Positions 1 to 62,695 of a DNA stretch of 62,695 nt are shown here, piece by piece. The first letter of the stretch is position 1, and every line of letters begins with the position of its first letter. This stretch comes from Cyclobacteriaceae bacterium. Its GTDB lineage: Bacteria; Bacteroidota; Bacteroidia; Cytophagales; Cyclobacteriaceae. The notes beneath the pieces are model-generated. The model ran no database searches and was not told where the DNA came from. It worked only from the letters and a program-made list of their open reading frames with translations. The translations under genes were made by a program, and so were the position numbers. Location: positions 277,784 to 340,478 of the forward strand of contig JAKLJG010000002.1 of NCBI GenBank assembly GCA_023151255.1, given 5' to 3'.

Positions 1-3000
1 ATGGAAGCCGATGCACCACTGGCTGGCGGTGTTATTATTTGCAGTGAACTGAGGTCAAGCGTGCTGGATGTGGTAATAAGCGGGATCAGATTAATCGTAA
101 CAAGCCCCTCTATCTGCGTTGATAAGGGAACCGGTGTAATTACCGGTGGACTAACCGGGGACACTGTAACAATAAACGGCTCGGTTTGCAGGGTGAGCCC
201 GGTTACCAACGTATTCGTTATTTCAACATGATAACTGCCGGCATCGGCCAGTGTTGCCGAAGCAATTGTAAAGGTAGCGCTGGTAGCCCCGGCAATGGGT
301 GTTCCATTTTTATACCATTGATATTGATTATTGGCACCCGGTGTTGAAAAGGGAATAGTAAGAGGCTGCCCAACGGTAGTGTTAACCGTTCCGCCCGGCA
401 GGTTATCCTGCGGTGCATATACAAATCCTCCCTTGCCCATGTTCGGTTCAAGGTGCCCAAAGTGAAGTTTGTTGCCGTACACCCGTAAATCGGTGAAGGA
501 ATTGGAAACAAAAAATGGAATGGACGTGAAGTCGTTATCGCGGAGCGACACATCGGTGAGGTTCGGAAGAAGGCCGATGCCGGCTGGTAAATCGCCCGTG
601 AACTGGTTGACTGAAAGGCCAAGTACGGTAAGATTAGTCAGGCTTGCCAACGTGGCAGGTACCGTACCGGTCAATTGATTGTTAAACACGCTGAACGAGG
701 TAAGATTAGTAAGGTTGCCGATTGAAGCCGGTAACGTGCCGGTAAACTGGTTGGGCCCCAGGCTCAGGAATCTGAGTGTCGTTGCATTGCCAATCTCTGA
801 AGGAATACTTCCGCTAAGCTGGTTGCCGCCAAGAAAAACGTCTTGCACGTTTGGCATGCTGCCAATTAAAGGCGACAGGCTGCCGGTTAATTGGTTCTGT
901 GCCAGGCTGAATGTGCGAAGCGAAGCAATGGTGTACAATGTGTTGGGTATGGAACCGGATAGCTGGTTGCCGTCTAATCGTAAATAAGTAAGCGAGAGCA
1001 TGTTGCCGATTGTAGATGGAATGCTGCCGGTAAGGCTGTTGGATTGAAGCTCAAGGTTGGTGACCAACGTAAGGTTGCCGATGGATGTGGGGATGGAACC
1101 GGATAGGGCATTGGAATGTAGCAAAAGCGTGTTAAGGTTTACGAGGTTACCGATGGTAGCAGGTATTGAACCGGTTAATGCCGGGTTATTGATTATTTGT
1201 AGCGACTCCAATTCGGTTAAATCACCTAATTCGGCTGGCAGTGAACCGCTTAACCCGTTGTTGTTAAGAAATATTCCTGAAACATGACAACCCGATACCG
1301 AAACGCCAAACCAGGTGCTTTCATCAGCACTGAGCCAGTTGGTATTATTTGTCCAGTTTAAACCATCGGTTGCAGTGTATAAGGCAATGAGTGCATTGCG
1401 CTCAGTGGCCGGTATACACGAGCCAACAGTAACCGTGAAGTCAGTGGAGCTTATTCCCGTTAATCCAGCTACCGTAACCGAAATCGGGCCGGTTGTGGCA
1501 CCGGCCGGTACGGTAGTAGTGATGCTTGTAGTGGTGCTTGCCGTTACCACAGCGGGTGTTCCGTTAAATTCTACACTATTATTTGCGGGAGTATCGCTGA
1601 AGTTTAATCCATTGATGACGACAACAGTACCAACAGGTCCTGAAACAGGCAGGAAGTCAGTGATTACCGGTGAGCATCCCGGCAAGGTGCCGACCTTTAC
1701 GGCAAACACATCAAAATTATCAATAGCAACCAGATCAAAAACACAGGCAGACGGGTCGGCATCCAGCAGGCCTTCAAAGTAACCGGTTACGTAAATATTT
1801 CCGGAGGCATCGGATGTGACGCCATACGAAAATTCAAGATTACCGCCACCACCCAATTGTCCGGCCCAATCAAGGGTGCCGGTGTCCGTCAGCTTTACTA
1901 AAAAAATATCGGCACCACCGTCAGCAGTAAGATTGAATGTGCCCGGACCCGGATCAAAATCCACTGTGTTTTCAAAATTACCGGCCAGGATGATGCTATT
2001 CGACACATCAACGGTAATGTCTCCGTAATAAACCATTCCGGAACCTTCAACAGAGCCGGCCCAGATGAAACTGCCGGTAGGTGTAAGTTTGGTGATAAAC
2101 AGGCTGCCCATCGGCCCGGCTGTTAGTGGAAAACCTGCTCCCAACGGGTCAAAATCCACCGTACCGTCAAACGAGCCGCTCACAATTATATTTCCCGTGT
2201 TATCCAGGGCAAGCTGCTCACCAATGGAGTAACCGGTGCCGTCATAGGCAACAACCCAGTCGAAGTTTCCTGCAGGGGTAAGTTTAAGCACATACGCATT
2301 ATCAGTGCCAGAGCTGGTAACCATATAGTTGCCTGGCCCGGGATCAAAATCAATTGTGACCGATCCCGGAAATGATCCCGAAACCAACACATTTTCACCG
2401 GGGTCAACCGCTATGTTGTATCCATATTCGTAAAAGGAGCTTCCCACACTTTTTGCCCAGATAAAATCACCGTTCGTACTAAGTTTAGAAATAAAAATGT
2501 CGGAAAAGCCAACAGCCGTCAGCGGGAACACCGAAGGGCCCGGATCAAAATCGCCAAGCAAACCAAAATAGCCTGTGGTAAGCACATTGCCCGATCCATC
2601 CACTTTAATATCGTTGACAAAGTCAGCCTCTGCACCACCCAGTTGTCTGGCCCAGATAAAGTTACCGTTAAAGTCCAGCTTGACAATGAACGCATCCAGG
2701 TTGCCAAACGAATTAAGTGCAAACATGCCGGGTCCGGGATCAAAATCAGCAATATCCCTGAAGCCCCCTGCAACGTAAACATTACCGGCTGCATCGGTAG
2801 TAATTGCTTTACCTTCGTCTATGTTAGGGCCTCCAATGGATTTTGCCCATACGAAATTGCCGTTGGGATCGAGTTTAAGAATAAACGCATCACGGCTGTT
2901 TACTACCGAAGTCAATTGAAATAATCCGGGCCCCGGGTCGAAATCGGCTGTGCCCTGAAACGTACCGATAACATACACATTACCAGCGGGGTCAATGGTA

Positions 3001-3128
3001 ATGCCGTTGCTTTCTTTGTAGGGTGAGCCTGATGTTTTTTTTGCCCACTCCAGGTTGGGCACCTGGGCTATAATCTGATAAGTTGCCCAACAGGTGAATA
3101 ATGCTGGTAGTAGTACTGACAACCGCAT
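1..3128 (-). CDS. Secreted SBBP-repeat / IPT / leucine-rich-repeat / Ig-like surface protein (partial, C-terminus outside window)
   Basis: Reading the minus strand from ATG 3126-3128 gives one uninterrupted frame of about 1042 codons to the window edge. A signal peptide (about residues 1-23) is followed by six or seven tandem units of about 65 residues with the motif DFDPGPG and a segment like DAFILKLDPNGNFVWAKS (about residues 45-475), typical of SBBP beta-propeller repeats. Next come an IPT/TIG-like fold (about 480-560), a run of plant-type leucine-rich repeats with the motif LTGSIPxxIGNL (about 565-875), and an Ig-like domain with YQWYKNG (about 910-980). Such proteins in Bacteroidota are usually exported and end in a T9SS sorting domain; that end lies outside the window. 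It follows the 3190-3957 gene on the same strand after about 60 bp. The role is probably adhesion or surface binding (inference). Confidence 0.85.
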   Translation of the reverse strand, partial: MRLSVLLPALFTCWATYQIIAQVPNLEWAKKTSGSPYKESNGITIDPAGNVYVIGTFQGTADFDPGPGLFQLTSVVNSRDAFILKLDPNGNFVWAKSIGGPNIDEGKAITTDAAGNVYVAGGFRDIADFDPGPGMFALNSFGNLDAFIVKLDFNGNFIWARQLGGAEADFVNDIKVDGSGNVLTTGYFGLLGDFDPGPSVFPLTAVGFSDIFISKLSTNGDFIWAKSVGSSFYEYGYNIAVDPGENVLVSGSFPGSVTIDFDPGPGNYMVTSSGTDNAYVLKLTPAGNFDWVVAYDGTGYSIGEQLALDNTGNIIVSGSFDGTVDFDPLGAGFPLTAGPMGSLFITKLTPTGSFIWAGSVEGSGMVYYGDITVDVSNSIILAGNFENTVDFDPGPGTFNLTADGGADIFLVKLTDTGTLDWAGQLGGGGNLEFSYGVTSDASGNIYVTGYFEGLLDADPSACVFDLVAIDNFDVFAVKVGTLPGCSPVITDFLPVSGPVGTVVVINGLNFSDTPANNSVEFNGTPAVVTASTTTSITTTVPAGATTGPISVTVAGLTGISSTDFTVTVGSCIPATERNALIALYTATDGLNWTNNTNWLSADESTWFGVSVSGCHVSGIFLNNNGLSGSLPAELGDLTELESLQIINNPALTGSIPATIGNLVNLNTLLLHSNALSGSIPTSIGNLTLVTNLELQSNSLTGSIPSTIGNMLSLTYLRLDGNQLSGSIPNTLYTIASLRTFSLAQNQLTGSLSPLIGSMPNVQDVFLGGNQLSGSIPSEIGNATTLRFLSLGPNQFTGTLPASIGNLTNLTSFSVFNNQLTGTVPATLASLTNLTVLGLSVNQFTGDLPAGIGLLPNLTDVSLRDNDFTSIPFFVSNSFTDLRVYGNKLHFGHLEPNMGKGGFVYAPQDNLPGGTVNTTVGQPLTIPFSTPGANNQYQWYKNGTPIAGATSATFTIASATLADAGSYHVEITNTLVTGLTLQTEPFIVTVSPVSPPVITPVPLSTQIEGLVTINLIPLITTSSTLDLSSLQIITPPASGASAS

Positions 3129-3189
3129 AGACGTATCACGATTGATGACTCAATATAGCGTTATTCTTTTTATCATTTTATAGATCGGC

Positions 3190-3957
3190 TCATCCAAATA
3201 AAACGGCCGCCAGCCAAGTCCAGGCAGGATGAAAGGGCATGTTGTAAAAGAAAAATATTCCTGTTAGTTGCAAGACTATAACCAATAGGGATGGCCACAC
3301 GCTGAGTTTTCGCCTGAGATGCAGTACAAACAAAAAGGAAAAAACAATTACCACCAGTGCAAATACAAAATTTCCGGCAATTGCATTGAACGGCCAGCCA
3401 AATGCATCACAGATATAACCGATCAACCGGTCACCGGCAGGACCCAGAATGGTTAAAGCGGCTGCCAGCATAAAGGTGGCATGCGATACTACATTTTTTC
3501 TGAAGGAAACTCCAAGTATATAGTAGACAATTAACCAAACCCAATATACAGTACCGATCACCACAAACTCAGCCGCTTTTATTTCCAGTGGGAGATCAGC
3601 CGGGTAAAACCCAGGCGGACCTACATCCTCACCTTGCAGGGCGCGCTGGTAGGAGTAGCGCAGAATAAAGTAGCCAGAGACGAGTATCAGAGGCATTACA
3701 AAGTAACTTAGTTTGCCGGTCAATCGGTGTGCTGAAAACCTATTATAACGGATAAGTAAAGGCTGTGTAACAACAAGCGCCAACCAAACGACCATCAACA
3801 ACCCATGAAGGTGCACGATGGGTGGATGCGGGTAGCTTAACTTCGAATAATAAGTAGGGTAGAATCCGACAAACGTAATGGGTACGAGCAGCAGCATGAA
3901 CCAGGCTGTTCCTCGAGCAAATACCTGGTTAATAACCGGCCTCTTCAGGGGTTGCAT
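3190..3957 (-). CDS. Multi-spanning membrane protein of unknown function
   Basis: The 255-residue product has about seven hydrophobic segments separated by short loops, beginning near residue 16 (AWFMLLLVPITFVGF). A conserved-looking HLHG motif sits at the start of the second helix and an SAHRLTGKLSY loop after it. Histidines near helix ends could bind haem or metal, but nothing proves this. I do not recognise a named family. The gene is transcribed away from ftsK, with 131 bp between the two starts, and lies just upstream of the large SBBP/LRR gene in the same direction. Confidence 0.75.
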   Translation of the reverse strand: MQPLKRPVINQVFARGTAWFMLLLVPITFVGFYPTYYSKLSYPHPPIVHLHGLLMVVWLALVVTQPLLIRYNRFSAHRLTGKLSYFVMPLILVSGYFILRYSYQRALQGEDVGPPGFYPADLPLEIKAAEFVVIGTVYWVWLIVYYILGVSFRKNVVSHATFMLAAALTILGPAGDRLIGYICDAFGWPFNAIAGNFVFALVVIVFSFLFVLHLRRKLSVWPSLLVIVLQLTGIFFFYNMPFHPAWTWLAAVLFG

Positions 3958-4064
3958 TTTGTTTTTATCAGCACGTTAGTTCAATATAATACAATTTAAT
4001 TGATGACTTGCTTACAAGCGGAATCAATCGGGTTAGATTGTGAATTCATTAGCGGTTTTTTCCG

Positions 4065-4072
4065 TAGCTTTG
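4065..4072 (+). promoter_or_regulatory. Bacteroidota-type -7 promoter element for ftsK
   Basis: TAGCTTTG matches the Bacteroidota -7 consensus TAnnTTTG exactly and ends 16 nt before the ftsK start. A possible -33 TTG sits at 4038-4040, 24 nt upstream. The -7 match is seen directly; promoter function is inferred. Confidence 0.5.
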
Positions 4073-4088
4073 AGTACTTTTTAAACTA

Positions 4089-6474
4089 ATGGCCGAAAAC
4101 ACCTACAAGTCAAACACCTTTCGGAAGCCGGACAAAAAAGAGAAGAAGAACAAAGCAGGAAAGTCACCTTTCCAATTTTTTAGCGATCCGAAACTCATAC
4201 TGGCCCTGGGATTTTTACTACTGGTCAGTTCGCTCTTCCTCTTCATTGCGTTTTTGTCGTACCTGTTTACCGGCAAGGCCGATATGAGCGTAGTGGTTCA
4301 GTCTGGCGATTCGGTACTGGAGGCAGCCCGTGAAGTTGAAAACTGGCTTGGATTTTTCGGAGCATGGACATCTCACCAGGTTATCTATAATGGGTTCGGC
4401 CTTTCGGCCTTTTTTATTCCACCCATCTTGTTTTTGCTGGGTGTGCGCATGGTGTTTAAGCGCAAACTACTTTCAATTGGTTCGGTAATATTATTCTCAG
4501 TATTTGCGGGCTTATGGCTCTGCCTGCTCTTCGGTTACCTTACCTTTAGCATTGATGGCCCTACCGAGTGGAGTTACCTGGGTGGTAAAGTGGGGTATGC
4601 CCTGGCCGGTATTTCGCATGGCCTGTTGGGTTGGGGCACATTTATGTTGCTGGCTCTCTCGCTGTTTGTGTTTATTGTTTTCTTTTTTAATGTAACGGCA
4701 ATACCGGTTTTTGTTAAGGACCCTAAACCGATGGGTAACGATGCGCTCACACCGACAGAACCAGTTACCGGATATACCGATGAACAAGACAACTGGCCCC
4801 AGCAGGTTGAGATTGAAAAGCCTGTTGCTGAGCCGGTTGCTGTGGTTAAGCCAGAAGAACCTGTTACATCGGCACAGGAAGTGAAACTTGCGGTAGAGAA
4901 ACCCCAAACTTCAAAGAAGGAGACTCCAAAGCAGGAGCCTGACTTTATTATTGAGGAACGGCTGGAGACGGATGAACTGGCCGAAAAGCTGGTGGAAGAG
5001 AAAGGTGTTTACGACCCGACCCTCGACCTGAGTAATTACAAGTTTCCACCACTCGAGTTGCTAAACGAATACGATACTGCCAAAGTGCAGGTCACGCAGG
5101 ACGAACTGAATCAGAACAAAGATAAAATCCTCGCCACATTAACTAATTTTAAAATAGGCATCACCAGTATCAAAGCCACCATTGGCCCCACGGTAACCTT
5201 ATATGAGATTGTACCCGATGCCGGTATCAAAATTTCCAGAATAAAAAACCTGGAAGATGATATTGCGCTGAGCCTTTCGGCTTTAGGCATCCGGATCATT
5301 GCACCCATTCCCGGCAAGGGCACCATTGGTATTGAAGTGCCCAATAAAAACCGCGAGATGGTGGGCATCCGATCGGTACTGGCCACCCAGGCTTTTCAAA
5401 AAACCGATAAGGAGTTACCGGTTGCATTGGGCAAAACCATCTCCAACGAAGTAATGGTGATTGACCTGGCCAAAATGCCGCACCTGCGTAATACTCACCT
5501 CATTATTATATAAGAGGCATCCATCAACCCTGAAGTTTGTGCTGGTCGATCCGAAGAAAGTGGAGATGGCGCTGTTCAGCAAGATTGAGCGGCATTACCT
5601 GGCCAAACTGCCCAACAGCGAAGAGGCTATTATTACCGACACACGCAAAGTGGTTCATACCCTCAATTCGCTGTGTATTGAAATGGAAAACCGGTACGAA
5701 ATTTTAAAGGATGCCGGAGCCCGCAACCTCAAAGAATACAACGCCAAGTTTGTAGCCCGTAAACTAAACCCGAAAGACGGGCACCGGTTTTTACCCTACA
5801 TTGTGTTGGTTATTGATGAGCTGGCCGACCTGATGATGACGGCCGGTAAAGAAGTAGAGACCCCTATTGCACGGTTAGCCCAGTTGGCACGTGCTATCGG
5901 TATTCACCTGGTTGTTGCCACGCAACGCCCCTCGGTTAATGTTATCACCGGTGTTATTAAAGCCAACTTCCCGGCTCGTTTATCATTCCGTGTAACGTCA
6001 AAAGTTGATTCACGAACCATTTTGGATACCGGTGGGGCCGATCAGCTGGTGGGTATGGGCGATATGCTGCTTTCATCCGGCTCCGATATCATTCGCCTTC
6101 AATCACCTTTTGTAGATACGCCTGAAATAGAGAAAATCTGTGAATACATCGGGGCACAACGTGGGTATGACTCAGCCTACCTGTTGCCGGAGTATGAAGA
6201 TGAGGACAGTGGCGCTTCAACCGTAGATCTGGCCGAGCGCGATGCTTTGTTTGAAGAAGCGGCCCGCCTGATTGTAATGCACCAGCAGGGCAGTACTTCC
6301 CTCATCCAGCGTAAGCTTAAACTTGGCTATAACCGGGCAGGAAGGTTGATTGATCAGCTGGAAGCGGCCGGTATTGTAGGACCCTTTGAAGGCAGCAAAG
6401 CCCGTGAGGTGCTCGTTAAAGACGAGCTAAGTTTGGAACAATTATTGAATGGTTTGAAGGAAAAACACGGATAA
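4089..6474 (+). pseudogene. ftsK: DNA translocase FtsK, frame broken with the Walker A motif missing
   Basis: FtsK is the septal DNA pump that clears and resolves chromosomes at division. The first frame (4089-5513) encodes four membrane helices within about residues 35-205, a charged linker, and the start of the motor domain up to IDLAKMPHL. The homologous frame resumes at 5488 with VILTSLLYKRHP and continues through the Walker B region (VLVIDELADLM) to the winged-helix gamma domain, stopping at 6474. Between PHL (ending 5486) and VIL the family has a stretch of about 15 residues containing GATGQGKS. Here a single base (5487) remains, consistent with loss of 44 nt. An intact protein would be about 809 residues. 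The rest is well preserved with no other stops, so this is either a recent mutation or an assembly error; loss of the only FtsK motor would normally be very harmful. Confidence 0.85.
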
Positions 6475-6487
6475 GCAACTATTTTTG
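6453..6487 (+). promoter_or_regulatory. Promoter for lolA (TTTG-N23-TATTTTTG)
   Basis: A -33-like TTTG at 6453-6456, inside the end of ftsK, is followed after 23 nt by TATTTTTG at 6480-6487, an exact TAnnTTTG -7 element. The lolA start is 46 nt downstream. The elements are visible; their use is inferred. Confidence 0.45.
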
Positions 6488-6533
6488 CCCTCCGTTTTGC
6501 ACCAATAACGATTTTAAAACTATTCAGATATCA

Positions 6534-7175
6534 ATGAAAAAGGCATTTTCCTTTATTCTGCCATTGTTGTTCGCTACTGCAGGTTTCTCGCAATACGACC
6601 CCAAAGCACTGGAAATCCTGGAGGCGATGAGTAAAAAATACAAGGCGTATACCAGTTTTGAAGCCAACATCAGTCACAGCCTGACCAACGAAACCGAAGG
6701 AATAAAAGAAGAATTTAAGGGAAAGATTACCGTAAAAGGAGAGAAGTTCAGGCTGGTGATGGACGATCAGGAAATCATTAATAATGGCACCACCGTGTGG
6801 ACCTATTTGCCGGCTGCAAAGGAGGTGAACATTGATAATTACGATCCTTCATCAGACGAAATCAATCCTTCCAAGATTTATGATGTGTATAAGAAAGGTT
6901 TTAAGTACCTGTACCTTGAAGATGTTACTGAAGGAGGTGTACTCTGTGAAGTGGTTGACCTGGTGCCTGAAAAGAAAGATGCCCAGTATTTTAAAATCCG
7001 CATGAACATTTCGAAAAAAGACCGCAGCATTCAAAGCTGGACGATGTTCGATAAAGGAGGAAACAAGTACAAGTATGCCATTACCAAGTTTACTCCCAAC
7101 GTAGCCGTTGCCGATAATTTTTTCATGTTCGATCCTAAGAAATACCCCGGGGTAGAAATTATTGATTTGCGCTGA
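6534..7175 (+). CDS. lolA: Outer-membrane lipoprotein carrier protein LolA-like
   Basis: LolA chaperones lipoproteins across the periplasm to the outer membrane. The 213-residue product starts with a signal peptide (about 1-19, ending FSQ) and continues with the beta-sheet-rich LolA pattern: a short helix (KALEILEAMSKKYKAYTSFEANIS) and then repeated strands such as KGKITVKGEKFRLVMDDQEIINNGTTVWTY, split here only for description. The length fits the family. It lies 59 bp after ftsK with its own probable promoter, and a terminator follows at 7199-7237. In Bacteroidota lolA commonly sits next to ftsK. No LolB or LolCDE genes are in this window. Confidence 0.85.
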   Translation: MKKAFSFILPLLFATAGFSQYDPKALEILEAMSKKYKAYTSFEANISHSLTNETEGIKEEFKGKITVKGEKFRLVMDDQEIINNGTTVWTYLPAAKEVNIDNYDPSSDEINPSKIYDVYKKGFKYLYLEDVTEGGVLCEVVDLVPEKKDAQYFKIRMNISKKDRSIQSWTMFDKGGNKYKYAITKFTPNVAVADNFFMFDPKKYPGVEIIDLR

Positions 7176-7198
7176 TAGCACGTTAAAGCGAAAAAATA

Positions 7199-7237
7199 AC
7201 CCGGAACGCCTGTAATGCTCCCGGGTCTTTTTATTTT
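7199..7237 (+). terminator. Rho-independent terminator after lolA
   Basis: ACCCGG (7199-7204) pairs with CCGGGT (7221-7226) across a 16-nt loop and is followed by CTTTTTATTTTT. It ends the ftsK-lolA segment just before the pyrF start. Confidence 0.65.
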
Positions 7238-7243
7238 TAACCC

Positions 7244-8068
7244 GTGAATCGCCAGCAACTAACTGACCAAATCATTAAAAAGAAATCATACCTGTGCGTA
7301 GGTCTGGATACTGATGTTAATAAACTTCCTGCCCACCTGGCCTCCTCCGATGATCCGGTCTTTGAATTTAATCGCCAGCTTATTGATGCGACCCAGCACG
7401 TTGCCGTGGCCTATAAACTGAACACGGCTTTTTATGAAGCCAATGGCACGAAGGGCTGGGATAGCCTGAAGAAAACACTGGAGTATATTCCCAAAGAATG
7501 CTTCACCATAGCCGATGCCAAACGAGGCGATATCGGCAATACTTCGGCCCTCTACGCAAAAGCGTTTTTTGAGCAACTGAATTTTGATGCAATTACCGTA
7601 GCGCCCTACATGGGTGAAGATTCGGTTAAGCCTTTCCTGCAGTTTAAAAATAGGTGGGTTATTTTATTGGCGCATACCTCCAATCCGGGCAGTGCCGATT
7701 TTCAACTGATTGAATCCAAAGTTACGGATCGCAGGTTATATGAAGAGGTGATGCTGAAAGCGCAAACCTGGGCTTCGCCCGATCAACTCATGTTTGTAGT
7801 GGGAGCGACACAAGCGGAAAAAATAAAGCATATCCGTCAACTGGCTCCTGATAACTTCTTCCTCGTGCCTGGTATCGGTGCCCAAGGCGGTGATCTTGAT
7901 ACGATTTCAGCGATGGGTATGAACACCGATTGCGGATTGCTGGTTAACTCCTCCCGTGCTATTATTTATGCTTCTACCGGTAAAGATTTCGTCATGGCAG
8001 CAGCAAAGGAGGCCGGGCGGTTACAACAGCTTATGGAAAAACACTTGCGTGTTAAGGGATTGGTGTAG
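7244..8068 (+). CDS. pyrF: Orotidine 5'-phosphate decarboxylase (subfamily 2)
   Basis: This enzyme catalyses the last step of UMP synthesis, OMP to UMP plus CO2, in the cytoplasm. The 274-residue protein carries the substrate motif CVGLDTD near the N-terminus and the catalytic DAKRGDIGNTS motif around residues 91-101. The late PGIGAQGGD motif is the phosphate-binding loop of the longer subfamily-2 enzymes. The start is GTG at 7244; an in-frame TAA lies two codons upstream, and later starts would delete the conserved N-terminal helix (QQLTDQIIKKKS). Other pyrimidine genes in the window (pyrB, pyrR) are about 54 kb away. A DUF2851 gene follows 28 bp downstream. Confidence 0.95.
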   Translation: MNRQQLTDQIIKKKSYLCVGLDTDVNKLPAHLASSDDPVFEFNRQLIDATQHVAVAYKLNTAFYEANGTKGWDSLKKTLEYIPKECFTIADAKRGDIGNTSALYAKAFFEQLNFDAITVAPYMGEDSVKPFLQFKNRWVILLAHTSNPGSADFQLIESKVTDRRLYEEVMLKAQTWASPDQLMFVVGATQAEKIKHIRQLAPDNFFLVPGIGAQGGDLDTISAMGMNTDCGLLVNSSRAIIYASTGKDFVMAAAKEAGRLQQLMEKHLRVKGLV

Positions 8069-8096
8069 TTAGATTGACGATATAATCGGAATATGC

Positions 8097-9371
8097 ATGA
8101 CCGAATCCTTCCTTCATTATGTTTGGCAATTCCAATATTTCGATAAGAAGTCGCTCGCTACTTCAGCAGGCGAGAGGATTGAAGTGTTTAACCAGGGGAT
8201 TAAAAACACGAATGCCGGTCCTGATTTCAGCGAAGCTCGCATTAAAATCGGAACGTTGGAATGGCGTGGCAGCGTTGAAATCCATATACAGGCTTCGGGC
8301 TGGTTAAATCATCATCATGAAGAGGATGCTGCTTATGAGCGGGTAATCCTTCATGTTGTTTGGGAGGAGGATAAAATCATCACCCGGTCAGACGGAACGA
8401 GAATGCCCACCTTGGTAGTAAAGGATCGCATTAATCCGGAACTGTGGAAGCGGTATCGGAACCTGATAACAAGTACCGATACCATTCCCTGTGCCCATTC
8501 TATTTTAAAGGTCACTCCGGTTATCCGGTTATCCATGATGGATAAGGCGGTGTTGCAACGCCTTGAAAAGAAAGCCGAGGCTGTAACCGAATTACTTAAA
8601 AGGAACAAGGAGGATTGGGAAGAGACCACCTATCAGTTACTGGCCCGGAACTTCGGATTCAAAGTTAATGCCGAACCCTTTCAACAATTGGCTCAGGCTC
8701 TTTCCTGTAAAATTATACGCAAATATATTTATCAACCCATCCAGGTCGAGGCATTATTGTTTGGTATGGCCGGATTTCTGGAAAAGGCTAAAGAGGATAC
8801 TTATTCAACTGTATTGAAAAAAGAGTTTGCTCTGCTTGTTCATAAGCATGGGCTGGCAAACAAAATGCTTAATAAAGCACAATGGCGGTTTCTGCGGCTA
8901 CGGCCGGCCAACTTCCCGACTATACGATTGGCGCAGTTTGCAGCGCTGCTATTGAAACAACCCACTCTTTTCTCAACGCTCATCAATGCCAACTATAAGC
9001 AATTAGTAGATGTGCTCACCATCCGGCAGTCAGCATACTGGCTTAGTCATTATCAGTTCGGTAAAAAAGTTAAGTCAGTATCCTCATTGGGCAAAAGTAG
9101 TATTGAAAATATCCTGGTTAATACGGTAGTGCCCCTATTGGTTGCATATGGCAAACAACATGATGACCACCAGTATGTTGACAGGGCTGTGTCAATATTA
9201 CAGCATATCCCGGCCGAAAAGAACAGCATTATCCGCCAGTACGCGGGTCTTGGGGTGGAGGTAAAATCCTCCTTCGACAGTCAGGCATTACTCGAGTTGT
9301 TCTCCGATTATTGTCAGAAGCGGAGATGCCTGGAGTGCACTATTGGCGCCAGTCTTGTTAAACCGAAATGA
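8097..9371 (+). CDS. DUF2851 family protein
   Basis: The 424-residue product begins MTESFLHYVWQFQYFD and contains the NAGPDFSEARIKI and WRGSVEIHIQASGWLNHHH segments that characterise DUF2851, a family largely confined to Bacteroidota and of unknown function. The second segment has a histidine cluster (HIQ...HHHEEDAAYERVILHVV) that looks like a metal or nucleic-acid site, but no activity is known. There is no signal peptide or membrane helix, so it is probably cytoplasmic. The stop codon overlaps the next start by 4 nt (ATGA), which suggests translational coupling with the membrane protein downstream. Confidence 0.85.
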   Translation: MTESFLHYVWQFQYFDKKSLATSAGERIEVFNQGIKNTNAGPDFSEARIKIGTLEWRGSVEIHIQASGWLNHHHEEDAAYERVILHVVWEEDKIITRSDGTRMPTLVVKDRINPELWKRYRNLITSTDTIPCAHSILKVTPVIRLSMMDKAVLQRLEKKAEAVTELLKRNKEDWEETTYQLLARNFGFKVNAEPFQQLAQALSCKIIRKYIYQPIQVEALLFGMAGFLEKAKEDTYSTVLKKEFALLVHKHGLANKMLNKAQWRFLRLRPANFPTIRLAQFAALLLKQPTLFSTLINANYKQLVDVLTIRQSAYWLSHYQFGKKVKSVSSLGKSSIENILVNTVVPLLVAYGKQHDDHQYVDRAVSILQHIPAEKNSIIRQYAGLGVEVKSSFDSQALLELFSDYCQKRRCLECTIGASLVKPK

Positions 9372-10621
9372 GTACACTGACTACCATAACTGACCTGGTG
9401 GTCATTTCAATAGTCCTTTTTTGGGTTTGGCGTAAGGATAGTTCAACAATAAAAAAATTCTATTGGCCGGCAGCGATTTTTAAGTTAGTGGCTGGAATGG
9501 CTGTTGGCTTCATTCATTATCGTTATTACGCGCAAAGTGATACCGTACAATTTTATGAGTCGGCTCTTCAGTTACGCGAAATGGCGCTGCGGGATGTAAC
9601 AACCTACCTGAAGATGCTCGTTGCCATTCCGGATGGTTATTTTCTCGGAGAAAACCGAACATTGCTTTTTGTAAAGTTGGTAAGTGTAACCACCCTATTT
9701 ACTGGCGGCAACTATTACCTCAGTTCACTTTTCTTTTCACTTCTTTCGTTTCTTGCTGCCTGGAATCTGGCTTTATGGATAACCAGGCTTAATCCGGCAC
9801 TTGCTATCCCGGCCGTTGTGGCATTGTTGTTCTTTCCCTCGTGTGTATTCTGGAGTTCGGGCATCTTAAAAGAAAGCCTGGCCATGGCCGGTTTATTTTA
9901 TCTGGCCTCGTTCTCTATTAAGTTGGGGCTTCGGCATCAACTTACCTTGCTCAATATTTTATTAGTGGTGCCGGCATTGTGGATTGTGTGGAGTTTGAAA
10001 TACTATTACGCTGCTGTTTTTATACCCGCTGCCATGGCCCTGCTGTTAACCCAATACATGATTCGAAAATTTAAGCAAACGGCTTTTATCAGCCAGGTTT
10101 TTATTTTCCTGGCGGTGCTGGCGTTCTTCTTATTGTTGGGGGGACTCTTACATCCCAACCTGAAGACGGACCGAGTTCCACATGTTGTTTATGAAACACA
10201 TCAGTTGGCGCTGGCTCAATCCAAGCCGGATAACCTGATTCATTACAATAGCCTGAGACCTACGTGGGGTGGGTTGTTGCTGCATACACCACATGCATTT
10301 GTGTCAGGATTATTCGCCCCGGTCATCCCTCGGTTTTCAAATTTTTTGCAGGTGCTATCGGTTATTGAAAGTGTGATGTTGTTGGTGCTGACATTTTTTT
10401 CATTTCCAACCATAAGCCGATTACCCGATACACCCAACCGGTTATGGGTTGTGGCAGTGCTTGTTTACATCGCGCTGTTAGCTGTGTTTATATCGTTAAG
10501 CACACCCAATGTGGGTACGCTGGTGCGCTACCGGGTTGGGTATCTTCCTTTTTTTGTTCTGCTCGTCTCACAACAGCCTTTTTTGCAGCAGCTCTTCGGA
10601 CGTTTTTTGGTTTTGAAGTAA
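9368..10621 (+). CDS. Multi-spanning membrane protein, possibly envelope glycan-related
   Basis: The 417-residue protein has about ten hydrophobic helices spread over its length, with a larger polar loop near residues 270-300 (KTDRVPHVVYETHQLALAQS). Topology and size resemble polysaccharide polymerases and GT-C glycosyltransferases, but I do not see a diagnostic motif. It overlaps the DUF2851 gene by 4 nt and is followed 60 bp later by a NeuD-type acyltransferase, which loosely supports a surface-glycan role. That role is an inference; the safe call is an integral membrane protein of unknown function. Confidence 0.7.
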   Translation: MSTLTTITDLVVISIVLFWVWRKDSSTIKKFYWPAAIFKLVAGMAVGFIHYRYYAQSDTVQFYESALQLREMALRDVTTYLKMLVAIPDGYFLGENRTLLFVKLVSVTTLFTGGNYYLSSLFFSLLSFLAAWNLALWITRLNPALAIPAVVALLFFPSCVFWSSGILKESLAMAGLFYLASFSIKLGLRHQLTLLNILLVVPALWIVWSLKYYYAAVFIPAAMALLLTQYMIRKFKQTAFISQVFIFLAVLAFFLLLGGLLHPNLKTDRVPHVVYETHQLALAQSKPDNLIHYNSLRPTWGGLLLHTPHAFVSGLFAPVIPRFSNFLQVLSVIESVMLLVLTFFSFPTISRLPDTPNRLWVVAVLVYIALLAVFISLSTPNVGTLVRYRVGYLPFFVLLVSQQPFLQQLFGRFLVLK

Positions 10622-10681
10622 GCGATTGGCCGGTTGGCTCCTTCGTTATACCTTTGCGCCACTTATTAACACTGTAATGGT

Positions 10682-11320
10682 ATGGAGAACCCTGTTATCA
10701 TTTTTGGTGCCGGCTACCTGGGCCGCATAGCTAAAGAAATTTTAGAAAGTAATGGCAATGTGGTGTATGGTTTTTTAGATGATGACAAAAAAGTGCACGG
10801 GCAGGAGGTTGATGATGCCACCGTGCTTGGCAGTATGGATGATGGCGGTTTTCTTCAATTAATTGGAAAGAAGTGCGAAGCCTGCGTGGCCGTTGATGAA
10901 AATCGGTTAAAGAAAAATCTGGTAACGCTGTTGAATGAGCAACGGCATGTGCAGCCGGTTAATGCAGTGCATAAGGGAGCATACCTGTCGCCAAAAGCCG
11001 TGCTGGGCCACGGAAACCTGATTGATTGTTCCGTACAGGCCGGTGCGGGTGTTGTTATCGGCAATCATACCGTTATTCATGCCGGTGTGATTATCGGAGT
11101 AGGTTCTCAGATCCGTGATTATGTGCAGATTGGGGCAGGTAGCATCATCAATCCGGGTGTTGTTGTTGAGGAAGGAGCATTTATCGGAACCGGGGTTACG
11201 ATTGTTGCCGGTATAACCATTGGCAAAAATGCACGAATAGGAGCGGGTTCAGTGGTGATTGCACCGGTGGCGGATGGTGAAACAGTTTTTGGTAATCCGG
11301 CACAGAAGGTAAAGGCGTAG
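10682..11320 (+). CDS. Sugar O-acyltransferase, NeuD/PglD-type hexapeptide-repeat family
   Basis: The N-terminal 75 residues form a Rossmann-like sugar-nucleotide binding unit starting VIIFGAGYLGRIAKEIL, and the C-terminal part (about 95-208) is a left-handed beta helix with hexapeptide turns (GAGVVIGNHTVIHAGVIIG, and later GAFIGTGVTIVAGITIG). This pairing is that of NeuD/PglD acetyltransferases, which acetylate sialic acids or amino-sugar nucleotides used in surface glycans, taking acetyl-CoA at trimer interfaces. The length (212) is normal. No nearby nucleotide-sugar genes identify the actual substrate. A strong bidirectional terminator follows at 11334-11368. Confidence 0.85.
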   Translation: MENPVIIFGAGYLGRIAKEILESNGNVVYGFLDDDKKVHGQEVDDATVLGSMDDGGFLQLIGKKCEACVAVDENRLKKNLVTLLNEQRHVQPVNAVHKGAYLSPKAVLGHGNLIDCSVQAGAGVVIGNHTVIHAGVIIGVGSQIRDYVQIGAGSIINPGVVVEEGAFIGTGVTIVAGITIGKNARIGAGSVVIAPVADGETVFGNPAQKVKA

Positions 11321-11333
11321 AAAGGTGTATAAA

Positions 11334-11368
11334 ACAATAAAGGTTGATCCTGGATCAACCTTTATTGT
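11334..11368. terminator. Bidirectional intrinsic terminator (perfect 17-bp inverted repeat)
   Basis: The arms 11334-11350 (ending GGTTGATCC) and 11352-11368 (starting GGATCAACC) are perfectly complementary over 17 bp around one central T. The outer part of each arm is A/T-rich, so either strand yields a GC-containing hairpin followed by a U-rich tail (TTTATTGT). It sits between the convergent NeuD-like gene (+) and the tiny lysine-rich gene (-), and would stop transcription from both. Confidence 0.85.
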
Positions 11369-11393
11369 ACATTGATTTAGAAAATCAAGAAGC

Positions 11394-11447
11394 TTACTTC
11401 TTCTTCTTAGCAGCTTTCTTAGCTTTCTTTTTCGCTTTCTTTGCCAT
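11394..11447 (-). CDS. Very small lysine/alanine-rich protein (17 residues)
   Basis: The minus strand reads MAKKAKKKAKKAAKKKK followed by TAA. Only Lys and Ala follow the initiator, a composition like histone H1 or Hc1 tails, so non-specific nucleic-acid binding is the natural guess (inference). Support for a real gene comes from context: it has its own promoter-like pair (TTTG-N20-TACCTTTA on the minus strand, 11489-11520) and a bidirectional terminator directly after the stop. The alternation of AAG and AAA codons is not a simple homopolymer. It could instead be a low-complexity remnant of a longer gene, but no flanking homology is visible. Confidence 0.6.
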   Translation of the reverse strand: MAKKAKKKAKKAAKKKK

Positions 11448-11488
11448 AGCGCTTTTGTTTTAGTTAAACATTAAGTTTAAAACTATAA

Positions 11489-11520
11489 TAAAGGTAGCGG
11501 AACGTTTTGAATTTGCCAAA
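11489..11520 (-). promoter_or_regulatory. Promoter for the lysine-rich small gene
   Basis: On the minus strand TTTG (11517-11520) is followed after exactly 20 nt by TACCTTTA (11489-11496), one mismatch from the Bacteroidota -7 element TAnnTTTG. The spacing matches the classical TTTG-N19-21 rule. The start codon is about 41 nt downstream. Confidence 0.5.
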
Positions 11521-11614
11521 TTTTTAAGTATAAATTTACAATGCTGAATGCATTACAAGGTGTTGATAGCATGACTTAACATGATGAAGTTATCAGTTCA
11601 TTTAAATTACCCTG

Positions 11615-11965
11615 ATGAATATTGAAGAACTTGAAAACTTTTGCTTGAGTTTACCTGCCGTAACCGAGGATGTGAAGTGGGACAACGACCTCGTATTCTC
11701 TGTTGGTGAAAAAATGTTTTGCGTAACCTCGCTTGAGCCACCGTTGAAGGTATCTTTTAAAGTGCCTGATCATGATTTTGATGAACTGTCATCGCGCGAT
11801 GGATTTATGCCGGCTCCTTACCTGGCTCGTGCCAAATGGGTTTTGGTTATCCAACCGGAAAAATTAAAGAAAAAGGAATGGGAATTCCTCGTGCGGCAAT
11901 CGTACGAATTGGTGAAAATGAAACTTACCCGCCAAATGAGAAAAGATTTGGGCATTGATAAGTAA
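11615..11965 (+). CDS. MmcQ/YjbR family protein
   Basis: The 116-residue product matches the small MmcQ/YjbR (CyaY-fold) family: an N-terminal helix with LSLPAVTEDVKWDNDLVFSV, the strand KMFCVTSLEPP, and the late segment PYLARAKWVLV followed by a helix ending in basic residues. Members are thought to bind DNA, mainly from structure, and their role is unknown. It is a stand-alone gene, 16 bp before the promoter of the tRNA-Arg gene. The start ATG 11615 gives the family's normal length. Confidence 0.85.
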   Translation: MNIEELENFCLSLPAVTEDVKWDNDLVFSVGEKMFCVTSLEPPLKVSFKVPDHDFDELSSRDGFMPAPYLARAKWVLVIQPEKLKKKEWEFLVRQSYELVKMKLTRQMRKDLGIDK

Positions 11966-11988
11966 ATCAGCGCAATCTGCTATTTTTG
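11955..11988 (+). promoter_or_regulatory. Promoter of tRNA-Arg
   Basis: TTG (11955-11957) lies 23 nt before TATTTTTG (11981-11988), an exact TAnnTTTG element. The tRNA begins 10 nt after the end of this element, as expected for a start site right at the mature 5' end. The same spacing is seen upstream of lolA. Confidence 0.55.
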
Positions 11989-11997
11989 CGCTCCATT

Positions 11998-12072
11998 GCC
12001 CCTGTAGTTAAATGGATATAACGAGAGCCTCCGGAGCTCTAGGTGCAGGTTCGATTCCTGCCGGGGGTACCA
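11998..12072 (+). tRNA. tRNA-Arg (anticodon CCG), CCA encoded
   Basis: A full cloverleaf can be drawn: acceptor GCCCCTG with CGGGGGT, anticodon stem AGAGC with GCTCT around the loop CTCCGGA (anticodon CCG, reads CGG), and T-arm GCAGG-TTCGATT-CCTGC. The 3' CCA is encoded at 12070-12072. A promoter precedes it and a terminator follows directly. Confidence 0.93.
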
Positions 12073-12098
12073 AGTCAGGTCAGGCCTGACTTTTTTAT
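12072..12098 (+). terminator. Intrinsic terminator after tRNA-Arg
   Basis: AAGTCAGG (12072-12079) pairs with CCTGACTT (12085-12092) across a 5-nt loop and is followed by T residues. Its first base is the A of the encoded CCA. The stop codon of the convergent glycosylase gene lies in the T-tract. Confidence 0.7.
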
Positions 12099-12757
12099 TT
12101 CAATTCCTCCAGGTACCGGGCAATATATTCCTGAATGTGCTTACGCCTGTACTGCATGATAAACCGCGGATGCGGAAGAGCAATAACCTGGTTGAAGAAC
12201 CGGTATTCATTGTTAAGCCTGTTTAAAAAGGCAAAGTTCTTACCATCGCCAAGGCAGTAACATACTTTTTGATTTAGCCCGAAGTTTATTTGCTGTTGTA
12301 TAGACTGTACGCAAAAATCATAAACAGCATTTTGCAGTTCCCTGGAGTCATAATAGTTCAGGTTTTTACCTTCTTTAACAAATCCCAGCGGGCAAACTGC
12401 GCTGATGTAAAATTTATCATAAAACTTTTTTCCACCACCATAGGCACCAATCATCGAATAGATGAAATCGGCCGAGAGCTCGGCTTTTTTAGGTAGATCG
12501 TTTTTAATACCGCATTGCGATTCAAGCTTTATCGGGTCAGTGAACGGAATTCCGGTAATGCCACCGCCAAACCGCCCCGGGTTAATGCCCAGAATTAAAG
12601 TACGGGGCCGGTTGTCGTTATAAAATTTTTTAAAAAAAGCCTGGCACAAAGCGAAGGCCGATGAATCCTGGTACGGATTCATCGCCTTAACGCCTTTGGG
12701 TAATTTTCTGTTAAGTTTTAGTGACTTAAGAAAATGTAGAATCTTGTCAGCCAGCAT
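12095..12757 (-). CDS. SMUG2-like uracil-DNA glycosylase family protein
   Basis: The 220-residue product belongs to the uracil-DNA glycosylase superfamily branch often named SMUG2 or DUF4918. The substrate-pocket motif is LILGINPGRFGGG followed by IPFTDP (about residues 53-73), and the second motif near the C-terminus is LPHPRFIMQY with its histidine. These enzymes remove uracil or damaged pyrimidines from DNA in base-excision repair; substrate preference of this branch is poorly known. The start ATG overlaps the stop of the upstream amidohydrolase gene by one base (TAATG), so the two are probably co-transcribed. The gene's 3' end converges on tRNA-Arg. Confidence 0.85.
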   Translation of the reverse strand: MLADKILHFLKSLKLNRKLPKGVKAMNPYQDSSAFALCQAFFKKFYNDNRPRTLILGINPGRFGGGITGIPFTDPIKLESQCGIKNDLPKKAELSADFIYSMIGAYGGGKKFYDKFYISAVCPLGFVKEGKNLNYYDSRELQNAVYDFCVQSIQQQINFGLNQKVCYCLGDGKNFAFLNRLNNEYRFFNQVIALPHPRFIMQYRRKHIQEYIARYLEELK

Positions 12758-14433
12758 TATTCTTTCTTCCAGCCCGGGCCGCGTACCACCCGGCCTGGTC
12801 GGGCACCGGTGTGCTCACCGTCTTTTAATACCTGGGTTCCATTAACAAAAACATGCACCATACCCGTGGCATACTGGTGCGGTTTTTCGAAGGTGGCATG
12901 ATCTTGCACCTTGGCCGGATCAAAAATGGCAATGTCGGCATAGTAACCAGGTTTGAGTGAACCCCGTTTTTGAATTTTCAGGTTGGCAGCCGGCAGTGAG
13001 GTCAGCTTTCGAACAGCTTCCTCCAGCGGAATAACTTTTTCATCGCGTACGTATTTACCCAGCAGCCTGGCAAAGTTGCCGTACGCGCGCGGATGGGTGT
13101 TGGTTTTAATAAATACGCCCTCGGTGGCAGGCGATTCGGCATCCGACCCAAAGCTTACATAGGGCAATGCAATTTGCCGTTTAATGTTTTCTTCGCTCAT
13201 CATAAAATAAGCCGTACCTACCCGGGTGCTGTCGGTAATAACCAGGTCCATGGCCGTCTCTTCCGGTGATTTGCCGTAGAATGCCGCTACTTCTGCAAGT
13301 GTTTTTCCGATAAACCGCTTCAGTGAATCATTAGCAAAATCCAATAGTAATACACGATCAGGACTGCCGGCCATCAGCAGCAGATTCTCCCATTTGTCAG
13401 AGGGTTTGCGCATTTCATCCAATGCTTTCTTCCTTATTTTCGGATCCTGCAGCCGCTTGATCCATTCTTTTATACCGCCTTCCTGTACCCAGGGCGGCAT
13501 GGTGGCATCCAGACCGGTAGCACCGGCAGGGTAGGTGTACATATCGGCTGTGATCTTAAGTCCTTCTTTGTTGGCTTTGTCGATCATCGCCATCACAGAA
13601 TCCAGTTTCCACCAGTTTTCTTTACCAGCCATTTTCAGGTGGTAGATTTCAGCAGGAAGGCTTCCTTCTCGTGCTATGCGAATGGTTTCGTCAACTGCTC
13701 CAAAAATGTTATTGCCTTCGCTGCGCATGTGGGTAATGTACATGCCACCGTACTGGCCCGCTACTTTGCATAGTTCAATAAGTTCTTCGGTAGAAGAATA
13801 GTTGGCGGGGGCGTATATCAGCGATGAACCCACGCCCAGCGCGCCTTCTTCCATTGCCTGCTTTACCAATGCCTTCATCCGTTCCATTTCTTCGGCTGTG
13901 GGCAGGCGATTGGCATAGCCCAGTTCATGAATGCGCAACGTGGTGGCGCCAACAAACGAAGCTACATTGGGCGAAATGCCTCTTCGTTCCAACGATTCGA
14001 GGTATTCTCCAAGGGTGGTCCAGTCAATATCATATTTCCAGTCGGGGTTGCGCATCATAATATCCTGTTGGTCGGCTTTCATTTTGTCAGTTAAGGGGCC
14101 CATCGACCAGCCTTCGCCAAATACTTCGAGGGTAACGCCCTGCCGGATGTCGGCCTGCGAGTTGCCATCCAGTATCAGCGACTCGGTGGCCCAGCTGAGC
14201 ATGTTGATGAAACCCGGTGTGACGGCCAGTCCGCTGGCGTTGATTTCGGTTTTACCTTTTGCGCGCGACAGGTCTCCGATGAAAGCAATCGTATCGGCAT
14301 TAACGCCAATATCGGCAACTACGGGTGGTTGCCCTGATCCGTCATACACCGATCCCTGGCGGATGATGAGATCATATTTTTCGGTCTGGCACGATGCCAG
14401 TATAATGGCGAAAAACAAGATATAAATTCTCAT
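12757..14433 (-). CDS. D-aminoacylase-like amidohydrolase lipoprotein
   Basis: The 558-residue protein starts with a lipoprotein signal (lipobox ILASC, Cys15) and continues as an amidohydrolase of the N-acyl-D-amino-acid deacylase group: YDLIIRQGSVYDGSG, then the TIM barrel with ITHMRSEG, IYHLKMAGKENW and SFGSDAESPA, and a closing segment GYYADIAIFDP. In D-aminoacylases the first strand normally carries an HxH metal pair after PGFID and a bridging Cys in GNCG. Here these read PGFINMLSW and EVFGEG, so the classical metal ligands are absent. It is probably a periplasmic or outer-membrane-anchored hydrolase acting on acylated amino acids or peptides; the exact substrate is not known. It lies 12 bp after the S9 peptidase gene, suggesting peptide scavenging. 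Confidence 0.8.
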   Translation of the reverse strand: MRIYILFFAIILASCQTEKYDLIIRQGSVYDGSGQPPVVADIGVNADTIAFIGDLSRAKGKTEINASGLAVTPGFINMLSWATESLILDGNSQADIRQGVTLEVFGEGWSMGPLTDKMKADQQDIMMRNPDWKYDIDWTTLGEYLESLERRGISPNVASFVGATTLRIHELGYANRLPTAEEMERMKALVKQAMEEGALGVGSSLIYAPANYSSTEELIELCKVAGQYGGMYITHMRSEGNNIFGAVDETIRIAREGSLPAEIYHLKMAGKENWWKLDSVMAMIDKANKEGLKITADMYTYPAGATGLDATMPPWVQEGGIKEWIKRLQDPKIRKKALDEMRKPSDKWENLLLMAGSPDRVLLLDFANDSLKRFIGKTLAEVAAFYGKSPEETAMDLVITDSTRVGTAYFMMSEENIKRQIALPYVSFGSDAESPATEGVFIKTNTHPRAYGNFARLLGKYVRDEKVIPLEEAVRKLTSLPAANLKIQKRGSLKPGYYADIAIFDPAKVQDHATFEKPHQYATGMVHVFVNGTQVLKDGEHTGARPGRVVRGPGWKKE

Positions 14434-14445
14434 ATGGTGATTGGT

Positions 14446-16884
14446 TTAGTTGGTTCCAGCTTTCAGTTTCTGGTTTGTGTCTTTGCCGGCATTCTTCACA
14501 TAGGTCTCCAGCCAGCGATCCATTTCCCAAAGGGTGTGCATAATGCTTTCTTTGGCAGCATAGCCATGACTTTCATGTGGTAGCAAAACAAACCGTGCCG
14601 TGCCGCCATGTCCTTTGATGGCGTTGTAAAACCGTTCGGTTTGAATGGGGAAGGTGCCGGTGTTGTTATCAGCTTCACCGTGAATAAACAGGATGGGTTC
14701 TTTCAGTTTATCGGCAAACGAGAAGGGCGACATGGTGTAGTAAACCTGCGGTGCTTCCCAATAGGTACGCGGTTCGGCCTGAAAGCCGAAAGGCGTAAGC
14801 GTTCGGTTATATGCTCCGCTTCGCGCGATGCCGGCTTTAAAAATATCAGAATGGGCCAGCAGGTTGGCTGTCATAAACGCTCCGTATGAATGTCCGCCAA
14901 CACCTACCCGGTTTTTATCCAGCACACCCAGCGAAGCGGCATAATCGACCACGGCCTGGGCGCTGGCCACCAGTTGTTCAACGTAGGTATCGTTGGGTTC
15001 TTTATCGCCTTCGCCTACAATGGGCATAGTGGCATTATCCAGCACAGCGTAACCGCGGGCTACCCAAAAAATGGGGCCGCCCGAACTAAGCCGGGTAAAA
15101 GAGTATTTCGAGCCGCGCACCTGGCCAGCGGCATTGCTGCTTTTGAACTCGCGCGGGTATGCCCACACAAAGCCCGGCAGGGGGCCGTCTTCCTTTTTGT
15201 ACCCGGGCGGAAGGTATAAATCAGCCGTAAGGTCAACGCCATCGGCACGTTTGTAACGCAGCACCTGTTTTTTTACATCGCGCAGTTGCGGGTACGGATG
15301 TTCAAAAGTTGTGAGTTGGGTAAATTTTGATGATCCGATGGTGCGCAGGTAGTAGTTCGGATTTTCGTTATTCGATTCGCGCGAAGTAGCAAAGGTGCCT
15401 TTTTTCGGATCGAGCAGGGCTACAACAACTTCGTAGTAAGGGGCCTGGCATTGCCACAGCCGGCTTTTCTTCCCGGTTGTTAAATCCATCTTATCCAGAA
15501 ACGGCATGTCGCCTTCGGGCGAAGAACCTTGTCCGCTGAAATAAACGGAGTTGTCTTTGTTGATCAGCAGAACACTTCGGCCGAATGCATTAAAAGTTGT
15601 GATTACATTGCCGGGATCGTTGTAGGCATCTTCATAGTTTCGATCAATTAGTACCTTTTTGGCAAGGGTTTCCGGGTTGATCTGGTATGTCCGCTCTTTC
15701 CTGTCATTAATCCAGCGCTCATACACCCAGGCTGTATTGTTGTTGCCCCAGATGATGTACGCATAGCGCAAGGGCAGACTGATAAATTCTTTTGGTGCAT
15801 CGGTAAACGGATAATCCCACGTAAAAACTTTATCGCGGATGTCGGCTTTGGTTTTTGGATCACCGCCATCCTGTGCCTGCACCCAGTACAGCGTTGCGGG
15901 TTTATCGGCCCGCCATCCGTGGTTGCGCGGTTCCTTATGCGTGGCATTGTTGCCGATGGGGATGTAATCAGTTAGCGGAACGTCCACCACGTCCTTCACA
16001 GTTTTACCATCGCGGTCAATTACCTTAACAAAATGCGGAAACCGATTTACCGGAACCAGGTAGGAGAAGGGTTTATGAATCAACTCAACCAGTACCAGGT
16101 TGCCATCAGGTGAGGGAGCATAGTCGCCATGTATGGCTGATGCACTGATTGTTTTTTCTTCACCACCGGTAAGGTTCTTTAACACCAGGTCGCTTGTGGT
16201 ATAGTACTCAAATGCTGCCTCATCGTACGGGTTTTTCAGTAAATCCTGAAAGGTAGGGGCCGGAGTTTTTTTACCCAGGTTTTCTTCCACCACCGGGCCG
16301 GTCGGCACCCTCGATTTTGCAGGAAGCGGCTTCAGGTTTTGTGGAACTGCCGAAAACAGAATGTGCTGCGAGTCGGAAAGCCAGGCGTAGGCCCCACCCA
16401 GCGTATTGTTGATTTTGCGCTCGGTAATGCGAGTGGCGTTGAATGAGGTTAAATCAACAACCCAAAGTTCAAGCTGGCCGGGATTATTCTGAATGAACGC
16501 AACTTTTTTACTGTCGGGCGAAAAGCTGGCTCCGCTTAACAGTAATGGTGAGGGAAGGTTTTTGATTTCAAACTCTTTGCCGGTGGCTATTTGTTTGGCC
16601 TTTAACCCGATGATGTAGTTGCCCCGGCTGGGGCCGAAGTTATCGGGGTTGATGCGCAGGCCGGCAAGCCGTAACTCAGGGCGTGAAAGTTGTTCGATGG
16701 ACGGAAAATCCGAGCGCTCCATTAACAGCATCCACTGCCGGTCGGGAGAAAAGCTGACAAACGGGGTAAGCGGGGCTTCCACCAGTTTGGCAATTTCTTC
16801 CGGAGGACGCTGGTAGGTTATGTTTTCCTGGGCGCTGACAGCAAAAGCAATCAGCAATGAAAGCAGAAAGGCAATTCTTTTCAT
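14446..16884 (-). CDS. Secreted S9 prolyl-oligopeptidase family peptidase (glutamyl-endopeptidase-like)
   Basis: The start chosen is the ATG at 16882-16884, which gives a clear signal peptide (MKRIAFLLSLLIAFAVSAQ); an in-frame ATG 24 nt upstream is less likely. The N-terminal half is a beta-propeller-like region and the C-terminal quarter is an alpha/beta hydrolase with the catalytic triad: Ser in GGHSYGAFM, Asp in FIHGEADNNTG and His in LPHESHGYA. The overall pattern, including DLYLPPGYKKEDGPLP, resembles the plant and bacterial glutamyl endopeptidase branch of family S9. It probably degrades peptides in the periplasm or outside the cell. It is followed closely by the D-aminoacylase-like lipoprotein gene, consistent with a peptide-utilisation operon. 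Confidence 0.88.
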   Translation of the reverse strand: MKRIAFLLSLLIAFAVSAQENITYQRPPEEIAKLVEAPLTPFVSFSPDRQWMLLMERSDFPSIEQLSRPELRLAGLRINPDNFGPSRGNYIIGLKAKQIATGKEFEIKNLPSPLLLSGASFSPDSKKVAFIQNNPGQLELWVVDLTSFNATRITERKINNTLGGAYAWLSDSQHILFSAVPQNLKPLPAKSRVPTGPVVEENLGKKTPAPTFQDLLKNPYDEAAFEYYTTSDLVLKNLTGGEEKTISASAIHGDYAPSPDGNLVLVELIHKPFSYLVPVNRFPHFVKVIDRDGKTVKDVVDVPLTDYIPIGNNATHKEPRNHGWRADKPATLYWVQAQDGGDPKTKADIRDKVFTWDYPFTDAPKEFISLPLRYAYIIWGNNNTAWVYERWINDRKERTYQINPETLAKKVLIDRNYEDAYNDPGNVITTFNAFGRSVLLINKDNSVYFSGQGSSPEGDMPFLDKMDLTTGKKSRLWQCQAPYYEVVVALLDPKKGTFATSRESNNENPNYYLRTIGSSKFTQLTTFEHPYPQLRDVKKQVLRYKRADGVDLTADLYLPPGYKKEDGPLPGFVWAYPREFKSSNAAGQVRGSKYSFTRLSSGGPIFWVARGYAVLDNATMPIVGEGDKEPNDTYVEQLVASAQAVVDYAASLGVLDKNRVGVGGHSYGAFMTANLLAHSDIFKAGIARSGAYNRTLTPFGFQAEPRTYWEAPQVYYTMSPFSFADKLKEPILFIHGEADNNTGTFPIQTERFYNAIKGHGGTARFVLLPHESHGYAAKESIMHTLWEMDRWLETYVKNAGKDTNQKLKAGTN

Positions 16885-16950
16885 AAGCTGGAGATTTAGG
16901 GAGGTCAAAGTACAACAAAGAGGGAGAGTATTCCAATGGATTTTGATAAA

Positions 16951-16979
16951 CGAAAAAACCCCGGTGTTGCCCGGGGTTT
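16951..16979 (-). terminator. Intrinsic terminator after hpf
   Basis: On the minus strand AAACCCCGG pairs with CCGGGGTTT around a 6-nt loop, and the T-tract TTTTTT follows. It ends hpf transcription before the S9 peptidase gene, so the two are probably separate units. Confidence 0.8.
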
Positions 16980-16981
16980 GC

Positions 16982-17284
16982 TTAGCTTCTCTTCTTTTCT
17001 TTCCAGTCTTTTAGTTGTCGTTCCAGTGTATCAACGGCTTTCTGAATGCCCTCCTCAAACGACTCGGTTTGCTTTTTTACAAACAGATCATTGCCCGGTA
17101 TGCCCAGCCGGATTTCGCATACTTTGTTGTTTTTCTTTTCTGATTTTTCGATGCGAAGCACTACGCGGCTGTCAATTATCCGATCGCTGAATTTTTCCAG
17201 TTTCTCTACTTTTTCATTCACCAGGTCGAGCAGGCTCTGGCGCGGGGTAAAATCAAGTGTTTGTATGTGCACTTTCATTATCAT
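16982..17284 (-). CDS. hpf: Ribosome hibernation-promoting factor (short HPF/RaiA type)
   Basis: The 100-residue protein has the beta-alpha-beta-beta-beta-alpha pattern of HPF/YfiA: MKVHIQTLDFTPRQSLLDLVNEKVEKLEKFSDRI is split here by its turn, followed by strands with VVLRIEK and CEIRLGIPGNDLFV, and a final helix ending in basic residues. It binds the 30S decoding region and stores inactive ribosomes during starvation. The absence of the C-terminal dimerisation domain makes it a short form. Two Met codons (residues 1 and 3) are possible starts; the second (17276-17278) matches the family better. A terminator follows, so it looks like a single-gene unit. Confidence 0.9.
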   Translation of the reverse strand: MIMKVHIQTLDFTPRQSLLDLVNEKVEKLEKFSDRIIDSRVVLRIEKSEKKNNKVCEIRLGIPGNDLFVKKQTESFEEGIQKAVDTLERQLKDWKEKKRS

Positions 17285-17313
17285 AAAGGTTTAAAACTCA
17301 GCTTGCCATTTCG

Positions 17314-18528
17314 TTATGGGAGCATCGACAGGCCGTGCTTAAACTTAAGCAGAAAATATTTTTCAACAAGCAGTTTAGTCCAATCGTTGAAAATGTTGGG
17401 TATCATCACGGCAAACTTACGCGGTTTAAACAGGTGGTCGCCCATGATAATAACCTCTTTGTGGCCCGCATCCATCACACATACGGCCGGGATCTTGCCC
17501 CAATCGCGTTTCACAAACTTTTGCTTACCACGAATTTCATTCACGATATTTTTTACAGCAATCTTGGCTGATACTTCGGTGGGGAAACCGGTTTTCGGCA
17601 CCCCGAAAGGCACTACACAGGCAAAGGGCGCTTTCACTTCAACGGCAAGGCCAACGGCATATACGTTTTTATAGGTAATGTGCTGGTAGCCTTCGTTGCA
17701 AACCACAAAGCCTTTTTCGTCAACCAGTTCGGGCGAGTGGAACATGGCTTCCGTTCCGATAAACGGGGGCATAATCATCGCCATTTTGTAAGGAAGTTCA
17801 GTGCCGTCTTTCAGGTAAACGATTTCCTTTTCAATGCGATCGATTGAAGCGTTAGTGTACCATTTAATGTTGTACATCTTCATAAACATTTCAAGCATGG
17901 TTTGGCCGCCCGTAATGCCGCCAATACCAAAGTGACCGAGGAAAGGCTCCGGTGTGAACCAGGTAAGCGTTACTTTATCGCGGATTTTGCGCTTACGAAG
18001 TTCTTTGTCGAGGTTGAAGAGGTATTCGTATGCAGCGCCCATGCAACTGGCACTTTGTGTGGCGCCTACCACCACGGGCCCCGGATTGGCGGTTAGCTCA
18101 TCCAGTTTTTTAAGGGCCCGCTCACCGTATTTAGGTATCACAATGTTTTCTACATAGCCTTTTTCGGGATGCAGGTTTTCAACAATGTTAAAGTCCATCT
18201 GGATGCCGGTGGATATGACCAGGTAATCGTAGGTGAAGGCTCCACTCTGTTTGGTTTCTACGGTATTTTCCTCGGGGTTAACGCGTGTGGCGGCATCCTG
18301 AATAAACCGGATTCCTTTTTTCTCCATGATGGGCCTTATCGGGAAGCTGATATCGTTGAGTTTGCGCCTGCCGAAAGGTACCCAGATGAGTGACGGTATA
18401 AAGGTAAAGTCCGGATTAGGCGAAATAACCGTTACGGTGGCTTGGTTTTTCAGTTTGCGCTGCAACTCGAGGGCGGCCGTGGCCCCGCCAAAATTGCTGC
18501 CCAGCACGATGATGTTTTTAGTTTTCAT
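17314..18528 (-). CDS. FAD-dependent sulfide:quinone oxidoreductase-like protein
   Basis: The start chosen (ATG 18526-18528) places the FAD-binding motif IIVLGSNFGGATAALELQ directly at the N-terminus; an extended frame reaches 18615. The protein continues with the second dinucleotide fold and the characteristic SASCMGAAYEYL segment, which carries a Cys in the position of the redox cysteine of SQR, and a second Cys in APFACVVPFG after the FAD motif NVYAVGLA. C-terminal basic and amphipathic segments (KLLVEKYFLLKFKHG) fit peripheral membrane binding. SQR-type enzymes oxidise sulfide and pass electrons to quinone. Whether sulfide is the substrate here cannot be told from sequence alone. There are no other sulfur genes nearby. 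Confidence 0.75.
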   Translation of the reverse strand: MKTKNIIVLGSNFGGATAALELQRKLKNQATVTVISPNPDFTFIPSLIWVPFGRRKLNDISFPIRPIMEKKGIRFIQDAATRVNPEENTVETKQSGAFTYDYLVISTGIQMDFNIVENLHPEKGYVENIVIPKYGERALKKLDELTANPGPVVVGATQSASCMGAAYEYLFNLDKELRKRKIRDKVTLTWFTPEPFLGHFGIGGITGGQTMLEMFMKMYNIKWYTNASIDRIEKEIVYLKDGTELPYKMAMIMPPFIGTEAMFHSPELVDEKGFVVCNEGYQHITYKNVYAVGLAVEVKAPFACVVPFGVPKTGFPTEVSAKIAVKNIVNEIRGKQKFVKRDWGKIPAVCVMDAGHKEVIIMGDHLFKPRKFAVMIPNIFNDWTKLLVEKYFLLKFKHGLSMLP

Positions 18529-18661
18529 ATGGGTTTGATTTTTACTGTTCATATCGGTTTTTATTCTGGTATGAAGTAACCAACAGAATTTGTCATTTCC
18601 GGTAACTGTGGTCACACCGCGACCTGATGTTTATCATTTCAGCGATTGGAAAAGAATGATG

Positions 18662-21064
18662 TTAATCAGCCGGATTTAATACAAGCCGGTTTTTTGATTG
18701 GGATATGATTTCTTCGCGGTTCATCATCATCTTCCGGGTTTTGCCGGTGGCAAACATTTCGGCCTGGTCGCTGTAATGCGGGCTCATTACGTTACCGCTT
18801 TGGCCGGTTGGTGAAATGGTAACTCCGTTTTCAATATCTCCAAAATCGGTAACCTTCCGTAAAGCAGGTCCGCCATTAACATTAAAGTAGCCTGAGTTTT
18901 CAAGCTCGTAATGCAAATTGTTGATTACTTCGCTGCCGCCATCAACCACAAAGGGCCCGACATTAAAAAACTTATCCAGCGGCTTTACGGCTCCAAGTGC
19001 GTGGGCGTGGGCGAGGGTGTGGATCTTACCCCACGTCCATGATTCGGGTTTTTTACCGCAGGTCTTTTTTAGCAAATCGATTGCTTTTATTGCGGCCCGT
19101 TCAACAATTTCTTCCCGGCTTTCGGTTTTTTCTTTGGTCGTTACATCGTCCCACCAGGGATTTGAAACTGAGGCAATAAACTGGTGATAGGAGTTTTTCG
19201 GAACAGAGGTTTTAAGCAACGAAGCAAGTGCGGTTGGGCCCAGCTCATCCAGCATGGCACCATGTATAATCTGGTCGAGGAGGTTATTGTAGATGGCAGG
19301 CGCAATCTTATCAGCCCCGTGTGAGCCGTCCCATTGATTTAATTCGTTAATCAGCGTGTTAAATTCCGGATTGTTTACCGTTGAAAGCACGGAGGCAATT
19401 TCTTTAGCCACTTCAGCATGCATGGAGGAGGTAACATCCAGTTGCATGGCGCTGAGTTGTTCCGGTGAAAACTTTTTATCTCCGCTCAATAATTCAACAA
19501 TACGGCCGGCTCTGCCTTTAGGATAATAGTATCCGGGGTATAGCACACCATCAACGGCCTCGGGCTGGTTGTTGGCCGAGTACACAAATCCCCAGGGAGG
19601 ATTAACGGCCTGCGGATTTTTTGAGAAATCATAGAAGCCGGTGTATTCATCCTGGCCGCTTTCGCCATTCAAAAAAAGTTTGCTCACCACGTGGTTTGGT
19701 CTAATCGGAAGTTTGGCGGCCGCCCACCATGCAATGTTTTTATCGGTATCGGCATACATTACGTTGAGGCCGGGGGCCGAGAAGCGCGATACAGCATCAC
19801 GGGCTTCTTCAAATGTGGCGGCATGATTCAGTTTCCAGGCGGCCTGAAGCGCGTGATTATCAATTTGCAACAGAAGCCACGAGAGTGCGATCGGTTCGCC
19901 CTCTTCGGGTGTATTTTCCACAATGCCGTTAATGATCGGTCCGTGACGGCTTTTCCTCACTTCAAATACAACATCAATTGCACCTTTTACCTTGATTATT
20001 TCATCGCGTACTTCCAGGTTCTCCCAGGCACCCGCAAACATCACCTGGTTTTTATTTTCAGGGTTTGATTTTTCGCGGAAGAAATCCACATCGTCATTTT
20101 CAAACATGGTCAGTCCGAATCCGCAAAAGCGGTTGTTGCCAAGCAGGCCTACCGGTATGCCGGCCAGATGATGGCCATAAAAACTGAAGCCCGGATACTC
20201 CAGGTGTGCTTCGTACCATACGGCCGGCTGCGAAAAGCCAATGTGTGTATCGTTGGCCAGAATTGGATACCCGCTGGCTGACTTTTCGGCCGACACGACC
20301 CAGCTGTTGCTCCCCTGCCAAAGGGGTACAGGTATTTTATCAATGGCCTGAAGGATGGATGCGATCAGCTTATCACTTGAATTAGTTTGTGCTGCTCCGT
20401 TATAATTTTTGATCTGCACGGCATCGGGTGGCGTTTGAACCGCCAGCATGTTCAGGTGCTTTTCACCCCATTCGGTTCTTATTTTTTCGAGCACCGGGTC
20501 GGCATGAAACCCTTCGGCAAAACCAAACGACATAAAACCGACCGCCAGGTAGATATCTTCGGGTGTGAACTCCGTTTTCGGAATATCCATAATGGTGAAT
20601 TCGATGGGCGTTTTTCCGGTATTGATGTATTGATTGATACCGCGCTGATATGCGTATGCGGCCCGCTGGTAATCGGCTGTATCGGCACTCAGAAATTTTG
20701 CCGCGTGTTCTTTGGCAAAATGGTTAAGGCCCAGTGTTCGGAAAAATTTATCCACTGGCAAAAGGTCTTCACCAAGAATTTCAGCCAGCCTTCCGGCTGC
20801 AGCACGCCTGAGCATTTCCATCTGGAACAGCCGGTCTTGTGCGTGTACATAACCCAGGGCATAGTAGGCGTCTTCCATGGTTTGCGCATAGATGTGCGGC
20901 ACACCGTAGGCATCAAACAAAACCTCAACAGGTTGCTGCAATCCAGGCAAGTTTCGTTCGCCCGACAGTTGCGGTTTAAGGCTTTGCAGGTAAACAAACA
21001 ACGCGATGGCGAGCAGAACAATACATGCCAACAGGCCCAGGAAAATTCGCTTAACTAGTTTCAT
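18662..21064 (-). CDS. Penicillin acylase family protein (Ntn hydrolase)
   Basis: Starting at ATG 21062-21064, the product has an N-terminal signal anchor (about residues 5-28) and the hallmarks of the penicillin/acyl-homoserine-lactone acylase family: VEVLFDAYGVPHIYAQ, the DAYYALGYVHAQDRLFQMEMLRR box, and the self-processing site before the nucleophile Ser in WQGSNSWVVS (about residue 250). Oxyanion and catalytic Asn segments follow (ILANDTHIGF and, late, ELENSGYFNVNGGPAL). Members are made as a precursor and cleaved to a two-chain periplasmic amidase. The natural substrate, such as N-acyl amino acids or AHLs, is not decided by the sequence. It lies 26 bp after the channel-like gene and may be co-transcribed with it. 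Confidence 0.9.
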   Translation of the reverse strand: MKLVKRIFLGLLACIVLLAIALFVYLQSLKPQLSGERNLPGLQQPVEVLFDAYGVPHIYAQTMEDAYYALGYVHAQDRLFQMEMLRRAAAGRLAEILGEDLLPVDKFFRTLGLNHFAKEHAAKFLSADTADYQRAAYAYQRGINQYINTGKTPIEFTIMDIPKTEFTPEDIYLAVGFMSFGFAEGFHADPVLEKIRTEWGEKHLNMLAVQTPPDAVQIKNYNGAAQTNSSDKLIASILQAIDKIPVPLWQGSNSWVVSAEKSASGYPILANDTHIGFSQPAVWYEAHLEYPGFSFYGHHLAGIPVGLLGNNRFCGFGLTMFENDDVDFFREKSNPENKNQVMFAGAWENLEVRDEIIKVKGAIDVVFEVRKSRHGPIINGIVENTPEEGEPIALSWLLLQIDNHALQAAWKLNHAATFEEARDAVSRFSAPGLNVMYADTDKNIAWWAAAKLPIRPNHVVSKLFLNGESGQDEYTGFYDFSKNPQAVNPPWGFVYSANNQPEAVDGVLYPGYYYPKGRAGRIVELLSGDKKFSPEQLSAMQLDVTSSMHAEVAKEIASVLSTVNNPEFNTLINELNQWDGSHGADKIAPAIYNNLLDQIIHGAMLDELGPTALASLLKTSVPKNSYHQFIASVSNPWWDDVTTKEKTESREEIVERAAIKAIDLLKKTCGKKPESWTWGKIHTLAHAHALGAVKPLDKFFNVGPFVVDGGSEVINNLHYELENSGYFNVNGGPALRKVTDFGDIENGVTISPTGQSGNVMSPHYSDQAEMFATGKTRKMMMNREEIISQSKNRLVLNPAD

Positions 21065-21089
21065 GTCAACGGTATTATCAGCGGTATAA

Positions 21090-22052
21090 CTACTTTTCAG
21101 CCAGCCACACAAAAACAATATTCAGCACAACATACAGTATAATGACAATGCGCGAGCCCCAATAATCAACCCGGGCGCTTGCTTCTTTTTTATCTTTCTC
21201 ATAGAGGCGAAGGGCAACGGCCGAAATCAGCAGGGTTACAAAAATGCCGAGGAAAGTGATGGTGTGCAGCGTATCCACGAGGGTAAAAGAGGATGATTCC
21301 GGCAACAACGAGTCAATGATGTACTTGTTACCCACAGCGGCAAACAAACCGCCCACGGGTAAACCATAGCGGGGCTCCAGTTCAGTAGCCTTCGGTGTGA
21401 AGCTGAGCGCGGCAATGAGAAAGGCAATGTACATGCCGATAAAAATTTTCAGGAACAAGCCCCATGCATCCCGTTCAATATCAATTAAAATATTGAATGA
21501 AGCATATTCAGAATGCATCATGTCAGAGCGCGGATCGCCAAATACGGTAATGTACTCGTGCGTGTTGGTGTTTACCTTAAAATCGCGGATGCGCCAGCCA
21601 TCGAGTGTCAGTTCGCGATCGAACGTGCTGCCAAATTCATCGGCAACAAATACCAGTTGGTTTTGATCGTAAATGGAGTTTTCAATATGCACAACCAGCC
21701 GTTGCTTATCGAACGGAAAATCGCCCACCTTCCAGTTTTGTTTCATCACGCATTTCATCTTCATCAGTTGCCACATTTTGCCGTCAACCATGTCCATCAG
21801 CACCTCAGGTTCTTCAATGGTTTTGGCGTTGGGAATATCAATCTGGTTGGCAAAATCAAACTGCAGGTTATCATAAATCAGCCACAGCCAAAAGCGGATG
21901 GTGTACTCTTTTTGCTGAAAATTAATATCGTGAATGCTGATGATGTAGGAGCCTATCTGTACGGTGTCAGGAGGTTTAGAACTGCTGTTATCAGTTTGTG
22001 CCTCAGCAAAGGAGGCGACAACAAGTAAAAGCAGAAAGGCACAGTATTTCAT
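21090..22052 (-). CDS. Prokaryotic pentameric ligand-gated ion-channel-like protein
   Basis: The 320-residue protein has a signal peptide (about 1-18), a beta-rich extracellular part to about residue 205, and four hydrophobic helices. The beta domain has VGDFPFDKQRLVVHIEN near residue 110, the FPFD Pro-loop position typical of prokaryotic Cys-loop-receptor homologues such as GLIC, without flanking cysteines. The helices are arranged 1-2-3 close together (beginning WGLFLKIFIGMYIAFLIAAL) and a fourth at the C-terminus, with a Pro-containing TM2-TM3 link (SLLPESSSFTLVD). This is the pentameric ligand-gated channel layout. The ligand and ion selectivity are unknown, and TM2 is less polar than in GLIC, so channel activity is an inference. 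Confidence 0.65.
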   Translation of the reverse strand: MKYCAFLLLLVVASFAEAQTDNSSSKPPDTVQIGSYIISIHDINFQQKEYTIRFWLWLIYDNLQFDFANQIDIPNAKTIEEPEVLMDMVDGKMWQLMKMKCVMKQNWKVGDFPFDKQRLVVHIENSIYDQNQLVFVADEFGSTFDRELTLDGWRIRDFKVNTNTHEYITVFGDPRSDMMHSEYASFNILIDIERDAWGLFLKIFIGMYIAFLIAALSFTPKATELEPRYGLPVGGLFAAVGNKYIIDSLLPESSSFTLVDTLHTITFLGIFVTLLISAVALRLYEKDKKEASARVDYWGSRIVIILYVVLNIVFVWLAEK

Positions 22053-22126
22053 GGAGCAGGTAAAAATATCATTTTTCGGAAGTTTCGAAAAGCATTCCTA
22101 TTTTCACGACTCAAAATACAATTAGT

Positions 22127-22570
22127 ATGTACCCAGGCCTATTACACACCCACACGCTGCTACGTTACTTTATTTTACTTGCACTTATAGCCGTAATTGT
22201 TATCTCGTTGAATAAATGGCTTGGCAAAAAGCCATACACGAACTTTGATAATAAGCTATCGCTTTACCTGCTCATCTTTACCCACCTGCAATTGGTGGTA
22301 GGCCTTATTCTGTATTTTGTAAGTCCGAATGTAAAGTTTAATGAGTATACAATGAAAGACAGTACCCTGCGGTACTGGTCGGTTGAGCATATATTTCTGA
22401 TGCTGGTGGCCATTACGTTGATTACCGTAGCACGAATAGGTGTAAAGAAAATTTCGGTGGATACCCTGAAACATAAGCGCCTGTTTATTTTTAACGGGGT
22501 TGCACTTTTGCTGATACTCGTTTCCATCTATATGAGCGGAAGGGGCATTTTGCACAAAAATCTGTTTTAG
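22127..22570 (+). CDS. Small four-helix membrane protein
   Basis: The 147-residue product has four hydrophobic helices with histidines near their ends (LLHTHTLLRYF, FTHLQLVVGL and VEHIFLMLVAI), similar to small cytochrome b561-like or haem-containing membrane proteins found in Bacteroidota. The paired His pattern fits haem ligation, but no binding is shown. It is divergently placed from the channel-like gene, 74 bp away, and 77 bp before the OmpA-family gene. Confidence 0.75.
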   Translation: MYPGLLHTHTLLRYFILLALIAVIVISLNKWLGKKPYTNFDNKLSLYLLIFTHLQLVVGLILYFVSPNVKFNEYTMKDSTLRYWSVEHIFLMLVAITLITVARIGVKKISVDTLKHKRLFIFNGVALLLILVSIYMSGRGILHKNLF

Positions 22571-22647
22571 CGGAACAACTCTGGTTTGGGTTACTTACCG
22601 GATTATCCGATGTTTGTTAACTTTACTAAGTTAAAAGATAACATTGG

Positions 22648-24399
22648 ATGAGACTCTCGTTTGTATTCGCCAGCCTGTTGGTGTTCACAGCCGCTACGGC
22701 CCAGTTTGCTGCTCGGTACGAACTGGTTAAGCTGAACCGCGAAGTAAACACCTTTTACCACGATGCCGCACCCGTTATTTCGCTGGATGGTAAACGACTG
22801 TACTTCTTTATTCATAATCACCCGGAGAACAATTACGGTAAGGAGGGGAGTGACGAAATCTGGATGTCAACCCTGAATGAAAAAGGCGAGTGGACGGCTG
22901 CCAAACACCTGGGCCCTCCGTTTAACATCCACCGCAGCAATCAGGTGTTTACCTGCCTGCCCGATGGCTCCCTGTTTATAAAAGGAGGACGGGTTAAAGA
23001 CACAAAGGGATTCTCGCTTGTTAGTCCGGCTGGCGTATTAACTGAAATTGAGGTGCCGGGTTTCCGCGAAATGAACAAAGGAAGGTTTTATGGGGCCAGC
23101 ATGTCATCGGACGGAAAGCACATCATCATGTTCTTTAGTGAAATGCCAAACAGCCAGCGAAGCAGTTTGTATGTGAGCAACAATGAAGGAGGTAAATGGA
23201 CAACACCAAAGCGACTGAATATTTCAATACGCGATGATGATGTAGGCCCGTTTATCGGGCCGGATGATAAAACATTGTATTTTTCAAGCGATCGGAACGT
23301 GCCCGGTAAAAAAGGCAAGGCCGACATTTACCGCTGCACCCGGCTTGACGACAGTTGGCAAAACTGGTCAGCCCCGGTAAACATGGGTGCACCCATCAAC
23401 ACGGCAGCGGATGAACTTTATTTCTGTATTGACAAACTGGGTAACGTTTTCACCAGTCGCTCCAACAGCACACAGGACGGGGGCAATCTTGATTTGTTTA
23501 AACTGGTGCCGCGCGATGTTAAAGTAATCGTGGCGGGAGTGGTTTACAATGAAAAAACACAACAGGTCATCCAGGCAAATGTTGAGCTGAAACCGGCTGA
23601 GCATGATGCACTGAAAATGCGCTCAGCAGCTACCGGAAAATTTGAAACACGCATTCCCGAAGTTGACGGTTTTTCAGTTTCTGTTTCTGAGACCGGGTAT
23701 TTACCAAAAAGTGAATCGTTTACCATTCCTCCGCTCGGTAATGATACGACCATCACCATTGAAATTTATCTTACTCCGATAGCAAAACAGCTGGTGCTGG
23801 CCGGTACGGTGTACGATCTAAAAACAAGCAAACCGATACCAGCTGAACTGACCATTTATCCGAAAGCAAGCAGGCGGACCGAAATGAAACCCGGCACACC
23901 GGGCGGTAAGTACGAACAGGAAATAAAACAACTTGGCAAGTACATTCTTATTGCAACCGCTGAAGGATACCTGACAGCTACCGACAGCGTGGAGGTCATC
24001 AGCGAAGACATTACCCCGGTGATTAAAGACATTGCCCTGCAGCCGATTGAAGTTGGTTTAACCGTGCGGCTCGATCACATCTATTTTGATTTCGACAAAA
24101 CCACGCTGAAGAAAGAATCGTATGAGGAACTTGCCAAAGTGATCGATTTCTTAAAGCGTAATCCGAGTGTGGAGATTGAAATTGCCGGACACACCGACAG
24201 CAAAGGGTCGGATGAATACAATCAAAAACTCTCGCAGGGCCGCACGCAGGCCGTTGTAGATTACCTGGTTAGTCAGGGTGTTAGTGCGCGCAGGCTGGTG
24301 GCCATGGGCTATGGCGAATCCAAACCGGTGGACACCAACGAGACCGAAGAAGGCCGTGCCAAAAACCGAAGGGTGGAGTTTACGGTACTGAAGATGTGA
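22648..24399 (+). CDS. OmpA-family protein with PD40 propeller and carboxypeptidase-regulatory-like domains
   Basis: The 583-residue protein has a signal peptide (about 1-18), WD40-like PD40 beta-propeller strands (for example GKRLYFF, DKTLYFSSDRN; about 30-270), two carboxypeptidase-regulatory-like beta domains (about 290-460), and a C-terminal OmpA peptidoglycan-binding domain (IYFDFDKTTLKKESYEEL, then IAGHTDSKGSDEYN and NRRVEF; about 475-583). It should sit in the periplasm or outer membrane, tethered to peptidoglycan. Such proteins are found in T9SS-associated and gliding gene sets of Bacteroidota (PorE-like), but this one is not next to other secretion genes. Confidence 0.85.
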   Translation: MRLSFVFASLLVFTAATAQFAARYELVKLNREVNTFYHDAAPVISLDGKRLYFFIHNHPENNYGKEGSDEIWMSTLNEKGEWTAAKHLGPPFNIHRSNQVFTCLPDGSLFIKGGRVKDTKGFSLVSPAGVLTEIEVPGFREMNKGRFYGASMSSDGKHIIMFFSEMPNSQRSSLYVSNNEGGKWTTPKRLNISIRDDDVGPFIGPDDKTLYFSSDRNVPGKKGKADIYRCTRLDDSWQNWSAPVNMGAPINTAADELYFCIDKLGNVFTSRSNSTQDGGNLDLFKLVPRDVKVIVAGVVYNEKTQQVIQANVELKPAEHDALKMRSAATGKFETRIPEVDGFSVSVSETGYLPKSESFTIPPLGNDTTITIEIYLTPIAKQLVLAGTVYDLKTSKPIPAELTIYPKASRRTEMKPGTPGGKYEQEIKQLGKYILIATAEGYLTATDSVEVISEDITPVIKDIALQPIEVGLTVRLDHIYFDFDKTTLKKESYEELAKVIDFLKRNPSVEIEIAGHTDSKGSDEYNQKLSQGRTQAVVDYLVSQGVSARRLVAMGYGESKPVDTNETEEGRAKNRRVEFTVLKM

Positions 24400-24416
24400 T
24401 AAACCTGCCGATTAAA

Positions 24417-25610
24417 TCACCTCAAATTTCCCTTAAACATATTCATCTCCATGCGCACCCTGCGGCTTACGCCCATGGTGGTGGCACGCACCAGTTTTTC
24501 AACGCCATGCCGGTGTTTAATGTGGTCGATGGCCTGGTAAAGGTTAATGGTTTCGGCTGTGTCGTCAAACAGACTTATCTGGTGGTTGCCGTGTACCAAC
24601 CCGCTTAACCGTACGCCTACCAGGCGGATGAGCATCCTGCGGTGATAGAGTTTGTCGAACAACTCCTGTACCACGCGAAGAATAACATGGTCGGATGACG
24701 TGTACGGAACCTGCACCTGTTTGGTTTCCGTATCGAAATTGGCATACCGGATTTTTACCGTAATGCACGAGGTTAGCTTTTTCTGTTCGCGCAGCGTAAA
24801 GGCCACTTTTTCCACCATGGCGATGAGGACGGATTTTAACCGCTTCACATCAATGGTGTCTTCCTCAAACGTGCATTCGGTGGAAATGGATTTTTGTTCG
24901 CTGTAGGGGACCACGGGGCTGTTGTCAATACCATGCGCTTTGTTCCATAGGGAAATTCCATTTTTACCGAACGCGCTCACCAGGAATTTCAGGGGCATTT
25001 CGCGCAGCGTGGCCACGTTGCGCACACCCATATCGTACAGGAAGGAGGCCGTTTGTTTGCCGATCATTGGAATTTTCTCTACCGCCAGCGGGGCGAGAAA
25101 ATCTTTTTCCGTGCCGGCCGGAATGTGCTTGCTGGCGTTGGGCTTGAATTCACCGGTAGCCACTTTTGAAACGAGTTTATTTACCGACATACCCAGCGAA
25201 ATGGGCAGGCCGCTTTCCTTTACAATTTTTTTCTGTAACTCCAGCGCCCAGGTAAATGCTCCAAAATATTTATCCATGCCACTGGCATCAATGTAGAATT
25301 CATCAATGGATGATTTTTCGAACAGCGGAGCTTCTTCGGCAATCACTTCGGTTACCAGGTGCGAGGCCCGGCTGTACGCTTCCACATCACCGGAGATGAC
25401 CAGGGCATCGGGGCACAGTTGCAGCGCCAGGTACATGGGCATGGCCGAATGCACGCCAAACTGCCGGGTTTCATAACTGCAGGCAGCCACCACACCCCTG
25501 CGGCTTTGTCCGCCAATGATCAGCGGCTTGCCAACCAGTTTCGGATTGCGCTGGCGTTCTACGGCTACGAAAAAAGCATCCAGGTCGAGGTGAATAATGT
25601 TGCGGTCCAT
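24417..25610 (-). CDS. dinB: DNA polymerase IV, Y family
   Basis: The 397-residue protein is a translesion polymerase: the first catalytic motif is HLDLDAFFVAVE (residues 7-18), the steric region is VVAACSYETRQFGVHSAMP, and the second catalytic motif is SSIDEFYIDASG, in which the more usual Ala of DEAY is Phe. A helix-hairpin-helix region (IPMIGKQTASFLYDMGV) and the little-finger domain follow. It acts on damaged DNA and is mutagenic. The gene is divergent from a LexA-like XRE/S24 regulator, with 65 bp between the starts that hold two near-identical palindromes, so SOS-like control is likely. No obvious beta-clamp motif was identified at the C-terminus. Confidence 0.92.
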   Translation of the reverse strand: MDRNIIHLDLDAFFVAVERQRNPKLVGKPLIIGGQSRRGVVAACSYETRQFGVHSAMPMYLALQLCPDALVISGDVEAYSRASHLVTEVIAEEAPLFEKSSIDEFYIDASGMDKYFGAFTWALELQKKIVKESGLPISLGMSVNKLVSKVATGEFKPNASKHIPAGTEKDFLAPLAVEKIPMIGKQTASFLYDMGVRNVATLREMPLKFLVSAFGKNGISLWNKAHGIDNSPVVPYSEQKSISTECTFEEDTIDVKRLKSVLIAMVEKVAFTLREQKKLTSCITVKIRYANFDTETKQVQVPYTSSDHVILRVVQELFDKLYHRRMLIRLVGVRLSGLVHGNHQISLFDDTAETINLYQAIDHIKHRHGVEKLVRATTMGVSRRVRMEMNMFKGNLR

Positions 25611-25623
25611 GTCGCTATATTAA

Positions 25624-25638
25624 ACTAAATAAATTAGT
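25624..25638. promoter_or_regulatory. Candidate operator 1 (dinB side)
   Basis: ACTAAATAAATTAGT is a 15-bp palindrome with one mismatch from ACTAAA-N3-TTTAGT. It starts 13 nt upstream of the dinB start codon and lies 31 bp (three helical turns) centre to centre from operator 2. Confidence 0.7.
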
Positions 25639-25654
25639 AAATAAATATTGTTTA

Positions 25655-25669
25655 ACTAAAATATTTAGT
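25655..25669. promoter_or_regulatory. Candidate operator 2 (regulator side)
   Basis: ACTAAAATATTTAGT is a perfect 15-bp palindrome (ACTAAA-ATA-TTTAGT). It ends 6 nt before the first possible start of the XRE/S24 gene, so a bound repressor would block its own transcription. Confidence 0.72.
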
Positions 25670-25675
25670 ATTACT

Positions 25676-26368
25676 TTGAACGTGCCGTTAATCAGCAAAA
25701 ACCTGAAGTTTTTAAGAGGCCGGCAGGGGCTTACGCAAAAGCAACTGGCCGAAAAACTGAAACTCAACCAGCCGGTAATTGGTGCCTATGAAGAGGGGCG
25801 GGCGCTGCCCCCGCTGCCTGCGTTGCAAAAACTGGCTACGCTTTTTCAGGTGAGCCTGGATGATCTGGCCAACACCGACCTGAGTAAACCGGGACACTTG
25901 TTTAAACAGGCGTCATCCTCCAAAGAAGTTCTGGCCATTACCGTTGATCGCACCGGCCGGGAAAATGTAGAGTTGGTTTCACAAAAGGCGGCTGCCGGGT
26001 ACCTGAACGGTTACCAGGATCCGGAATACATCAGCGAGCTGCCTAAAATTCAGTTACCGGTCCTTCCGCAGAACCGCACGGTTCGCGCCTTCGAAATCAA
26101 AGGCGACTCCATGTTGCCGGTTCCTTCCGGCAGCATTGTGTTTGGCGAGTACATCGAAAAAATTGCACAGGTAAAAAACGGTAAAGCCTATGTGCTGGTA
26201 ACACAGGGCGAGGGAATTGTTTTTAAACGGGTTTTTTTTCTGGATAACCAGCCGGATAAGTTATTGCTCGTATCCGATAACAAAACATATCAGCCTTACT
26301 TTATTGCTCTGAGTGATGTACGCGAGGTATGGCTGGCACGCGGGTGTTATGCTTCACTTGCCGATTAG
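25676..26368 (+). CDS. LexA-like XRE/S24-peptidase transcriptional regulator
   Basis: The N-terminal part (about residues 7-65) is an XRE helix-turn-helix (LKFLRGRQGLTQKQLAEKLKLNQPVIGAYEEGRA). The C-terminal part is an S24 self-cleavage domain: a probable Ala-Gly cleavage site in KAAAGYLNG, the catalytic Ser in KGDSMLPVPSGS and the catalytic Lys in GIVFKRVFF. This layout matches phage CI/HTH-type LexA substitutes that are inactivated by RecA-stimulated cleavage. No ATG is available; TTG 25676 or GTG 25682 must be used. It is divergent from dinB with paired palindromic operators between them, which strongly suggests autorepression and control of dinB. Confidence 0.88.
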   Translation: MNVPLISKNLKFLRGRQGLTQKQLAEKLKLNQPVIGAYEEGRALPPLPALQKLATLFQVSLDDLANTDLSKPGHLFKQASSSKEVLAITVDRTGRENVELVSQKAAAGYLNGYQDPEYISELPKIQLPVLPQNRTVRAFEIKGDSMLPVPSGSIVFGEYIEKIAQVKNGKAYVLVTQGEGIVFKRVFFLDNQPDKLLLVSDNKTYQPYFIALSDVREVWLARGCYASLAD

Positions 26369-26371
26369 CTC

Positions 26372-26623
26372 TTAAGTTATCGTCATGCTGTCCATCCGGA
26401 TGATGTGCCGACTGGCAGTAAACGGATCATCGTTGTAAAAACCCGAAAGAATCCGATGGGCGATCTGCTCGATGATTAGCTCCTGATCGGTTTTTCCTTC
26501 TTTGCCACGCCAGTAAATCCGGTTGGGGTGCCGCTTCATGTCTTCCACGTAAGCTTTGGCCCGGTTAAACTGTTCATCGGTATAGGTAATCGTGAAACAG
26601 GTGCGTACGTTTTGTGTTTCCAT
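26372..26623 (-). CDS. Small conserved-looking protein of unknown function
   Basis: The 83-residue product (beginning METQNVRTCFTITYTDEQF) has mixed polar composition, a probable helix around YTDEQFNRAKAYVEDMKRHPN and an IEQIAHRILSGFYNDDP segment. It has no signal peptide or membrane helix. It ends 3 bp from the stop of the LexA-like gene, converging on it. I do not recognise a family. Its fit into the gap and normal codon use support it as a real gene, but proximity to the SOS-like pair does not prove a DNA-repair role. Confidence 0.6.
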   Translation of the reverse strand: METQNVRTCFTITYTDEQFNRAKAYVEDMKRHPNRIYWRGKEGKTDQELIIEQIAHRILSGFYNDDPFTASRHIIRMDSMTIT

Positions 26624-26686
26624 AGCGGTTTAGCGTTTACAATTGAAGTGCCAGTAAAAAACGTTGAAATATTAATTAAAAATATA

Positions 26687-26719
26687 AACCCGGTGCAACG
26701 GGTTGCCCGCTGGCGGGCA
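26687..26719. repeat. Two adjacent hairpins in an intergenic region
   Basis: AACCCG (26687-26692) pairs with CGGGTT (26699-26704), and the next bases form GCCCGC-TG-GCGGGC (26705-26718), a perfect 14-bp palindrome. They lie between the divergent 83-residue gene and the O-methyltransferase gene, with no T-tract. They may be a dispersed palindromic repeat or an RNA structure in the 5' leader. Confidence 0.55.
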
Positions 26720-26782
26720 TTGATGTTCGCAGTTGGGACGGCTCAAGTAAACCAAGTAATTTTATTGGCTTAATCGTAATCT

Positions 26783-27424
26783 ATGGAAATCATTAATCCG
26801 TACATAAGCCGCTATGCCGAAGAGCACACTTCGCCTGAAAATCCGTTGTTAAAAAAAATCAATCGTGATACACATGCGCAGGTATTAATGCCCCGCATGC
26901 TTTCGGGTCATTTACAGGGCAGGTTGCTTGCAATGATTAGTCACATGGTTAAGCCAAAAGCTATTTTGGAAGTGGGTACTTATACAGGCTATTCGGCCAT
27001 TTGCCTGGCCGAAGGATTGAGGGAAGGAGGTACGTTGGTTACGATTGACAATAACGAGGAATTGGAAGAACGAGTGCGAAGCTATTTCAGGCAGGCCGGA
27101 CTTGAACAAATAATTGATTACCGGATTGGTAACGCTCTGGAAATAATCCCCACGCTGGCGGGCCCGTTTGATTTGGTTTTTATTGATGCCGATAAAGAAA
27201 ATTACATACGCTATTACGATTTGGTTGTCAATATCGTACCTTTGGGAGGTTATATTCTGGCTGACAACGTGTTGTGGAGCGGCAAGGTGCTTGATACCAA
27301 ACCCGACAAAGACACTAAGGCCATCCAGGATTTTAACCGGAAGATTCAGAACGATGAGCGGGTGGAGAATGTGTTGCTTCCGGTGCGCGATGGAATAATG
27401 ATTGTTAGGAAGATTAAGTCGTAA
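26783..27424 (+). CDS. Class I SAM-dependent O-methyltransferase (catechol/caffeoyl-CoA type)
   Basis: The 213-residue protein carries the SAM-binding motif ILEVGTYTGYSAICLAEGL (about residues 62-80), the acidic adenosine-binding residue after GTLVTIDNNEE, and the divalent-metal motif FDLVFIDADKENYIRYYD (about 126-145), followed by GGYILADNVLW. These are the marks of the catechol and caffeoyl-CoA O-methyltransferase family, which methylates hydroxyl groups of small molecules and tRNA hydroxyuridine (TrmR). The substrate cannot be decided. It is a single gene between a hairpin-rich leader and the lytic transglycosylase gene 42 bp away. Confidence 0.9.
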   Translation: MEIINPYISRYAEEHTSPENPLLKKINRDTHAQVLMPRMLSGHLQGRLLAMISHMVKPKAILEVGTYTGYSAICLAEGLREGGTLVTIDNNEELEERVRSYFRQAGLEQIIDYRIGNALEIIPTLAGPFDLVFIDADKENYIRYYDLVVNIVPLGGYILADNVLWSGKVLDTKPDKDTKAIQDFNRKIQNDERVENVLLPVRDGIMIVRKIKS

Positions 27425-27466
27425 TACGGCTACCAATTTTTTTTTGGCTGATTATTTTTTAAACGC

Positions 27467-29224
27467 ATGATCCGATTAACAGCCTTTTTTAGTTTGCTTG
27501 TACCTGTTTTTTCAACAGCCCAAAGTCCGCAGGTGCCGCACAAAATGCAAGTGGCCGGCATTACACTCAGCATCCGTGATGATGCCCGGAGGGAAATCCA
27601 GAAAGATGTGGATGCCCTTACCCAATACCCAAAGTACTTTGACATAAAAGTTGATCGGGCAAAAACTTACTTCCCGATCATCGAACAGATTTTTAAAGAA
27701 GAGCGCGTGCCCGATGACTTTAAATACCTGGTGCTGCAGGAAAGTGCCCTGATTGCCGATGCCGTTTCGGTTAGCAATGCGGTGGGTTTTTGGCAATTCA
27801 AAGATTTTACAGCCATTGAAATGGGCCTGCGGGTTGATAACGAAGTGGATGAACGCATGAATATTGTTTCTTCAACCCGTGCGGCTGCCCAGTACTTAAA
27901 AAAGAATAACTATTATTTTAATAACTGGCTATACGCTCTGCAAGCTTACCAAATGGGAGCCGGTGCTGTACAGCGTGCCTATACCGATTATGAGAGCGGG
28001 GCCAAACACATGGAGATTACGAGCAACACGTATTGGTACATAAAAAAATTTCTGGCCCATAAAGTAGCCTTCGAAGGTTCGGTAATCGGTACGCCTGAAG
28101 TAAAACTGCTCACCTTTACCAACCATAGAAGAAAAACCCTGGGCGATATTGCCCGCGAAGTTGACATTAGCGAAGAAAAGCTGTCAGAATACAATAAATG
28201 GGTCAGGAAGACTCACATTCCAGACGACCGCAGGTATGCAGTTATGATTCCGGTAGAGGATAAGGAGAAAACGGTTTATGCGGCTGTAACCAAAAACAAC
28301 GAGGCTGTACAGCAACCGCTACCAGGAACATCCAGGAAAATTGAGGCGCGCTCGGGTCATGCAGCCGCTAATGATGTAAAGGTTATAAACGGCATTCCGG
28401 CCATCAGGGCCGAAACCGGAGAAAATGCTGCGGCCGTAGCCAAGCGGGCTGGTATTGGGTTATCGGCTTTTCTTAAGTTTAATGATCTTTCCATCAGCGA
28501 TCCGTTGGTTGCCGGCACGTATTACTATACCCGGAAGAAAAAAAATCAAGGGGCGGTACCCCAACACCTTGCTCGTGCAGGTGAAACCCTCTGGTCAATC
28601 AGCCAGCAGTATGGTGTACAACTCAGACGGGTGAGAAAATTTAATCCCGGGGCGAGTCAAAACAGGTTGGCCGAAGGCATGGTAGTTAACCTTACTTCCA
28701 ACCCCATCCCAGGTCAAACGGCCATTGTAGTGCCGGTAGTTGAATTGAATACAGAAGAAACTTTTGGCTGGGTCACGGAATCAAAAGATAGAGTCGAAGT
28801 TTCTGTTGTGGAGAATTTAGCGGAAAATCAAGAGGCACCCGTTTTGAAGGAACCTGACCAGCTAACGGTAGATGATGGCGCGGTAACGCCACCGTTGCCA
28901 CATCAGCACGTAGTTGCAGCCGGTGAAACGCTGTACGGAATTGCCAAAAAATACACGATAGGAGTTATGGATTTGGCGAAATGGAATAACCTGAACCTGG
29001 AGCAGGGAATTAAACCCGGGCAGGTGTTGAGCATCCGTAAGCCCGAAGAAAATGCTCCTTCGTCTGAAGGATTTATTATTTATGAAGTAAAATCAACTGA
29101 CACGTTGTACAGCGTGGCCCGCCAGCACGGTGTAACTATTAAGCAACTCATGGATTGGAATGGTAAAACCGATTTTACTCTTTCGGCCGGTGAGAAACTT
29201 AAAATTCAGCGCCAGCAGCGGTAA
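27467..29224 (+). CDS. MltD-like lytic transglycosylase with LysM repeats
   Basis: The 585-residue protein has a short signal peptide (about 1-18), an SLT lysozyme-like domain (about 60-200) with the catalytic Glu in LVLQESALIADAVS and the motif AVGFWQFKDFTAIEMGL, and several LysM-type modules spread over the second half (ARAGETLWSISQQYGVQ, AAGETLYGIAKKY and STDTLYSVARQHGV). It cleaves peptidoglycan with formation of 1,6-anhydromuramic ends and is held on the sacculus by LysM. The length exceeds typical MltD (about 450) because of additional linker between the modules. Confidence 0.92.
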   Translation: MIRLTAFFSLLVPVFSTAQSPQVPHKMQVAGITLSIRDDARREIQKDVDALTQYPKYFDIKVDRAKTYFPIIEQIFKEERVPDDFKYLVLQESALIADAVSVSNAVGFWQFKDFTAIEMGLRVDNEVDERMNIVSSTRAAAQYLKKNNYYFNNWLYALQAYQMGAGAVQRAYTDYESGAKHMEITSNTYWYIKKFLAHKVAFEGSVIGTPEVKLLTFTNHRRKTLGDIAREVDISEEKLSEYNKWVRKTHIPDDRRYAVMIPVEDKEKTVYAAVTKNNEAVQQPLPGTSRKIEARSGHAAANDVKVINGIPAIRAETGENAAAVAKRAGIGLSAFLKFNDLSISDPLVAGTYYYTRKKKNQGAVPQHLARAGETLWSISQQYGVQLRRVRKFNPGASQNRLAEGMVVNLTSNPIPGQTAIVVPVVELNTEETFGWVTESKDRVEVSVVENLAENQEAPVLKEPDQLTVDDGAVTPPLPHQHVVAAGETLYGIAKKYTIGVMDLAKWNNLNLEQGIKPGQVLSIRKPEENAPSSEGFIIYEVKSTDTLYSVARQHGVTIKQLMDWNGKTDFTLSAGEKLKIQRQQR

Positions 29225-29302
29225 ATTTTACGAATATTCCCCGAATATTACTTAAGTGGTTGTTTTTGTTTTTGCTGCAGTATCAATTTGAGTAAAAAGG
29301 AA

Positions 29303-29310
29303 TAATTTTG
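29303..29310 (+). promoter_or_regulatory. -7 promoter element upstream of the response regulator
   Basis: TAATTTTG matches TAnnTTTG and lies 37 nt before the response-regulator start. No convincing -33 element with the right spacing was found. Confidence 0.35.
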
Positions 29311-29347
29311 AGCTCCTTATTTAAAGGGTATTTAAGTTTCTTTTAGC

Positions 29348-29767
29348 ATGTATACGCAAACGGTTACAAAGTCTGTGGATCTGGTGATGTTAGTAGATGA
29401 CAACGAAACCGATAATTTTATCAGCAAGCGAATTATTGAAATAACGCAATTCTCCAAACGGGTAGAGGTAAAAAATTCGGGTAAAGCTGCGCTTGAATAC
29501 ATTAAAGAAAATGAGAAAAATCCGGAAAATATTCCTTCACTAATTTTTCTTGACATCAATATGCCCATTGTGGATGGGTTTGTTTTTTTATATGAGTTTG
29601 AAAAATTCAGCGAGTTGGTGCGCAATAAGTGCAAGGTAATTATTCTCTCAAGTTCGGATAACAAGCGGGATATCGATAAGATTATCAATAACAACCACGT
29701 GATAAAGTTCATTACCAAACCCCTTACCGAAGTTTCGCTCGAAGAAATTAAGTTAAACAATATTTAA
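29348..29767 (+). CDS. Single-domain response regulator (CheY-like)
   Basis: The 139-residue product is a stand-alone receiver domain. It has the acidic pair in VMLVDDNETDN, the phospho-acceptor Asp in LIFLDINMPIVDGF, the conserved Ser in VIILSSSDN and the Lys in KFITKPL. There is no output domain, so it should act through partner contacts, and no histidine kinase lies next to it. The DHp-like protein at 53105-54625 is too distant to assume pairing. A hairpin follows it and precedes the DUF3078 gene. Confidence 0.9.
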   Translation: MYTQTVTKSVDLVMLVDDNETDNFISKRIIEITQFSKRVEVKNSGKAALEYIKENEKNPENIPSLIFLDINMPIVDGFVFLYEFEKFSELVRNKCKVIILSSSDNKRDIDKIINNNHVIKFITKPLTEVSLEEIKLNNI

Positions 29768-29792
29768 ACCCTCTTTTCTTTTTGCCTGATTT

Positions 29793-29821
29793 GAGGTTAT
29801 TTTCAAAAAAAAAATAACCTC
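29793..29821 (+). promoter_or_regulatory. Hairpin abutting the start codon of the DUF3078 gene
   Basis: GAGGTTATTTT (29793-29803) and AAAATAACCTC (29811-29821) form a perfect 11-bp stem with a 7-nt A-rich loop, and the next base is the A of the start codon at 29822. No T-tract follows, so it is not a typical terminator for the upstream gene. It could control translation initiation. Confidence 0.55.
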
Positions 29822-30730
29822 ATGAAAATTAAAAATATCGCCTGCCTTTGGCTGATTGTTTTGTTGGGCACTGGCCTTAGCCGGGCACAGATTATTAAGC
29901 CCGACACCACCTCCAACTGGAAAAAGAAATTTATTTCAGGTTTAAATCTTAACCAGGCATCCTTCTCATCGAACTGGAAAGGAGGCGGGGTAAATTCCAT
30001 TGGCTTAAATGCATTAGTTAACTACAAAGCCAACTACCGTAAAAACAAAACCTCGTGGGATAACGAACTGGACTTTCTTTATGGTTTTGTAAATAACGAA
30101 GGGCAGGGGTTTCGGAAAACCATTGATCGCATATTTTTAGACAGTAAGTTTGGACACTCAATCAGCAGGAAACTGGATTTGTATACTTCCCTTAACTTCC
30201 TAAGCCAGTTTGCACCTGGCTATCGCTATGCTGAGGATAATTCGGCCAGTCTAATTTCTGATTTTTTAGCACCGGCATTTATTACCTCTTCGTGGGGCGC
30301 TGAGTATCATCCGGTGGATTTCTTTAAAGTACGGATTTCGCCCTTCTCACCACGGATTACCGTTCTGCAGGATAATAACGGAAGATTTGATGCGGTAAGT
30401 ACGACCAGCCCATACGGAGTAACAGTGGGCGAAAACACCCGAACAGAGTGGCTGGCCTTTCAGTTAATAGCCGACTTTAATAAAGAGATTGTCAAAAATA
30501 TCAATTTAAAATGGCGGTATATGGCCTTTGCAAACTACGAAACCCTGGAAGCAAAGACAATCGATCACCGGCTTGACCTGAACCTGACTGCTAAAGTGAA
30601 CAGGTTTATAAATGTAAACTTTGGTGTTATTGCCTTGTATGATTTTGACCAGGATGACGGACTTCAGTTAAGCCAGTTGTTTAACATCGGCTTCCTGTAT
30701 TCCTTCCAGAATTTCGAAGAAAAGAAATAG
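29822..30730 (+). CDS. DUF3078 family outer-membrane beta-barrel-like protein
   Basis: The 302-residue protein has a signal peptide (about 1-23) and alternating amphipathic strands typical of a beta-barrel. The N-terminal motif NWKKKFISGLNLNQASFSSNW, followed by KGGGVNSIGLNALVN, matches DUF3078, a Bacteroidota outer-membrane family of unknown role. The C-terminus ends in a strand (FNIGFLYSFQNFEEKK), close to the usual barrel-insertion signal. It is transcribed after a strong hairpin that touches its start codon, and converges on a small secreted protein gene with 3 bp between the stops. Confidence 0.85.
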   Translation: MKIKNIACLWLIVLLGTGLSRAQIIKPDTTSNWKKKFISGLNLNQASFSSNWKGGGVNSIGLNALVNYKANYRKNKTSWDNELDFLYGFVNNEGQGFRKTIDRIFLDSKFGHSISRKLDLYTSLNFLSQFAPGYRYAEDNSASLISDFLAPAFITSSWGAEYHPVDFFKVRISPFSPRITVLQDNNGRFDAVSTTSPYGVTVGENTRTEWLAFQLIADFNKEIVKNINLKWRYMAFANYETLEAKTIDHRLDLNLTAKVNRFINVNFGVIALYDFDQDDGLQLSQLFNIGFLYSFQNFEEKK

Positions 30731-30733
30731 TGG

Positions 30734-31120
30734 TCAGAACTGCATTTGCTTTTTAAAGTAGGTACGTTCGGCTTTCTCGCATAATGGAATGAATTTCTGG
30801 TAGAACTCTTTCCAGTCGGGTTGGTTGGTCAACCGGCATTCCGAAGGTTCCATTTCGCTGAAGGATTCATACTCAATTTCCAGGATTAATGTATAAGCAG
30901 GCCCGGAAACATCGGTAAGCAGCCGGGCATGAACATTTGGATCGCGTTGATGAACCCGTTGCAGGTACTCTTTCCACATTGGGATAGCTTCTTTGCTTGC
31001 TCCAAATTTCAAAGTGAGAACATTGCGTTCAACGTACATGGCGTTGCGGGTTGGTGGCGCCTGGGCCGCGACCTGCACTATGGCATAACCGGCAACTAAA
31101 ATAGTAAGGAATGATTTCAT
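30734..31120 (-). CDS. Small secreted protein, possible dimeric alpha/beta-barrel fold
   Basis: The 128-residue product begins with a signal peptide (about 1-19, ending AAQ). The mature part has the strand-helix-strand pattern NVLTLKFGASKEAIPMWKEYLQR and YTLILEIEYESFSEME, similar to NIPSNAP and antibiotic-monooxygenase-like (ABM) dimeric barrels, but no catalytic residues can be assigned. It is downstream of dnaX on the same strand with 36 bp between. Its start codon sits inside a small dyad (TCATATCC / GGATATGA, 31117-31143). Confidence 0.65.
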   Translation of the reverse strand: MKSFLTILVAGYAIVQVAAQAPPTRNAMYVERNVLTLKFGASKEAIPMWKEYLQRVHQRDPNVHARLLTDVSGPAYTLILEIEYESFSEMEPSECRLTNQPDWKEFYQKFIPLCEKAERTYFKKQMQF

Positions 31121-31156
31121 ATCCCATCCGGTTTAGGATATGAAGTTACAGCTCTT

Positions 31157-32838
31157 TCAGAAATCCGTCTCCAGGCCAAGCCGGTTTTTCAGTTCTTTTA
31201 AATGAGGGTTCTTTTTTTCGAGGTATTCAAATTTTTCCCGGTTGGTATACAGAATACCCTGCTCCTCAACGTTGCGCATCTCACCTGCTACCTGAATGTT
31301 CTGGTTACCAAGTTGCGTACGCAAATAGGTAACCAGGTCGCTGCGCAGGTTGTTCAGTAAAGTTTCCTGCACCGGATGATGGAGGGGTACAGTTACCTGC
31401 GCTCCGGTTATTTCAATTGGCTGGGTAAGCAAATGAAATTCTGCCTGGTATAACTTTTTAGTTTCAGCAAAGCGCATCCATGCGGCTTTTAGTTGATCGG
31501 CAGTAAATTCCTTGTTTTCGGTTTTTGATTCTGCCTGCAATGGTTTTTTTTCAGCCGATGCATCGCCATTACCCAATGCAGAATGAATGGTTGTGAGTTT
31601 GATGGTTTTGGAGGGTCGGTTGCCGGCCGGACCGTTTGCTTTTTTAATTGCAGGTTGCTGCGGGGGCGGTGTGGCAGCAGGTTCGCTGGGTTTGCTTTCC
31701 GAAACAGACTCCTCAATTACAGGGTGTGGGGCGTTAGTACTTTTTTTTTTGGGCTTTCGCCCGATTCGAGTGTACTTAAATCTAAAATGGACTGTACGTG
31801 AGCCATTTTCATCAGGGCCAGTTCAACCGACAGCCGCTGGTTTTTGCTCATCTTATAATTAATGTCGCATTGGCTGGCAATACTTAGCCACGACAACAGC
31901 AACGAGGGAGAAGTTTCTTTAGCCTGTTTAATGTACTTGTTCTTAACACTTTCAGGTACTTCCATCAGTTGTACGGTGCGGGCATCCTGTGCGACCAGCA
32001 GGTTTCTGAAGTGCTCGCTTAAACCGACAATAAAATTTTGGCCGTCAAACCCGTGGCGGAGAATTTCATCGAAGATGAGCAGGGAGGTACTGTGGTTCTG
32101 GCTTAACAGGCCGTCAACAACCTTAAAATAGTAGTCGTAATCAAGAATGTGCAGGTTGTTGATAACATCGCTGAAGGTAATGCCCTTGCCCGAAGAATAC
32201 GTCACCATCAAATCAAAAATGGAGAGTGCATCGCGTAAGGCGCCATCGGCTTTCTGGGCAATCAGGTGCAGGGCTTCTTCTTCAGCCGGAATGGCTTCCC
32301 GGTCGGCCACTTTTTTCAGGTGGCGGGCAATGTCGGCAATCTGGATCCGGTTGAAGTCAAAGATCTGGCACCGCGACAGGATGGTGGGGATGACTTTGTG
32401 CTTTTCGGTAGTTGCCAGGATAAAAATAGCATGCGAAGGAGGCTCTTCCAGTGTTTTTAAAAAAGCATTGAAAGCCTGGTTGGAGAGCATGTGCACCTCA
32501 TCAATGATATACACTTTGTATTTGCCGAACTGCGGAGGGTAGCGCACTTGGTCTATCAGGTTACGAATGTCTTCCACCGAGTTATTGGAAGCAGCATCCA
32601 GTTCGAAAATATTGAGTGAATTGAGCTCGGTTTTTTCTTCAAAGCCGTTAATGAGGCGAGCCACAATGCGGGCGCAGGTGGTTTTACCAACCCCGCGCGG
32701 GCCGCAGAACAGCAAGGCCTGGGCAAGTTTGTTCGAGTCGATGGCGTTTTTGAGTGTGGTGGTGATGTGCTCCTGACCCACCACCTCGTCAAAACCGGTG
32801 GGCCGGTATTTACGTGCCGATACCACAAAATTATCCAT
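31157..32838 (-). CDS. dnaX: DNA polymerase III tau subunit (full length, requires -1 frameshift or slippage)
   Basis: DnaX is the clamp-loader ATPase. The N-terminal part has Walker A GPRGVGKTTCARIVARL, the DEVHMLS box and the sensor segment LATTEKHKVIPTILSRCQ; a zinc-finger insertion is not evident. The 0-frame ends with PKKKVLTPHTL and stop at 31717 (373 residues, gamma form). At the A10 run (31741-31750) a -1 shift opens a frame with no stops down to 31157: a Pro-rich linker (SEPAATPPPQQPA) and a C-terminal tau-specific domain with LKAAWMRFAETKKLYQAEF. The predicted tau is about 560 residues, the normal Bacteroidota length. A GGGC-GAAA-GCCC hairpin lies directly before the A run. A homopolymer sequencing error is the alternative explanation. 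Confidence 0.85.
31717..32838 (-). CDS. dnaX: DNA polymerase III gamma subunit (0-frame product)
   Basis: Reading without a shift gives 373 residues: the complete AAA+ ATPase (domains I-II) and the collar domain III, with a seven-residue tail after the KKK encoded by the A10 run. This is the size expected of a gamma form. In the clamp loader, gamma and tau share the ATPase part and only tau binds DnaB and the polymerase core. The start is ATG 32836-32838. The ssrA gene is divergent upstream. Confidence 0.85.
   Translation of the reverse strand: MDNFVVSARKYRPTGFDEVVGQEHITTTLKNAIDSNKLAQALLFCGPRGVGKTTCARIVARLINGFEEKTELNSLNIFELDAASNNSVEDIRNLIDQVRYPPQFGKYKVYIIDEVHMLSNQAFNAFLKTLEEPPSHAIFILATTEKHKVIPTILSRCQIFDFNRIQIADIARHLKKVADREAIPAEEEALHLIAQKADGALRDALSIFDLMVTYSSGKGITFSDVINNLHILDYDYYFKVVDGLLSQNHSTSLLIFDEILRHGFDGQNFIVGLSEHFRNLLVAQDARTVQLMEVPESVKNKYIKQAKETSPSLLLSWLSIASQCDINYKMSKNQRLSVELALMKMAHVQSILDLSTLESGESPKKKVLTPHTL
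31741..31762 (-). promoter_or_regulatory. dnaX frameshift/transcriptional slippage site with stimulatory hairpin
   Basis: In the coding strand the hairpin GGGC-GAAA-GCCC (31751-31762) is followed at once by ten A residues (31741-31750), read as CCA AAA AAA AAA G. This contains in-frame A AAA AAA heptamers for ribosomal -1 slippage. A long A run after a stem-loop is also the signature of RNA-polymerase slippage. Confidence 0.7.
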
Positions 32839-32911
32839 GCGGTGGCAAGATAGAACGCGGCCGACAATTATCCATACATAATCTGCATCCGGGTGTGAAC
32901 CTTTTTCGGTC

Positions 32912-32919
32912 TATATTTG
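32912..32919 (+). promoter_or_regulatory. Possible -7 element of ssrA
   Basis: TATATTTG matches TAnnTTTG exactly. It ends 52 nt before the mature tmRNA 5' end, so it would imply a 5' precursor. No clear -33 element is visible. Confidence 0.35.
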
Positions 32920-32971
32920 TAACAGATCTGCAATTGCAATAAGCCAATTGCCTGACGTTGTTTGAATTACT

Positions 32972-33359
32972 GGGGCCGACCGGTTTTGACAGGCTGTGTG
33001 AAGCCGGATGCAGCATGCAGGCTCATGGGGTGAGAGCCTTAACAGATAACTCCAAACCATACGTGGCGAGAATACTTACGCCATGGCTGCTTAATCTGAC
33101 GGTACGTTAGGTTAGCTTATGGCGCGTCAGACGCGCCAGGCCATCATCGCTCAGCGCTTTTGTTTTGCAGGTGCTGGTATAGCGGTGTCGTTCAGCAAAA
33201 CCGCTCCGTGCGATGTCGCTAAGCACGGCTAAGACAAGCGGCTACGGAGTAGCTCAGGTGGTTGCCTGCCTTGCCACTCCCGACAAGTAAAGGTAACTAA
33301 GCATGTAGAACGTTCGGGGTCATCTTCTCTGGACCAGGGTTCGATTCCCTGCGGCTCCA
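32972..33359 (+). ncRNA. ssrA: Transfer-messenger RNA (tmRNA)
   Basis: The 5' end GGGGCCG pairs with CGGCTCC at the 3' end to form the alanyl acceptor stem, and the T-arm CAGGG-TTCGATT-CCCTG is intact near the 3' end. The conserved region AACTCCAAACCATACGTGGC precedes the tag reading frame at 33065-33094 (GGC GAG AAT ACT TAC GCC ATG GCT GCT TAA), which encodes GENTYAMAA. The 3' CCA is not encoded. A T-tract follows immediately. tmRNA rescues stalled ribosomes and marks the nascent chain for proteolysis. Its length (388 nt) is normal. Confidence 0.95.
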
Positions 33360-33364
33360 CTTTT

Positions 33365-33727
33365 TTATTTCCTGGATTTGCTCACCTCCACACTTGCCCG
33401 TTTGCACTTGCCGCCAATCGGTGGGTTAACTTTCGAGATCTTTAGCGAGACCTCGGTTACGGAGGGCAGTTGTTGAAAAATGGTATCAATGATTTTGCCG
33501 GCAATGCTTTCCAGCAGGTGTGAGGGTTTTTCCATTTCGTCCTTAACAATCCTGAAGAGGGTTTCGTAATTCACGGCTTGACTAAGATCATCGGTTTGGG
33601 CGGCTTTGGCTAAATCCGTCTCAACGGAGATATCCACTTCAAACCAGTTGCCCGATTCACGCTCGTGCGGGTAAACGCCATGAAAGGCATGAAACTCCAA
33701 CCCTTCAAGCGCAATGCGTCCGGTCAT
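33365..33727 (-). CDS. folB: Dihydroneopterin aldolase
   Basis: FolB converts dihydroneopterin to 6-hydroxymethyl-dihydropterin in folate synthesis. The 120-residue protein has the family start ALEGLEFHAFHGVYPHERE, the active-site region DLSQAVNYETLFRIV, the segment HLLESIAGKIID and the late SKVNPPIGGKCKRASVEV with its catalytic Lys. The start (ATG 33725-33727) overlaps the divIVA-like stop by 4 nt, so the two are translationally coupled. Other folate genes are not in this window. Confidence 0.93.
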   Translation of the reverse strand: MTGRIALEGLEFHAFHGVYPHERESGNWFEVDISVETDLAKAAQTDDLSQAVNYETLFRIVKDEMEKPSHLLESIAGKIIDTIFQQLPSVTEVSLKISKVNPPIGGKCKRASVEVSKSRK

Positions 33728-34470
33728 TCGATTTCGTCAAAGAAAGAAGTGATTTTTTTGGTGCCCCGTGCTTCAACCACCACGGTTTGCTCCAACACCA
33801 ATTCCGGTTCGGGTGCTGGCAGTACGGATTCTTTTACAGGAAATACAGGAGTTTCCGCTTTCGGGGGTGTGTAATCTGCTTGCTTGTTGGGGTAAACTAC
33901 TTTATGCAGTTCTTTTGTAGCCGTAGCGATATGCAGGTCGGCATCAAAATCTTTATTGCTGTTGCGGATGCGCTCGGCCCGCTCGATGGTATCCTGCGAT
34001 ATGCGTTTCAGTTCATGCAACAGGTCATCGCGGGTATTTTCCAGTTTCTTGTAGTTTTCGGCCAGGGCCTTCAGGCGCATTTCCATTTCGGCCAAACGCT
34101 GGCGCGAAAGAAGTTCGGCTTCATCGGTAAGGTCTTTGGCTTTTGTTTTAGCCTCGTTGAGTACCGCATCGGCTTTAAGTTGCGTTTCGCGCAACAACAG
34201 TTCGGCCGCCTGGCGTGATTGTTCAATCAGATGGGAGCCGGTGTCTTCTGCTGTTTTCAGGGTTTTGAACAGCGAAGTTTCTACTTCGCGCAGTTTGGCC
34301 ACTTCTTTTTCGGAGGCTTCCAGTTTTATGCGAAGTTCTTTGGCTTCATCCATCAGGCGTTCCCACTCCTGCGAAAGAGTAAGCAGGAATGCATTTACTT
34401 CATCTTTATTGTATCCCCGAAAGTTTATTTCGAAGGACTTCTGGCGGATTTCAAGCGGTGTAATTTTCAT
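33724..34470 (-). CDS. DivIVA-domain coiled-coil protein
   Basis: The 248-residue protein begins with the DivIVA membrane-curvature-sensing motif MKITPLEIRQKSFEINFRGY, followed by KDEVNAFL, and continues as a long coiled coil (about 30-165) and a Pro/Glu-rich tail ending ITSFFDEIE. In Gram-positive bacteria DivIVA marks poles and septa; Bacteroidota homologues are common but their function is little studied. It is co-transcribed with folB, overlapping by 4 nt, which is probably a matter of convenience rather than shared pathway. The tail may recruit partners (inference). Confidence 0.85.
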   Translation of the reverse strand: MKITPLEIRQKSFEINFRGYNKDEVNAFLLTLSQEWERLMDEAKELRIKLEASEKEVAKLREVETSLFKTLKTAEDTGSHLIEQSRQAAELLLRETQLKADAVLNEAKTKAKDLTDEAELLSRQRLAEMEMRLKALAENYKKLENTRDDLLHELKRISQDTIERAERIRNSNKDFDADLHIATATKELHKVVYPNKQADYTPPKAETPVFPVKESVLPAPEPELVLEQTVVVEARGTKKITSFFDEIE

Positions 34471-34516
34471 AACCGTGTTGTTTAGTTTAAAAAATCAGGC
34501 GCGAAAAAAAATCAGG

Positions 34517-35440
34517 TCAACGCGCATCGTCAAGTATAGCAATATCCCAAACGGAAATTGTTCTGTCGTCACTGGCGCTGAGCAGGCAGTTGTTGTGGTT
34601 TGTCCACAGCACCCGGTTTACTGAAGTGCCGTGCCCTGCGTGGCGCCCTTTATCAACCACTTTGAGCAACCGCATCTCGGTTGCATCCCACACTTTAATC
34701 GACTTATCCAGGCTACAAGTTACAAAATGTTTTAGATCCGGGCTAAAATCGAGGTGATTAATTGCATACAGGTGGGCCACCACTTCACCGGCCAGGGTGT
34801 AACCGTCTTTCATTCCCCAAGCCTTCAGGCGGGCATCGCGCGAGCCGCTGAGCAGGTAACTCCGGCCGGGCATGTACCGAACCGTGAAAATTGAGTTGGT
34901 GTGGGCAGGTATTTCGTATTTCAGGGTTAGTGAGTTGAGATCAAATATGCGAATGTGGCAATCACTGTAACCCACAGCCAGTTCGTTGCTGGTTGTGTTC
35001 ACGGCAATAGCGCGGACGTTTTTTTCTGAAAGTTTTATTTTATCAAGCACCGAGAGGTTTATTAAATCAACTACAAACAAGGTTCCATCACCGGTTCCGG
35101 CAAACAACCGGTTGCCGGCCGTTTGCAGATCAAATATGGGCGTATTGTTCAGTTTTAACGATCCGGCTTCTCTTTTATTCTGCCAGTCGAGCAGGTGGAT
35201 GCCCTCATAATTCTGGCCGGCAATCAACAATCCGGAAGGCTGATGAAAATGCAGGGCATACACGGAGTTTGGCAGTTGTGCTATTAATGTGCCTTCGTCC
35301 GGATTCTCCAGGCTCCACTGCACTACCATGCCGTCACCACCCGCACTAAAGAAAATAGAGTTAACAGCAGCGGGTTGGAGCGTATACACGCTGTCGCGGT
35401 GGCCGGTGAAGGTGTGCAACTTTTTTACGGTAACAGCCAT
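34517..35440 (-). CDS. WD40-repeat beta-propeller protein
   Basis: The start ATG 35438-35440 (MAVTVKKLHTFTGHRDSVYTL) is preferred because the first blade begins there; an in-frame upstream ATG reaches 35509 but overlaps the divergent gene's region. The roughly 307-residue protein has seven WD40-type repeats, with GH and WD-like endings such as GHRDSVYTL, VVQWSLENPD, IRIFDL, LKAWGMKDG, SIKVWDATE and TISVWDIA. No signal peptide is present, so it is likely a cytoplasmic scaffold. Its partner is unknown. The 4'-phosphopantetheinyl transferase gene is divergent 62 bp away. Confidence 0.85.
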   Translation of the reverse strand: MAVTVKKLHTFTGHRDSVYTLQPAAVNSIFFSAGGDGMVVQWSLENPDEGTLIAQLPNSVYALHFHQPSGLLIAGQNYEGIHLLDWQNKREAGSLKLNNTPIFDLQTAGNRLFAGTGDGTLFVVDLINLSVLDKIKLSEKNVRAIAVNTTSNELAVGYSDCHIRIFDLNSLTLKYEIPAHTNSIFTVRYMPGRSYLLSGSRDARLKAWGMKDGYTLAGEVVAHLYAINHLDFSPDLKHFVTCSLDKSIKVWDATEMRLLKVVDKGRHAGHGTSVNRVLWTNHNNCLLSASDDRTISVWDIAILDDAR

Positions 35441-35502
35441 AAGGAAGTACGGAAGGTAAACGGTATTTTTTGCATCTTGAATGCGCAAAGTTGGGGGAAG
35501 CC

Positions 35503-36126
35503 ATGCCAATTACCAAAACAGAAATTTCAGCAGATCGTGCCTGGGGTGTTTGGAAAATCGCAGAAGATGAAATAACGCTTGTTGAACTGGGCGGTGGGTT
35601 GGAATCCATCCCGGAGAACATCAGGCATCCCAACAAACGACTTGAGTTTATTGCCGGTCGAGTGTTGGTGAAACAGCTGATGGAAAAAGTTAGCCTTCCC
35701 TTTAGTGGCTTAGCCAAAGATACATTTGGAAAGCCGTTGTTAAAAAACTGTTCCTGGCAGGTATCGCTTACCCATTCATTTCCATTAGTTGCAGCTTTGC
35801 TGGATGAAAACAGTTCACCGGGTATTGATCTGGAGCAGGTTAATCCGAAATTGCTGCGCATGGCCCCCCGGATTTTTCACATCACTGAACTGCGCGATGC
35901 CGGAACCGATGTAATCAAGCACACCGTATACTGGTGTGGCAAAGAGACGCTAATGAAGATTTATGGCAGGCGCGATGTAGTATTTGCCGAAAACCTGTTG
36001 ATAGAGCCCTTTAACTTGCACCATGAAGGCCATTTGCATGGCAGGATTATTGTTAACAATACGGAGACCCGTGTTACTTTGCAGTACTACCTGCTGGATA
36101 ATTTTGTGTTGGTGATGAATACCTGA
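35503..36126 (+). CDS. 4'-phosphopantetheinyl transferase superfamily protein
   Basis: The start ATG 35503 (MPITKTEI) follows the family; an earlier in-frame ATG at 35470 would overlap the divergent promoter area. The motifs are RVLVKQLM, SWQVSLTHSFPLVAALL, the Mg-binding GIDLEQ and the late YWCGKETLMKIYG with the conserved W-KE-K pattern. It transfers phosphopantetheine from CoA to a carrier-protein Ser. The short, Sfp-like form (207 residues) suggests secondary-metabolite or fatty-acid carrier activation. No polyketide or NRPS genes are nearby, and a thioredoxin-like gene follows 3 bp after its stop. Confidence 0.85.
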   Translation: MPITKTEISADRAWGVWKIAEDEITLVELGGGLESIPENIRHPNKRLEFIAGRVLVKQLMEKVSLPFSGLAKDTFGKPLLKNCSWQVSLTHSFPLVAALLDENSSPGIDLEQVNPKLLRMAPRIFHITELRDAGTDVIKHTVYWCGKETLMKIYGRRDVVFAENLLIEPFNLHHEGHLHGRIIVNNTETRVTLQYYLLDNFVLVMNT

Positions 36127-36129
36127 GAT

Positions 36130-36687
36130 ATGAACTACATTAAGTTATTATTTGTGGTACTATCGGTTTCTGTTCAGGCACAGGTTGTGGCTGATTTCAG
36201 TTTGCCTAATGCAGTTGATGGTAAAACGGTTAACCTACGGGATTACCACCAATATGCCGGGGTTGTAGTAATTTTCGTAAGTTACGACTGCCCGTTCGAC
36301 AAGTACTATTTGGATCGGATTTTGAAAATTGCCGACACCTATAAAACGACTTTTCCGGTGTTGCTTATCAATGCAAATTCGGATGAAGTAGAGTCCGGAG
36401 CGGTGCTTAAAAATTACCTGGTTCAACAACAGGTAACTATACCGTACCTGCTGGATAAACAACAAATTGAACTGCGAACATTTAATGCACACAAAACCCC
36501 CGAGTGTTTTGTATTGAAAAATACCGGGCAAAAGTTTACAGTAGTGTACCGCGGGGCTATAGACGACAGTCCCCAGTCGGCCGCTGATGTGCGGGAAGCG
36601 TACCTTACCGATGCCATTGAAAAGGTACTGGCGGGGCAACGTATTGAAGTTGCCGAACACCGCCCACCCGGCTGCAGCATCCGGTAG
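36130..36687 (+). CDS. Exported redoxin (thioredoxin-fold) with a single Cys at the active site
   Basis: The 185-residue protein has a signal peptide (about 1-18) and a thioredoxin fold of the AhpC/TSA/TlpA type: FSLPNAVDGKTVNLRDYH, then VVIFVSYDCPFDKYYLDRIL, the cis-Pro region AHKTPECFVLKN and the final GRAID-like RGAIDDSPQ. In relatives the active site reads CNxC; here the first Cys is Ser (SYDC), leaving one Cys, with a further Cys in TPECF and one in the C-terminal PPGCSIR. It may be a one-Cys peroxidase or a thiol sensor rather than a disulfide reductase (inference). It starts 3 bp after the PPTase stop. Confidence 0.8.
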   Translation: MNYIKLLFVVLSVSVQAQVVADFSLPNAVDGKTVNLRDYHQYAGVVVIFVSYDCPFDKYYLDRILKIADTYKTTFPVLLINANSDEVESGAVLKNYLVQQQVTIPYLLDKQQIELRTFNAHKTPECFVLKNTGQKFTVVYRGAIDDSPQSAADVREAYLTDAIEKVLAGQRIEVAEHRPPGCSIR

Positions 36688-36690
36688 TGG

Positions 36691-37107
36691 TTAGTTTTCT
36701 TTAGCTTTTTGGATAGCCTCCAGCATCTGCTGCTTTACTTTGGTTACCCGCTCTTTTTCCGATTCGAGGTACTCGCGCAGGTCTTCACCGGTGTATTCTT
36801 CCGGCCGGAAATCGTTCATCCATTGCATCATGGCCTTTCCGGCCGAATCCAGTTGGAGGATTTTCTGCTCCAGTTCTTTTTTCTTTTCAGGAACAAGGCC
36901 GGCACTTTTTTCAACTGTTTCTTTCAGTTCGCGCTTTAGCTTCATGATGTCGTCCATGCGGGGCATTACTTCATCATGAATATCCATAACCTGGTTATAG
37001 AGTACCTTGTTTGGGTCGTCTGTAACCGGCTCGCTGGCCTGTTTATCTTTGTTTTTACCACAGGAAACAAGCCCAATAATCAGCAGGAGTGCAAACGTTT
37101 TTTTCAT
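36691..37107 (-). CDS. Coiled-coil lipoprotein
   Basis: The 138-residue product has a lipobox (VSCGK, Cys16) and a mature part made almost entirely of charged heptads (for example DIMKLKRELKETVEKSAGLVPEKKKELEQ, interrupted here at the turn). Similar Bacteroidota lipoproteins are often named after viral A-type inclusion proteins, without functional meaning. It is probably periplasmic, anchored in the inner leaflet of the outer membrane. It converges on the redoxin gene, with 3 bp between the stops, and diverges from the attenuated aromatic operon. Confidence 0.75.
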   Translation of the reverse strand: MKKTFALLLIIGLVSCGKNKDKQASEPVTDDPNKVLYNQVMDIHDEVMPRMDDIMKLKRELKETVEKSAGLVPEKKKELEQKILQLDSAGKAMMQWMNDFRPEEYTGEDLREYLESEKERVTKVKQQMLEAIQKAKEN

Positions 37108-37256
37108 AGTTGTTGAACGTATTCAGGCATTAAAGGTAGCTTGATGGGAGCACCGAATCAAATCGCCTAACGGGCATTTGGCTGAAAAAAAGTTTTATTC
37201 AACCATTGCACGGCAAAACAAATTCATCTTTATTAGAGCATTATTTGAATAGAAGT

Positions 37257-37340
37257 ATGTTCAACAACACGTGGTTTTATTTTTATTATTTCTTTTTTCA
37301 GCCCTTTACCGGGATTGAGCGAAGAGTAATTTGTTGTTGA
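37257..37340 (+). CDS. Phe/Tyr leader peptide of the pheA operon
   Basis: ATG 37257 opens a 27-codon frame ending at TGA 37338-37340. Residues 6-14 are WFYFYYFFF, nine aromatic codons in a row, and Phe17 follows; in all there are seven Phe, three Tyr and one Trp. This density is the hallmark of an attenuation leader such as pheL. It precedes an intrinsic terminator at 37365-37399 and the pheA-tyrA operon. Starvation for charged tRNA-Phe or tRNA-Tyr should stall ribosomes on this run. The 3' half (QPFTGIERRVICC) carries the antiterminator sequence. Function is inferred from arrangement, not shown. Confidence 0.85.
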   Translation: MFNNTWFYFYYFFFQPFTGIERRVICC

Positions 37341-37374
37341 CAAAACGATAAAAACAAAGCGCAGAAAGTCCCGG
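37309..37374 (+). promoter_or_regulatory. Antiterminator pairing of the aromatic attenuator
   Basis: CCGGGATT (37309-37316, within the leader codons) can pair with AGTCCCGG (37367-37374), which is most of the 5' arm of the terminator. Eight pairs form, one a G-T wobble, with three further A-T pairs beyond one mismatch (37305-37307 with the loop As). The two structures exclude each other. Confidence 0.75.
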
Positions 37375-37399
37375 AAAACCTCCGGGACTTTTTGTTTTT
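37365..37399 (+). terminator. Attenuator terminator upstream of pheA
   Basis: AAAGTCCCGG (37365-37374) and CCGGGACTTT (37382-37391) are perfectly complementary across a 7-nt loop, followed by TTGTTTTT. It lies 25 nt after the leader stop codon and about 55 nt before pheA, the position expected for attenuation. Confidence 0.9.
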
Positions 37400-37400
37400 A

Positions 37401-37442
37401 AACACCCCCTCCTGCCTCCTCCTTAAAGGGAGGTTAGGTGGT
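37401..37442 (+). repeat. Candidate dispersed intergenic repeat with CCTCC/GGAGG hairpin
   Basis: Between the attenuator terminator and pheA lies a C/T-rich then G-rich stretch where CCTCC (37418-37422) pairs with GGAGG (37429-37433). The bases resemble a common C-rich/G-rich palindromic intergenic element of Bacteroidota. No second copy was found in this window. Confidence 0.4.
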
Positions 37443-37453
37443 TAAATGAAGAA

Positions 37454-38299
37454 GTGATGGTCAAAAGAAAGAAGATACGGGTTGCAATCCAGGGAATAGC
37501 CACCAGTTTTCATGAAGTGGCTGCGAAGGCCTATTTCGGAAATGCCATTGAAACGGTGGAGTGCCTTACGTTTCATGAATTATGCAAAGTGCTAAGTCAG
37601 GGAAAAGTTGATTATGCGGTAATGGCCATCGAAAATTCCATTGCCGGCAGCATTTTACCAAACTACTTCCTGCTGCAGCAGCATCACTTCAGCATTGTTG
37701 GCGAACTGTACCTGCCCATCCACCTGCACCTGATGGCTTTGCCCGGAGTGAAAATGGATGAAATTGAAGTTATTGAATCACACCCGATGGCCATCCGCCA
37801 ATGCTCGGAGTTTTTGCAAAACCTGAACGGTGTTGACATCCGCGAAAGCGATGACACCGCCTTTTCGGCCCGAAGGGTAAAAGAAAAAAAGTTGAGGAAC
37901 ACGGCTGCTATTGCCAATGAACAGGCTGCCAAAAAATTCGGGTTGCAGATTCTTGAGAAACGTATCGAAACACATAAAAAGAATTTCACACGGTTTCTGA
38001 TGCTCACCAGGCGCATGAATGGCAAGGCTGAAAGCAACAAGGCTTCGCTGTGCTTTGAAGTAGCCAACGAGGTAGGCAGCCTGGCTGATGCGCTACTGGT
38101 ATTTAAATCGCACCGGATTAACCTCACCAAAATCCAGTCGATACCCATTATCGGTAAGCCAAGCGAATACTCCATTCATGTAGATGTGGAGTGGGCCAGG
38201 CGTAAGCAGTATGATGACGCCATGAAGGAAGTAATGCGGCAGGTGAAAAACCTGAACATTCTGGGTGAGTACAAAAAAGCAAAAATTGAATACAACTGA
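37454..38299 (+). CDS. pheA: Prephenate dehydratase
   Basis: PheA makes phenylpyruvate from prephenate. The start is GTG 37454 or ATG 37457. The protein begins with VAIQGIATSFHEVAAKAYFG and carries the substrate motif AIENSIAGSILPNYFLL (PDT catalytic domain) and the catalytic TRF in KKNFTRFLML. A C-terminal ACT domain (GSLADALLVFKSHRINLTKIQSIPI) should bind Phe for feedback inhibition; the usual ESRP is IQSIP here. There is no chorismate mutase domain, so that activity comes from the DAHPS fusion later in the operon. It is the first gene of pheA-aminotransferase-tyrA-DAHPS/CM and is preceded by the attenuator. Confidence 0.93.
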   Translation: MMVKRKKIRVAIQGIATSFHEVAAKAYFGNAIETVECLTFHELCKVLSQGKVDYAVMAIENSIAGSILPNYFLLQQHHFSIVGELYLPIHLHLMALPGVKMDEIEVIESHPMAIRQCSEFLQNLNGVDIRESDDTAFSARRVKEKKLRNTAAIANEQAAKKFGLQILEKRIETHKKNFTRFLMLTRRMNGKAESNKASLCFEVANEVGSLADALLVFKSHRINLTKIQSIPIIGKPSEYSIHVDVEWARRKQYDDAMKEVMRQVKNLNILGEYKKAKIEYN

Positions 38300-38300
38300 T

Positions 38301-39491
38301 ATGATCATAGAGCCATCAAAACGGGTTGAAGGTGTTGAAGAATATTACTTCAGCAGGAAGCTTGCCGAAGTACGTAAACTCGATACGCCTGAGTACCCGG
38401 TAATTAATTTAGGTATTGGCAGCCCGGATTTACCACCAGCGCCAGCCGTGATCGAAACGCTGATGGTTTCGGCCATGCAGGCGGGTCATCATGGTTACCA
38501 GAGTTACCGCGGAGTGGCTGCACTGCGCAACGCCATAGCTTCTTTTTCCGAACGTGTTTATGGCACTGTACTCAATGCCGAAACTATGATCCTTCCGCTG
38601 ATGGGCTCGAAGGAAGGCATCATGCACATCAGCATGGCTTTTTTAAATGAGGGCGATGAGGTACTGGTGCCCGACCCGGGATATCCTACTTACGCAGCTG
38701 CGGCCCGGCTTGCCGGTGCAACGGTTCGTACCTATGACCTTTCGGAAGAAAATGACTGGCGGGTTGATATTCAATCGCTGCGAAAGCAGGATCTGTCCAA
38801 CGTAAAAATTATGTGGCTCAATTCTCCGCACATGCCAACCGGGGCGACAGCCTCGGTTAACGAATTGAAAGAACTGGTAACGTTGGCACGTGAACATCAG
38901 TTTTTATTGGTGAACGATAATCCGTACAGTCTTATTCTAAACGACACACCCATCAGCCTCCTTTCTGTTGATGGCGCCCTGGAGGTTGCCCTCGAACTTA
39001 ACTCGCTCAGCAAATCGCACAACATGGCAGGCTGGCGCGTGGGTTGGGTGGCCGGCCGCAAAGAATACATTGATGCTATTCTCCGGTTTAAAAGCAACAT
39101 GGACTCCGGAATGTTCCTTGCCGTTCAGCATGCTGCTGCCGAAGCCTTGCGATCAGCAGGTGAATGGACGAAGTCGCTCAACACCATTTACAGAAAACGA
39201 AGACAAGTTGTTTATGAGCTGTTGAACGAGCTTCGGTGCACATACACTTTAACCCAGGCCGGATTATTTGTTTGGGCCAAAGCTCCTGACGATGTGCCGG
39301 CTGTTGAGCAATGGCTGGATGAAATCCTGTATGAAGCACATGTGTTTATTACACCCGGTTTTGTGTTTGGCAAAAATGGCGGCCGCTATATCCGAGTTTC
39401 TTTGTGCAACCCGGAAGAACAGATTCAGGAAGCTGTAAAACGGATCAGTGCAATGAAAATAGTAAAGCAAAAACAAGTTAGTGCAGCATGA
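38301..39491 (+). CDS. PLP-dependent class I/II aminotransferase, probably aromatic
   Basis: The start ATG 38301, two bases after the pheA stop, is favoured over an in-frame upstream ATG at 38265. The protein has the family signatures NLGIGSPDLPP, PLMGSKEGIMHISMAFL, VPDPGYPTYAAAARL, NSPHMPTGA, VNDNPYSLI and the PLP-binding Lys in NSLSKSHNMAGWRVGW. Being between pheA and tyrA, it should transaminate phenylpyruvate and hydroxyphenylpyruvate to Phe and Tyr. Similar proteins are LL-diaminopimelate aminotransferases, so substrate is judged by context. It overlaps tyrA by 4 nt. Confidence 0.9.
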   Translation: MIIEPSKRVEGVEEYYFSRKLAEVRKLDTPEYPVINLGIGSPDLPPAPAVIETLMVSAMQAGHHGYQSYRGVAALRNAIASFSERVYGTVLNAETMILPLMGSKEGIMHISMAFLNEGDEVLVPDPGYPTYAAAARLAGATVRTYDLSEENDWRVDIQSLRKQDLSNVKIMWLNSPHMPTGATASVNELKELVTLAREHQFLLVNDNPYSLILNDTPISLLSVDGALEVALELNSLSKSHNMAGWRVGWVAGRKEYIDAILRFKSNMDSGMFLAVQHAAAEALRSAGEWTKSLNTIYRKRRQVVYELLNELRCTYTLTQAGLFVWAKAPDDVPAVEQWLDEILYEAHVFITPGFVFGKNGGRYIRVSLCNPEEQIQEAVKRISAMKIVKQKQVSAA

Positions 39492-40378
39492 GAAGGAAAG
39501 CAACCATAGTTGGACTGGGCTTGATTGGCGGATCCATTGCTATCGATCTGCGCAAGTCAGGATTGTACGATGAAGTTACCGGAGTTGACCTGAATGCCGA
39601 TCATGCCCTACAGGCACTTCAATTGAAGCTGGTTGATAAAATCGAGCATGAAGGAAAAGCGTTATCAACTGCGGATTTGATAGTACTGGCCATACCCGTA
39701 AATGGCATCCATGCAATTTTACCGGCTGTTCTGGATATGATTAAGGACAACGCGGTAGTGGTTGATACCGGCTCAACCAAATCACTGATATGTAAATCGG
39801 TAAGCAATCACCCGAAACGAAATCGTTTTGTGGCAAGCCATCCGATTGCAGGAACAGAAAATTCGGGCCCGACTGCAGCCTTCGGGGGGCTGTTCAGAAG
39901 TAAAACGAATATCATCTGTGAAGCGGAGAAATCAGCAGACGAGGCCCTGCAAACGGCACTTCGTCTTTTTAATGAACTGGGCATGAAGACCATTTTTATG
40001 CAGCCCGATGAACACGACCGCCATGTGGCGTATGTGTCGCACCTCTCGCACGTGAGTTCTTTTTTACTCGGGCAAACCGTGCTGGATATCGAGAAGGATG
40101 AAAAGAACATTGCCGTACTGGCGGGCAGCGGGTTTGCCTCTACCGTGCGGTTGGCCAAAAGTTCGCCCGATATGTGGGCGCCCATCTTCGAACAGAATAT
40201 GGAGTACCTGAGCCAGGCCCTGCAGGAGTACATCATTCACCTGCAGCGGTTTCAATATCATTTACTGAAGCGCAACACCAATGAACTTCATCATACACTG
40301 CGCGAAGCCAACCATATCCGGAGAATACTGGATGGCATAGAGACAAAAACTTTATCAATAGAAAAACAAGACGTATGA
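39488..40378 (+). CDS. tyrA: Prephenate dehydrogenase
   Basis: TyrA oxidatively decarboxylates prephenate to 4-hydroxyphenylpyruvate. The 296-residue protein has the NAD-binding IVGLGLIGGSIAIDLRKSGL, the loop VVDTGSTKSLI, the catalytic His region SHPIAGTENSGP and the second His segment DRHVAYVSHLSHVSSFLL. There is no ACT domain, so any Tyr feedback must act elsewhere. The gene overlaps the aminotransferase and the DAHPS/CM genes by 4 nt on each side (ATGA), so the operon is translationally coupled. Confidence 0.93.
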   Translation: MRRKATIVGLGLIGGSIAIDLRKSGLYDEVTGVDLNADHALQALQLKLVDKIEHEGKALSTADLIVLAIPVNGIHAILPAVLDMIKDNAVVVDTGSTKSLICKSVSNHPKRNRFVASHPIAGTENSGPTAAFGGLFRSKTNIICEAEKSADEALQTALRLFNELGMKTIFMQPDEHDRHVAYVSHLSHVSSFLLGQTVLDIEKDEKNIAVLAGSGFASTVRLAKSSPDMWAPIFEQNMEYLSQALQEYIIHLQRFQYHLLKRNTNELHHTLREANHIRRILDGIETKTLSIEKQDV

Positions 40379-41487
40379 AAAAAGATATACAACCTGAATC
40401 GCTGACCAAGTGGTTTCCGAATACACATAACAGTAAACCCCTGCTCATCTCCGGCCCGTGCAGTGCCGAAACCGAATCACAAATGTTGAATACGGCCCGG
40501 CAGCTGGCGGCCACGGGTAAAGTAAATGTACTTCGTGCGGGCATCTGGAAGCCGCGCACCCGGCCCGGGCAGTTTGAAGGTGCCGGTACCGAAGGACTCG
40601 GCTGGCTGGTGCGTGCGAAGATTGAAACCGGGTTACCCGTAGCCACCGAAGTAGCTAATGCTCAGCACGTGGAGTTATGTTTGAAACACGGTGTGGATAT
40701 ACTGTGGGTAGGTGCAAGGACTACGGTAAACCCGTTTTCGGTACAGGAAATTGCCGATGCACTGCAAGGTGTAGATATACCCGTGTTGGTGAAAAACCCG
40801 GTCAACCCCGACATTGAGTTGTGGATAGGTGCGCTGGAACGACTGAACAAGGCTGGCATCACCAAACTGGCAGCCATCCACCGCGGATTTTCTTCATTTG
40901 AGAAAGGGCCCTTCCGCAATGCACCCATGTGGGATCTGGCCATCGATCTGAAAACGCGTGTACCCGAACTTGCCATTTTTTGCGACCCCAGCCACATCTG
41001 CGGAACGAGAGAACTCATTCCCTTCGTTGCGCAAAAAGCGCTCGACCTCGATATGGCCGGGCTGATGGTAGAAAGCCACATCCATCCCGATGCCGCGTGG
41101 AGCGATGCCAAACAGCAGGTAACACCGGCCGCGCTTGCCAAACTGATTGACGGATTAATTGTGCGTAAACCTTCGGTTGACAGCGGTTCTTTCAAAGACA
41201 CGCTGACGCAGTTGCGCGAACAGATCGATCAGTTGGATGACGAGATTATGCAGAAACTTTCCGCCCGGATGAAGATCTCGGAAAAGATTGGTGTGTATAA
41301 AAAAGAAAACAACGTAACCATTTTGCAGGTTAACCGGTGGGAGGAGATCATCCATACCCGCATTGCGCTGGGGCTGGCCATGGGACTGTCGGAAGATTTT
41401 ACCCGCGACATGCTGAAGCTGGTGCACCATGAATCCATACACGTGCAGGAGAAGGTGATGAACGCGGTGAATCAGCGGGTGGGATGA
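40375..41487 (+). CDS. Bifunctional DAHP synthase / chorismate mutase (CM domain C-terminal)
   Basis: Residues about 15-265 form a type I-beta DAHP synthase (SGPCSAETESQM, LRAGIWKPRTRPG, EVANAQHVELCL, GARTTVNPF, then CDPSHICGTRELI with the metal-binding His). Residues about 275-365 form an AroQ-type chorismate mutase (LREQIDQLDDEIMQKLSARMKISEKIG, divided here). A DAHPS with C-terminal CM is known from Porphyromonas, where prephenate inhibits the synthase through the CM domain. This one enzyme supplies entry and branch-point steps for Phe and Tyr. It is the last of the coupled operon genes, beginning with a 4-nt overlap with tyrA. Confidence 0.92.
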   Translation: MKKDIQPESLTKWFPNTHNSKPLLISGPCSAETESQMLNTARQLAATGKVNVLRAGIWKPRTRPGQFEGAGTEGLGWLVRAKIETGLPVATEVANAQHVELCLKHGVDILWVGARTTVNPFSVQEIADALQGVDIPVLVKNPVNPDIELWIGALERLNKAGITKLAAIHRGFSSFEKGPFRNAPMWDLAIDLKTRVPELAIFCDPSHICGTRELIPFVAQKALDLDMAGLMVESHIHPDAAWSDAKQQVTPAALAKLIDGLIVRKPSVDSGSFKDTLTQLREQIDQLDDEIMQKLSARMKISEKIGVYKKENNVTILQVNRWEEIIHTRIALGLAMGLSEDFTRDMLKLVHHESIHVQEKVMNAVNQRVG

Positions 41488-41508
41488 GGTTGTTGTACAA
41501 AGAGGTTT

Positions 41509-42219
41509 GTGTTCAAATTTTATCATTTTTGCGGTGTGAGGTTGCTTAGCTTTTTTATTGTATTGTTGACAGCATTTTCTCAGGAGCCCGATAAATCCTA
41601 TTTACTCGGCCGTTTCAACCCGGAAACTGATGCCCGCTTTGTAAAGCCGGCTGATGAGCACACGGCAGGGGCTGCCCGCAGCCAGTACTTGCGTAAAGAA
41701 ACCTATGAGGCGTTTGTAAAAATGGCTGAAGCTGCTGCAACGGATGGAGTTAGGCTCGTGATCATTTCAGCTACGCGGAATTTTGAAACGCAAAAAAGCA
41801 TCTGGGAACGCAAGTGGCAGGCCGAGGCTACCATTGCCAATGAAGCTGACAGGGCCAAAAAGATTTTACTGTACTCCTCCATGCCAGGCACCTCGCGCCA
41901 CCACTGGGGCACCGATATGGATCTGAATGATTTGAATAACGACTACTTTGAATCAGGTGAGGGATTGAAAATTTACCAATGGCTCACTGCCCACGCCCAT
42001 GAGTTTGGATTTTGCCAACCCTATACTTCAAAAGATAAAGGCCGTACCGGTTATGAAGAAGAAAAGTGGCACTGGTCATATACACCGTTATCCGTTCCGT
42101 TGCTGGAGGCGTATAAAAAAACAGTTTCGCTGAAAGACATCAGTGGTTTTAAGGGCAGCGAAACAGCCGTGCAACTGGATGTTATTAAAAATTATGTTGA
42201 CGGGGTGGCGTGTAAGTAG
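41509..42219 (+). CDS. M15 family D-alanyl-D-alanine carboxypeptidase (VanY-type)
   Basis: The 236-residue protein starts with GTG at 41509 or at 41536; both leave a hydrophobic signal (VRLLSFFIVLLTAFSQ). It carries the M15 zinc motifs TSRHHWGTDMDLND (His and Asp ligands) and EKWHWSYTPL (catalytic and zinc-binding EKWHW). These enzymes trim the terminal D-Ala from peptidoglycan stem peptides in the periplasm. It follows the aromatic operon after 21 bp but in function belongs with wall metabolism. A small hairpin (CAATTC-ctgt-GAATTG, 42225-42240) lies after the stop. Confidence 0.88.
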   Translation: MFKFYHFCGVRLLSFFIVLLTAFSQEPDKSYLLGRFNPETDARFVKPADEHTAGAARSQYLRKETYEAFVKMAEAAATDGVRLVIISATRNFETQKSIWERKWQAEATIANEADRAKKILLYSSMPGTSRHHWGTDMDLNDLNNDYFESGEGLKIYQWLTAHAHEFGFCQPYTSKDKGRTGYEEEKWHWSYTPLSVPLLEAYKKTVSLKDISGFKGSETAVQLDVIKNYVDGVACK

Positions 42220-42224
42220 TGACT

Positions 42225-42240
42225 CAATTCCTGTGAATTG
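42225..42240. terminator. Weak hairpin between convergent genes
   Basis: CAATTC (42225-42230) pairs with GAATTG (42235-42240) around CTGT. It separates the stop codons of the M15 peptidase (+) and MscS (-). The stem is short and AT-rich with no long T-tract, so termination is uncertain. Confidence 0.3.
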
Positions 42241-43293
42241 CTATTCACTTTTCTTCAGGTGAATCGTCTGGGTGGGATAAGCAAACTCAATTCTTTCTTT
42301 CTCAAAAATCTCGTATATCTTGAAATTTACATCCTGCACAATATCCATGTACTGTTTGTAATCGGAGCTTTGTACAAAAAACACCACTTCAAAATTTAAA
42401 CTGAAATCGCCATAGGTGGCGAAATGCACCCGGTCGGGTGTGGTTAAAGGTTCATTGATGATAATTTGGGTTATCATATCCGGAATCTTCTTCAGTTTTT
42501 CCAGGGGCGTTCCGTACACCACACCAATATTGAAAATGGCCCGCCTTTGCTCCATGCGCCTGAAGTTGTGCAGGCGTGAACTGGTGAGGTTACTGTTCGA
42601 GATAATGATCTGTTCGCCCGAAATACTTTTAATCCGGGTAGTTTTAATGCCGATGTACTCCACCGTGCCGCGCTTGTCATCCACTACGATAAAATCACCC
42701 ACCTCAAACGGCCGGTCGAAAAAAATCACGAAATAGTTAAATAAATCGCCCAGGATGTTTTGAGCAGCCAGGGCAATAGCAATACCGCCAATACCCAGCC
42801 CGGTGATGATGGCTGTTACATTGTACCCGAAGTTATCGAACAGAAAGACTAGCCCCAGTACCCACACAGCAACATTGATAACCACCATGATGCCCGTGAT
42901 TTGCTTCAGTTTGGTTTCACCGTTCTCCTGCTTCAATACATAGGCCTCCAGTAATTTTCGTATCGCGCTGAGAATTATCCGGATAACGAAGTAAACAATA
43001 ACTACGGTTGTGGCTTTAGAAACGATGGAAGAAACCTTAGCCGACAGGGTGAGGTAGTGAATACCCCAGTAAATGATTAAGAAGTTCAGAATGGGTAATC
43101 CAAAGCGTTCAACGCCCAATACTACATAATCATCAAAGCGGGTATCAGTTTTGGCTGCCCACGCTTTCAACCGGTTCAACAGTGTCTTCCGGAACAACCT
43201 CAACAAAGCGATACCGCCCAGAATAATGCCCAATGCAATGGCATAGTCTTGCACGGTGTTATTGAAATAAATGTTATCCAGGATGTCTTTCAT
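42241..43293 (-). CDS. MscS-family mechanosensitive channel
   Basis: The 350-residue protein has four N-terminal helices (the last around VIVYFVIRIILSAIRKLL) and the MscS pore and beta domain: AIITGLGIGGIAIALAAQNILGDLFNYF, followed by IFFDRPFEVGDFIVVDDKRGTVEYIGIKTTRI, which gives the pore helix and upper beta domain. The C-terminal domain has the mixed alpha/beta part with INEPLTTPDRVHFATYGDFSLNFEV. It opens under membrane tension to release solutes. Length is normal. It is a single minus-strand gene, divergent from the alpha-2-macroglobulin gene. Confidence 0.93.
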   Translation of the reverse strand: MKDILDNIYFNNTVQDYAIALGIILGGIALLRLFRKTLLNRLKAWAAKTDTRFDDYVVLGVERFGLPILNFLIIYWGIHYLTLSAKVSSIVSKATTVVIVYFVIRIILSAIRKLLEAYVLKQENGETKLKQITGIMVVINVAVWVLGLVFLFDNFGYNVTAIITGLGIGGIAIALAAQNILGDLFNYFVIFFDRPFEVGDFIVVDDKRGTVEYIGIKTTRIKSISGEQIIISNSNLTSSRLHNFRRMEQRRAIFNIGVVYGTPLEKLKKIPDMITQIIINEPLTTPDRVHFATYGDFSLNFEVVFFVQSSDYKQYMDIVQDVNFKIYEIFEKERIEFAYPTQTIHLKKSE

Positions 43294-43425
43294 AGATCAA
43301 TCATAAATCGGGTTAAAGTTAATTATAACAGGTTGCTGCGTATAAAATTCACAAAGATTTCTTCGGCCCTGCTTCGTTTCTCACAATTAATTCTCGAAAT
43401 TTCTTTTTCCAAATTCATTTACCTT

Positions 43426-46400
43426 ATGAAAAACTTTCCGTGGAAAAAAGTTGTACTTGTTGTTCTAGTCATAGGTGTTTTTGTTGCCGGCTTTTTTTAT
43501 TTCAAGCCAGGCGCAGCCACACGCGAACCGGTAACGTACATCAATCCTGCCTTTGCTGAATACATCTCCACCTATTCAGCAGGTTTGCTCAGTTCAGGTA
43601 CACCGCTTCGTATCGGATTTACGCAGGATGTTGCTGATTCAGCATGGGTAGGGAAGGAAACCTCGGCTAAGCTGATGGAGTTTAGTCCTGCAGTAAAAGG
43701 AAAAACTACATGGCTCGACAGGCGTACGCTTGAGTTTAAACCGGAAGGCCGTTGGCTTTCGGGGCAACGCTACGAAGTAAAGTTGTTCCTCTCAAAACTT
43801 GTTCAGGTGCCCACCGATCTGAAAACCTTTGCGTGGTCGTTCCAAACCATTGCGCAGAACTTTGAACTGACTGTTGATAATGTTAAGCCTTATGTAAAAA
43901 CCGAATTAACCCGCCAGAAAATTGAAGGTTCGTTAACAACATCAGATTTTGCAGATGCAGAAATGGTTGAACGCAGTCTGCAGGCTTCGCAGGATGGAAA
44001 GAAACTTAACATTACCTGGGCTCACGCAGGCGAAGGTCGACAGCACAACTTTATTGTTGAAGAGGTAGAGCGCAAAGAAGCTGGCAGCAAAGTTATGCTA
44101 TCGGTTAATGGTAAGGAGCTGGGCATAAGCCGTACCGATGAGCAGGAAATTGAAATTCCATCGCTAAGCGATTTCAAAGTGATGAATGTGCGGGTTGATC
44201 AGGCTTCAGGTCAGCACGTGGTTGTTCAGTTTTCCGATCCGTTAAATGAAAAGCAAAACCTTGCGGGATTAATCAGCCTCACGGGATTAAGCAGTCTTGA
44301 ATTTCAGATTCAGGATAACCTGCTTAGGATTTACCCTCCCGTTAGGCAAACCGGCAGCAGCACACTCACCATTGAGGCCGGTGTTCGCAATGTGCTCAAC
44401 TATAAAATGAAAGAGCCGGCTACAGCCGAAGTCATGTTTGAGGAACTTAATCCTGCTGTTCGCTTTGTTGGCAAGGGCACAATACTTCCGGGTACTGACG
44501 GTCTGGTGCTTCCTTTCGAAGCGGTTAATCTGAAAATGGTGGATGTGCAGATTGTTAAAATTTTTGAAAGCAACATCGTGCAATTCTTCCAGGTAAACGA
44601 CATGGAGGGTTATTCGGAATTGCGGAGGGTGGGCAAGCGCCTGCTGAAGCAGCCGATCTCGCTCGAAAATTCAGGCGTTGTCGATCTGGGTCGCTGGAAC
44701 CGCTTTACCCTTGATCTTTCAACCTTGATTACACCCGAACCGGGCGCTATTTACCAGGTACATCTGGGTTTTAAAAAGGCTTATTCTGTTTACCACTGTG
44801 GCGGTGAAGAGCAAGCACCGGATAATCCGTTTGAAGCCGATGAGGAGGAAGATGATGAGAAGGAGTTCAGCTACTGGGATTCGTACGAGGAATATTATTA
44901 CGGAGAGGATTACGATTGGCAGGAGCGCAACAACCCATGTCATTCATCCTATTACAATGGCGAGAAAAACATCAGGCGCAACGTGCTGGCAAGCGACTTG
45001 GGTTTAATAGCCAAACGCGGAGGTGATGGAAGTACCGTAATTTTTGTTACCGATATCAAAACCACAAAGCCCATCGCAGGTGTAACGCTTGATCTGTACA
45101 ACTACCAGCAACAGGTTATCGGCAGTGCATCGACAGGCTCAGACGGCAAGGCAGTTATTCAAGCTAAAGAAAATCCGTTTGTGTTGGTGGCGAAAAACGG
45201 TTCGCAACGCGGCTACCTGAAACTAGCTGATGGCGAATCGCTATCGCTCAGCAATTTCGATGTGAGCGGTGAGCGCATCAGTAAAGGGCTGAAGGGTATG
45301 CTTTATGGTGAGCGGGGTGTGTGGCGCCCGGGCGATTCGTTATTCCTTACGTTTTTGCTCGAAGATAAACTGAAACTTATACCATCTACCCACCCGGTTG
45401 TTTTTGAACTTCAGAATCCGCAAGGCCAGGTAGTGCAACGCCTGGTACGGTCAGCAGGAGAAAACGGTTTTTACAAATTTGCCACCGTTACCGAACCGGA
45501 TGCACCAACAGGCACTTATACCGCACGCGTAAAAGTTGGCGGTACGGAATTTACCCAGCCGGTTAAGATTGAGATGGTTAAGCCCAACCGGCTGAAAATT
45601 AACCTGGATTTTGGGGTAGATAAGATTACAGCAAACAACAACAACCTGAGTGGGAAGTTGAATGTAAAATGGCTGCATGGCGCCCCAGGCAAAAACCTGC
45701 GGGCTGAGTTTGAAGTAATGCTCATGCGCGGTGAAACAAAATTCCAGCGATATCCGGATTATACCTTTGAAGATCCCTCGCTGGAGTTTTACAGCGAAGC
45801 ACAACCGGTGTTTGACGGCTATACCGATGCTGAAGGAAATGCCACTGTTAATACAACTCTTGAAGCCAGCGAATATGCACCCGGGGTGTTGAACGCGGTG
45901 TTCCGCGGCAAAGCGTTTGAGGAAAGCGGCAATTTTTCTACCGACCGGTTTAGTATTCCATTTTATCCGTACACTTCTTTTACCGGCATCCGGTTGCCGG
46001 CAGGCGATAAGGCGCGAGGCATGTTGTTAACCGATACTACCCATCGTGTTGATGTGGTGACCGTTGATGCGGATGGTAACCCGGTATCGCGCGAGAAGGT
46101 GGAAGTTACCTTGTACAAATTAACCTGGAGCTGGTGGTGGGATAACACCGAAGCCAGTGCCGTGTACCGCACTTTTTCGCAGGCACAGGAACTGAGCAGC
46201 AGCATTATTCAAACACGTAACGGAAAAGGCGAATGGAAATTTAAAGTAAAGTACCCGGACTGGGGCCGTTACCTGGTGCGTGCATACGACCATGAGTCAG
46301 GCCATAGTACCGCCAAAGTAGTTTATATCGATTGGCCCGGTTGGGCTGGCCGCGCCCGTGGCGGCACCGATGCGGCTACCATGTTGTCGTTTTCATCGGA

Positions 46401-48987
46401 TAAGCCGGGTTACGCCATTGGTGAAAAAGCAAGTATCGTAATACCCGGCAGTGCACCCGGCCGTGCACTGGTAAGCATTGAAAACGGAAGCCGTGTGATT
46501 GAAAGTTACTGGGTGGAGACCAAGCAGGGTGATACGCCATTTTCGTTTACCGTTACCCGCGACATGACCCCGAATGTTTTTGTACATGTTACGCTGGTAC
46601 AGCCCCACAATCAAACGGTTAATGATTTACCTATTCGGTTATATGGAGTAATACCTGTTTCGGTAGAAGATCCACAAACACACCTTGAACCGGTTATCGA
46701 GATGCCCGATGTGCTGGAACCGGGGCAGGAAGTAGTTATCCGGGTTTCAGAAAAGAGCAAACGTAAAATGACCTACACCCTTGCCATGGTGGATGAAGGC
46801 TTACTTGACCTGACCCGATTTAAAACACCCGATCCGTGGAAACGATTTTACGCCCGCGAAGCCTTGGGCGTAAAAACATGGGATTTGTACGATCAGGTTA
46901 TCGGCTCATTTGGCGGAAAAATCGAGCGACTGCTGGCCATTGGCGGTGATACGGAACTGATGGCCAAAGAAGATGACGCCAAAACAAACCGGTTTAAAGC
47001 GGTAGTAAAATTTTTCGGGCCGTTTACCTTATCGGGAGGAAGAAATGAACACCGCTTTACCATGCCCAATTACATTGGTTCGGTTAAGACCATGGTGGTA
47101 GCCGGTTATGAAGGCGCTTATGGTTCGGCTGAGAAAGCCACGCCCGTACGCAAACCGCTGATGGTGCTGGCTACACTGCCGCGGGTGCTGGGCCCAGAAG
47201 AAAAACTGAAACTCCCGGTAACTCTGTTTACCATGGCGAAAGACATCCGCAATGTGAAAGTAGAAGTAAAAACCAGTGGACCTCTGCAGGTTAAGCAATC
47301 ATCACAAAATGTTGCCATGACTGGCTCAGACATGACCATTGATTTTGATTTGGAAGTGAAGAGCATGCTGGGTGGGGCGAAGGTAGAAGTAACAGCAACT
47401 TCCGGTAATTACACGTCAAAAGATGTGATAAACATCCAGGTTAGAAATCCCAATCCTCCGGTAACAAAAGTTCAGGAGGCTATTGTTGAAGCCGGCAAAA
47501 CATGGACAGTTAATGCCACACTGGTTGGCATGGCGGGTACTAACTCGGCTACACTGGAAGTTTCAACGCTTCCACCAATAAACCTTGGCCAGCGGATGAA
47601 ATACCTGCTTCAATATCCGTACGGGTGCATCGAGCAGACTACGTCAACGGTGTTTCCTCAATTGTATCTGGATCAGATAAAGTCACTGACGGATGGCGAA
47701 CGCGCAGTTATTCAATCGAATATTAAAGCAGGCATTGAAAGGCTAAAATCCTTTCAGCAGCGCGATGGCGGCTTTGCGTACTGGCCCGGTGCCGAAGATA
47801 CAGACAGTTGGTCAACCACCTATGCCGGGCATTTCCTGGTGGAGGCTGAACAAAAAGGCTACTTTGTTCCGGGGGATTTGATTAAACGCTGGAAAAAATT
47901 CCAGCGTAACCGTGCACAGGCCTGGCGTAAGAGTCAGGAAGCCTACAGCAGCGAACTCATTCAGGCGTATCGCCTATACGCATTGGCTGTAGCCGGTGAT
48001 CCGGAATTGGGTGCGATGAACCGGCTGCGCGAACAAAGCAATCTGCCGGTAACGGCTGCCTGGATGCTGGCAGCTGCCTATGCTCGTGCCGGCCAGCCTG
48101 AAGCGGCAAAGAAATTAATTGAGAATATGCCCACTACAGTTAAACCCTACCAGGAAATGGCCTATTCGTATGGTTCTGATTTACGCGATAAAGCCATCAT
48201 CCTGGAAACAATGGTGTTGCTGAATGAACGGGCCAAGGCATTTGATCTCTTGAAAGATATTTCCACTTCACTCAGTAATGCCTCATACTGGATGAGTACG
48301 CAAACCGTTGCGTGGTGCCTAAAGTCGGTTGGCGCATTTGCCTCGGCTGAAAAGCGTGGTGAACTGAAGTTTCAGTACAACTATATTGGAAAAGAGGTCA
48401 CTGCTTCAACTGATTTGCCTGTGTCGCAGGTTTCACTTCCGGTTGATGGCGTTTCATCACCGGCTTTGAAAATTTCCAATAGAAGTAACGGTGTGCTGTT
48501 CGTTCGGTTGATTAATGAGGGTACTCCGACACGGGGCGATGAACAGGAGGAATTGAGCAACCTCGGTCTCAGCGTTAGCTATTTGGATATGAATGGTAAC
48601 GCCATCGATCCAACCCGCCTTGTGCAGGGCACTGAGTTTATGGCATCGGTTACTGTAAGCAACACCGGTACACGGGGCGCTTATAAAAACTTGGCGCTAA
48701 CGCAGATTTTCCCTTCCGGGTGGGAAATCAACAACCTGCGGCTGGATGAGGCTACCGCGCGTGCCGGTGGCGATATACCAACCTACCAGGACATCCGCGA
48801 TGACCGTGTTTATACGCACTTCGATTTAGGTGGTGCTCAACGTAAGACATTCCGCGTGTTGCTCACCGCAAGTTATACCGGTACCTACTATCTGCCGGCT
48901 GTAAGCTGCGAGGCCATGTACGATCGCTCTGTGTATGCCCGAAGAAAAGGACAGGTGGTTGAGGTGGTTAAACCTGAAGTGCAATGA
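43426..48987 (+). CDS. Bacterial alpha-2-macroglobulin family protein
   Basis: The start is ATG 43426 (MKNFPWKKVVLVVLVIGVFVAGFFYF), a signal anchor that fits the family; a longer frame to 43249 lacks homology. The 1853-residue product has repeated macroglobulin beta domains, a bait-like middle, and the thioester motif YPYGCIEQTTS at about residue 1401, followed by an alpha-toroid helical domain (GGFAYWPGAEDTDSWSTTYAGHFL). It traps periplasmic proteases through covalent bonding. An acidic insertion (EADEEEDDEKEFSYWDSYEEYYYGED region, about residues 464-512) is flanked by Cys. The gene is followed by an NTF2-like gene and pbpC, the classical YfhM-PbpC pairing for envelope defence. Confidence 0.93.
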   Translation: MKNFPWKKVVLVVLVIGVFVAGFFYFKPGAATREPVTYINPAFAEYISTYSAGLLSSGTPLRIGFTQDVADSAWVGKETSAKLMEFSPAVKGKTTWLDRRTLEFKPEGRWLSGQRYEVKLFLSKLVQVPTDLKTFAWSFQTIAQNFELTVDNVKPYVKTELTRQKIEGSLTTSDFADAEMVERSLQASQDGKKLNITWAHAGEGRQHNFIVEEVERKEAGSKVMLSVNGKELGISRTDEQEIEIPSLSDFKVMNVRVDQASGQHVVVQFSDPLNEKQNLAGLISLTGLSSLEFQIQDNLLRIYPPVRQTGSSTLTIEAGVRNVLNYKMKEPATAEVMFEELNPAVRFVGKGTILPGTDGLVLPFEAVNLKMVDVQIVKIFESNIVQFFQVNDMEGYSELRRVGKRLLKQPISLENSGVVDLGRWNRFTLDLSTLITPEPGAIYQVHLGFKKAYSVYHCGGEEQAPDNPFEADEEEDDEKEFSYWDSYEEYYYGEDYDWQERNNPCHSSYYNGEKNIRRNVLASDLGLIAKRGGDGSTVIFVTDIKTTKPIAGVTLDLYNYQQQVIGSASTGSDGKAVIQAKENPFVLVAKNGSQRGYLKLADGESLSLSNFDVSGERISKGLKGMLYGERGVWRPGDSLFLTFLLEDKLKLIPSTHPVVFELQNPQGQVVQRLVRSAGENGFYKFATVTEPDAPTGTYTARVKVGGTEFTQPVKIEMVKPNRLKINLDFGVDKITANNNNLSGKLNVKWLHGAPGKNLRAEFEVMLMRGETKFQRYPDYTFEDPSLEFYSEAQPVFDGYTDAEGNATVNTTLEASEYAPGVLNAVFRGKAFEESGNFSTDRFSIPFYPYTSFTGIRLPAGDKARGMLLTDTTHRVDVVTVDADGNPVSREKVEVTLYKLTWSWWWDNTEASAVYRTFSQAQELSSSIIQTRNGKGEWKFKVKYPDWGRYLVRAYDHESGHSTAKVVYIDWPGWAGRARGGTDAATMLSFSSDKPGYAIGEKASIVIPGSAPGRALVSIENGSRVIESYWVETKQGDTPFSFTVTRDMTPNVFVHVTLVQPHNQTVNDLPIRLYGVIPVSVEDPQTHLEPVIEMPDVLEPGQEVVIRVSEKSKRKMTYTLAMVDEGLLDLTRFKTPDPWKRFYAREALGVKTWDLYDQVIGSFGGKIERLLAIGGDTELMAKEDDAKTNRFKAVVKFFGPFTLSGGRNEHRFTMPNYIGSVKTMVVAGYEGAYGSAEKATPVRKPLMVLATLPRVLGPEEKLKLPVTLFTMAKDIRNVKVEVKTSGPLQVKQSSQNVAMTGSDMTIDFDLEVKSMLGGAKVEVTATSGNYTSKDVINIQVRNPNPPVTKVQEAIVEAGKTWTVNATLVGMAGTNSATLEVSTLPPINLGQRMKYLLQYPYGCIEQTTSTVFPQLYLDQIKSLTDGERAVIQSNIKAGIERLKSFQQRDGGFAYWPGAEDTDSWSTTYAGHFLVEAEQKGYFVPGDLIKRWKKFQRNRAQAWRKSQEAYSSELIQAYRLYALAVAGDPELGAMNRLREQSNLPVTAAWMLAAAYARAGQPEAAKKLIENMPTTVKPYQEMAYSYGSDLRDKAIILETMVLLNERAKAFDLLKDISTSLSNASYWMSTQTVAWCLKSVGAFASAEKRGELKFQYNYIGKEVTASTDLPVSQVSLPVDGVSSPALKISNRSNGVLFVRLINEGTPTRGDEQEELSNLGLSVSYLDMNGNAIDPTRLVQGTEFMASVTVSNTGTRGAYKNLALTQIFPSGWEINNLRLDEATARAGGDIPTYQDIRDDRVYTHFDLGGAQRKTFRVLLTASYTGTYYLPAVSCEAMYDRSVYARRKGQVVEVVKPEVQ

Positions 48988-49421
48988 AATTGCTTCGTTC
49001 ATTGTGGCTGGGCTGGACCCTCATAATTCTCTCACAGGATGTGTCAGGGCAAATCAATGACCAGAAGGAGGTTTTATGGTTATTCCATAAAAAATTCGAG
49101 TGGTTAAAGAATCATCAGTTTGATTCGTTGCGCTGGATGCTGGATGATAACCTGATGTATATTCACTCGAACGGCTGGGTTGAAACCAAAGCCGATGTGA
49201 TTGACGATTTAAAAACCGGTAAGCTGGTATATCGTAAAGTGGATATTATGGAGGCATCGGTGCGTTTGTATGAGAACACGGCCATTGTTACCGGCAAGGG
49301 TGCTTTTGCAGGAGTGAACAGCGGAGCGGAATTCAGTTTAAATCTTTTGTTTACGGAAGTGTACATTAAAAAGGGAGGCCGGTGGCTGCTTGCTTCGCGC
49401 CATGCCAACCGGCTGCCTTAA
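48984..49421 (+). CDS. Secreted NTF2-like (SnoaL/DUF4440) protein
   Basis: The 145-residue product has a signal peptide (about 1-22, ending SGQ) and a cone-like alpha+beta domain: EVLWLFHKKFEWLKNHQFDSLRWMLDDNLMYIHSNGW is the usual beginning of DUF4440, and it ends in GGRWLLASRHANRLP. Such proteins bind small ligands or act as accessory domains; no catalytic residues can be assigned. The start overlaps the alpha-2-macroglobulin stop by 4 nt, and pbpC begins directly after its stop, so it is locked into the operon. Confidence 0.8.
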   Translation: MKLLRSLWLGWTLIILSQDVSGQINDQKEVLWLFHKKFEWLKNHQFDSLRWMLDDNLMYIHSNGWVETKADVIDDLKTGKLVYRKVDIMEASVRLYENTAIVTGKGAFAGVNSGAEFSLNLLFTEVYIKKGGRWLLASRHANRLP

Positions 49422-51776
49422 GTGATGAAGAGGCCAATAAAAAGTGCGGGTATAGTTGTAGCGGCAATCGGATTTTTTGCCTGGTATTATTTTGCGTTGC
49501 CCGAGCCGCTCTTTACAAGGCCTTACTCAACCGTGCTGGAAGATGAACAAGGCGAATTGCTTTCGGCCGCCATCGCCCACGATGGCCAGTGGCGGTTTCC
49601 ACAACTCGACACAGTACCGGAAAAATTTAAGGAAGCCCTTATTCTTTTTGAAGACAAGCGCTTTTACCGTCATCCCGGTATCGATGTATTGTCGTTGGCA
49701 AGGGCTGTTAAACAAAATATTCAAGCAGGGGATATTGTAAGCGGAGGAAGCACTATTACCATGCAGGTTGTTCGGTTGTGGCGCAACCAACCCCGGACCT
49801 ATTTTGAAAAATTGTTTGAAATCATTTTGGCCACCCGACTGGAGTGGCGCTATTCAAAGGATGAAATTCTTTCTCTCTATGCTTCGCATGCTCCGTTTGG
49901 AGGTAATGTGGTTGGACTTGAAGCCGCCTGCTGGCGGTACTTTCATCGTCAGCCGGATGAGCTTTCGTGGGGCGAGGCTGCCTTGCTGGCGGTACTGCCA
50001 AATTCGCCATCATTAATTCATCCCGGTAAAAACAGAAACGCACTGCTTGCCAAGCGAAACCGGCTGCTGGAGCGGTTGCATAAGGCCGGTAAACTGGATG
50101 AAGTTGAACTGGATTTGGCGAAGGCTGAAGACCTGCCGGAGCAACCAGTGCCCCTGCCACGCCTGGCCACTCATCTGCTTGACCGATCCATTCGCGAAGG
50201 ATTGGAACAGAGGAAGGTCAGGTCAACGCTGCGACATGCATTACAAGTGCGGGCGGAGCAAATTGTTCGTGATCATTCCATACGATTGTCCGGCAACCTG
50301 ATTTACAATGCGGCAGTTATCGTAGCTGAAGTTGAAACAGGCAAGGTACTGGCGTATGTGGGCAATACCGGTTTAACGGGCGATGATCACGGTCAGCATG
50401 TTGATATTATTTCCGCCAGGCGCAGTACGGGCAGTATTTTAAAGCCAGTGCTATACGCGGCTATGCTTGATGAAGGAAAGTTGCTTCCGAAAACATTGCT
50501 TCCGGATGTGCCCACCATTATCAACGGCTTTGCACCTAAAAATTTTTCAAAAGATTATGATGGTGTCGTGCCTGCCGATGAAGCATTAATACGGTCGCTT
50601 AATGTACCTGCTGTACATATGCTGCAGGAGTATCGATATGAAAAATTGTATGCTTTGCTCAAACAAATGGGTATTGGTACTCTTACTGCTTTGCCTGATC
50701 ATTACGGGCTTTCACTTATACTGGGAGGTGCAGAAGGTACCTTGTGGGACATTACATCTGTATATGCTTCCATGGCCCGGGTATTGAATCGGTTTTCATT
50801 ACATAATGATGAACGATATGCAACGACCGATTATCATTCATTAACTTATCTGCAATCTCCCACCGGCCAACAACTGCTTCAGGCTCAGGAAAACCCAATC
50901 ATTCATGCAGCCGCATTATTTCAAACCTTCACTGCACTAACCGAAGTGAACCGGCCGGGTGAAGAAACGGGTTGGAAGAATTTTTCCGGTTCGCGGAAGA
51001 TTGCCTGGAAAACCGGAACCAGTTTTGGCTTTCGCGATGGCTGGGCCGTGGGTGTCACACCCGAATATGTAGTTGGCGTTTGGACAGGCAATGCCGATGG
51101 CGAAGGCCGGCCGGGTTTAACCGGCAGCGAAGCAGCTGCACCTATACTATTTGATATTTTTTCGATACTGCCGGCCACAACCTGGTTCAATCAGCCTTAT
51201 TCCGAAATGGAACAGGTTTCTGTTTGCGCAAAAAGCGGTATGCGCAGCACCATACTTTGTGAAAGAACCGATACAATATGGGTAGCAGAGGCCGGGCTAA
51301 CCTCAAAGCCCTGCTCTTTTCATCAGATTGCTCATTTAAGCAAAGATGGGCGGTATCGGGTGCATGCCAGCTGCGAGCCGCTGGATAACCTCATGTCAAT
51401 GCCGTGGTTCGTACTGCCCCCGGTACAGGAGCACTATTACAAAACCAAAAACATGTCGTACAAGCCCCTGCCTCCCTTTAGGAAAGATTGTACTGCTACG
51501 GCTTCAGTTGCGTCCATGGAGTTGGTATACCCTAAAGAAAATACTCGAATTTTCATCCCTCGTGAGCTGAATGGCAGTTGCGGACGGTCAGTTTTTGAAC
51601 TGGCCCACCGAAATCCGGCAAGTAGGGTTTACTGGCATTTAAATGGCACTTTCATTGGAATAACGCAAAACCGGCATCAAATGGCCTTAAATCCGGGGCC
51701 CGGAAAACACGTGCTGGTATTGATTGATCAGGCCGGAGAGCCTCTGGAACGGCATTTTGAGGTACTCTCCAATTGA
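49422..51776 (+). CDS. pbpC: Penicillin-binding protein 1C
   Basis: The start is GTG 49422 or ATG 49425, next to the upstream TAA. After an N-terminal signal anchor the 784-residue protein has a GT51 glycosyltransferase domain (catalytic Glu in LILFEDKRFYRHPGID, and SGGSTITMQVVRL), a transpeptidase domain with SxxK in STGSILKPVLYA and the KTG box in IAWKTGTSFGFRDGW, and the C-terminal BiPBP_C Ig-like domain (ITQNRHQMALNPGPGKHVLV). PBP1C is a peptidoglycan synthase often paired with bacterial alpha-2-macroglobulin, as here. Start and order indicate co-transcription of the three genes. Confidence 0.95.
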   Translation: MMKRPIKSAGIVVAAIGFFAWYYFALPEPLFTRPYSTVLEDEQGELLSAAIAHDGQWRFPQLDTVPEKFKEALILFEDKRFYRHPGIDVLSLARAVKQNIQAGDIVSGGSTITMQVVRLWRNQPRTYFEKLFEIILATRLEWRYSKDEILSLYASHAPFGGNVVGLEAACWRYFHRQPDELSWGEAALLAVLPNSPSLIHPGKNRNALLAKRNRLLERLHKAGKLDEVELDLAKAEDLPEQPVPLPRLATHLLDRSIREGLEQRKVRSTLRHALQVRAEQIVRDHSIRLSGNLIYNAAVIVAEVETGKVLAYVGNTGLTGDDHGQHVDIISARRSTGSILKPVLYAAMLDEGKLLPKTLLPDVPTIINGFAPKNFSKDYDGVVPADEALIRSLNVPAVHMLQEYRYEKLYALLKQMGIGTLTALPDHYGLSLILGGAEGTLWDITSVYASMARVLNRFSLHNDERYATTDYHSLTYLQSPTGQQLLQAQENPIIHAAALFQTFTALTEVNRPGEETGWKNFSGSRKIAWKTGTSFGFRDGWAVGVTPEYVVGVWTGNADGEGRPGLTGSEAAAPILFDIFSILPATTWFNQPYSEMEQVSVCAKSGMRSTILCERTDTIWVAEAGLTSKPCSFHQIAHLSKDGRYRVHASCEPLDNLMSMPWFVLPPVQEHYYKTKNMSYKPLPPFRKDCTATASVASMELVYPKENTRIFIPRELNGSCGRSVFELAHRNPASRVYWHLNGTFIGITQNRHQMALNPGPGKHVLVLIDQAGEPLERHFEVLSN

Positions 51777-51836
51777 TAAATATCTGATATGTAAGGTTTT
51801 AGTTGATATTTATTAATTCAAAAGTCAACTCCGACC

Positions 51837-51844
51837 TACATTTG
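51837..51844 (+). promoter_or_regulatory. -7 promoter element upstream of the OmpA/SPOR-like gene
   Basis: TACATTTG matches TAnnTTTG and ends 24 nt before the start codon at 51869. No clear -33 element at 19-24 nt is seen. Confidence 0.4.
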
Positions 51845-51868
51845 CCCTCGTAAATAAAGTTTTGTGCT

Positions 51869-53080
51869 ATGAAGACTCTCAGGAACATCATTTTAGGAGC
51901 GATTCTATTGTCGGTTTGCATCCCCGAACATGCCCAAAGCAACGATTTTCAAGGGCACCATTATGTGGTAATTGGGGCCTTTGCCATCAAGAAAAACGCG
52001 GTGCGTTTTACTTCCAGAGCGACAACCGGTAACCTGCAGGCAAAATTTGAGTTGAACCCTAACCGGCAGTTGTACTATGTATATGTACTCACCACCGATG
52101 ATCGCCAGCAAGCGATTGACCTGGCCCTGCGCCTGCGTAGTGAATCGCCTTACAACGATACCTGGGTTTTTAAGGGGCTGTTAGGCGAAGAGCAAATTAT
52201 GGCTACCCGTGGCGTGGATATAAACCCAGCCACGTTAGATAAGGTCGAAGAAGTTTTAATAGGCGATCAGCCAGTTCCGGCTGAGGAGAAAAATGCACCT
52301 TCACGGCAGGTTACCTTTGAGGAGGTATCACCGACTGATCAGCAAACTACAACCCTTTCAACCGCTGAAGATCTGTCGGGTAAAAACTTTTTGTTTAAAG
52401 TTTTTCGTGCCGATACAAAAGAAGCTATTGAGGGGGATATTAATGTTATTGATAGTGAACGTTCGAAAAAAGTGGGTTCCTATGCAGCAAACCGGCAGGT
52501 TAGAATAACTAATCCCAATAATAAATCCGGTAACCTTAGTTTGATTACTGAAGTATTCGGATACCGAAAAATCCAGCGGGAGATTAATTTTAATAACCCG
52601 GAGGCAGCGGATATTGCAACCGACCAGGATAATACCGTGGTTATTCCCTTTGAACTGGTACGCTTGCAAAAAGGTGATATCGCGGTGATGTATAATGTTT
52701 ACTTTTTTAAAGATGCTGCGGTTATGCGTCCGGAATCGCGATGGGAAGTGAACAGTTTACTGGACATGCTGAACGAAAATCCGAAGTATAAGATCAAAAT
52801 TCACGGACATACCAACGGCAACGCCCCCGGAAAAATTATTTCGATAGATGAAAAATCCGATAACTTCTTTGCACTTACAAACACCCGGGATGGTTTTGGT
52901 TCTGCCAAAAAACTTTCAGAAGAACGTGCGGAAGTGATTAAATCATACCTGATTGCCAATGGAGTTGATCCTAAACGGATGCAGGTAAAAGCATGGGGCG
53001 GAAAAAAACCCGTGGTCGATAAGTTGCACAGCCTTGCCGAGAATAATGTGCGTGTTGAAATTGAAATCCTGGAAAATTAA
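51869..53080 (+). CDS. OmpA-family protein with SPOR-like N-terminus
   Basis: The 403-residue protein has a signal peptide (about 1-22), an N-terminal SPOR-like fold (about 28-110; HHYVVIGAFAIKKNAVRFTSR and LYYVYVLTTDDRQQAIDLAL), a low-complexity linker, a second beta domain (about 165-265) and a C-terminal OmpA domain (VYFFKDAAVMRPESRWEVNSL, HGHTNGNAP, NVRVEIEIL). An insertion (IISIDEKSDNFFALTNTRDGF) in the OmpA domain is typical of Cytophagales homologues. It should bind peptidoglycan from the outer membrane or periplasm. It converges on the TPR protein gene. Confidence 0.85.
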   Translation: MKTLRNIILGAILLSVCIPEHAQSNDFQGHHYVVIGAFAIKKNAVRFTSRATTGNLQAKFELNPNRQLYYVYVLTTDDRQQAIDLALRLRSESPYNDTWVFKGLLGEEQIMATRGVDINPATLDKVEEVLIGDQPVPAEEKNAPSRQVTFEEVSPTDQQTTTLSTAEDLSGKNFLFKVFRADTKEAIEGDINVIDSERSKKVGSYAANRQVRITNPNNKSGNLSLITEVFGYRKIQREINFNNPEAADIATDQDNTVVIPFELVRLQKGDIAVMYNVYFFKDAAVMRPESRWEVNSLLDMLNENPKYKIKIHGHTNGNAPGKIISIDEKSDNFFALTNTRDGFGSAKKLSEERAEVIKSYLIANGVDPKRMQVKAWGGKKPVVDKLHSLAENNVRVEIEILEN

Positions 53081-53104
53081 GATAAGCCGATTGAATCCGG
53101 AAAA

Positions 53105-54625
53105 TTATTCAATAATCCCGGTTTCAATGTTGCCGCTGATTTCGCGGGTGATGGCGTCAAGTTGTTCACCGCATGTCCGGAGGTGACTGATAATTGTTTG
53201 GGTATCGTTTTCAAGTCGCTGGTCAAGTAAAGTAATCAGCCCCAGAATACTTGAAACGGGTGCGCGTAGCTTATGCGCGTTGAAGTAAGCATACTCAATC
53301 AGTTTCTGATTTTGTAATACAAGCTGACGGGTCCGCTCTGCAATTCTGTCTTCCAGTGTTTTATTCAGCTCGGTAAGTTCTTTGTTTAGCGATGCAACTG
53401 CCTTAGCTTGAATTTCCAGTTCGTTTTTTTGCTGTTCAATCTCGGCTGATTTCTCCTTTAGCATCTGGTTTACACTCAGAATTTTTCTGCGTTGCCGTAA
53501 AAGAACCCAGCTTAATAGTATTGCCAGTATCAACACTCCCGCAATGGCCGCAATTACTACCTGCTGGGTACGAAGGCGGTTTTCTTTAAGTAGATTACTT
53601 GCGCGCAACTGCTGATTCTCACGTTCGCGGTTTTCTGTTTCGTAGGCAAGCTGAAGGCGTGCCATTTGTTCAGACTTTACCAGGTTGAAGACACTGTCTT
53701 TCATTTTATTATGTTGGTAGAGGTATTTTAATGCCTGCTGATAATTACCACGGGCTGAGTCGAGTCGGGCATGTTTCAATAAATTGGTAACCATTAAATC
53801 GGGCACCCGTATCTGACGTGCCAGTTGGTGCGCCTCATTTAAATATGCTTCGGCCTTTGGGTATTGCTTAAGTTCAATATAAACATCCGCAATATCTAAA
53901 TACATCTGGGTAAGTAAGCGGGTTTCGCCCAGTCTGCGATAGAGTTCTTCGGCTTGCTTAAAATATGCGATTGCTCCGTTGTGATCTTTTTCATGCAATG
54001 CGGAAACGGCAAAACCCCAGTATGTATAGGCAACAGTTCGCTGATCATTGTTTTTTGTGGCATGAATAAGCGATTGCTGAAAATACTTTTTAGCTTCGTT
54101 AAACCTTCCGGTTTGATTATAAAGTTCCCCTATGTTGTATAACGTAATGGCCCGGGTAAGTGTATCTTTCTTTTTTAACTGGATTGAACGGAGCAGAAAG
54201 TCCAGAGCTTTATTGTATTCACCCATGCGTTTATATACCTCGCCCAGGTTGTTGTATGTTTGTCCTAAACCAATACTGTCATCAAGTGATTGGTATTGGC
54301 GTGCTGCCTGCAGGTAATAATTTTGGGCCAGGTCGTATACCCCCTCATACCAGAACGAGTTACCGATAACGGTTAATGAACGTGCATAGCCTTTCAGATA
54401 ATTGATTTGTTGTGCTGTTTCCGAACTGTGTAAAGCAATTTTCCGTGAAGCGGATGGGTTAATTTTCATGTATTCATTGGCCAGTTTATTAAGTTCAATT
54501 ACATAGGCCGAGTCGCGCTTGCGTGTGTTAAATCGGGCAAGGCTGTCGGGCAATTGTATTTGGCCGGCAACAGAAAAACTTATAGTCAACAGGATAAACC
54601 CGTTATACAACGTTTTTTTGAACAT
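53105..54625 (-). CDS. TPR-repeat membrane protein ending in a histidine-kinase DHp-like segment without ATPase domain
   Basis: The 506-residue product has a signal peptide, about six tetratricopeptide repeats (about 60-300; for example YNNLGEVYKRMGEYNKALDFL), one membrane helix (about 352-372), a coiled coil with KNELEIQAKAVASLNKELTELNKTLED, and a C-terminal helix pair with FNAHKLRAPVSSILGLITLLDQ, which has the H-box His of a DHp domain. Normal kinases continue with an HATPase domain of about 120 residues; here translation stops about 57 residues after the His. The protein may be a phosphorelay or signalling dimer without its own kinase, or a family variant. The neighbour on the other side is a CBS-domain enzyme, 14 bp from its start. 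Confidence 0.8.
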   Translation of the reverse strand: MFKKTLYNGFILLTISFSVAGQIQLPDSLARFNTRKRDSAYVIELNKLANEYMKINPSASRKIALHSSETAQQINYLKGYARSLTVIGNSFWYEGVYDLAQNYYLQAARQYQSLDDSIGLGQTYNNLGEVYKRMGEYNKALDFLLRSIQLKKKDTLTRAITLYNIGELYNQTGRFNEAKKYFQQSLIHATKNNDQRTVAYTYWGFAVSALHEKDHNGAIAYFKQAEELYRRLGETRLLTQMYLDIADVYIELKQYPKAEAYLNEAHQLARQIRVPDLMVTNLLKHARLDSARGNYQQALKYLYQHNKMKDSVFNLVKSEQMARLQLAYETENRERENQQLRASNLLKENRLRTQQVVIAAIAGVLILAILLSWVLLRQRRKILSVNQMLKEKSAEIEQQKNELEIQAKAVASLNKELTELNKTLEDRIAERTRQLVLQNQKLIEYAYFNAHKLRAPVSSILGLITLLDQRLENDTQTIISHLRTCGEQLDAITREISGNIETGIIE

Positions 54626-54639
54626 CTACTACTTTTTTC

Positions 54640-56016
54640 TTATTGGTTAGAAATGGCCGCAAGCACATCATGCTGGGTAATGATGTGAACCTGTTGTTTT
54701 TCATCTCGGATCAGTACGGCTTTATTATCCTTATTTAGTAAAGATGAAAGAACATCCAATGTACTGTCGGGGGCAACAAACAACATGGGTTTGTCCATTA
54801 CTTCACCAACCGATTTATTTTTTAGTTGAGGGTCTTCCATCATTTTTTCGAGCAGGCCGGCCGAACTAACACTGCCGATGAAGTTATCGTTTTCGGTTAC
54901 GGGTATCTGGTCAATGCCCTCACGGCTCATCAGCAGAATGGCTTCGCTGACTTGGGCGTTTTTAGTTACCGTAACTAAGCTGGTGCGGCCGTTGCGAGAT
55001 TGAATCAGGTGGCGTGCAGTTGTGGCATAGGGAGTTTCGGCAAAGCCGTGATCCTTCATCCACTGGTCGTTATACACTTTGGCCAGGTAGCGCGTACCGT
55101 GATCAGGAAGAAGAATTACAACAACATCATCTTTTTTAACATGTTGCCGTGCATATTCCAACGCTCCATGAACGGCCGAGCCGCTCGACCACCCCACAAA
55201 CAGCCCTTCTTCGCGGGCCAGTTTGCGCGTCATTAAGGCACCGTCCTTATCCGTAACTTTAATGAACAGGTCAATTACATCAAAATCAACATTCTTCGGG
55301 AGAATGTCCTCGCCAAACCCTTCTGTCAGGTAAGGATAAATTTCTTTTTCATCGAAGATGCCCGTCTCTTTATATTTTTTAAAAACGGAGCCGTAGGTAT
55401 CAATTCCAACAGCGATTAAATTCTTATTCTGTTCTTTTAAATACCGGGCTGTTCCACACATCGAGCCCCCGGTGCCCACCGTTGCAACGTAGTGCGTGAT
55501 TCTGCCATCAGTCTGTTTCCAGATTTCAGGTCCTGTGGTTTCATAATGTGCTTTTGCGTTGCTGGGGTTGTCGTATTGATTCGGGTAAATCGAATTCGGA
55601 ATCTCCTTGTTCAACTTGCGGGCCACCGAATAATACGAGCGCGGGTCGTCAGGCTCCACATTGGTGGGGCAAACAACTACCTCTGCGCCAACGGCACGCA
55701 GGATATTAATTTTTTCCTGCGACTGCTTATCGGCCATGGTGAAAATACACTTATACCCTTTAGCGATGGCCGTTAGTGCCAAGCCCATACCCGTGTTGCC
55801 CGAAGTACCTTCAATGATGGTGCCACCGGGTTTAAGTATGCCGGCTTTTTCCGCATCCTCAATCATCTTCAGGGCCATCCGGTCCTTGGTGGAGTTTCCG
55901 GGGTTGAAATACTCAATTTTGGCCAGGTAGGTTCCCGGCAGGCCTTTAAAAACTTTATTTAAGCGGATTATTGGCGTGTTGCCAATGGTTTCGATGATGG
56001 ATGAATAAACTTGCAT
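54640..56016 (-). CDS. PLP-dependent cystathionine beta-synthase / cysteine synthase with CBS pair
   Basis: The start ATG 56014-56016 (MQVYSSIIETIGNTPIIRLNKV) matches the family; an upstream in-frame ATG at 56034 is less likely. The catalytic part (about 1-320) carries the PLP Lys in EYFNPGNSTKDRMALKMI, the substrate loop EGTSGNTGMGLALTAI and the PLP-phosphate glycine loop TVGTGGSMCGTARYL. The C-terminal part (about 335-458) is a Bateman pair of CBS domains that sense adenosyl ligands. This layout is that of cystathionine beta-synthase or a CBS-containing cysteine synthase; sequence does not choose between the two. Confidence 0.9.
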   Translation of the reverse strand: MQVYSSIIETIGNTPIIRLNKVFKGLPGTYLAKIEYFNPGNSTKDRMALKMIEDAEKAGILKPGGTIIEGTSGNTGMGLALTAIAKGYKCIFTMADKQSQEKINILRAVGAEVVVCPTNVEPDDPRSYYSVARKLNKEIPNSIYPNQYDNPSNAKAHYETTGPEIWKQTDGRITHYVATVGTGGSMCGTARYLKEQNKNLIAVGIDTYGSVFKKYKETGIFDEKEIYPYLTEGFGEDILPKNVDFDVIDLFIKVTDKDGALMTRKLAREEGLFVGWSSGSAVHGALEYARQHVKKDDVVVILLPDHGTRYLAKVYNDQWMKDHGFAETPYATTARHLIQSRNGRTSLVTVTKNAQVSEAILLMSREGIDQIPVTENDNFIGSVSSAGLLEKMMEDPQLKNKSVGEVMDKPMLFVAPDSTLDVLSSLLNKDNKAVLIRDEKQQVHIITQHDVLAAISNQ

Positions 56017-56208
56017 GGGGGCACAAATGTACAAAAAACAGGGTCGTAGTCGGGGTATTAATTTCTGTTGAAATTTGTGGCATTTAGGGGTTACATTGTT
56101 GTATTTAGGTTTATTTTAGAAGGGTCTACCCGTTTAGCGTAATCCACTAAGAAGCATTACTTTTATGGGTTTAAAGCAATAGTTGGTTAAACTTTATTAA
56201 ATGCACTT

Positions 56209-59200
56209 ATGATTCGGATTTTTACTGTTTGGTGTTTCCTCATAACCACCGTTTTAGTGGCTAACGCCCAGGCCACATTTACCTCCATAGCCAGTGGCGA
56301 TTGGAACGGTGGCCTCACAGTATGGTCGGTAGTGGGTATTGACGGGGATAATGTGCCCGATGCCGATGATGAGGTAATTATTGCCACCGGGCATACTATA
56401 AACGTTAATGTTAATGCGGCCTGTAACACATTAACGCTAAACGGTACAGCCAATCTTTTCTTTAATACAAATAATCGCACCCTGGATGTAAATGGCCTGA
56501 TGACCATGAATGGCAACAGCCAGGTTACCGGCAATAACAACAACCGTGTATTAAATCTCAACAATAATTTTAACATACCGGCTGGGCAAACAGGATCCAT
56601 TGGCGGAGTGCGGGTTAATCAAACCTCACCCCGAACCTTTACAGTTAGTGGAACATTTATTCCGACCAGTGCAACAGGCACTAAAACAATTGGTGATGTA
56701 ATCCTAAACTCATCGGCCTTTTGGTCAGCCACTTCAAATGAAACCTATACTACCAATAACTTTACTGTTTTTAATGGAGCTAATGTTGATGGTAGCACCA
56801 CGGCTTCAATTGTTGTTAACGGTAATTTACTGGTGCAACCTTCAACACCCGGTTTACGCTTTACACTCGGTCGCATTAATTTCAGGGTAAATGGTACTAC
56901 AACTGTTATTGCCAACGGTTATTTAGAATTTACAAACTCCAATGCCGGCACCAAGCGGTTTGAAAATACAATAACGGTTAATTTAGGGGGTACCTGGGAC
57001 AATACAGTAGGTGAGGACCCGGTTATTAACTGCAGCATCGTAAACAACGGTGTTTGGCCCGTTCCTACCGGAGGTAACGGCCGGTACGATGTTACTGCTG
57101 GCGGAAGTTATACGTATTCAGGCAATGCAGAGATTGGAATAACGCGTTTGCGGTTACAAAACGCCAGCACCGTTACCAATATCGGCACCTTGCGCTTAAC
57201 ACGGGCCGGGGGTCAGAACCTTAGTGTTGAAAGCGGCTCAACTTTTATTAACGGCAATGGAACATCGGGTTATCTGATTATGACCGGTGACGGTGCTGTG
57301 GTAGATGTGGTAGGAGCCCTGAGTAGTGTAGATTTCTCGGCCCCGAACAACATTGTTGAATATTCGGGTGCGGTTAACCAGACGATTTACGCAACCACCT
57401 ACCACCATATAAACGCGTTAAACGGAAGCACCAAAACCATAAACGGAACCACAACTGTTAATGGGAACTTTACTATTAACAGTACCACCCTGGTTGATGT
57501 TACCGGAGGTAATGATCTTATCGGAACCGGTAACCTGGTGATGTCGGGCACCAGCCGGATACGGATTTCATCGGCTGGCACAGTGCCGGCATTAACGGGA
57601 ACTTCACATTCACTTGCCCCCAGCACAATTATTGAATTTAATCGGGGTGGAGCACAAACAGCAGCCTCTAGTGCGATTTATCCCTATCAGAATCTTCATA
57701 TTACCGGAGCGGGCGGGTCGGCTGTAAACATGTCGGCCGTAACCAATATAACCGGCAACCTGGTTATGACTAATCAGGGAACAATTAACAGCAATGCAGT
57801 GCTTACAATTGGCGGAACCTGGAACTATACATCCAGCGGTACATCGGTACTGGCCAATGATGTAACCACTTCAAATTTCATTTTTGCTAACGGGGGCCTA
57901 AATTACAGTAGCAGAACGATCACCATTAATGGTAATGATGGCACATGGACTTTTAACGGAGGTGGAGGTGTTTTTACAACCAACACTACCAGCCGGGTAC
58001 GGTTTACTACCGGTACCAATCAGCAAATTACCGGAACATCAGCTACTACTTTTTCGAATTTAGAGATCGATAACCTGAATGGCGTTACGCTGAATGGAGT
58101 TAATGCAACGGTATCTACCGATTTGCTTTTTACCAATGGGAATATCTACACCGGAACCAACGTGCTTATCATGGCTTCGGCTACGGCTACCGTTACACCA
58201 ACCAACGGATTTGTAGAGGGCAATTTGCGAAAGCCGGTTATTGCCGGTTCTCCCACAGTAACGTTTGAAGTAGGCACCGGTACGGATTATGCTCCCGTGA
58301 GTATTTCGTTTAATACGGTTAGTGTGGCTGGTAATTTCACGGTATCATCAACCGCTGATGATCACCCGGATATAAACGGGTCGAACATCGAACCCAACCG
58401 CAGTGTTAACCGGTACTGGACGGTTACGAACAATGCCACTACATTTGTTAACCTGAGCGCTGTCTTCAATTTTGTCGCTTCCGACCTGGATGGGTTAGCT
58501 GATTTCTCAAATTTCAGTGTGCGCAGATATGACGGAATAAACTGGTTTACCAGCACAGTAGGAACCCGTACAGCAACTTCTACCCAGATTACCGGAGAAG
58601 CTGCGGCCAGTTTGCCAAGCGGATCATCCCGATTTTATCAGATAGGTGAGTTAATCAATACCTCAGGTACGTTTAACCGGCTTACAGGAACCCAGAACTG
58701 GAGTAATCCGGCAACCTGGATACAAAACCGCACCGGTAATATTCAGTTTACTGCCGGAAGTACTGCAGTTACCGGAACCGGTACATTATTTACTACCGAA
58801 CTGGCTGTAGGCGATGTGCTGATGCTGCAAACCAGTCCGGGTACGGTTCGCGGAACCGTACAATCCATAACCGATAATGAGAACCTGGTGCTTACAGCCA
58901 ATGCTTCGGCAACAGCTACAGGAGGCTATGGCAGGCAATATGTGCCAAACACGATTAATGATGCCGTGACAATCGGTAACTCAAACATCACTCCGGATGC
59001 GGCCACCACTATTAACTTGGACATGAATGCTACCGTCAATTCGCTGGACATTAATACAACATCCAGTGCGCGCACTACAGCACAGGTATTGACTCACCTC
59101 GGCACCAATTCGCTAACGGTACAAACCAATGTACGGGTTAACCAGCCGGGGGGCGCAGGCACCACAACTGATGTGTGGAACCTGAATGCAGGCACCGCTA

Positions 59201-61389
59201 CCACAGGCGGCAATGTACAGATAGGTTCAGGAGTTAATAATGCCAACCTGTTGGCGCGTGTTAATATAACCACTGGTACGTTAAATGTAGGTTCAAACCT
59301 GGTATTCAACACATCCAACAATGCCAATCGTGAATTAACTGCCGTGCTGGATATGACCGGGGGTAACGGACGGGTGAATTTAACCGGTCAGCTTTCTTTT
59401 ACAAATAACAGGGGTTTGCTATTAGCGGGTACATCTGGCAGTGTGTTTAACTATAGTAGAACAGCCTCAGAACAGTTATTGGGTTTTCCTACAAGCAACC
59501 AGCCTGCTAATCCGTTTGTTTATCATAATCTCTACTTTAATAACACTAGTGTAAATGGAGTTTTTATTGGCACATCTATTACAACAACAAATGTTACCGG
59601 TGACCTAAGAATTCAAAGTGGTACATCGAGACAAGGGAATGCGTCAATAACTGGGAATGGAACCAGAACTTTCCAAATTGCCCCTGGTGCTTCTTTGAGA
59701 CTCATCGGCAATCAAGGATTTGCAACTGGCTTTGGTACTTTTGATCTTGGTACTACTTTACCATTTGGTACAGTACAACATCAAAATTCAACTGCTCAAA
59801 CTATTGCTAATCATGATTATGGTAATTTGATTGTCAGTGCCAATCAAACATTCAGTATCCCTAATGTAACCATTAATGTTGCTGGCAACCTAATCTTAGG
59901 TAGCGGTTCAAATAGCCCCGTTCTCCAAAGTGCGGCTGGCGGTGCCTCGGGCCTTACCGTGGCCGGTAATTTAACCATCAATAGCGGGGCACGCCTTAGG
60001 GCTGATAATAATGGAACCATTGCAACAATTACGGTTGGAGGTAACTGGGTAAATAACTCAACGGCCGGGGCTAGCAACGGCTTTGATGAAGGTACCGGCA
60101 CCGTGGTATTTAACAGCCCGGCATCAAACACCTTGCAAACTATTGGCGGGACCACGGCTGAAACCTTTTACAACCTTACGCTGAATACCAGCGCTGCAAC
60201 CGATGTAGTTCGTATTTTAAACAATACCACGGTTAGTAATACGCTGGCCTTAAACCAAGGAGAACTTGATTTGAATTCACTTACCCTTAACGTAACTCGT
60301 AACAGCACCGGGGCTATTACACGCACAAGCGGATACGTTAAAAGCGAAGATTCAACAGATCCTTATGGCACCCTTCGTTGGTTAACAGGTACGCTTACCG
60401 GTTCCTTCGTGTATCCTTTTGGAAAATCCAGCACAGAATACATTCCATTTACCTTAAATATCACCTCGGCCGGTGCTCCGGCTGCCGGTTCGGTGTCTGT
60501 ATCAACTTATCCAACAGGTGTTGATAACACCCCTTTTCCGACAGGCGTTACCAATTTAAGTGGAACCAGCGGAGGGCTTTCGGTGGTTGACCGTTTCTGG
60601 GTGATTACACTGAACAGCTATACCACCACAAGGCCAACCTCTACCATAACATTTACGGCAACCTTGGCCGAGATTTCAACTACCGGGGCAACTACAGTCA
60701 ATGCCCAACGGTGGGCACCATCCAACACTTGGGAGCCGGCATTGCCGGGGCAGGTGTACAACAGCGGGGCCGGCACGGTTACTGTGCCGGGTGTAAGTAA
60801 TTATTCACCCTGGGCCGTGGCCGATATTGCCGCTCCTCTTCCGGTAGAGATGAAGTCGTTTGATTTGGTAGCCCACCAGGATTTTGTGGAAGTGAAATGG
60901 TCAACCGCTTCGGAACTGAATAACGATTTCTTTACTGTTGAAAAGCGATTTGAAGATGCTGAAGGATTTACAGCTGTAGCAGATGTGGCCGGTGCCGGAA
61001 CGACTAACCGCGAAACCCGTTACCGTATTGAAGATTATTCAGTATCCCCTGGTACATGGTACTACCGCATTAAGCAAACTGATTACGATGGTACGTATAC
61101 ATATTCAAATGTAAAATCGGTCACAGTTTCCGGGCAGGGATTCTGGCAGTTATATCCTAACCCTTCTGACGGCTCATCCTTTACCGTAAAACTTACGGCT
61201 ACCGAATTAAACAAACTGTTACTGATTACTGTGATGGATATGCAAGGCAAGGTTGTGCATACCCAAAACATGCAGGTCAGCTCGTTAAGCGAGGAAATAA
61301 AGCTACCTGGCAAATTATCCCAAGGTGTGTATGTAGTCATTATTCAAAGTTCGCTTGCCAGAAGTCAGCAAAAACTTGTGGTGCGGTAA
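56209..61389 (+). CDS. Giant T9SS-secreted adhesin-like protein
   Basis: The 1726-residue protein has a signal peptide (about 1-21) and a long region (about 25-1540) of short, degenerate Asn/Thr/Gly-rich repeats (for example TINGTTTVNGNFTINS), likely a beta-solenoid surface protein. A Bacteroidota linker follows (LPVEMKSFDLVAHQDFVEVKW, through TASELNNDFFTVEK), and the C-terminal T9SS type A sorting domain starts QLYPNPSDGSSFTV and ends GVYVVIIQSSLARSQQKLVV. It should cross the outer membrane by the type IX system and be attached to the surface. The region 59470-59890 is visibly AT-richer, suggesting a mosaic module. The gene is preceded by 174 bp of non-coding DNA and converges on pyrB. Confidence 0.88.
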   Translation: MIRIFTVWCFLITTVLVANAQATFTSIASGDWNGGLTVWSVVGIDGDNVPDADDEVIIATGHTINVNVNAACNTLTLNGTANLFFNTNNRTLDVNGLMTMNGNSQVTGNNNNRVLNLNNNFNIPAGQTGSIGGVRVNQTSPRTFTVSGTFIPTSATGTKTIGDVILNSSAFWSATSNETYTTNNFTVFNGANVDGSTTASIVVNGNLLVQPSTPGLRFTLGRINFRVNGTTTVIANGYLEFTNSNAGTKRFENTITVNLGGTWDNTVGEDPVINCSIVNNGVWPVPTGGNGRYDVTAGGSYTYSGNAEIGITRLRLQNASTVTNIGTLRLTRAGGQNLSVESGSTFINGNGTSGYLIMTGDGAVVDVVGALSSVDFSAPNNIVEYSGAVNQTIYATTYHHINALNGSTKTINGTTTVNGNFTINSTTLVDVTGGNDLIGTGNLVMSGTSRIRISSAGTVPALTGTSHSLAPSTIIEFNRGGAQTAASSAIYPYQNLHITGAGGSAVNMSAVTNITGNLVMTNQGTINSNAVLTIGGTWNYTSSGTSVLANDVTTSNFIFANGGLNYSSRTITINGNDGTWTFNGGGGVFTTNTTSRVRFTTGTNQQITGTSATTFSNLEIDNLNGVTLNGVNATVSTDLLFTNGNIYTGTNVLIMASATATVTPTNGFVEGNLRKPVIAGSPTVTFEVGTGTDYAPVSISFNTVSVAGNFTVSSTADDHPDINGSNIEPNRSVNRYWTVTNNATTFVNLSAVFNFVASDLDGLADFSNFSVRRYDGINWFTSTVGTRTATSTQITGEAAASLPSGSSRFYQIGELINTSGTFNRLTGTQNWSNPATWIQNRTGNIQFTAGSTAVTGTGTLFTTELAVGDVLMLQTSPGTVRGTVQSITDNENLVLTANASATATGGYGRQYVPNTINDAVTIGNSNITPDAATTINLDMNATVNSLDINTTSSARTTAQVLTHLGTNSLTVQTNVRVNQPGGAGTTTDVWNLNAGTATTGGNVQIGSGVNNANLLARVNITTGTLNVGSNLVFNTSNNANRELTAVLDMTGGNGRVNLTGQLSFTNNRGLLLAGTSGSVFNYSRTASEQLLGFPTSNQPANPFVYHNLYFNNTSVNGVFIGTSITTTNVTGDLRIQSGTSRQGNASITGNGTRTFQIAPGASLRLIGNQGFATGFGTFDLGTTLPFGTVQHQNSTAQTIANHDYGNLIVSANQTFSIPNVTINVAGNLILGSGSNSPVLQSAAGGASGLTVAGNLTINSGARLRADNNGTIATITVGGNWVNNSTAGASNGFDEGTGTVVFNSPASNTLQTIGGTTAETFYNLTLNTSAATDVVRILNNTTVSNTLALNQGELDLNSLTLNVTRNSTGAITRTSGYVKSEDSTDPYGTLRWLTGTLTGSFVYPFGKSSTEYIPFTLNITSAGAPAAGSVSVSTYPTGVDNTPFPTGVTNLSGTSGGLSVVDRFWVITLNSYTTTRPTSTITFTATLAEISTTGATTVNAQRWAPSNTWEPALPGQVYNSGAGTVTVPGVSNYSPWAVADIAAPLPVEMKSFDLVAHQDFVEVKWSTASELNNDFFTVEKRFEDAEGFTAVADVAGAGTTNRETRYRIEDYSVSPGTWYYRIKQTDYDGTYTYSNVKSVTVSGQGFWQLYPNPSDGSSFTVKLTATELNKLLLITVMDMQGKVVHTQNMQVSSLSEEIKLPGKLSQGVYVVIIQSSLARSQQKLVVR

Positions 61390-61404
61390 GGTTTGTTTAA
61401 GGCA

Positions 61405-62331
61405 TTAAGCAGGAACCCCTGCCAGCAGGTATAAAACGGCCATGCGAATAGCCACTCCGTTTTCAACCTGTTCAAGGATTATAGAGTGTGCTGAGTCGGC
61501 TGCATCACTACTTAATTCAATACCCCGGTTAATGGGGCCGGGGTGCATAATTACAATTGGCTTTTTAAGGGAGTCGAGTGTGGCCTTGGTAATGCCATAA
61601 TAAAGGGCGTATTCACGCAACGAGGGGAAATATTTTATCTGCTGGCGTTCGAGTTGGATACGGAGTACATTGGCTACATCACACCATTCGAGGGCTCTTT
61701 TCACATTAAGTTCAACTCGAACGTCTAAATCTTTTACATATTTTGGTAATAAGGTTGGCGGGCCGCACACCATTACTTCGGCCCCCAGTTTTTGCAGCGC
61801 AAAAATGTTCGATAACGCAACCCGTGAATGAAGGATGTCTCCGATGATGGCAACTTTTTTTCCACTTACATCGCCCAGTTTTTCGCGGATGGAGTAGGCA
61901 TCCAGCAGGGCTTGGGTAGGGTGCTCGTGGGTACCATCGCCTGCATTGATAATATTTGCAGTGATGTGGCGCGCCAGAAAATAGGGTGCACCGGGGCTGG
62001 CATGTCGCATGACCACCATATCCACTTTCATTGCAAGGATGTTATTGACCGTGTCTAAAAGTGTTTCACCTTTTTTTACTGAACTGGTTGACGTAGAGAA
62101 ATTAACCACATCAGCTGAAAGACGCTTTTCAGCCAATTCGAAAGAGAGCCTGGTACGGGTAGAATTTTCAAAGAAGATGTTAGCGATGGTTACATCGCGC
62201 AACGAGGGTACCTTTTTTATCGGGCGATTCAATACGTCCTTAAACGTATCGGCTGTTTCAAAAATAAGTTGTATATCTTTTTCGGTGATGTCTTTGATTC
62301 CAAGAAGGTGCTTCTGACTGAGTTTTGACAT
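61405..62331 (-). CDS. pyrB: Aspartate carbamoyltransferase, catalytic subunit
   Basis: PyrB joins carbamoyl phosphate and aspartate in pyrimidine synthesis. The 308-residue protein has the carbamoyl-phosphate motif FENSTRTRLSFELAEKRL, the 80s loop with STSSVKKGETLLDT, the HASPGAPYFLA and HPTQALLDAYSIREK motifs, and late MHPGPINRGIEL, the aspartate-binding loop. No regulatory subunit (pyrI) lies nearby. The start ATG 62329-62331 lies 2 bp after the stop of pyrR, so the two form an operon read leftwards. Confidence 0.95.
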   Translation of the reverse strand: MSKLSQKHLLGIKDITEKDIQLIFETADTFKDVLNRPIKKVPSLRDVTIANIFFENSTRTRLSFELAEKRLSADVVNFSTSTSSVKKGETLLDTVNNILAMKVDMVVMRHASPGAPYFLARHITANIINAGDGTHEHPTQALLDAYSIREKLGDVSGKKVAIIGDILHSRVALSNIFALQKLGAEVMVCGPPTLLPKYVKDLDVRVELNVKRALEWCDVANVLRIQLERQQIKYFPSLREYALYYGITKATLDSLKKPIVIMHPGPINRGIELSSDAADSAHSIILEQVENGVAIRMAVLYLLAGVPA

Positions 62332-62333
62332 GT

Positions 62334-62695
62334 TTAATCCTTATTTATCAGCCATATTTTATTCTGGTTGTGGCCCTGTGCCACAAGTTCAACCAGCACT
62401 TTTTGTGAGTGGACGGTATTCACTTGTTTACCCACGTAATCCGGGGCAATGGGCAGGTCGCGGTTATAACGCCTGTCAATCAGTACAAGTAATTCCACTT
62501 TTGCCGGGCGGCCAAAGGCAATTATCGCTTCCAGGGCTGCCCGCACTGTGCGGCCGGTAAACAGCACGTCATCTACCAAAATAACGTTCTTCCCTTCAAC
62601 GATAAACGGAATACGGATTTCGCTTGCCTTGGTAATTTCCCTGCGCCTGAAATCATCGCGGTGAAAGGTAACGTCCAGGTAGCCGACAGGCACTT
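62334..62695 (-). CDS. pyrR: Bifunctional PyrR regulator / uracil phosphoribosyltransferase (partial, N-terminus outside window)
   Basis: The visible 120 or so residues hold the phosphoribosyltransferase core: PVGYLDVTFHRDDFRRRE, the PRPP loop VILVDDVLFTGRTVRAALEAI and the late segment VELLVLIDRRYNRDLPIAPDYVGKQVNT, diagnostic of PyrR. In Gram-positives PyrR binds pyr mRNA leaders; in Gram-negatives it may have only enzyme activity. No PyrR-binding leader is visible before pyrB because the junction is 2 bp. The first residues lie beyond the right edge. Confidence 0.93.
   Translation of the reverse strand, partial: VPVGYLDVTFHRDDFRRREITKASEIRIPFIVEGKNVILVDDVLFTGRTVRAALEAIIAFGRPAKVELLVLIDRRYNRDLPIAPDYVGKQVNTVHSQKVLVELVAQGHNQNKIWLINKD

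Follow-up and report, generated by a model that had tools for sequence, protein, structure and literature searches.

A putative phenylalanine/tyrosine transcription attenuator upstream of pheA in a Cyclobacteriaceae bacterium and its relatives in the Bacteroidota

Leader-peptide attenuation is, according to a passage of PMC4833913, best known from Proteobacteria and Actinobacteria, and the 2010 attenuation survey by Lopatovskaya and colleagues that is cited there may cover Bacteroidetes as well. Regarding this phylum, the part of the 2021 transcriptome study of Flavobacterium psychrophilum that deals with them (PMC9723704) describes structured 5' elements before pheA and hisG, without Rfam matches and conserved in other Flavobacteriaceae, and points to clues for leader-peptide attenuation before amino-acid operons. 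In the entry concerned, PMC2864571 lists Bacteroid-trp RNA (RF01692) as probably cis-regulatory in Bacteroidetes, and leader-like ORFs in Bacteroides 5' UTRs are mentioned in a passage of PMC7366714. Among the matches listed in our search of open-licence papers, none dealt with a pheA leader element in Cytophagales. The F. psychrophilum element resembles the one reported here in its phylum, in its gene and in being without an Rfam match; the relevant passages of PMC9723704 describe it without leader peptide, alternative helices or a distribution beyond Flavobacteriaceae. The putative pheA attenuator is well supported, and the Flavobacterium work partly anticipates it for a neighbouring family.

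The closest described mechanism is the one of enterobacterial pheL. When analyzed with the same script as the loci presented below, E. coli K-12 pheL displays seven Phe codons, a segment-2 duplex 7 nt past the run and a terminator before pheA. With enterobacterial pheL, the element described here shares a leader ORF with aromatic codons, an antiterminator segment (segment 2) a few nucleotides past the last aromatic codon, a terminator and then pheA. It departs from it in several respects: the seven Phe codons of pheL are replaced, in the locus under study, by a run of Phe plus Tyr with one Trp; the operon adds an aminotransferase, tyrA and a DAHP synthase fused to chorismate mutase (DAHPS/CM); and, whereas the stop codon of E. 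coli pheL precedes segment 2, segment 2 of the Bacteroidota leaders lies inside the ORF or meets its stop. The his and thr leader attenuators (RF00514 and RF00506) follow the same logic with other control codons.

The locus lies in a stretch of 62,695 nucleotides from a Cyclobacteriaceae bacterium, hereafter the window, whose numbering is used throughout; leader and operon are on its forward strand (+). Read directly from the sequence, the leader ORF, MFNNTWFYFYYFFFQPFTGIERRVICC plus stop (37257-37340), extends from an ATG at 37257 to a TGA at 37338-37340 over 27 sense codons, and the putative control codons W F Y F Y Y F F F, nine aromatic residues out of nine, occupy 37272-37298, as the original prediction had stated. 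The genes announced downstream are present too, in the form of a tight four-gene operon with a 1-nt gap or 4-nt overlaps: pheA, encoding prephenate dehydratase (37457-38299, with ATG at 37457 and a GTG at 37454 also open), a class I/II aminotransferase (38301-39491) beginning 1 nt past the pheA stop, tyrA, encoding prephenate dehydrogenase (39488-40378) and overlapping the aminotransferase stop by four nucleotides, and the DAHP synthase fused to chorismate mutase (40375-41487), which overlaps the tyrA stop by four nucleotides as well. All four genes serve Phe and Tyr synthesis and none is a Trp gene; as expected of an attenuator, the operon would thus make the amino acids that its leader is predicted to sense. 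Among relatives with a leader (L032-L094, L099), the aminotransferase directly follows pheA in 58 of 64 loci. On the same strand, an ORF for a VanY-type D-alanyl-D-alanine carboxypeptidase (41509-42219) begins 21 nt past DAHPS/CM and may be co-transcribed with the operon. We read the whole arrangement, with a probability of about 0.9, as a ribosome-mediated transcription attenuator of the pheL kind that would sense Phe and Tyr.

The aromatic run stands out from its surroundings. Considering ORFs of 8-60 codons with their own stop and an ATG, GTG or TTG start on both strands, the leader is the sole ORF of the window with at least seven aromatic codons in nine, two others reaching six; in 40 windows generated by an order-1 Markov model, 49 ORFs had six aromatic codons in nine, 2 had seven and none had eight or nine. 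A short ORF with a codon run for the end products of the operon, as an attenuator would be expected to possess, is in place. Across 64 loci, the last 27 nt of the runs (576 codons) comprise 274 Phe, 215 Tyr, 35 Arg, 22 Trp and 30 other codons, the level of these counts being biased since the runs were selected for aromatic content. At least two Phe and at least two Tyr codons are found in 63/64 leaders, versus a Trp codon in just 22/64, so that Phe plus Tyr is the better reading: of the all-aromatic sensing initially proposed, the Phe and Tyr part holds while the Trp part is weakly supported, and Phe and Tyr are likely the signals, with Trp optional. Given the pyrimidine-rich composition of the run, whose 5' part is able to form a helix with a purine-rich strand at many loci, one could regard the U-rich tract as a mere partner of that strand or as a protein-binding site, the Phe and Tyr codons being a by-product, all the more so as runs picked for aromatic content yield biased codon counts. 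We consider this highly improbable. Indeed, A is frequent at the second codon position (222/576) and scarce at the first (18); Phe or Tyr account for 489/576 codons of the reading frame, whereas 194 codons of the +1 frame are Phe, next to Thr, Ile and other residues, and Leu predominates in the +2 frame, which has 24 stops; and other biosynthetic genes have leaders with matching codons, a His run for hisG and a Thr/Ile run for aspartokinase-homoserine dehydrogenase.

Where an attenuator would require it, between the leader ORF and the first gene, a predicted intrinsic terminator is present. Supported by folding and comparative evidence, it pairs 37361-37375 with 37381-37395 through 15 base pairs, two of them G-U, and its 3' arm runs into a T-rich tract that extends to about 37399; the hairpin and T tract that had been predicted are therefore confirmed, the stem being larger than the perfect 10 bp proposed. 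Folding of the leader (z -6.3, equalled by 0/200 dinucleotide shuffles) is largely owed to this terminator. On an alignment of 60 rows (A1), from which the near-identical L048, L052, L089 and L092 were left out, covariation in the terminator is above shuffles on all five measures (reached by 0-1/500), with 39 double-change cells. The terminator at 37361-37395 is absent from the output of a generic terminator scan. Gene-size ORFs 5' of the leader lie at 36691-37107 (-) and 36130-36687 (+); since the nearest one on the same strand stops 569 nt short of the leader ATG, the terminator probably does not belong to a gene further upstream. A generic sigma-70 scan gave no usable promoter. The motif TANNTTTG, presumably the Bacteroidota promoter consensus, is found at most 70 nt from the leader ATG in 16/64 loci versus 87/2000 shuffled 70-mers, most often 25-28 nt 5' of the ATG; it is absent within 70 nt of the leader ATG of the window, for which we claim no promoter. 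A separate hairpin-capable stretch (CCTCCTTAAAGGGAGG...) occupies 37418-37441, between the terminator and the pheA start; its interpretation as a dispersed repeat was dropped because it is single-copy in the genome.

The 5' arm of the terminator has a second partner. The core of segment 2, CCGGGATT (37309-37316), supported by both pairing and conservation, pairs with AGTCCCGG (37367-37374) within this arm through eight base pairs, one of them G-U, in agreement with the eight-base pairing originally put forward for CCGGGATT. A mutually exclusive antiterminator using the terminator 5' arm, another hallmark of attenuators, can thus be predicted. For a set of 64 loci made of the window and 63 others (L079, whose leader lies beyond 330 nt, L104, L105 and L110 having been dropped), the duplex of segment 2 with the terminator 5' arm averages -14.6 kcal/mol versus -6.7 kcal/mol for mononucleotide-shuffled sequences, and 82/12800 shuffles are as good. 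In all 64 loci, the best partner of the terminator 5' arm sits close behind the aromatic run, with 12 nt from the run end to the GG of segment 2 in 45/64 loci and 10-15 nt in 63/64, the exception, L033, being anchored on a wrong GGGC site. Joint changes in the core comprise A-U to G-C (4 loci) and C-G to U-A (2 loci), and those at the helix end C-G to G-C (5 loci) or A-U (3 loci); the helix end pairs with its own locus in 56/64 cases versus 67% for swapped loci, and at offsets -4 to 1, the six inner positions of the core, pairing is still seen in 94-100% of swapped loci. In A1, segment 2 of the window is shifted by one column (305/475 cells); the register of L058 was then used, which treats the window and L032 as misfits, and per-locus anchoring is reported alongside. 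Core covariation measured on A1 is small, with 25 to 303/500 shuffles reaching the observed value depending on the measure, because the segment 2 core is nearly invariant. Past a small internal loop, per-locus anchoring reveals an outer antiterminator helix, formed in the window by GCG (37319-37321) and CGC (37360-37362), whose sequence varies while pairing is kept in many loci: GAGT/ACTC in many relatives, GCG/CGC in the window, and GATA/TATC, AGTAG/CTACT or TATGTAG/TTACATA elsewhere. Among the 64 loci, no outer helix was found in seven, and it is short or weak in some others.

A further helix may protect segment 2. The strand past segment 2 has a possible pairing partner in the codons immediately 5' of the run, in the window AACAACA (37263-37269) with TGTTGTT (37332-37338), a candidate absent from the original prediction and identified by duplex energy (-13.0 kcal/mol, z -1.8); the equivalent pairs are AACAACACA/TGTGTTGTT in one group of loci and GCGATTTT/AAAATCGC or CCGATTTT/AGAATCGG in another. 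Over the 64 loci, own duplexes average -13.2 kcal/mol versus -10.1 kcal/mol for swapped loci, with a mean z of -2.42; they are matched by 1645/12800 shuffles, and z is at least -0.7 in 14/64 loci. On A1, 78.8% of the cells are paired versus 71.9% after shuffling, in a structure taken from one row, L058, a choice that favours the protector. The percentage, the double-change cells and the score are reached by 0/500 shuffles, and the number of double-change pairs and of pair types by 500/500. RNAalifold run on A1 returned the terminator and a 3-bp hairpin, and no protector. Support for the protector is mixed, and it is best taken as a candidate helix that is probably present in most loci.

The frame and stems were then sought in relatives, as the original prediction had called for, and both recur. 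A scan of 80 GTDB pheA loci, in which a leader had to contain five or more F/Y/W among eight codons and to lie no further than 450 nt away, identified a comparable ORF in 64 (L032-L094, L099); candidates are weaker in L105 and L110, the ORF of L104 looks like a chance occurrence, L097 comes without upstream DNA, and in 12/80 there is no leader within 450 nt. Culturable species are among those with the leader, such as Chryseolinea serpens (L041) and Ohtaekwangia koreensis (L048). The segment just past the run pairs with the terminator 5' arm in 63 of the 64 leader loci, in addition to the window. Peptide ends differ between loci (GL, RD, ERESVC and others) and the F/Y run is kept. This variation is pertinent to another interpretation, according to which the short transcript acts as a small RNA or through the small protein that it encodes, in which case the terminator would simply mark its 3' end and pheA would be transcribed from a promoter of its own. 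The about 60 nt between terminator and pheA leave little room, yet some, for such a promoter, and a Sinorhizobium leader peptide is reported, in a passage of PMC7298713, to act in trans; yet a functional peptide would fit poorly with ends that vary around a constant run, the complementarity and spacing of segment 2 would be left unexplained, and 22/29 rearranged loci of the same family, presented below, place an aromatic leader before a longer cluster. We thus hold a small RNA or peptide to be quite improbable and retain the Phe/Tyr attenuator.

Two genome samples, leaning to better matches rather than random, were used to evaluate the distribution of adjacent leaders with at least 6/9 aromatic codons. 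The own-family sample consisted of 51 genomes (48 of the 86 with a pheA match, plus three from a wider search) and left out 38 matched genomes, nearly all of them about 30% identical; the wider sample took 74 of 255 genomes with a pheA match, some of which are shared with the own-family set. At this threshold, an adjacent leader is present in 11/11 close own-family loci, all of them, window included, with terminator and segment 2, and in 8/40 other own-family loci. Regarding other families, leaders occur in 2/2 (f2), 7/7 (f4), 6/6 (f5) and 5/5 (f8) loci; in f7, 26/26 loci have one, with a terminator found in 25 and segment 2 pairing of -8 or better in 20, and in f11 a leader is present in 2/2, a terminator being found in neither. 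Genomes placed only to the same phylum have a leader in 5/18 cases.

The own-family loci devoid of an adjacent leader proved informative. A search for F/Y-run patterns in eight genomes was unspecific, controls being about as frequent among the matches listed, and it flagged two runs 3.6-4 kb 5' of pheA; testing of far-upstream regions followed. About 5 kb of upstream sequence was read for 29 of the 32 own-family loci without adjacent leader (L012, L013 and L023 were left out), and in 22/29 (L239, L240, L242-L253, L255-L261, L263) an aromatic leader lies 3.5-4.8 kb 5' of pheA, where it heads a longer aromatic cluster. These leaders are of another sequence type (e.g., MLIAALTYFTFFYFYFRLEGRIGAAYCLVKK), with a terminator and a segment pairing with it, and their segment-2 duplex starts 12 nt past the run, compared to about 9 nt by the same measure in most near leaders. 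In L239, the genes between far leader and pheA are, according to Pfam, DAHPS/CM, 3-dehydroquinate synthase and EPSP synthase, and the other loci of this kind have similar ORF layouts. In the remaining 7/29 (L254, L262, L264-L268), there is no leader within about 5 kb, nor, for the genome of L254, in the 5 kb further upstream (L269). Nine such stretches from other families of the phylum (L270-L278) contain no leader, L276 having a six-of-nine ORF without terminator, and the antisense strands of 40 stretches gave 0 ORFs with eight of nine aromatic codons and a terminator. These data suggest that, as the aromatic cluster was rearranged, the putative control element retained its place at the front.

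Known RNA families were compared with the window. At Rfam gathering scores, the window yields a tmRNA (32972-33362, +, 117.3 bits) and a tRNA gene (11998-12069, +, 66.5 bits). The Phe_leader family (RF01859) matches the leader end to end with 40.9 bits (E 1.3e-5 for 351 nt), below its gathering cut-off of 55 bits, and it is listed at E up to 1 in 3/13 loci scanned; His_leader reaches 19.0 bits for a cut-off of 49. Neither the T-box covariance model nor Bacteroid-trp (RF01692), which we take to be a trp attenuator, is listed for the window at gathering score or for 37150-37500 at E up to 1. A ligand-binding riboswitch or a T-box would likewise account for alternative helices in front of a biosynthetic operon. 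We judge either extremely improbable: tmRNA and tRNA are the only gathering-score matches of the window, Phe_leader ranks first among the families matching the leader at E up to 1, with T-box not listed, and the control-codon ORF would be left unexplained.

A covariance model was built from A1 with the protector and the terminator, the window being part of the training set. It scores the window at 114.5 bits, and the next place in its own genome at 33.3 bits. Among 198 genomes of the class, its ten top-scoring places are all located directly before pheA, three in the close family and seven in other families; for a model trained on pheA leaders, this is expected for true relatives and not for chance matches. 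The next two places, in f4 genomes, precede an aspartokinase-homoserine dehydrogenase gene and correspond to the leader MIFNTSIITTIIITTG. Two of the far-upstream aromatic leaders are also found, with 53.8 and 49.6 bits (G206 and G082), and a place at 51.8 bits (G450, L318) has no recognisable gene beside it; below about 50 bits, places before pheA are mixed with others. Overall, 73/198 genomes have a place at E <= 0.01. In some leader-bearing genomes (f2; G118, G122 and G153 of f7), the model either points elsewhere or gives no place, and among 61 loci scanned directly it finds 36 at E < 0.01, by E-value alone.

From the observed ORF, helices, conservation and operon, we infer stalling, termination, read-through and a response to amino acids as follows. 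RNA polymerase would make a short leader whose ORF holds Phe and Tyr codons. A shortage of charged tRNA-Phe or tRNA-Tyr would stall the ribosome in the run and leave segment 2, about 12 nt downstream, free to take the terminator 5' arm, so that the polymerase would continue into all four genes of the operon, from pheA to DAHPS/CM. With an ample supply of charged tRNA, the ribosome would advance, segment 2 would be covered or re-closed, and the terminator would end the transcript. The least secure part of this scheme is how segment 2 stays off the arm in the fed state in the class with a long ORF, to which the window belongs. The stop codon lies -1 to 7 nt past segment 2 in 30/64 loci, 12-22 nt past it in 33 (including L033, whose stop abuts segment 2 and which is counted here through its wrong anchoring) and 83 nt past it in one. 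With a stop 13-22 nt past segment 2 in about half of the family loci, window included, a ribosome parked there would thus not mask segment 2.

A static model assuming a ribosome footprint of 15 nt upstream and 12 nt downstream of the A site was applied to both classes. In the 30 near-stop loci, the pairing of segment 2 with the newly made arm averages 0.97 with a stalled ribosome and 0.00 with a ribosome on the stop, a switch-like behavior that is partly due to the way in which the blocking was set up. For the 33 far-stop loci, the corresponding averages are 0.96 and 0.84, and for the window 0.97 when free, 0.97 when stalled and 0.96 on the stop, i.e., no switch. Without ribosome, this static model favours the antiterminator in both classes (means of 0.69 and 0.74), so that the protector is not sufficient to hold back segment 2; for an untranslated leader, it would hence predict read-through, and the classical scheme termination. 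In the fed state of the window, the ribosome may physically part the strands, a race between ribosome and polymerase may decide the outcome, or the protector, as the helix formed earliest, may open slowly. A broader proposal is that Bacteroidota hold a widespread aromatic attenuator with an architecture of its own, in which the leader ORF would cross segment 2, the element would be kept at the front of rearranged clusters with two sequence types within one family, and far-stop loci would be switched by ribosome-polymerase timing rather than by masking at the stop codon; taken as a whole, this is possible but doubtful.

Leaders of a comparable kind were encountered before other genes. In the own genome (L202, G000:C40), the leader MTNRKSINNHHHHHVNTMLRGRFMF, with five consecutive His codons followed by a terminator with 13-nt arms, lies ~320 nt upstream of a HisG match at 20711, and is likely a histidine attenuator before hisG. 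In two f4 genomes (L313 and L314), the leader MIFNTSIITTIIITTG(INQRG) and a terminator are located in about the first 110 nt, on the reverse strand, and the gene behind it in L313 is, according to Pfam, an aspartokinase-homoserine dehydrogenase; this is a putative Thr/Ile attenuator of the same build as the pheA leader. Coarse scans of the own genome gave no leader before three chorismate-binding-family genes, a TPP-enzyme gene and a homoserine dehydrogenase gene.

Finally, the pheA leader element could qualify as a new Rfam family. The loci assembled here provide a comparative anatomy for probable Phe/Tyr attenuation in Bacteroidota. In these bacteria, translation is started mostly without Shine-Dalgarno pairing, and the putative attenuator hence offers a test of transcription-translation coupling in this phylum.
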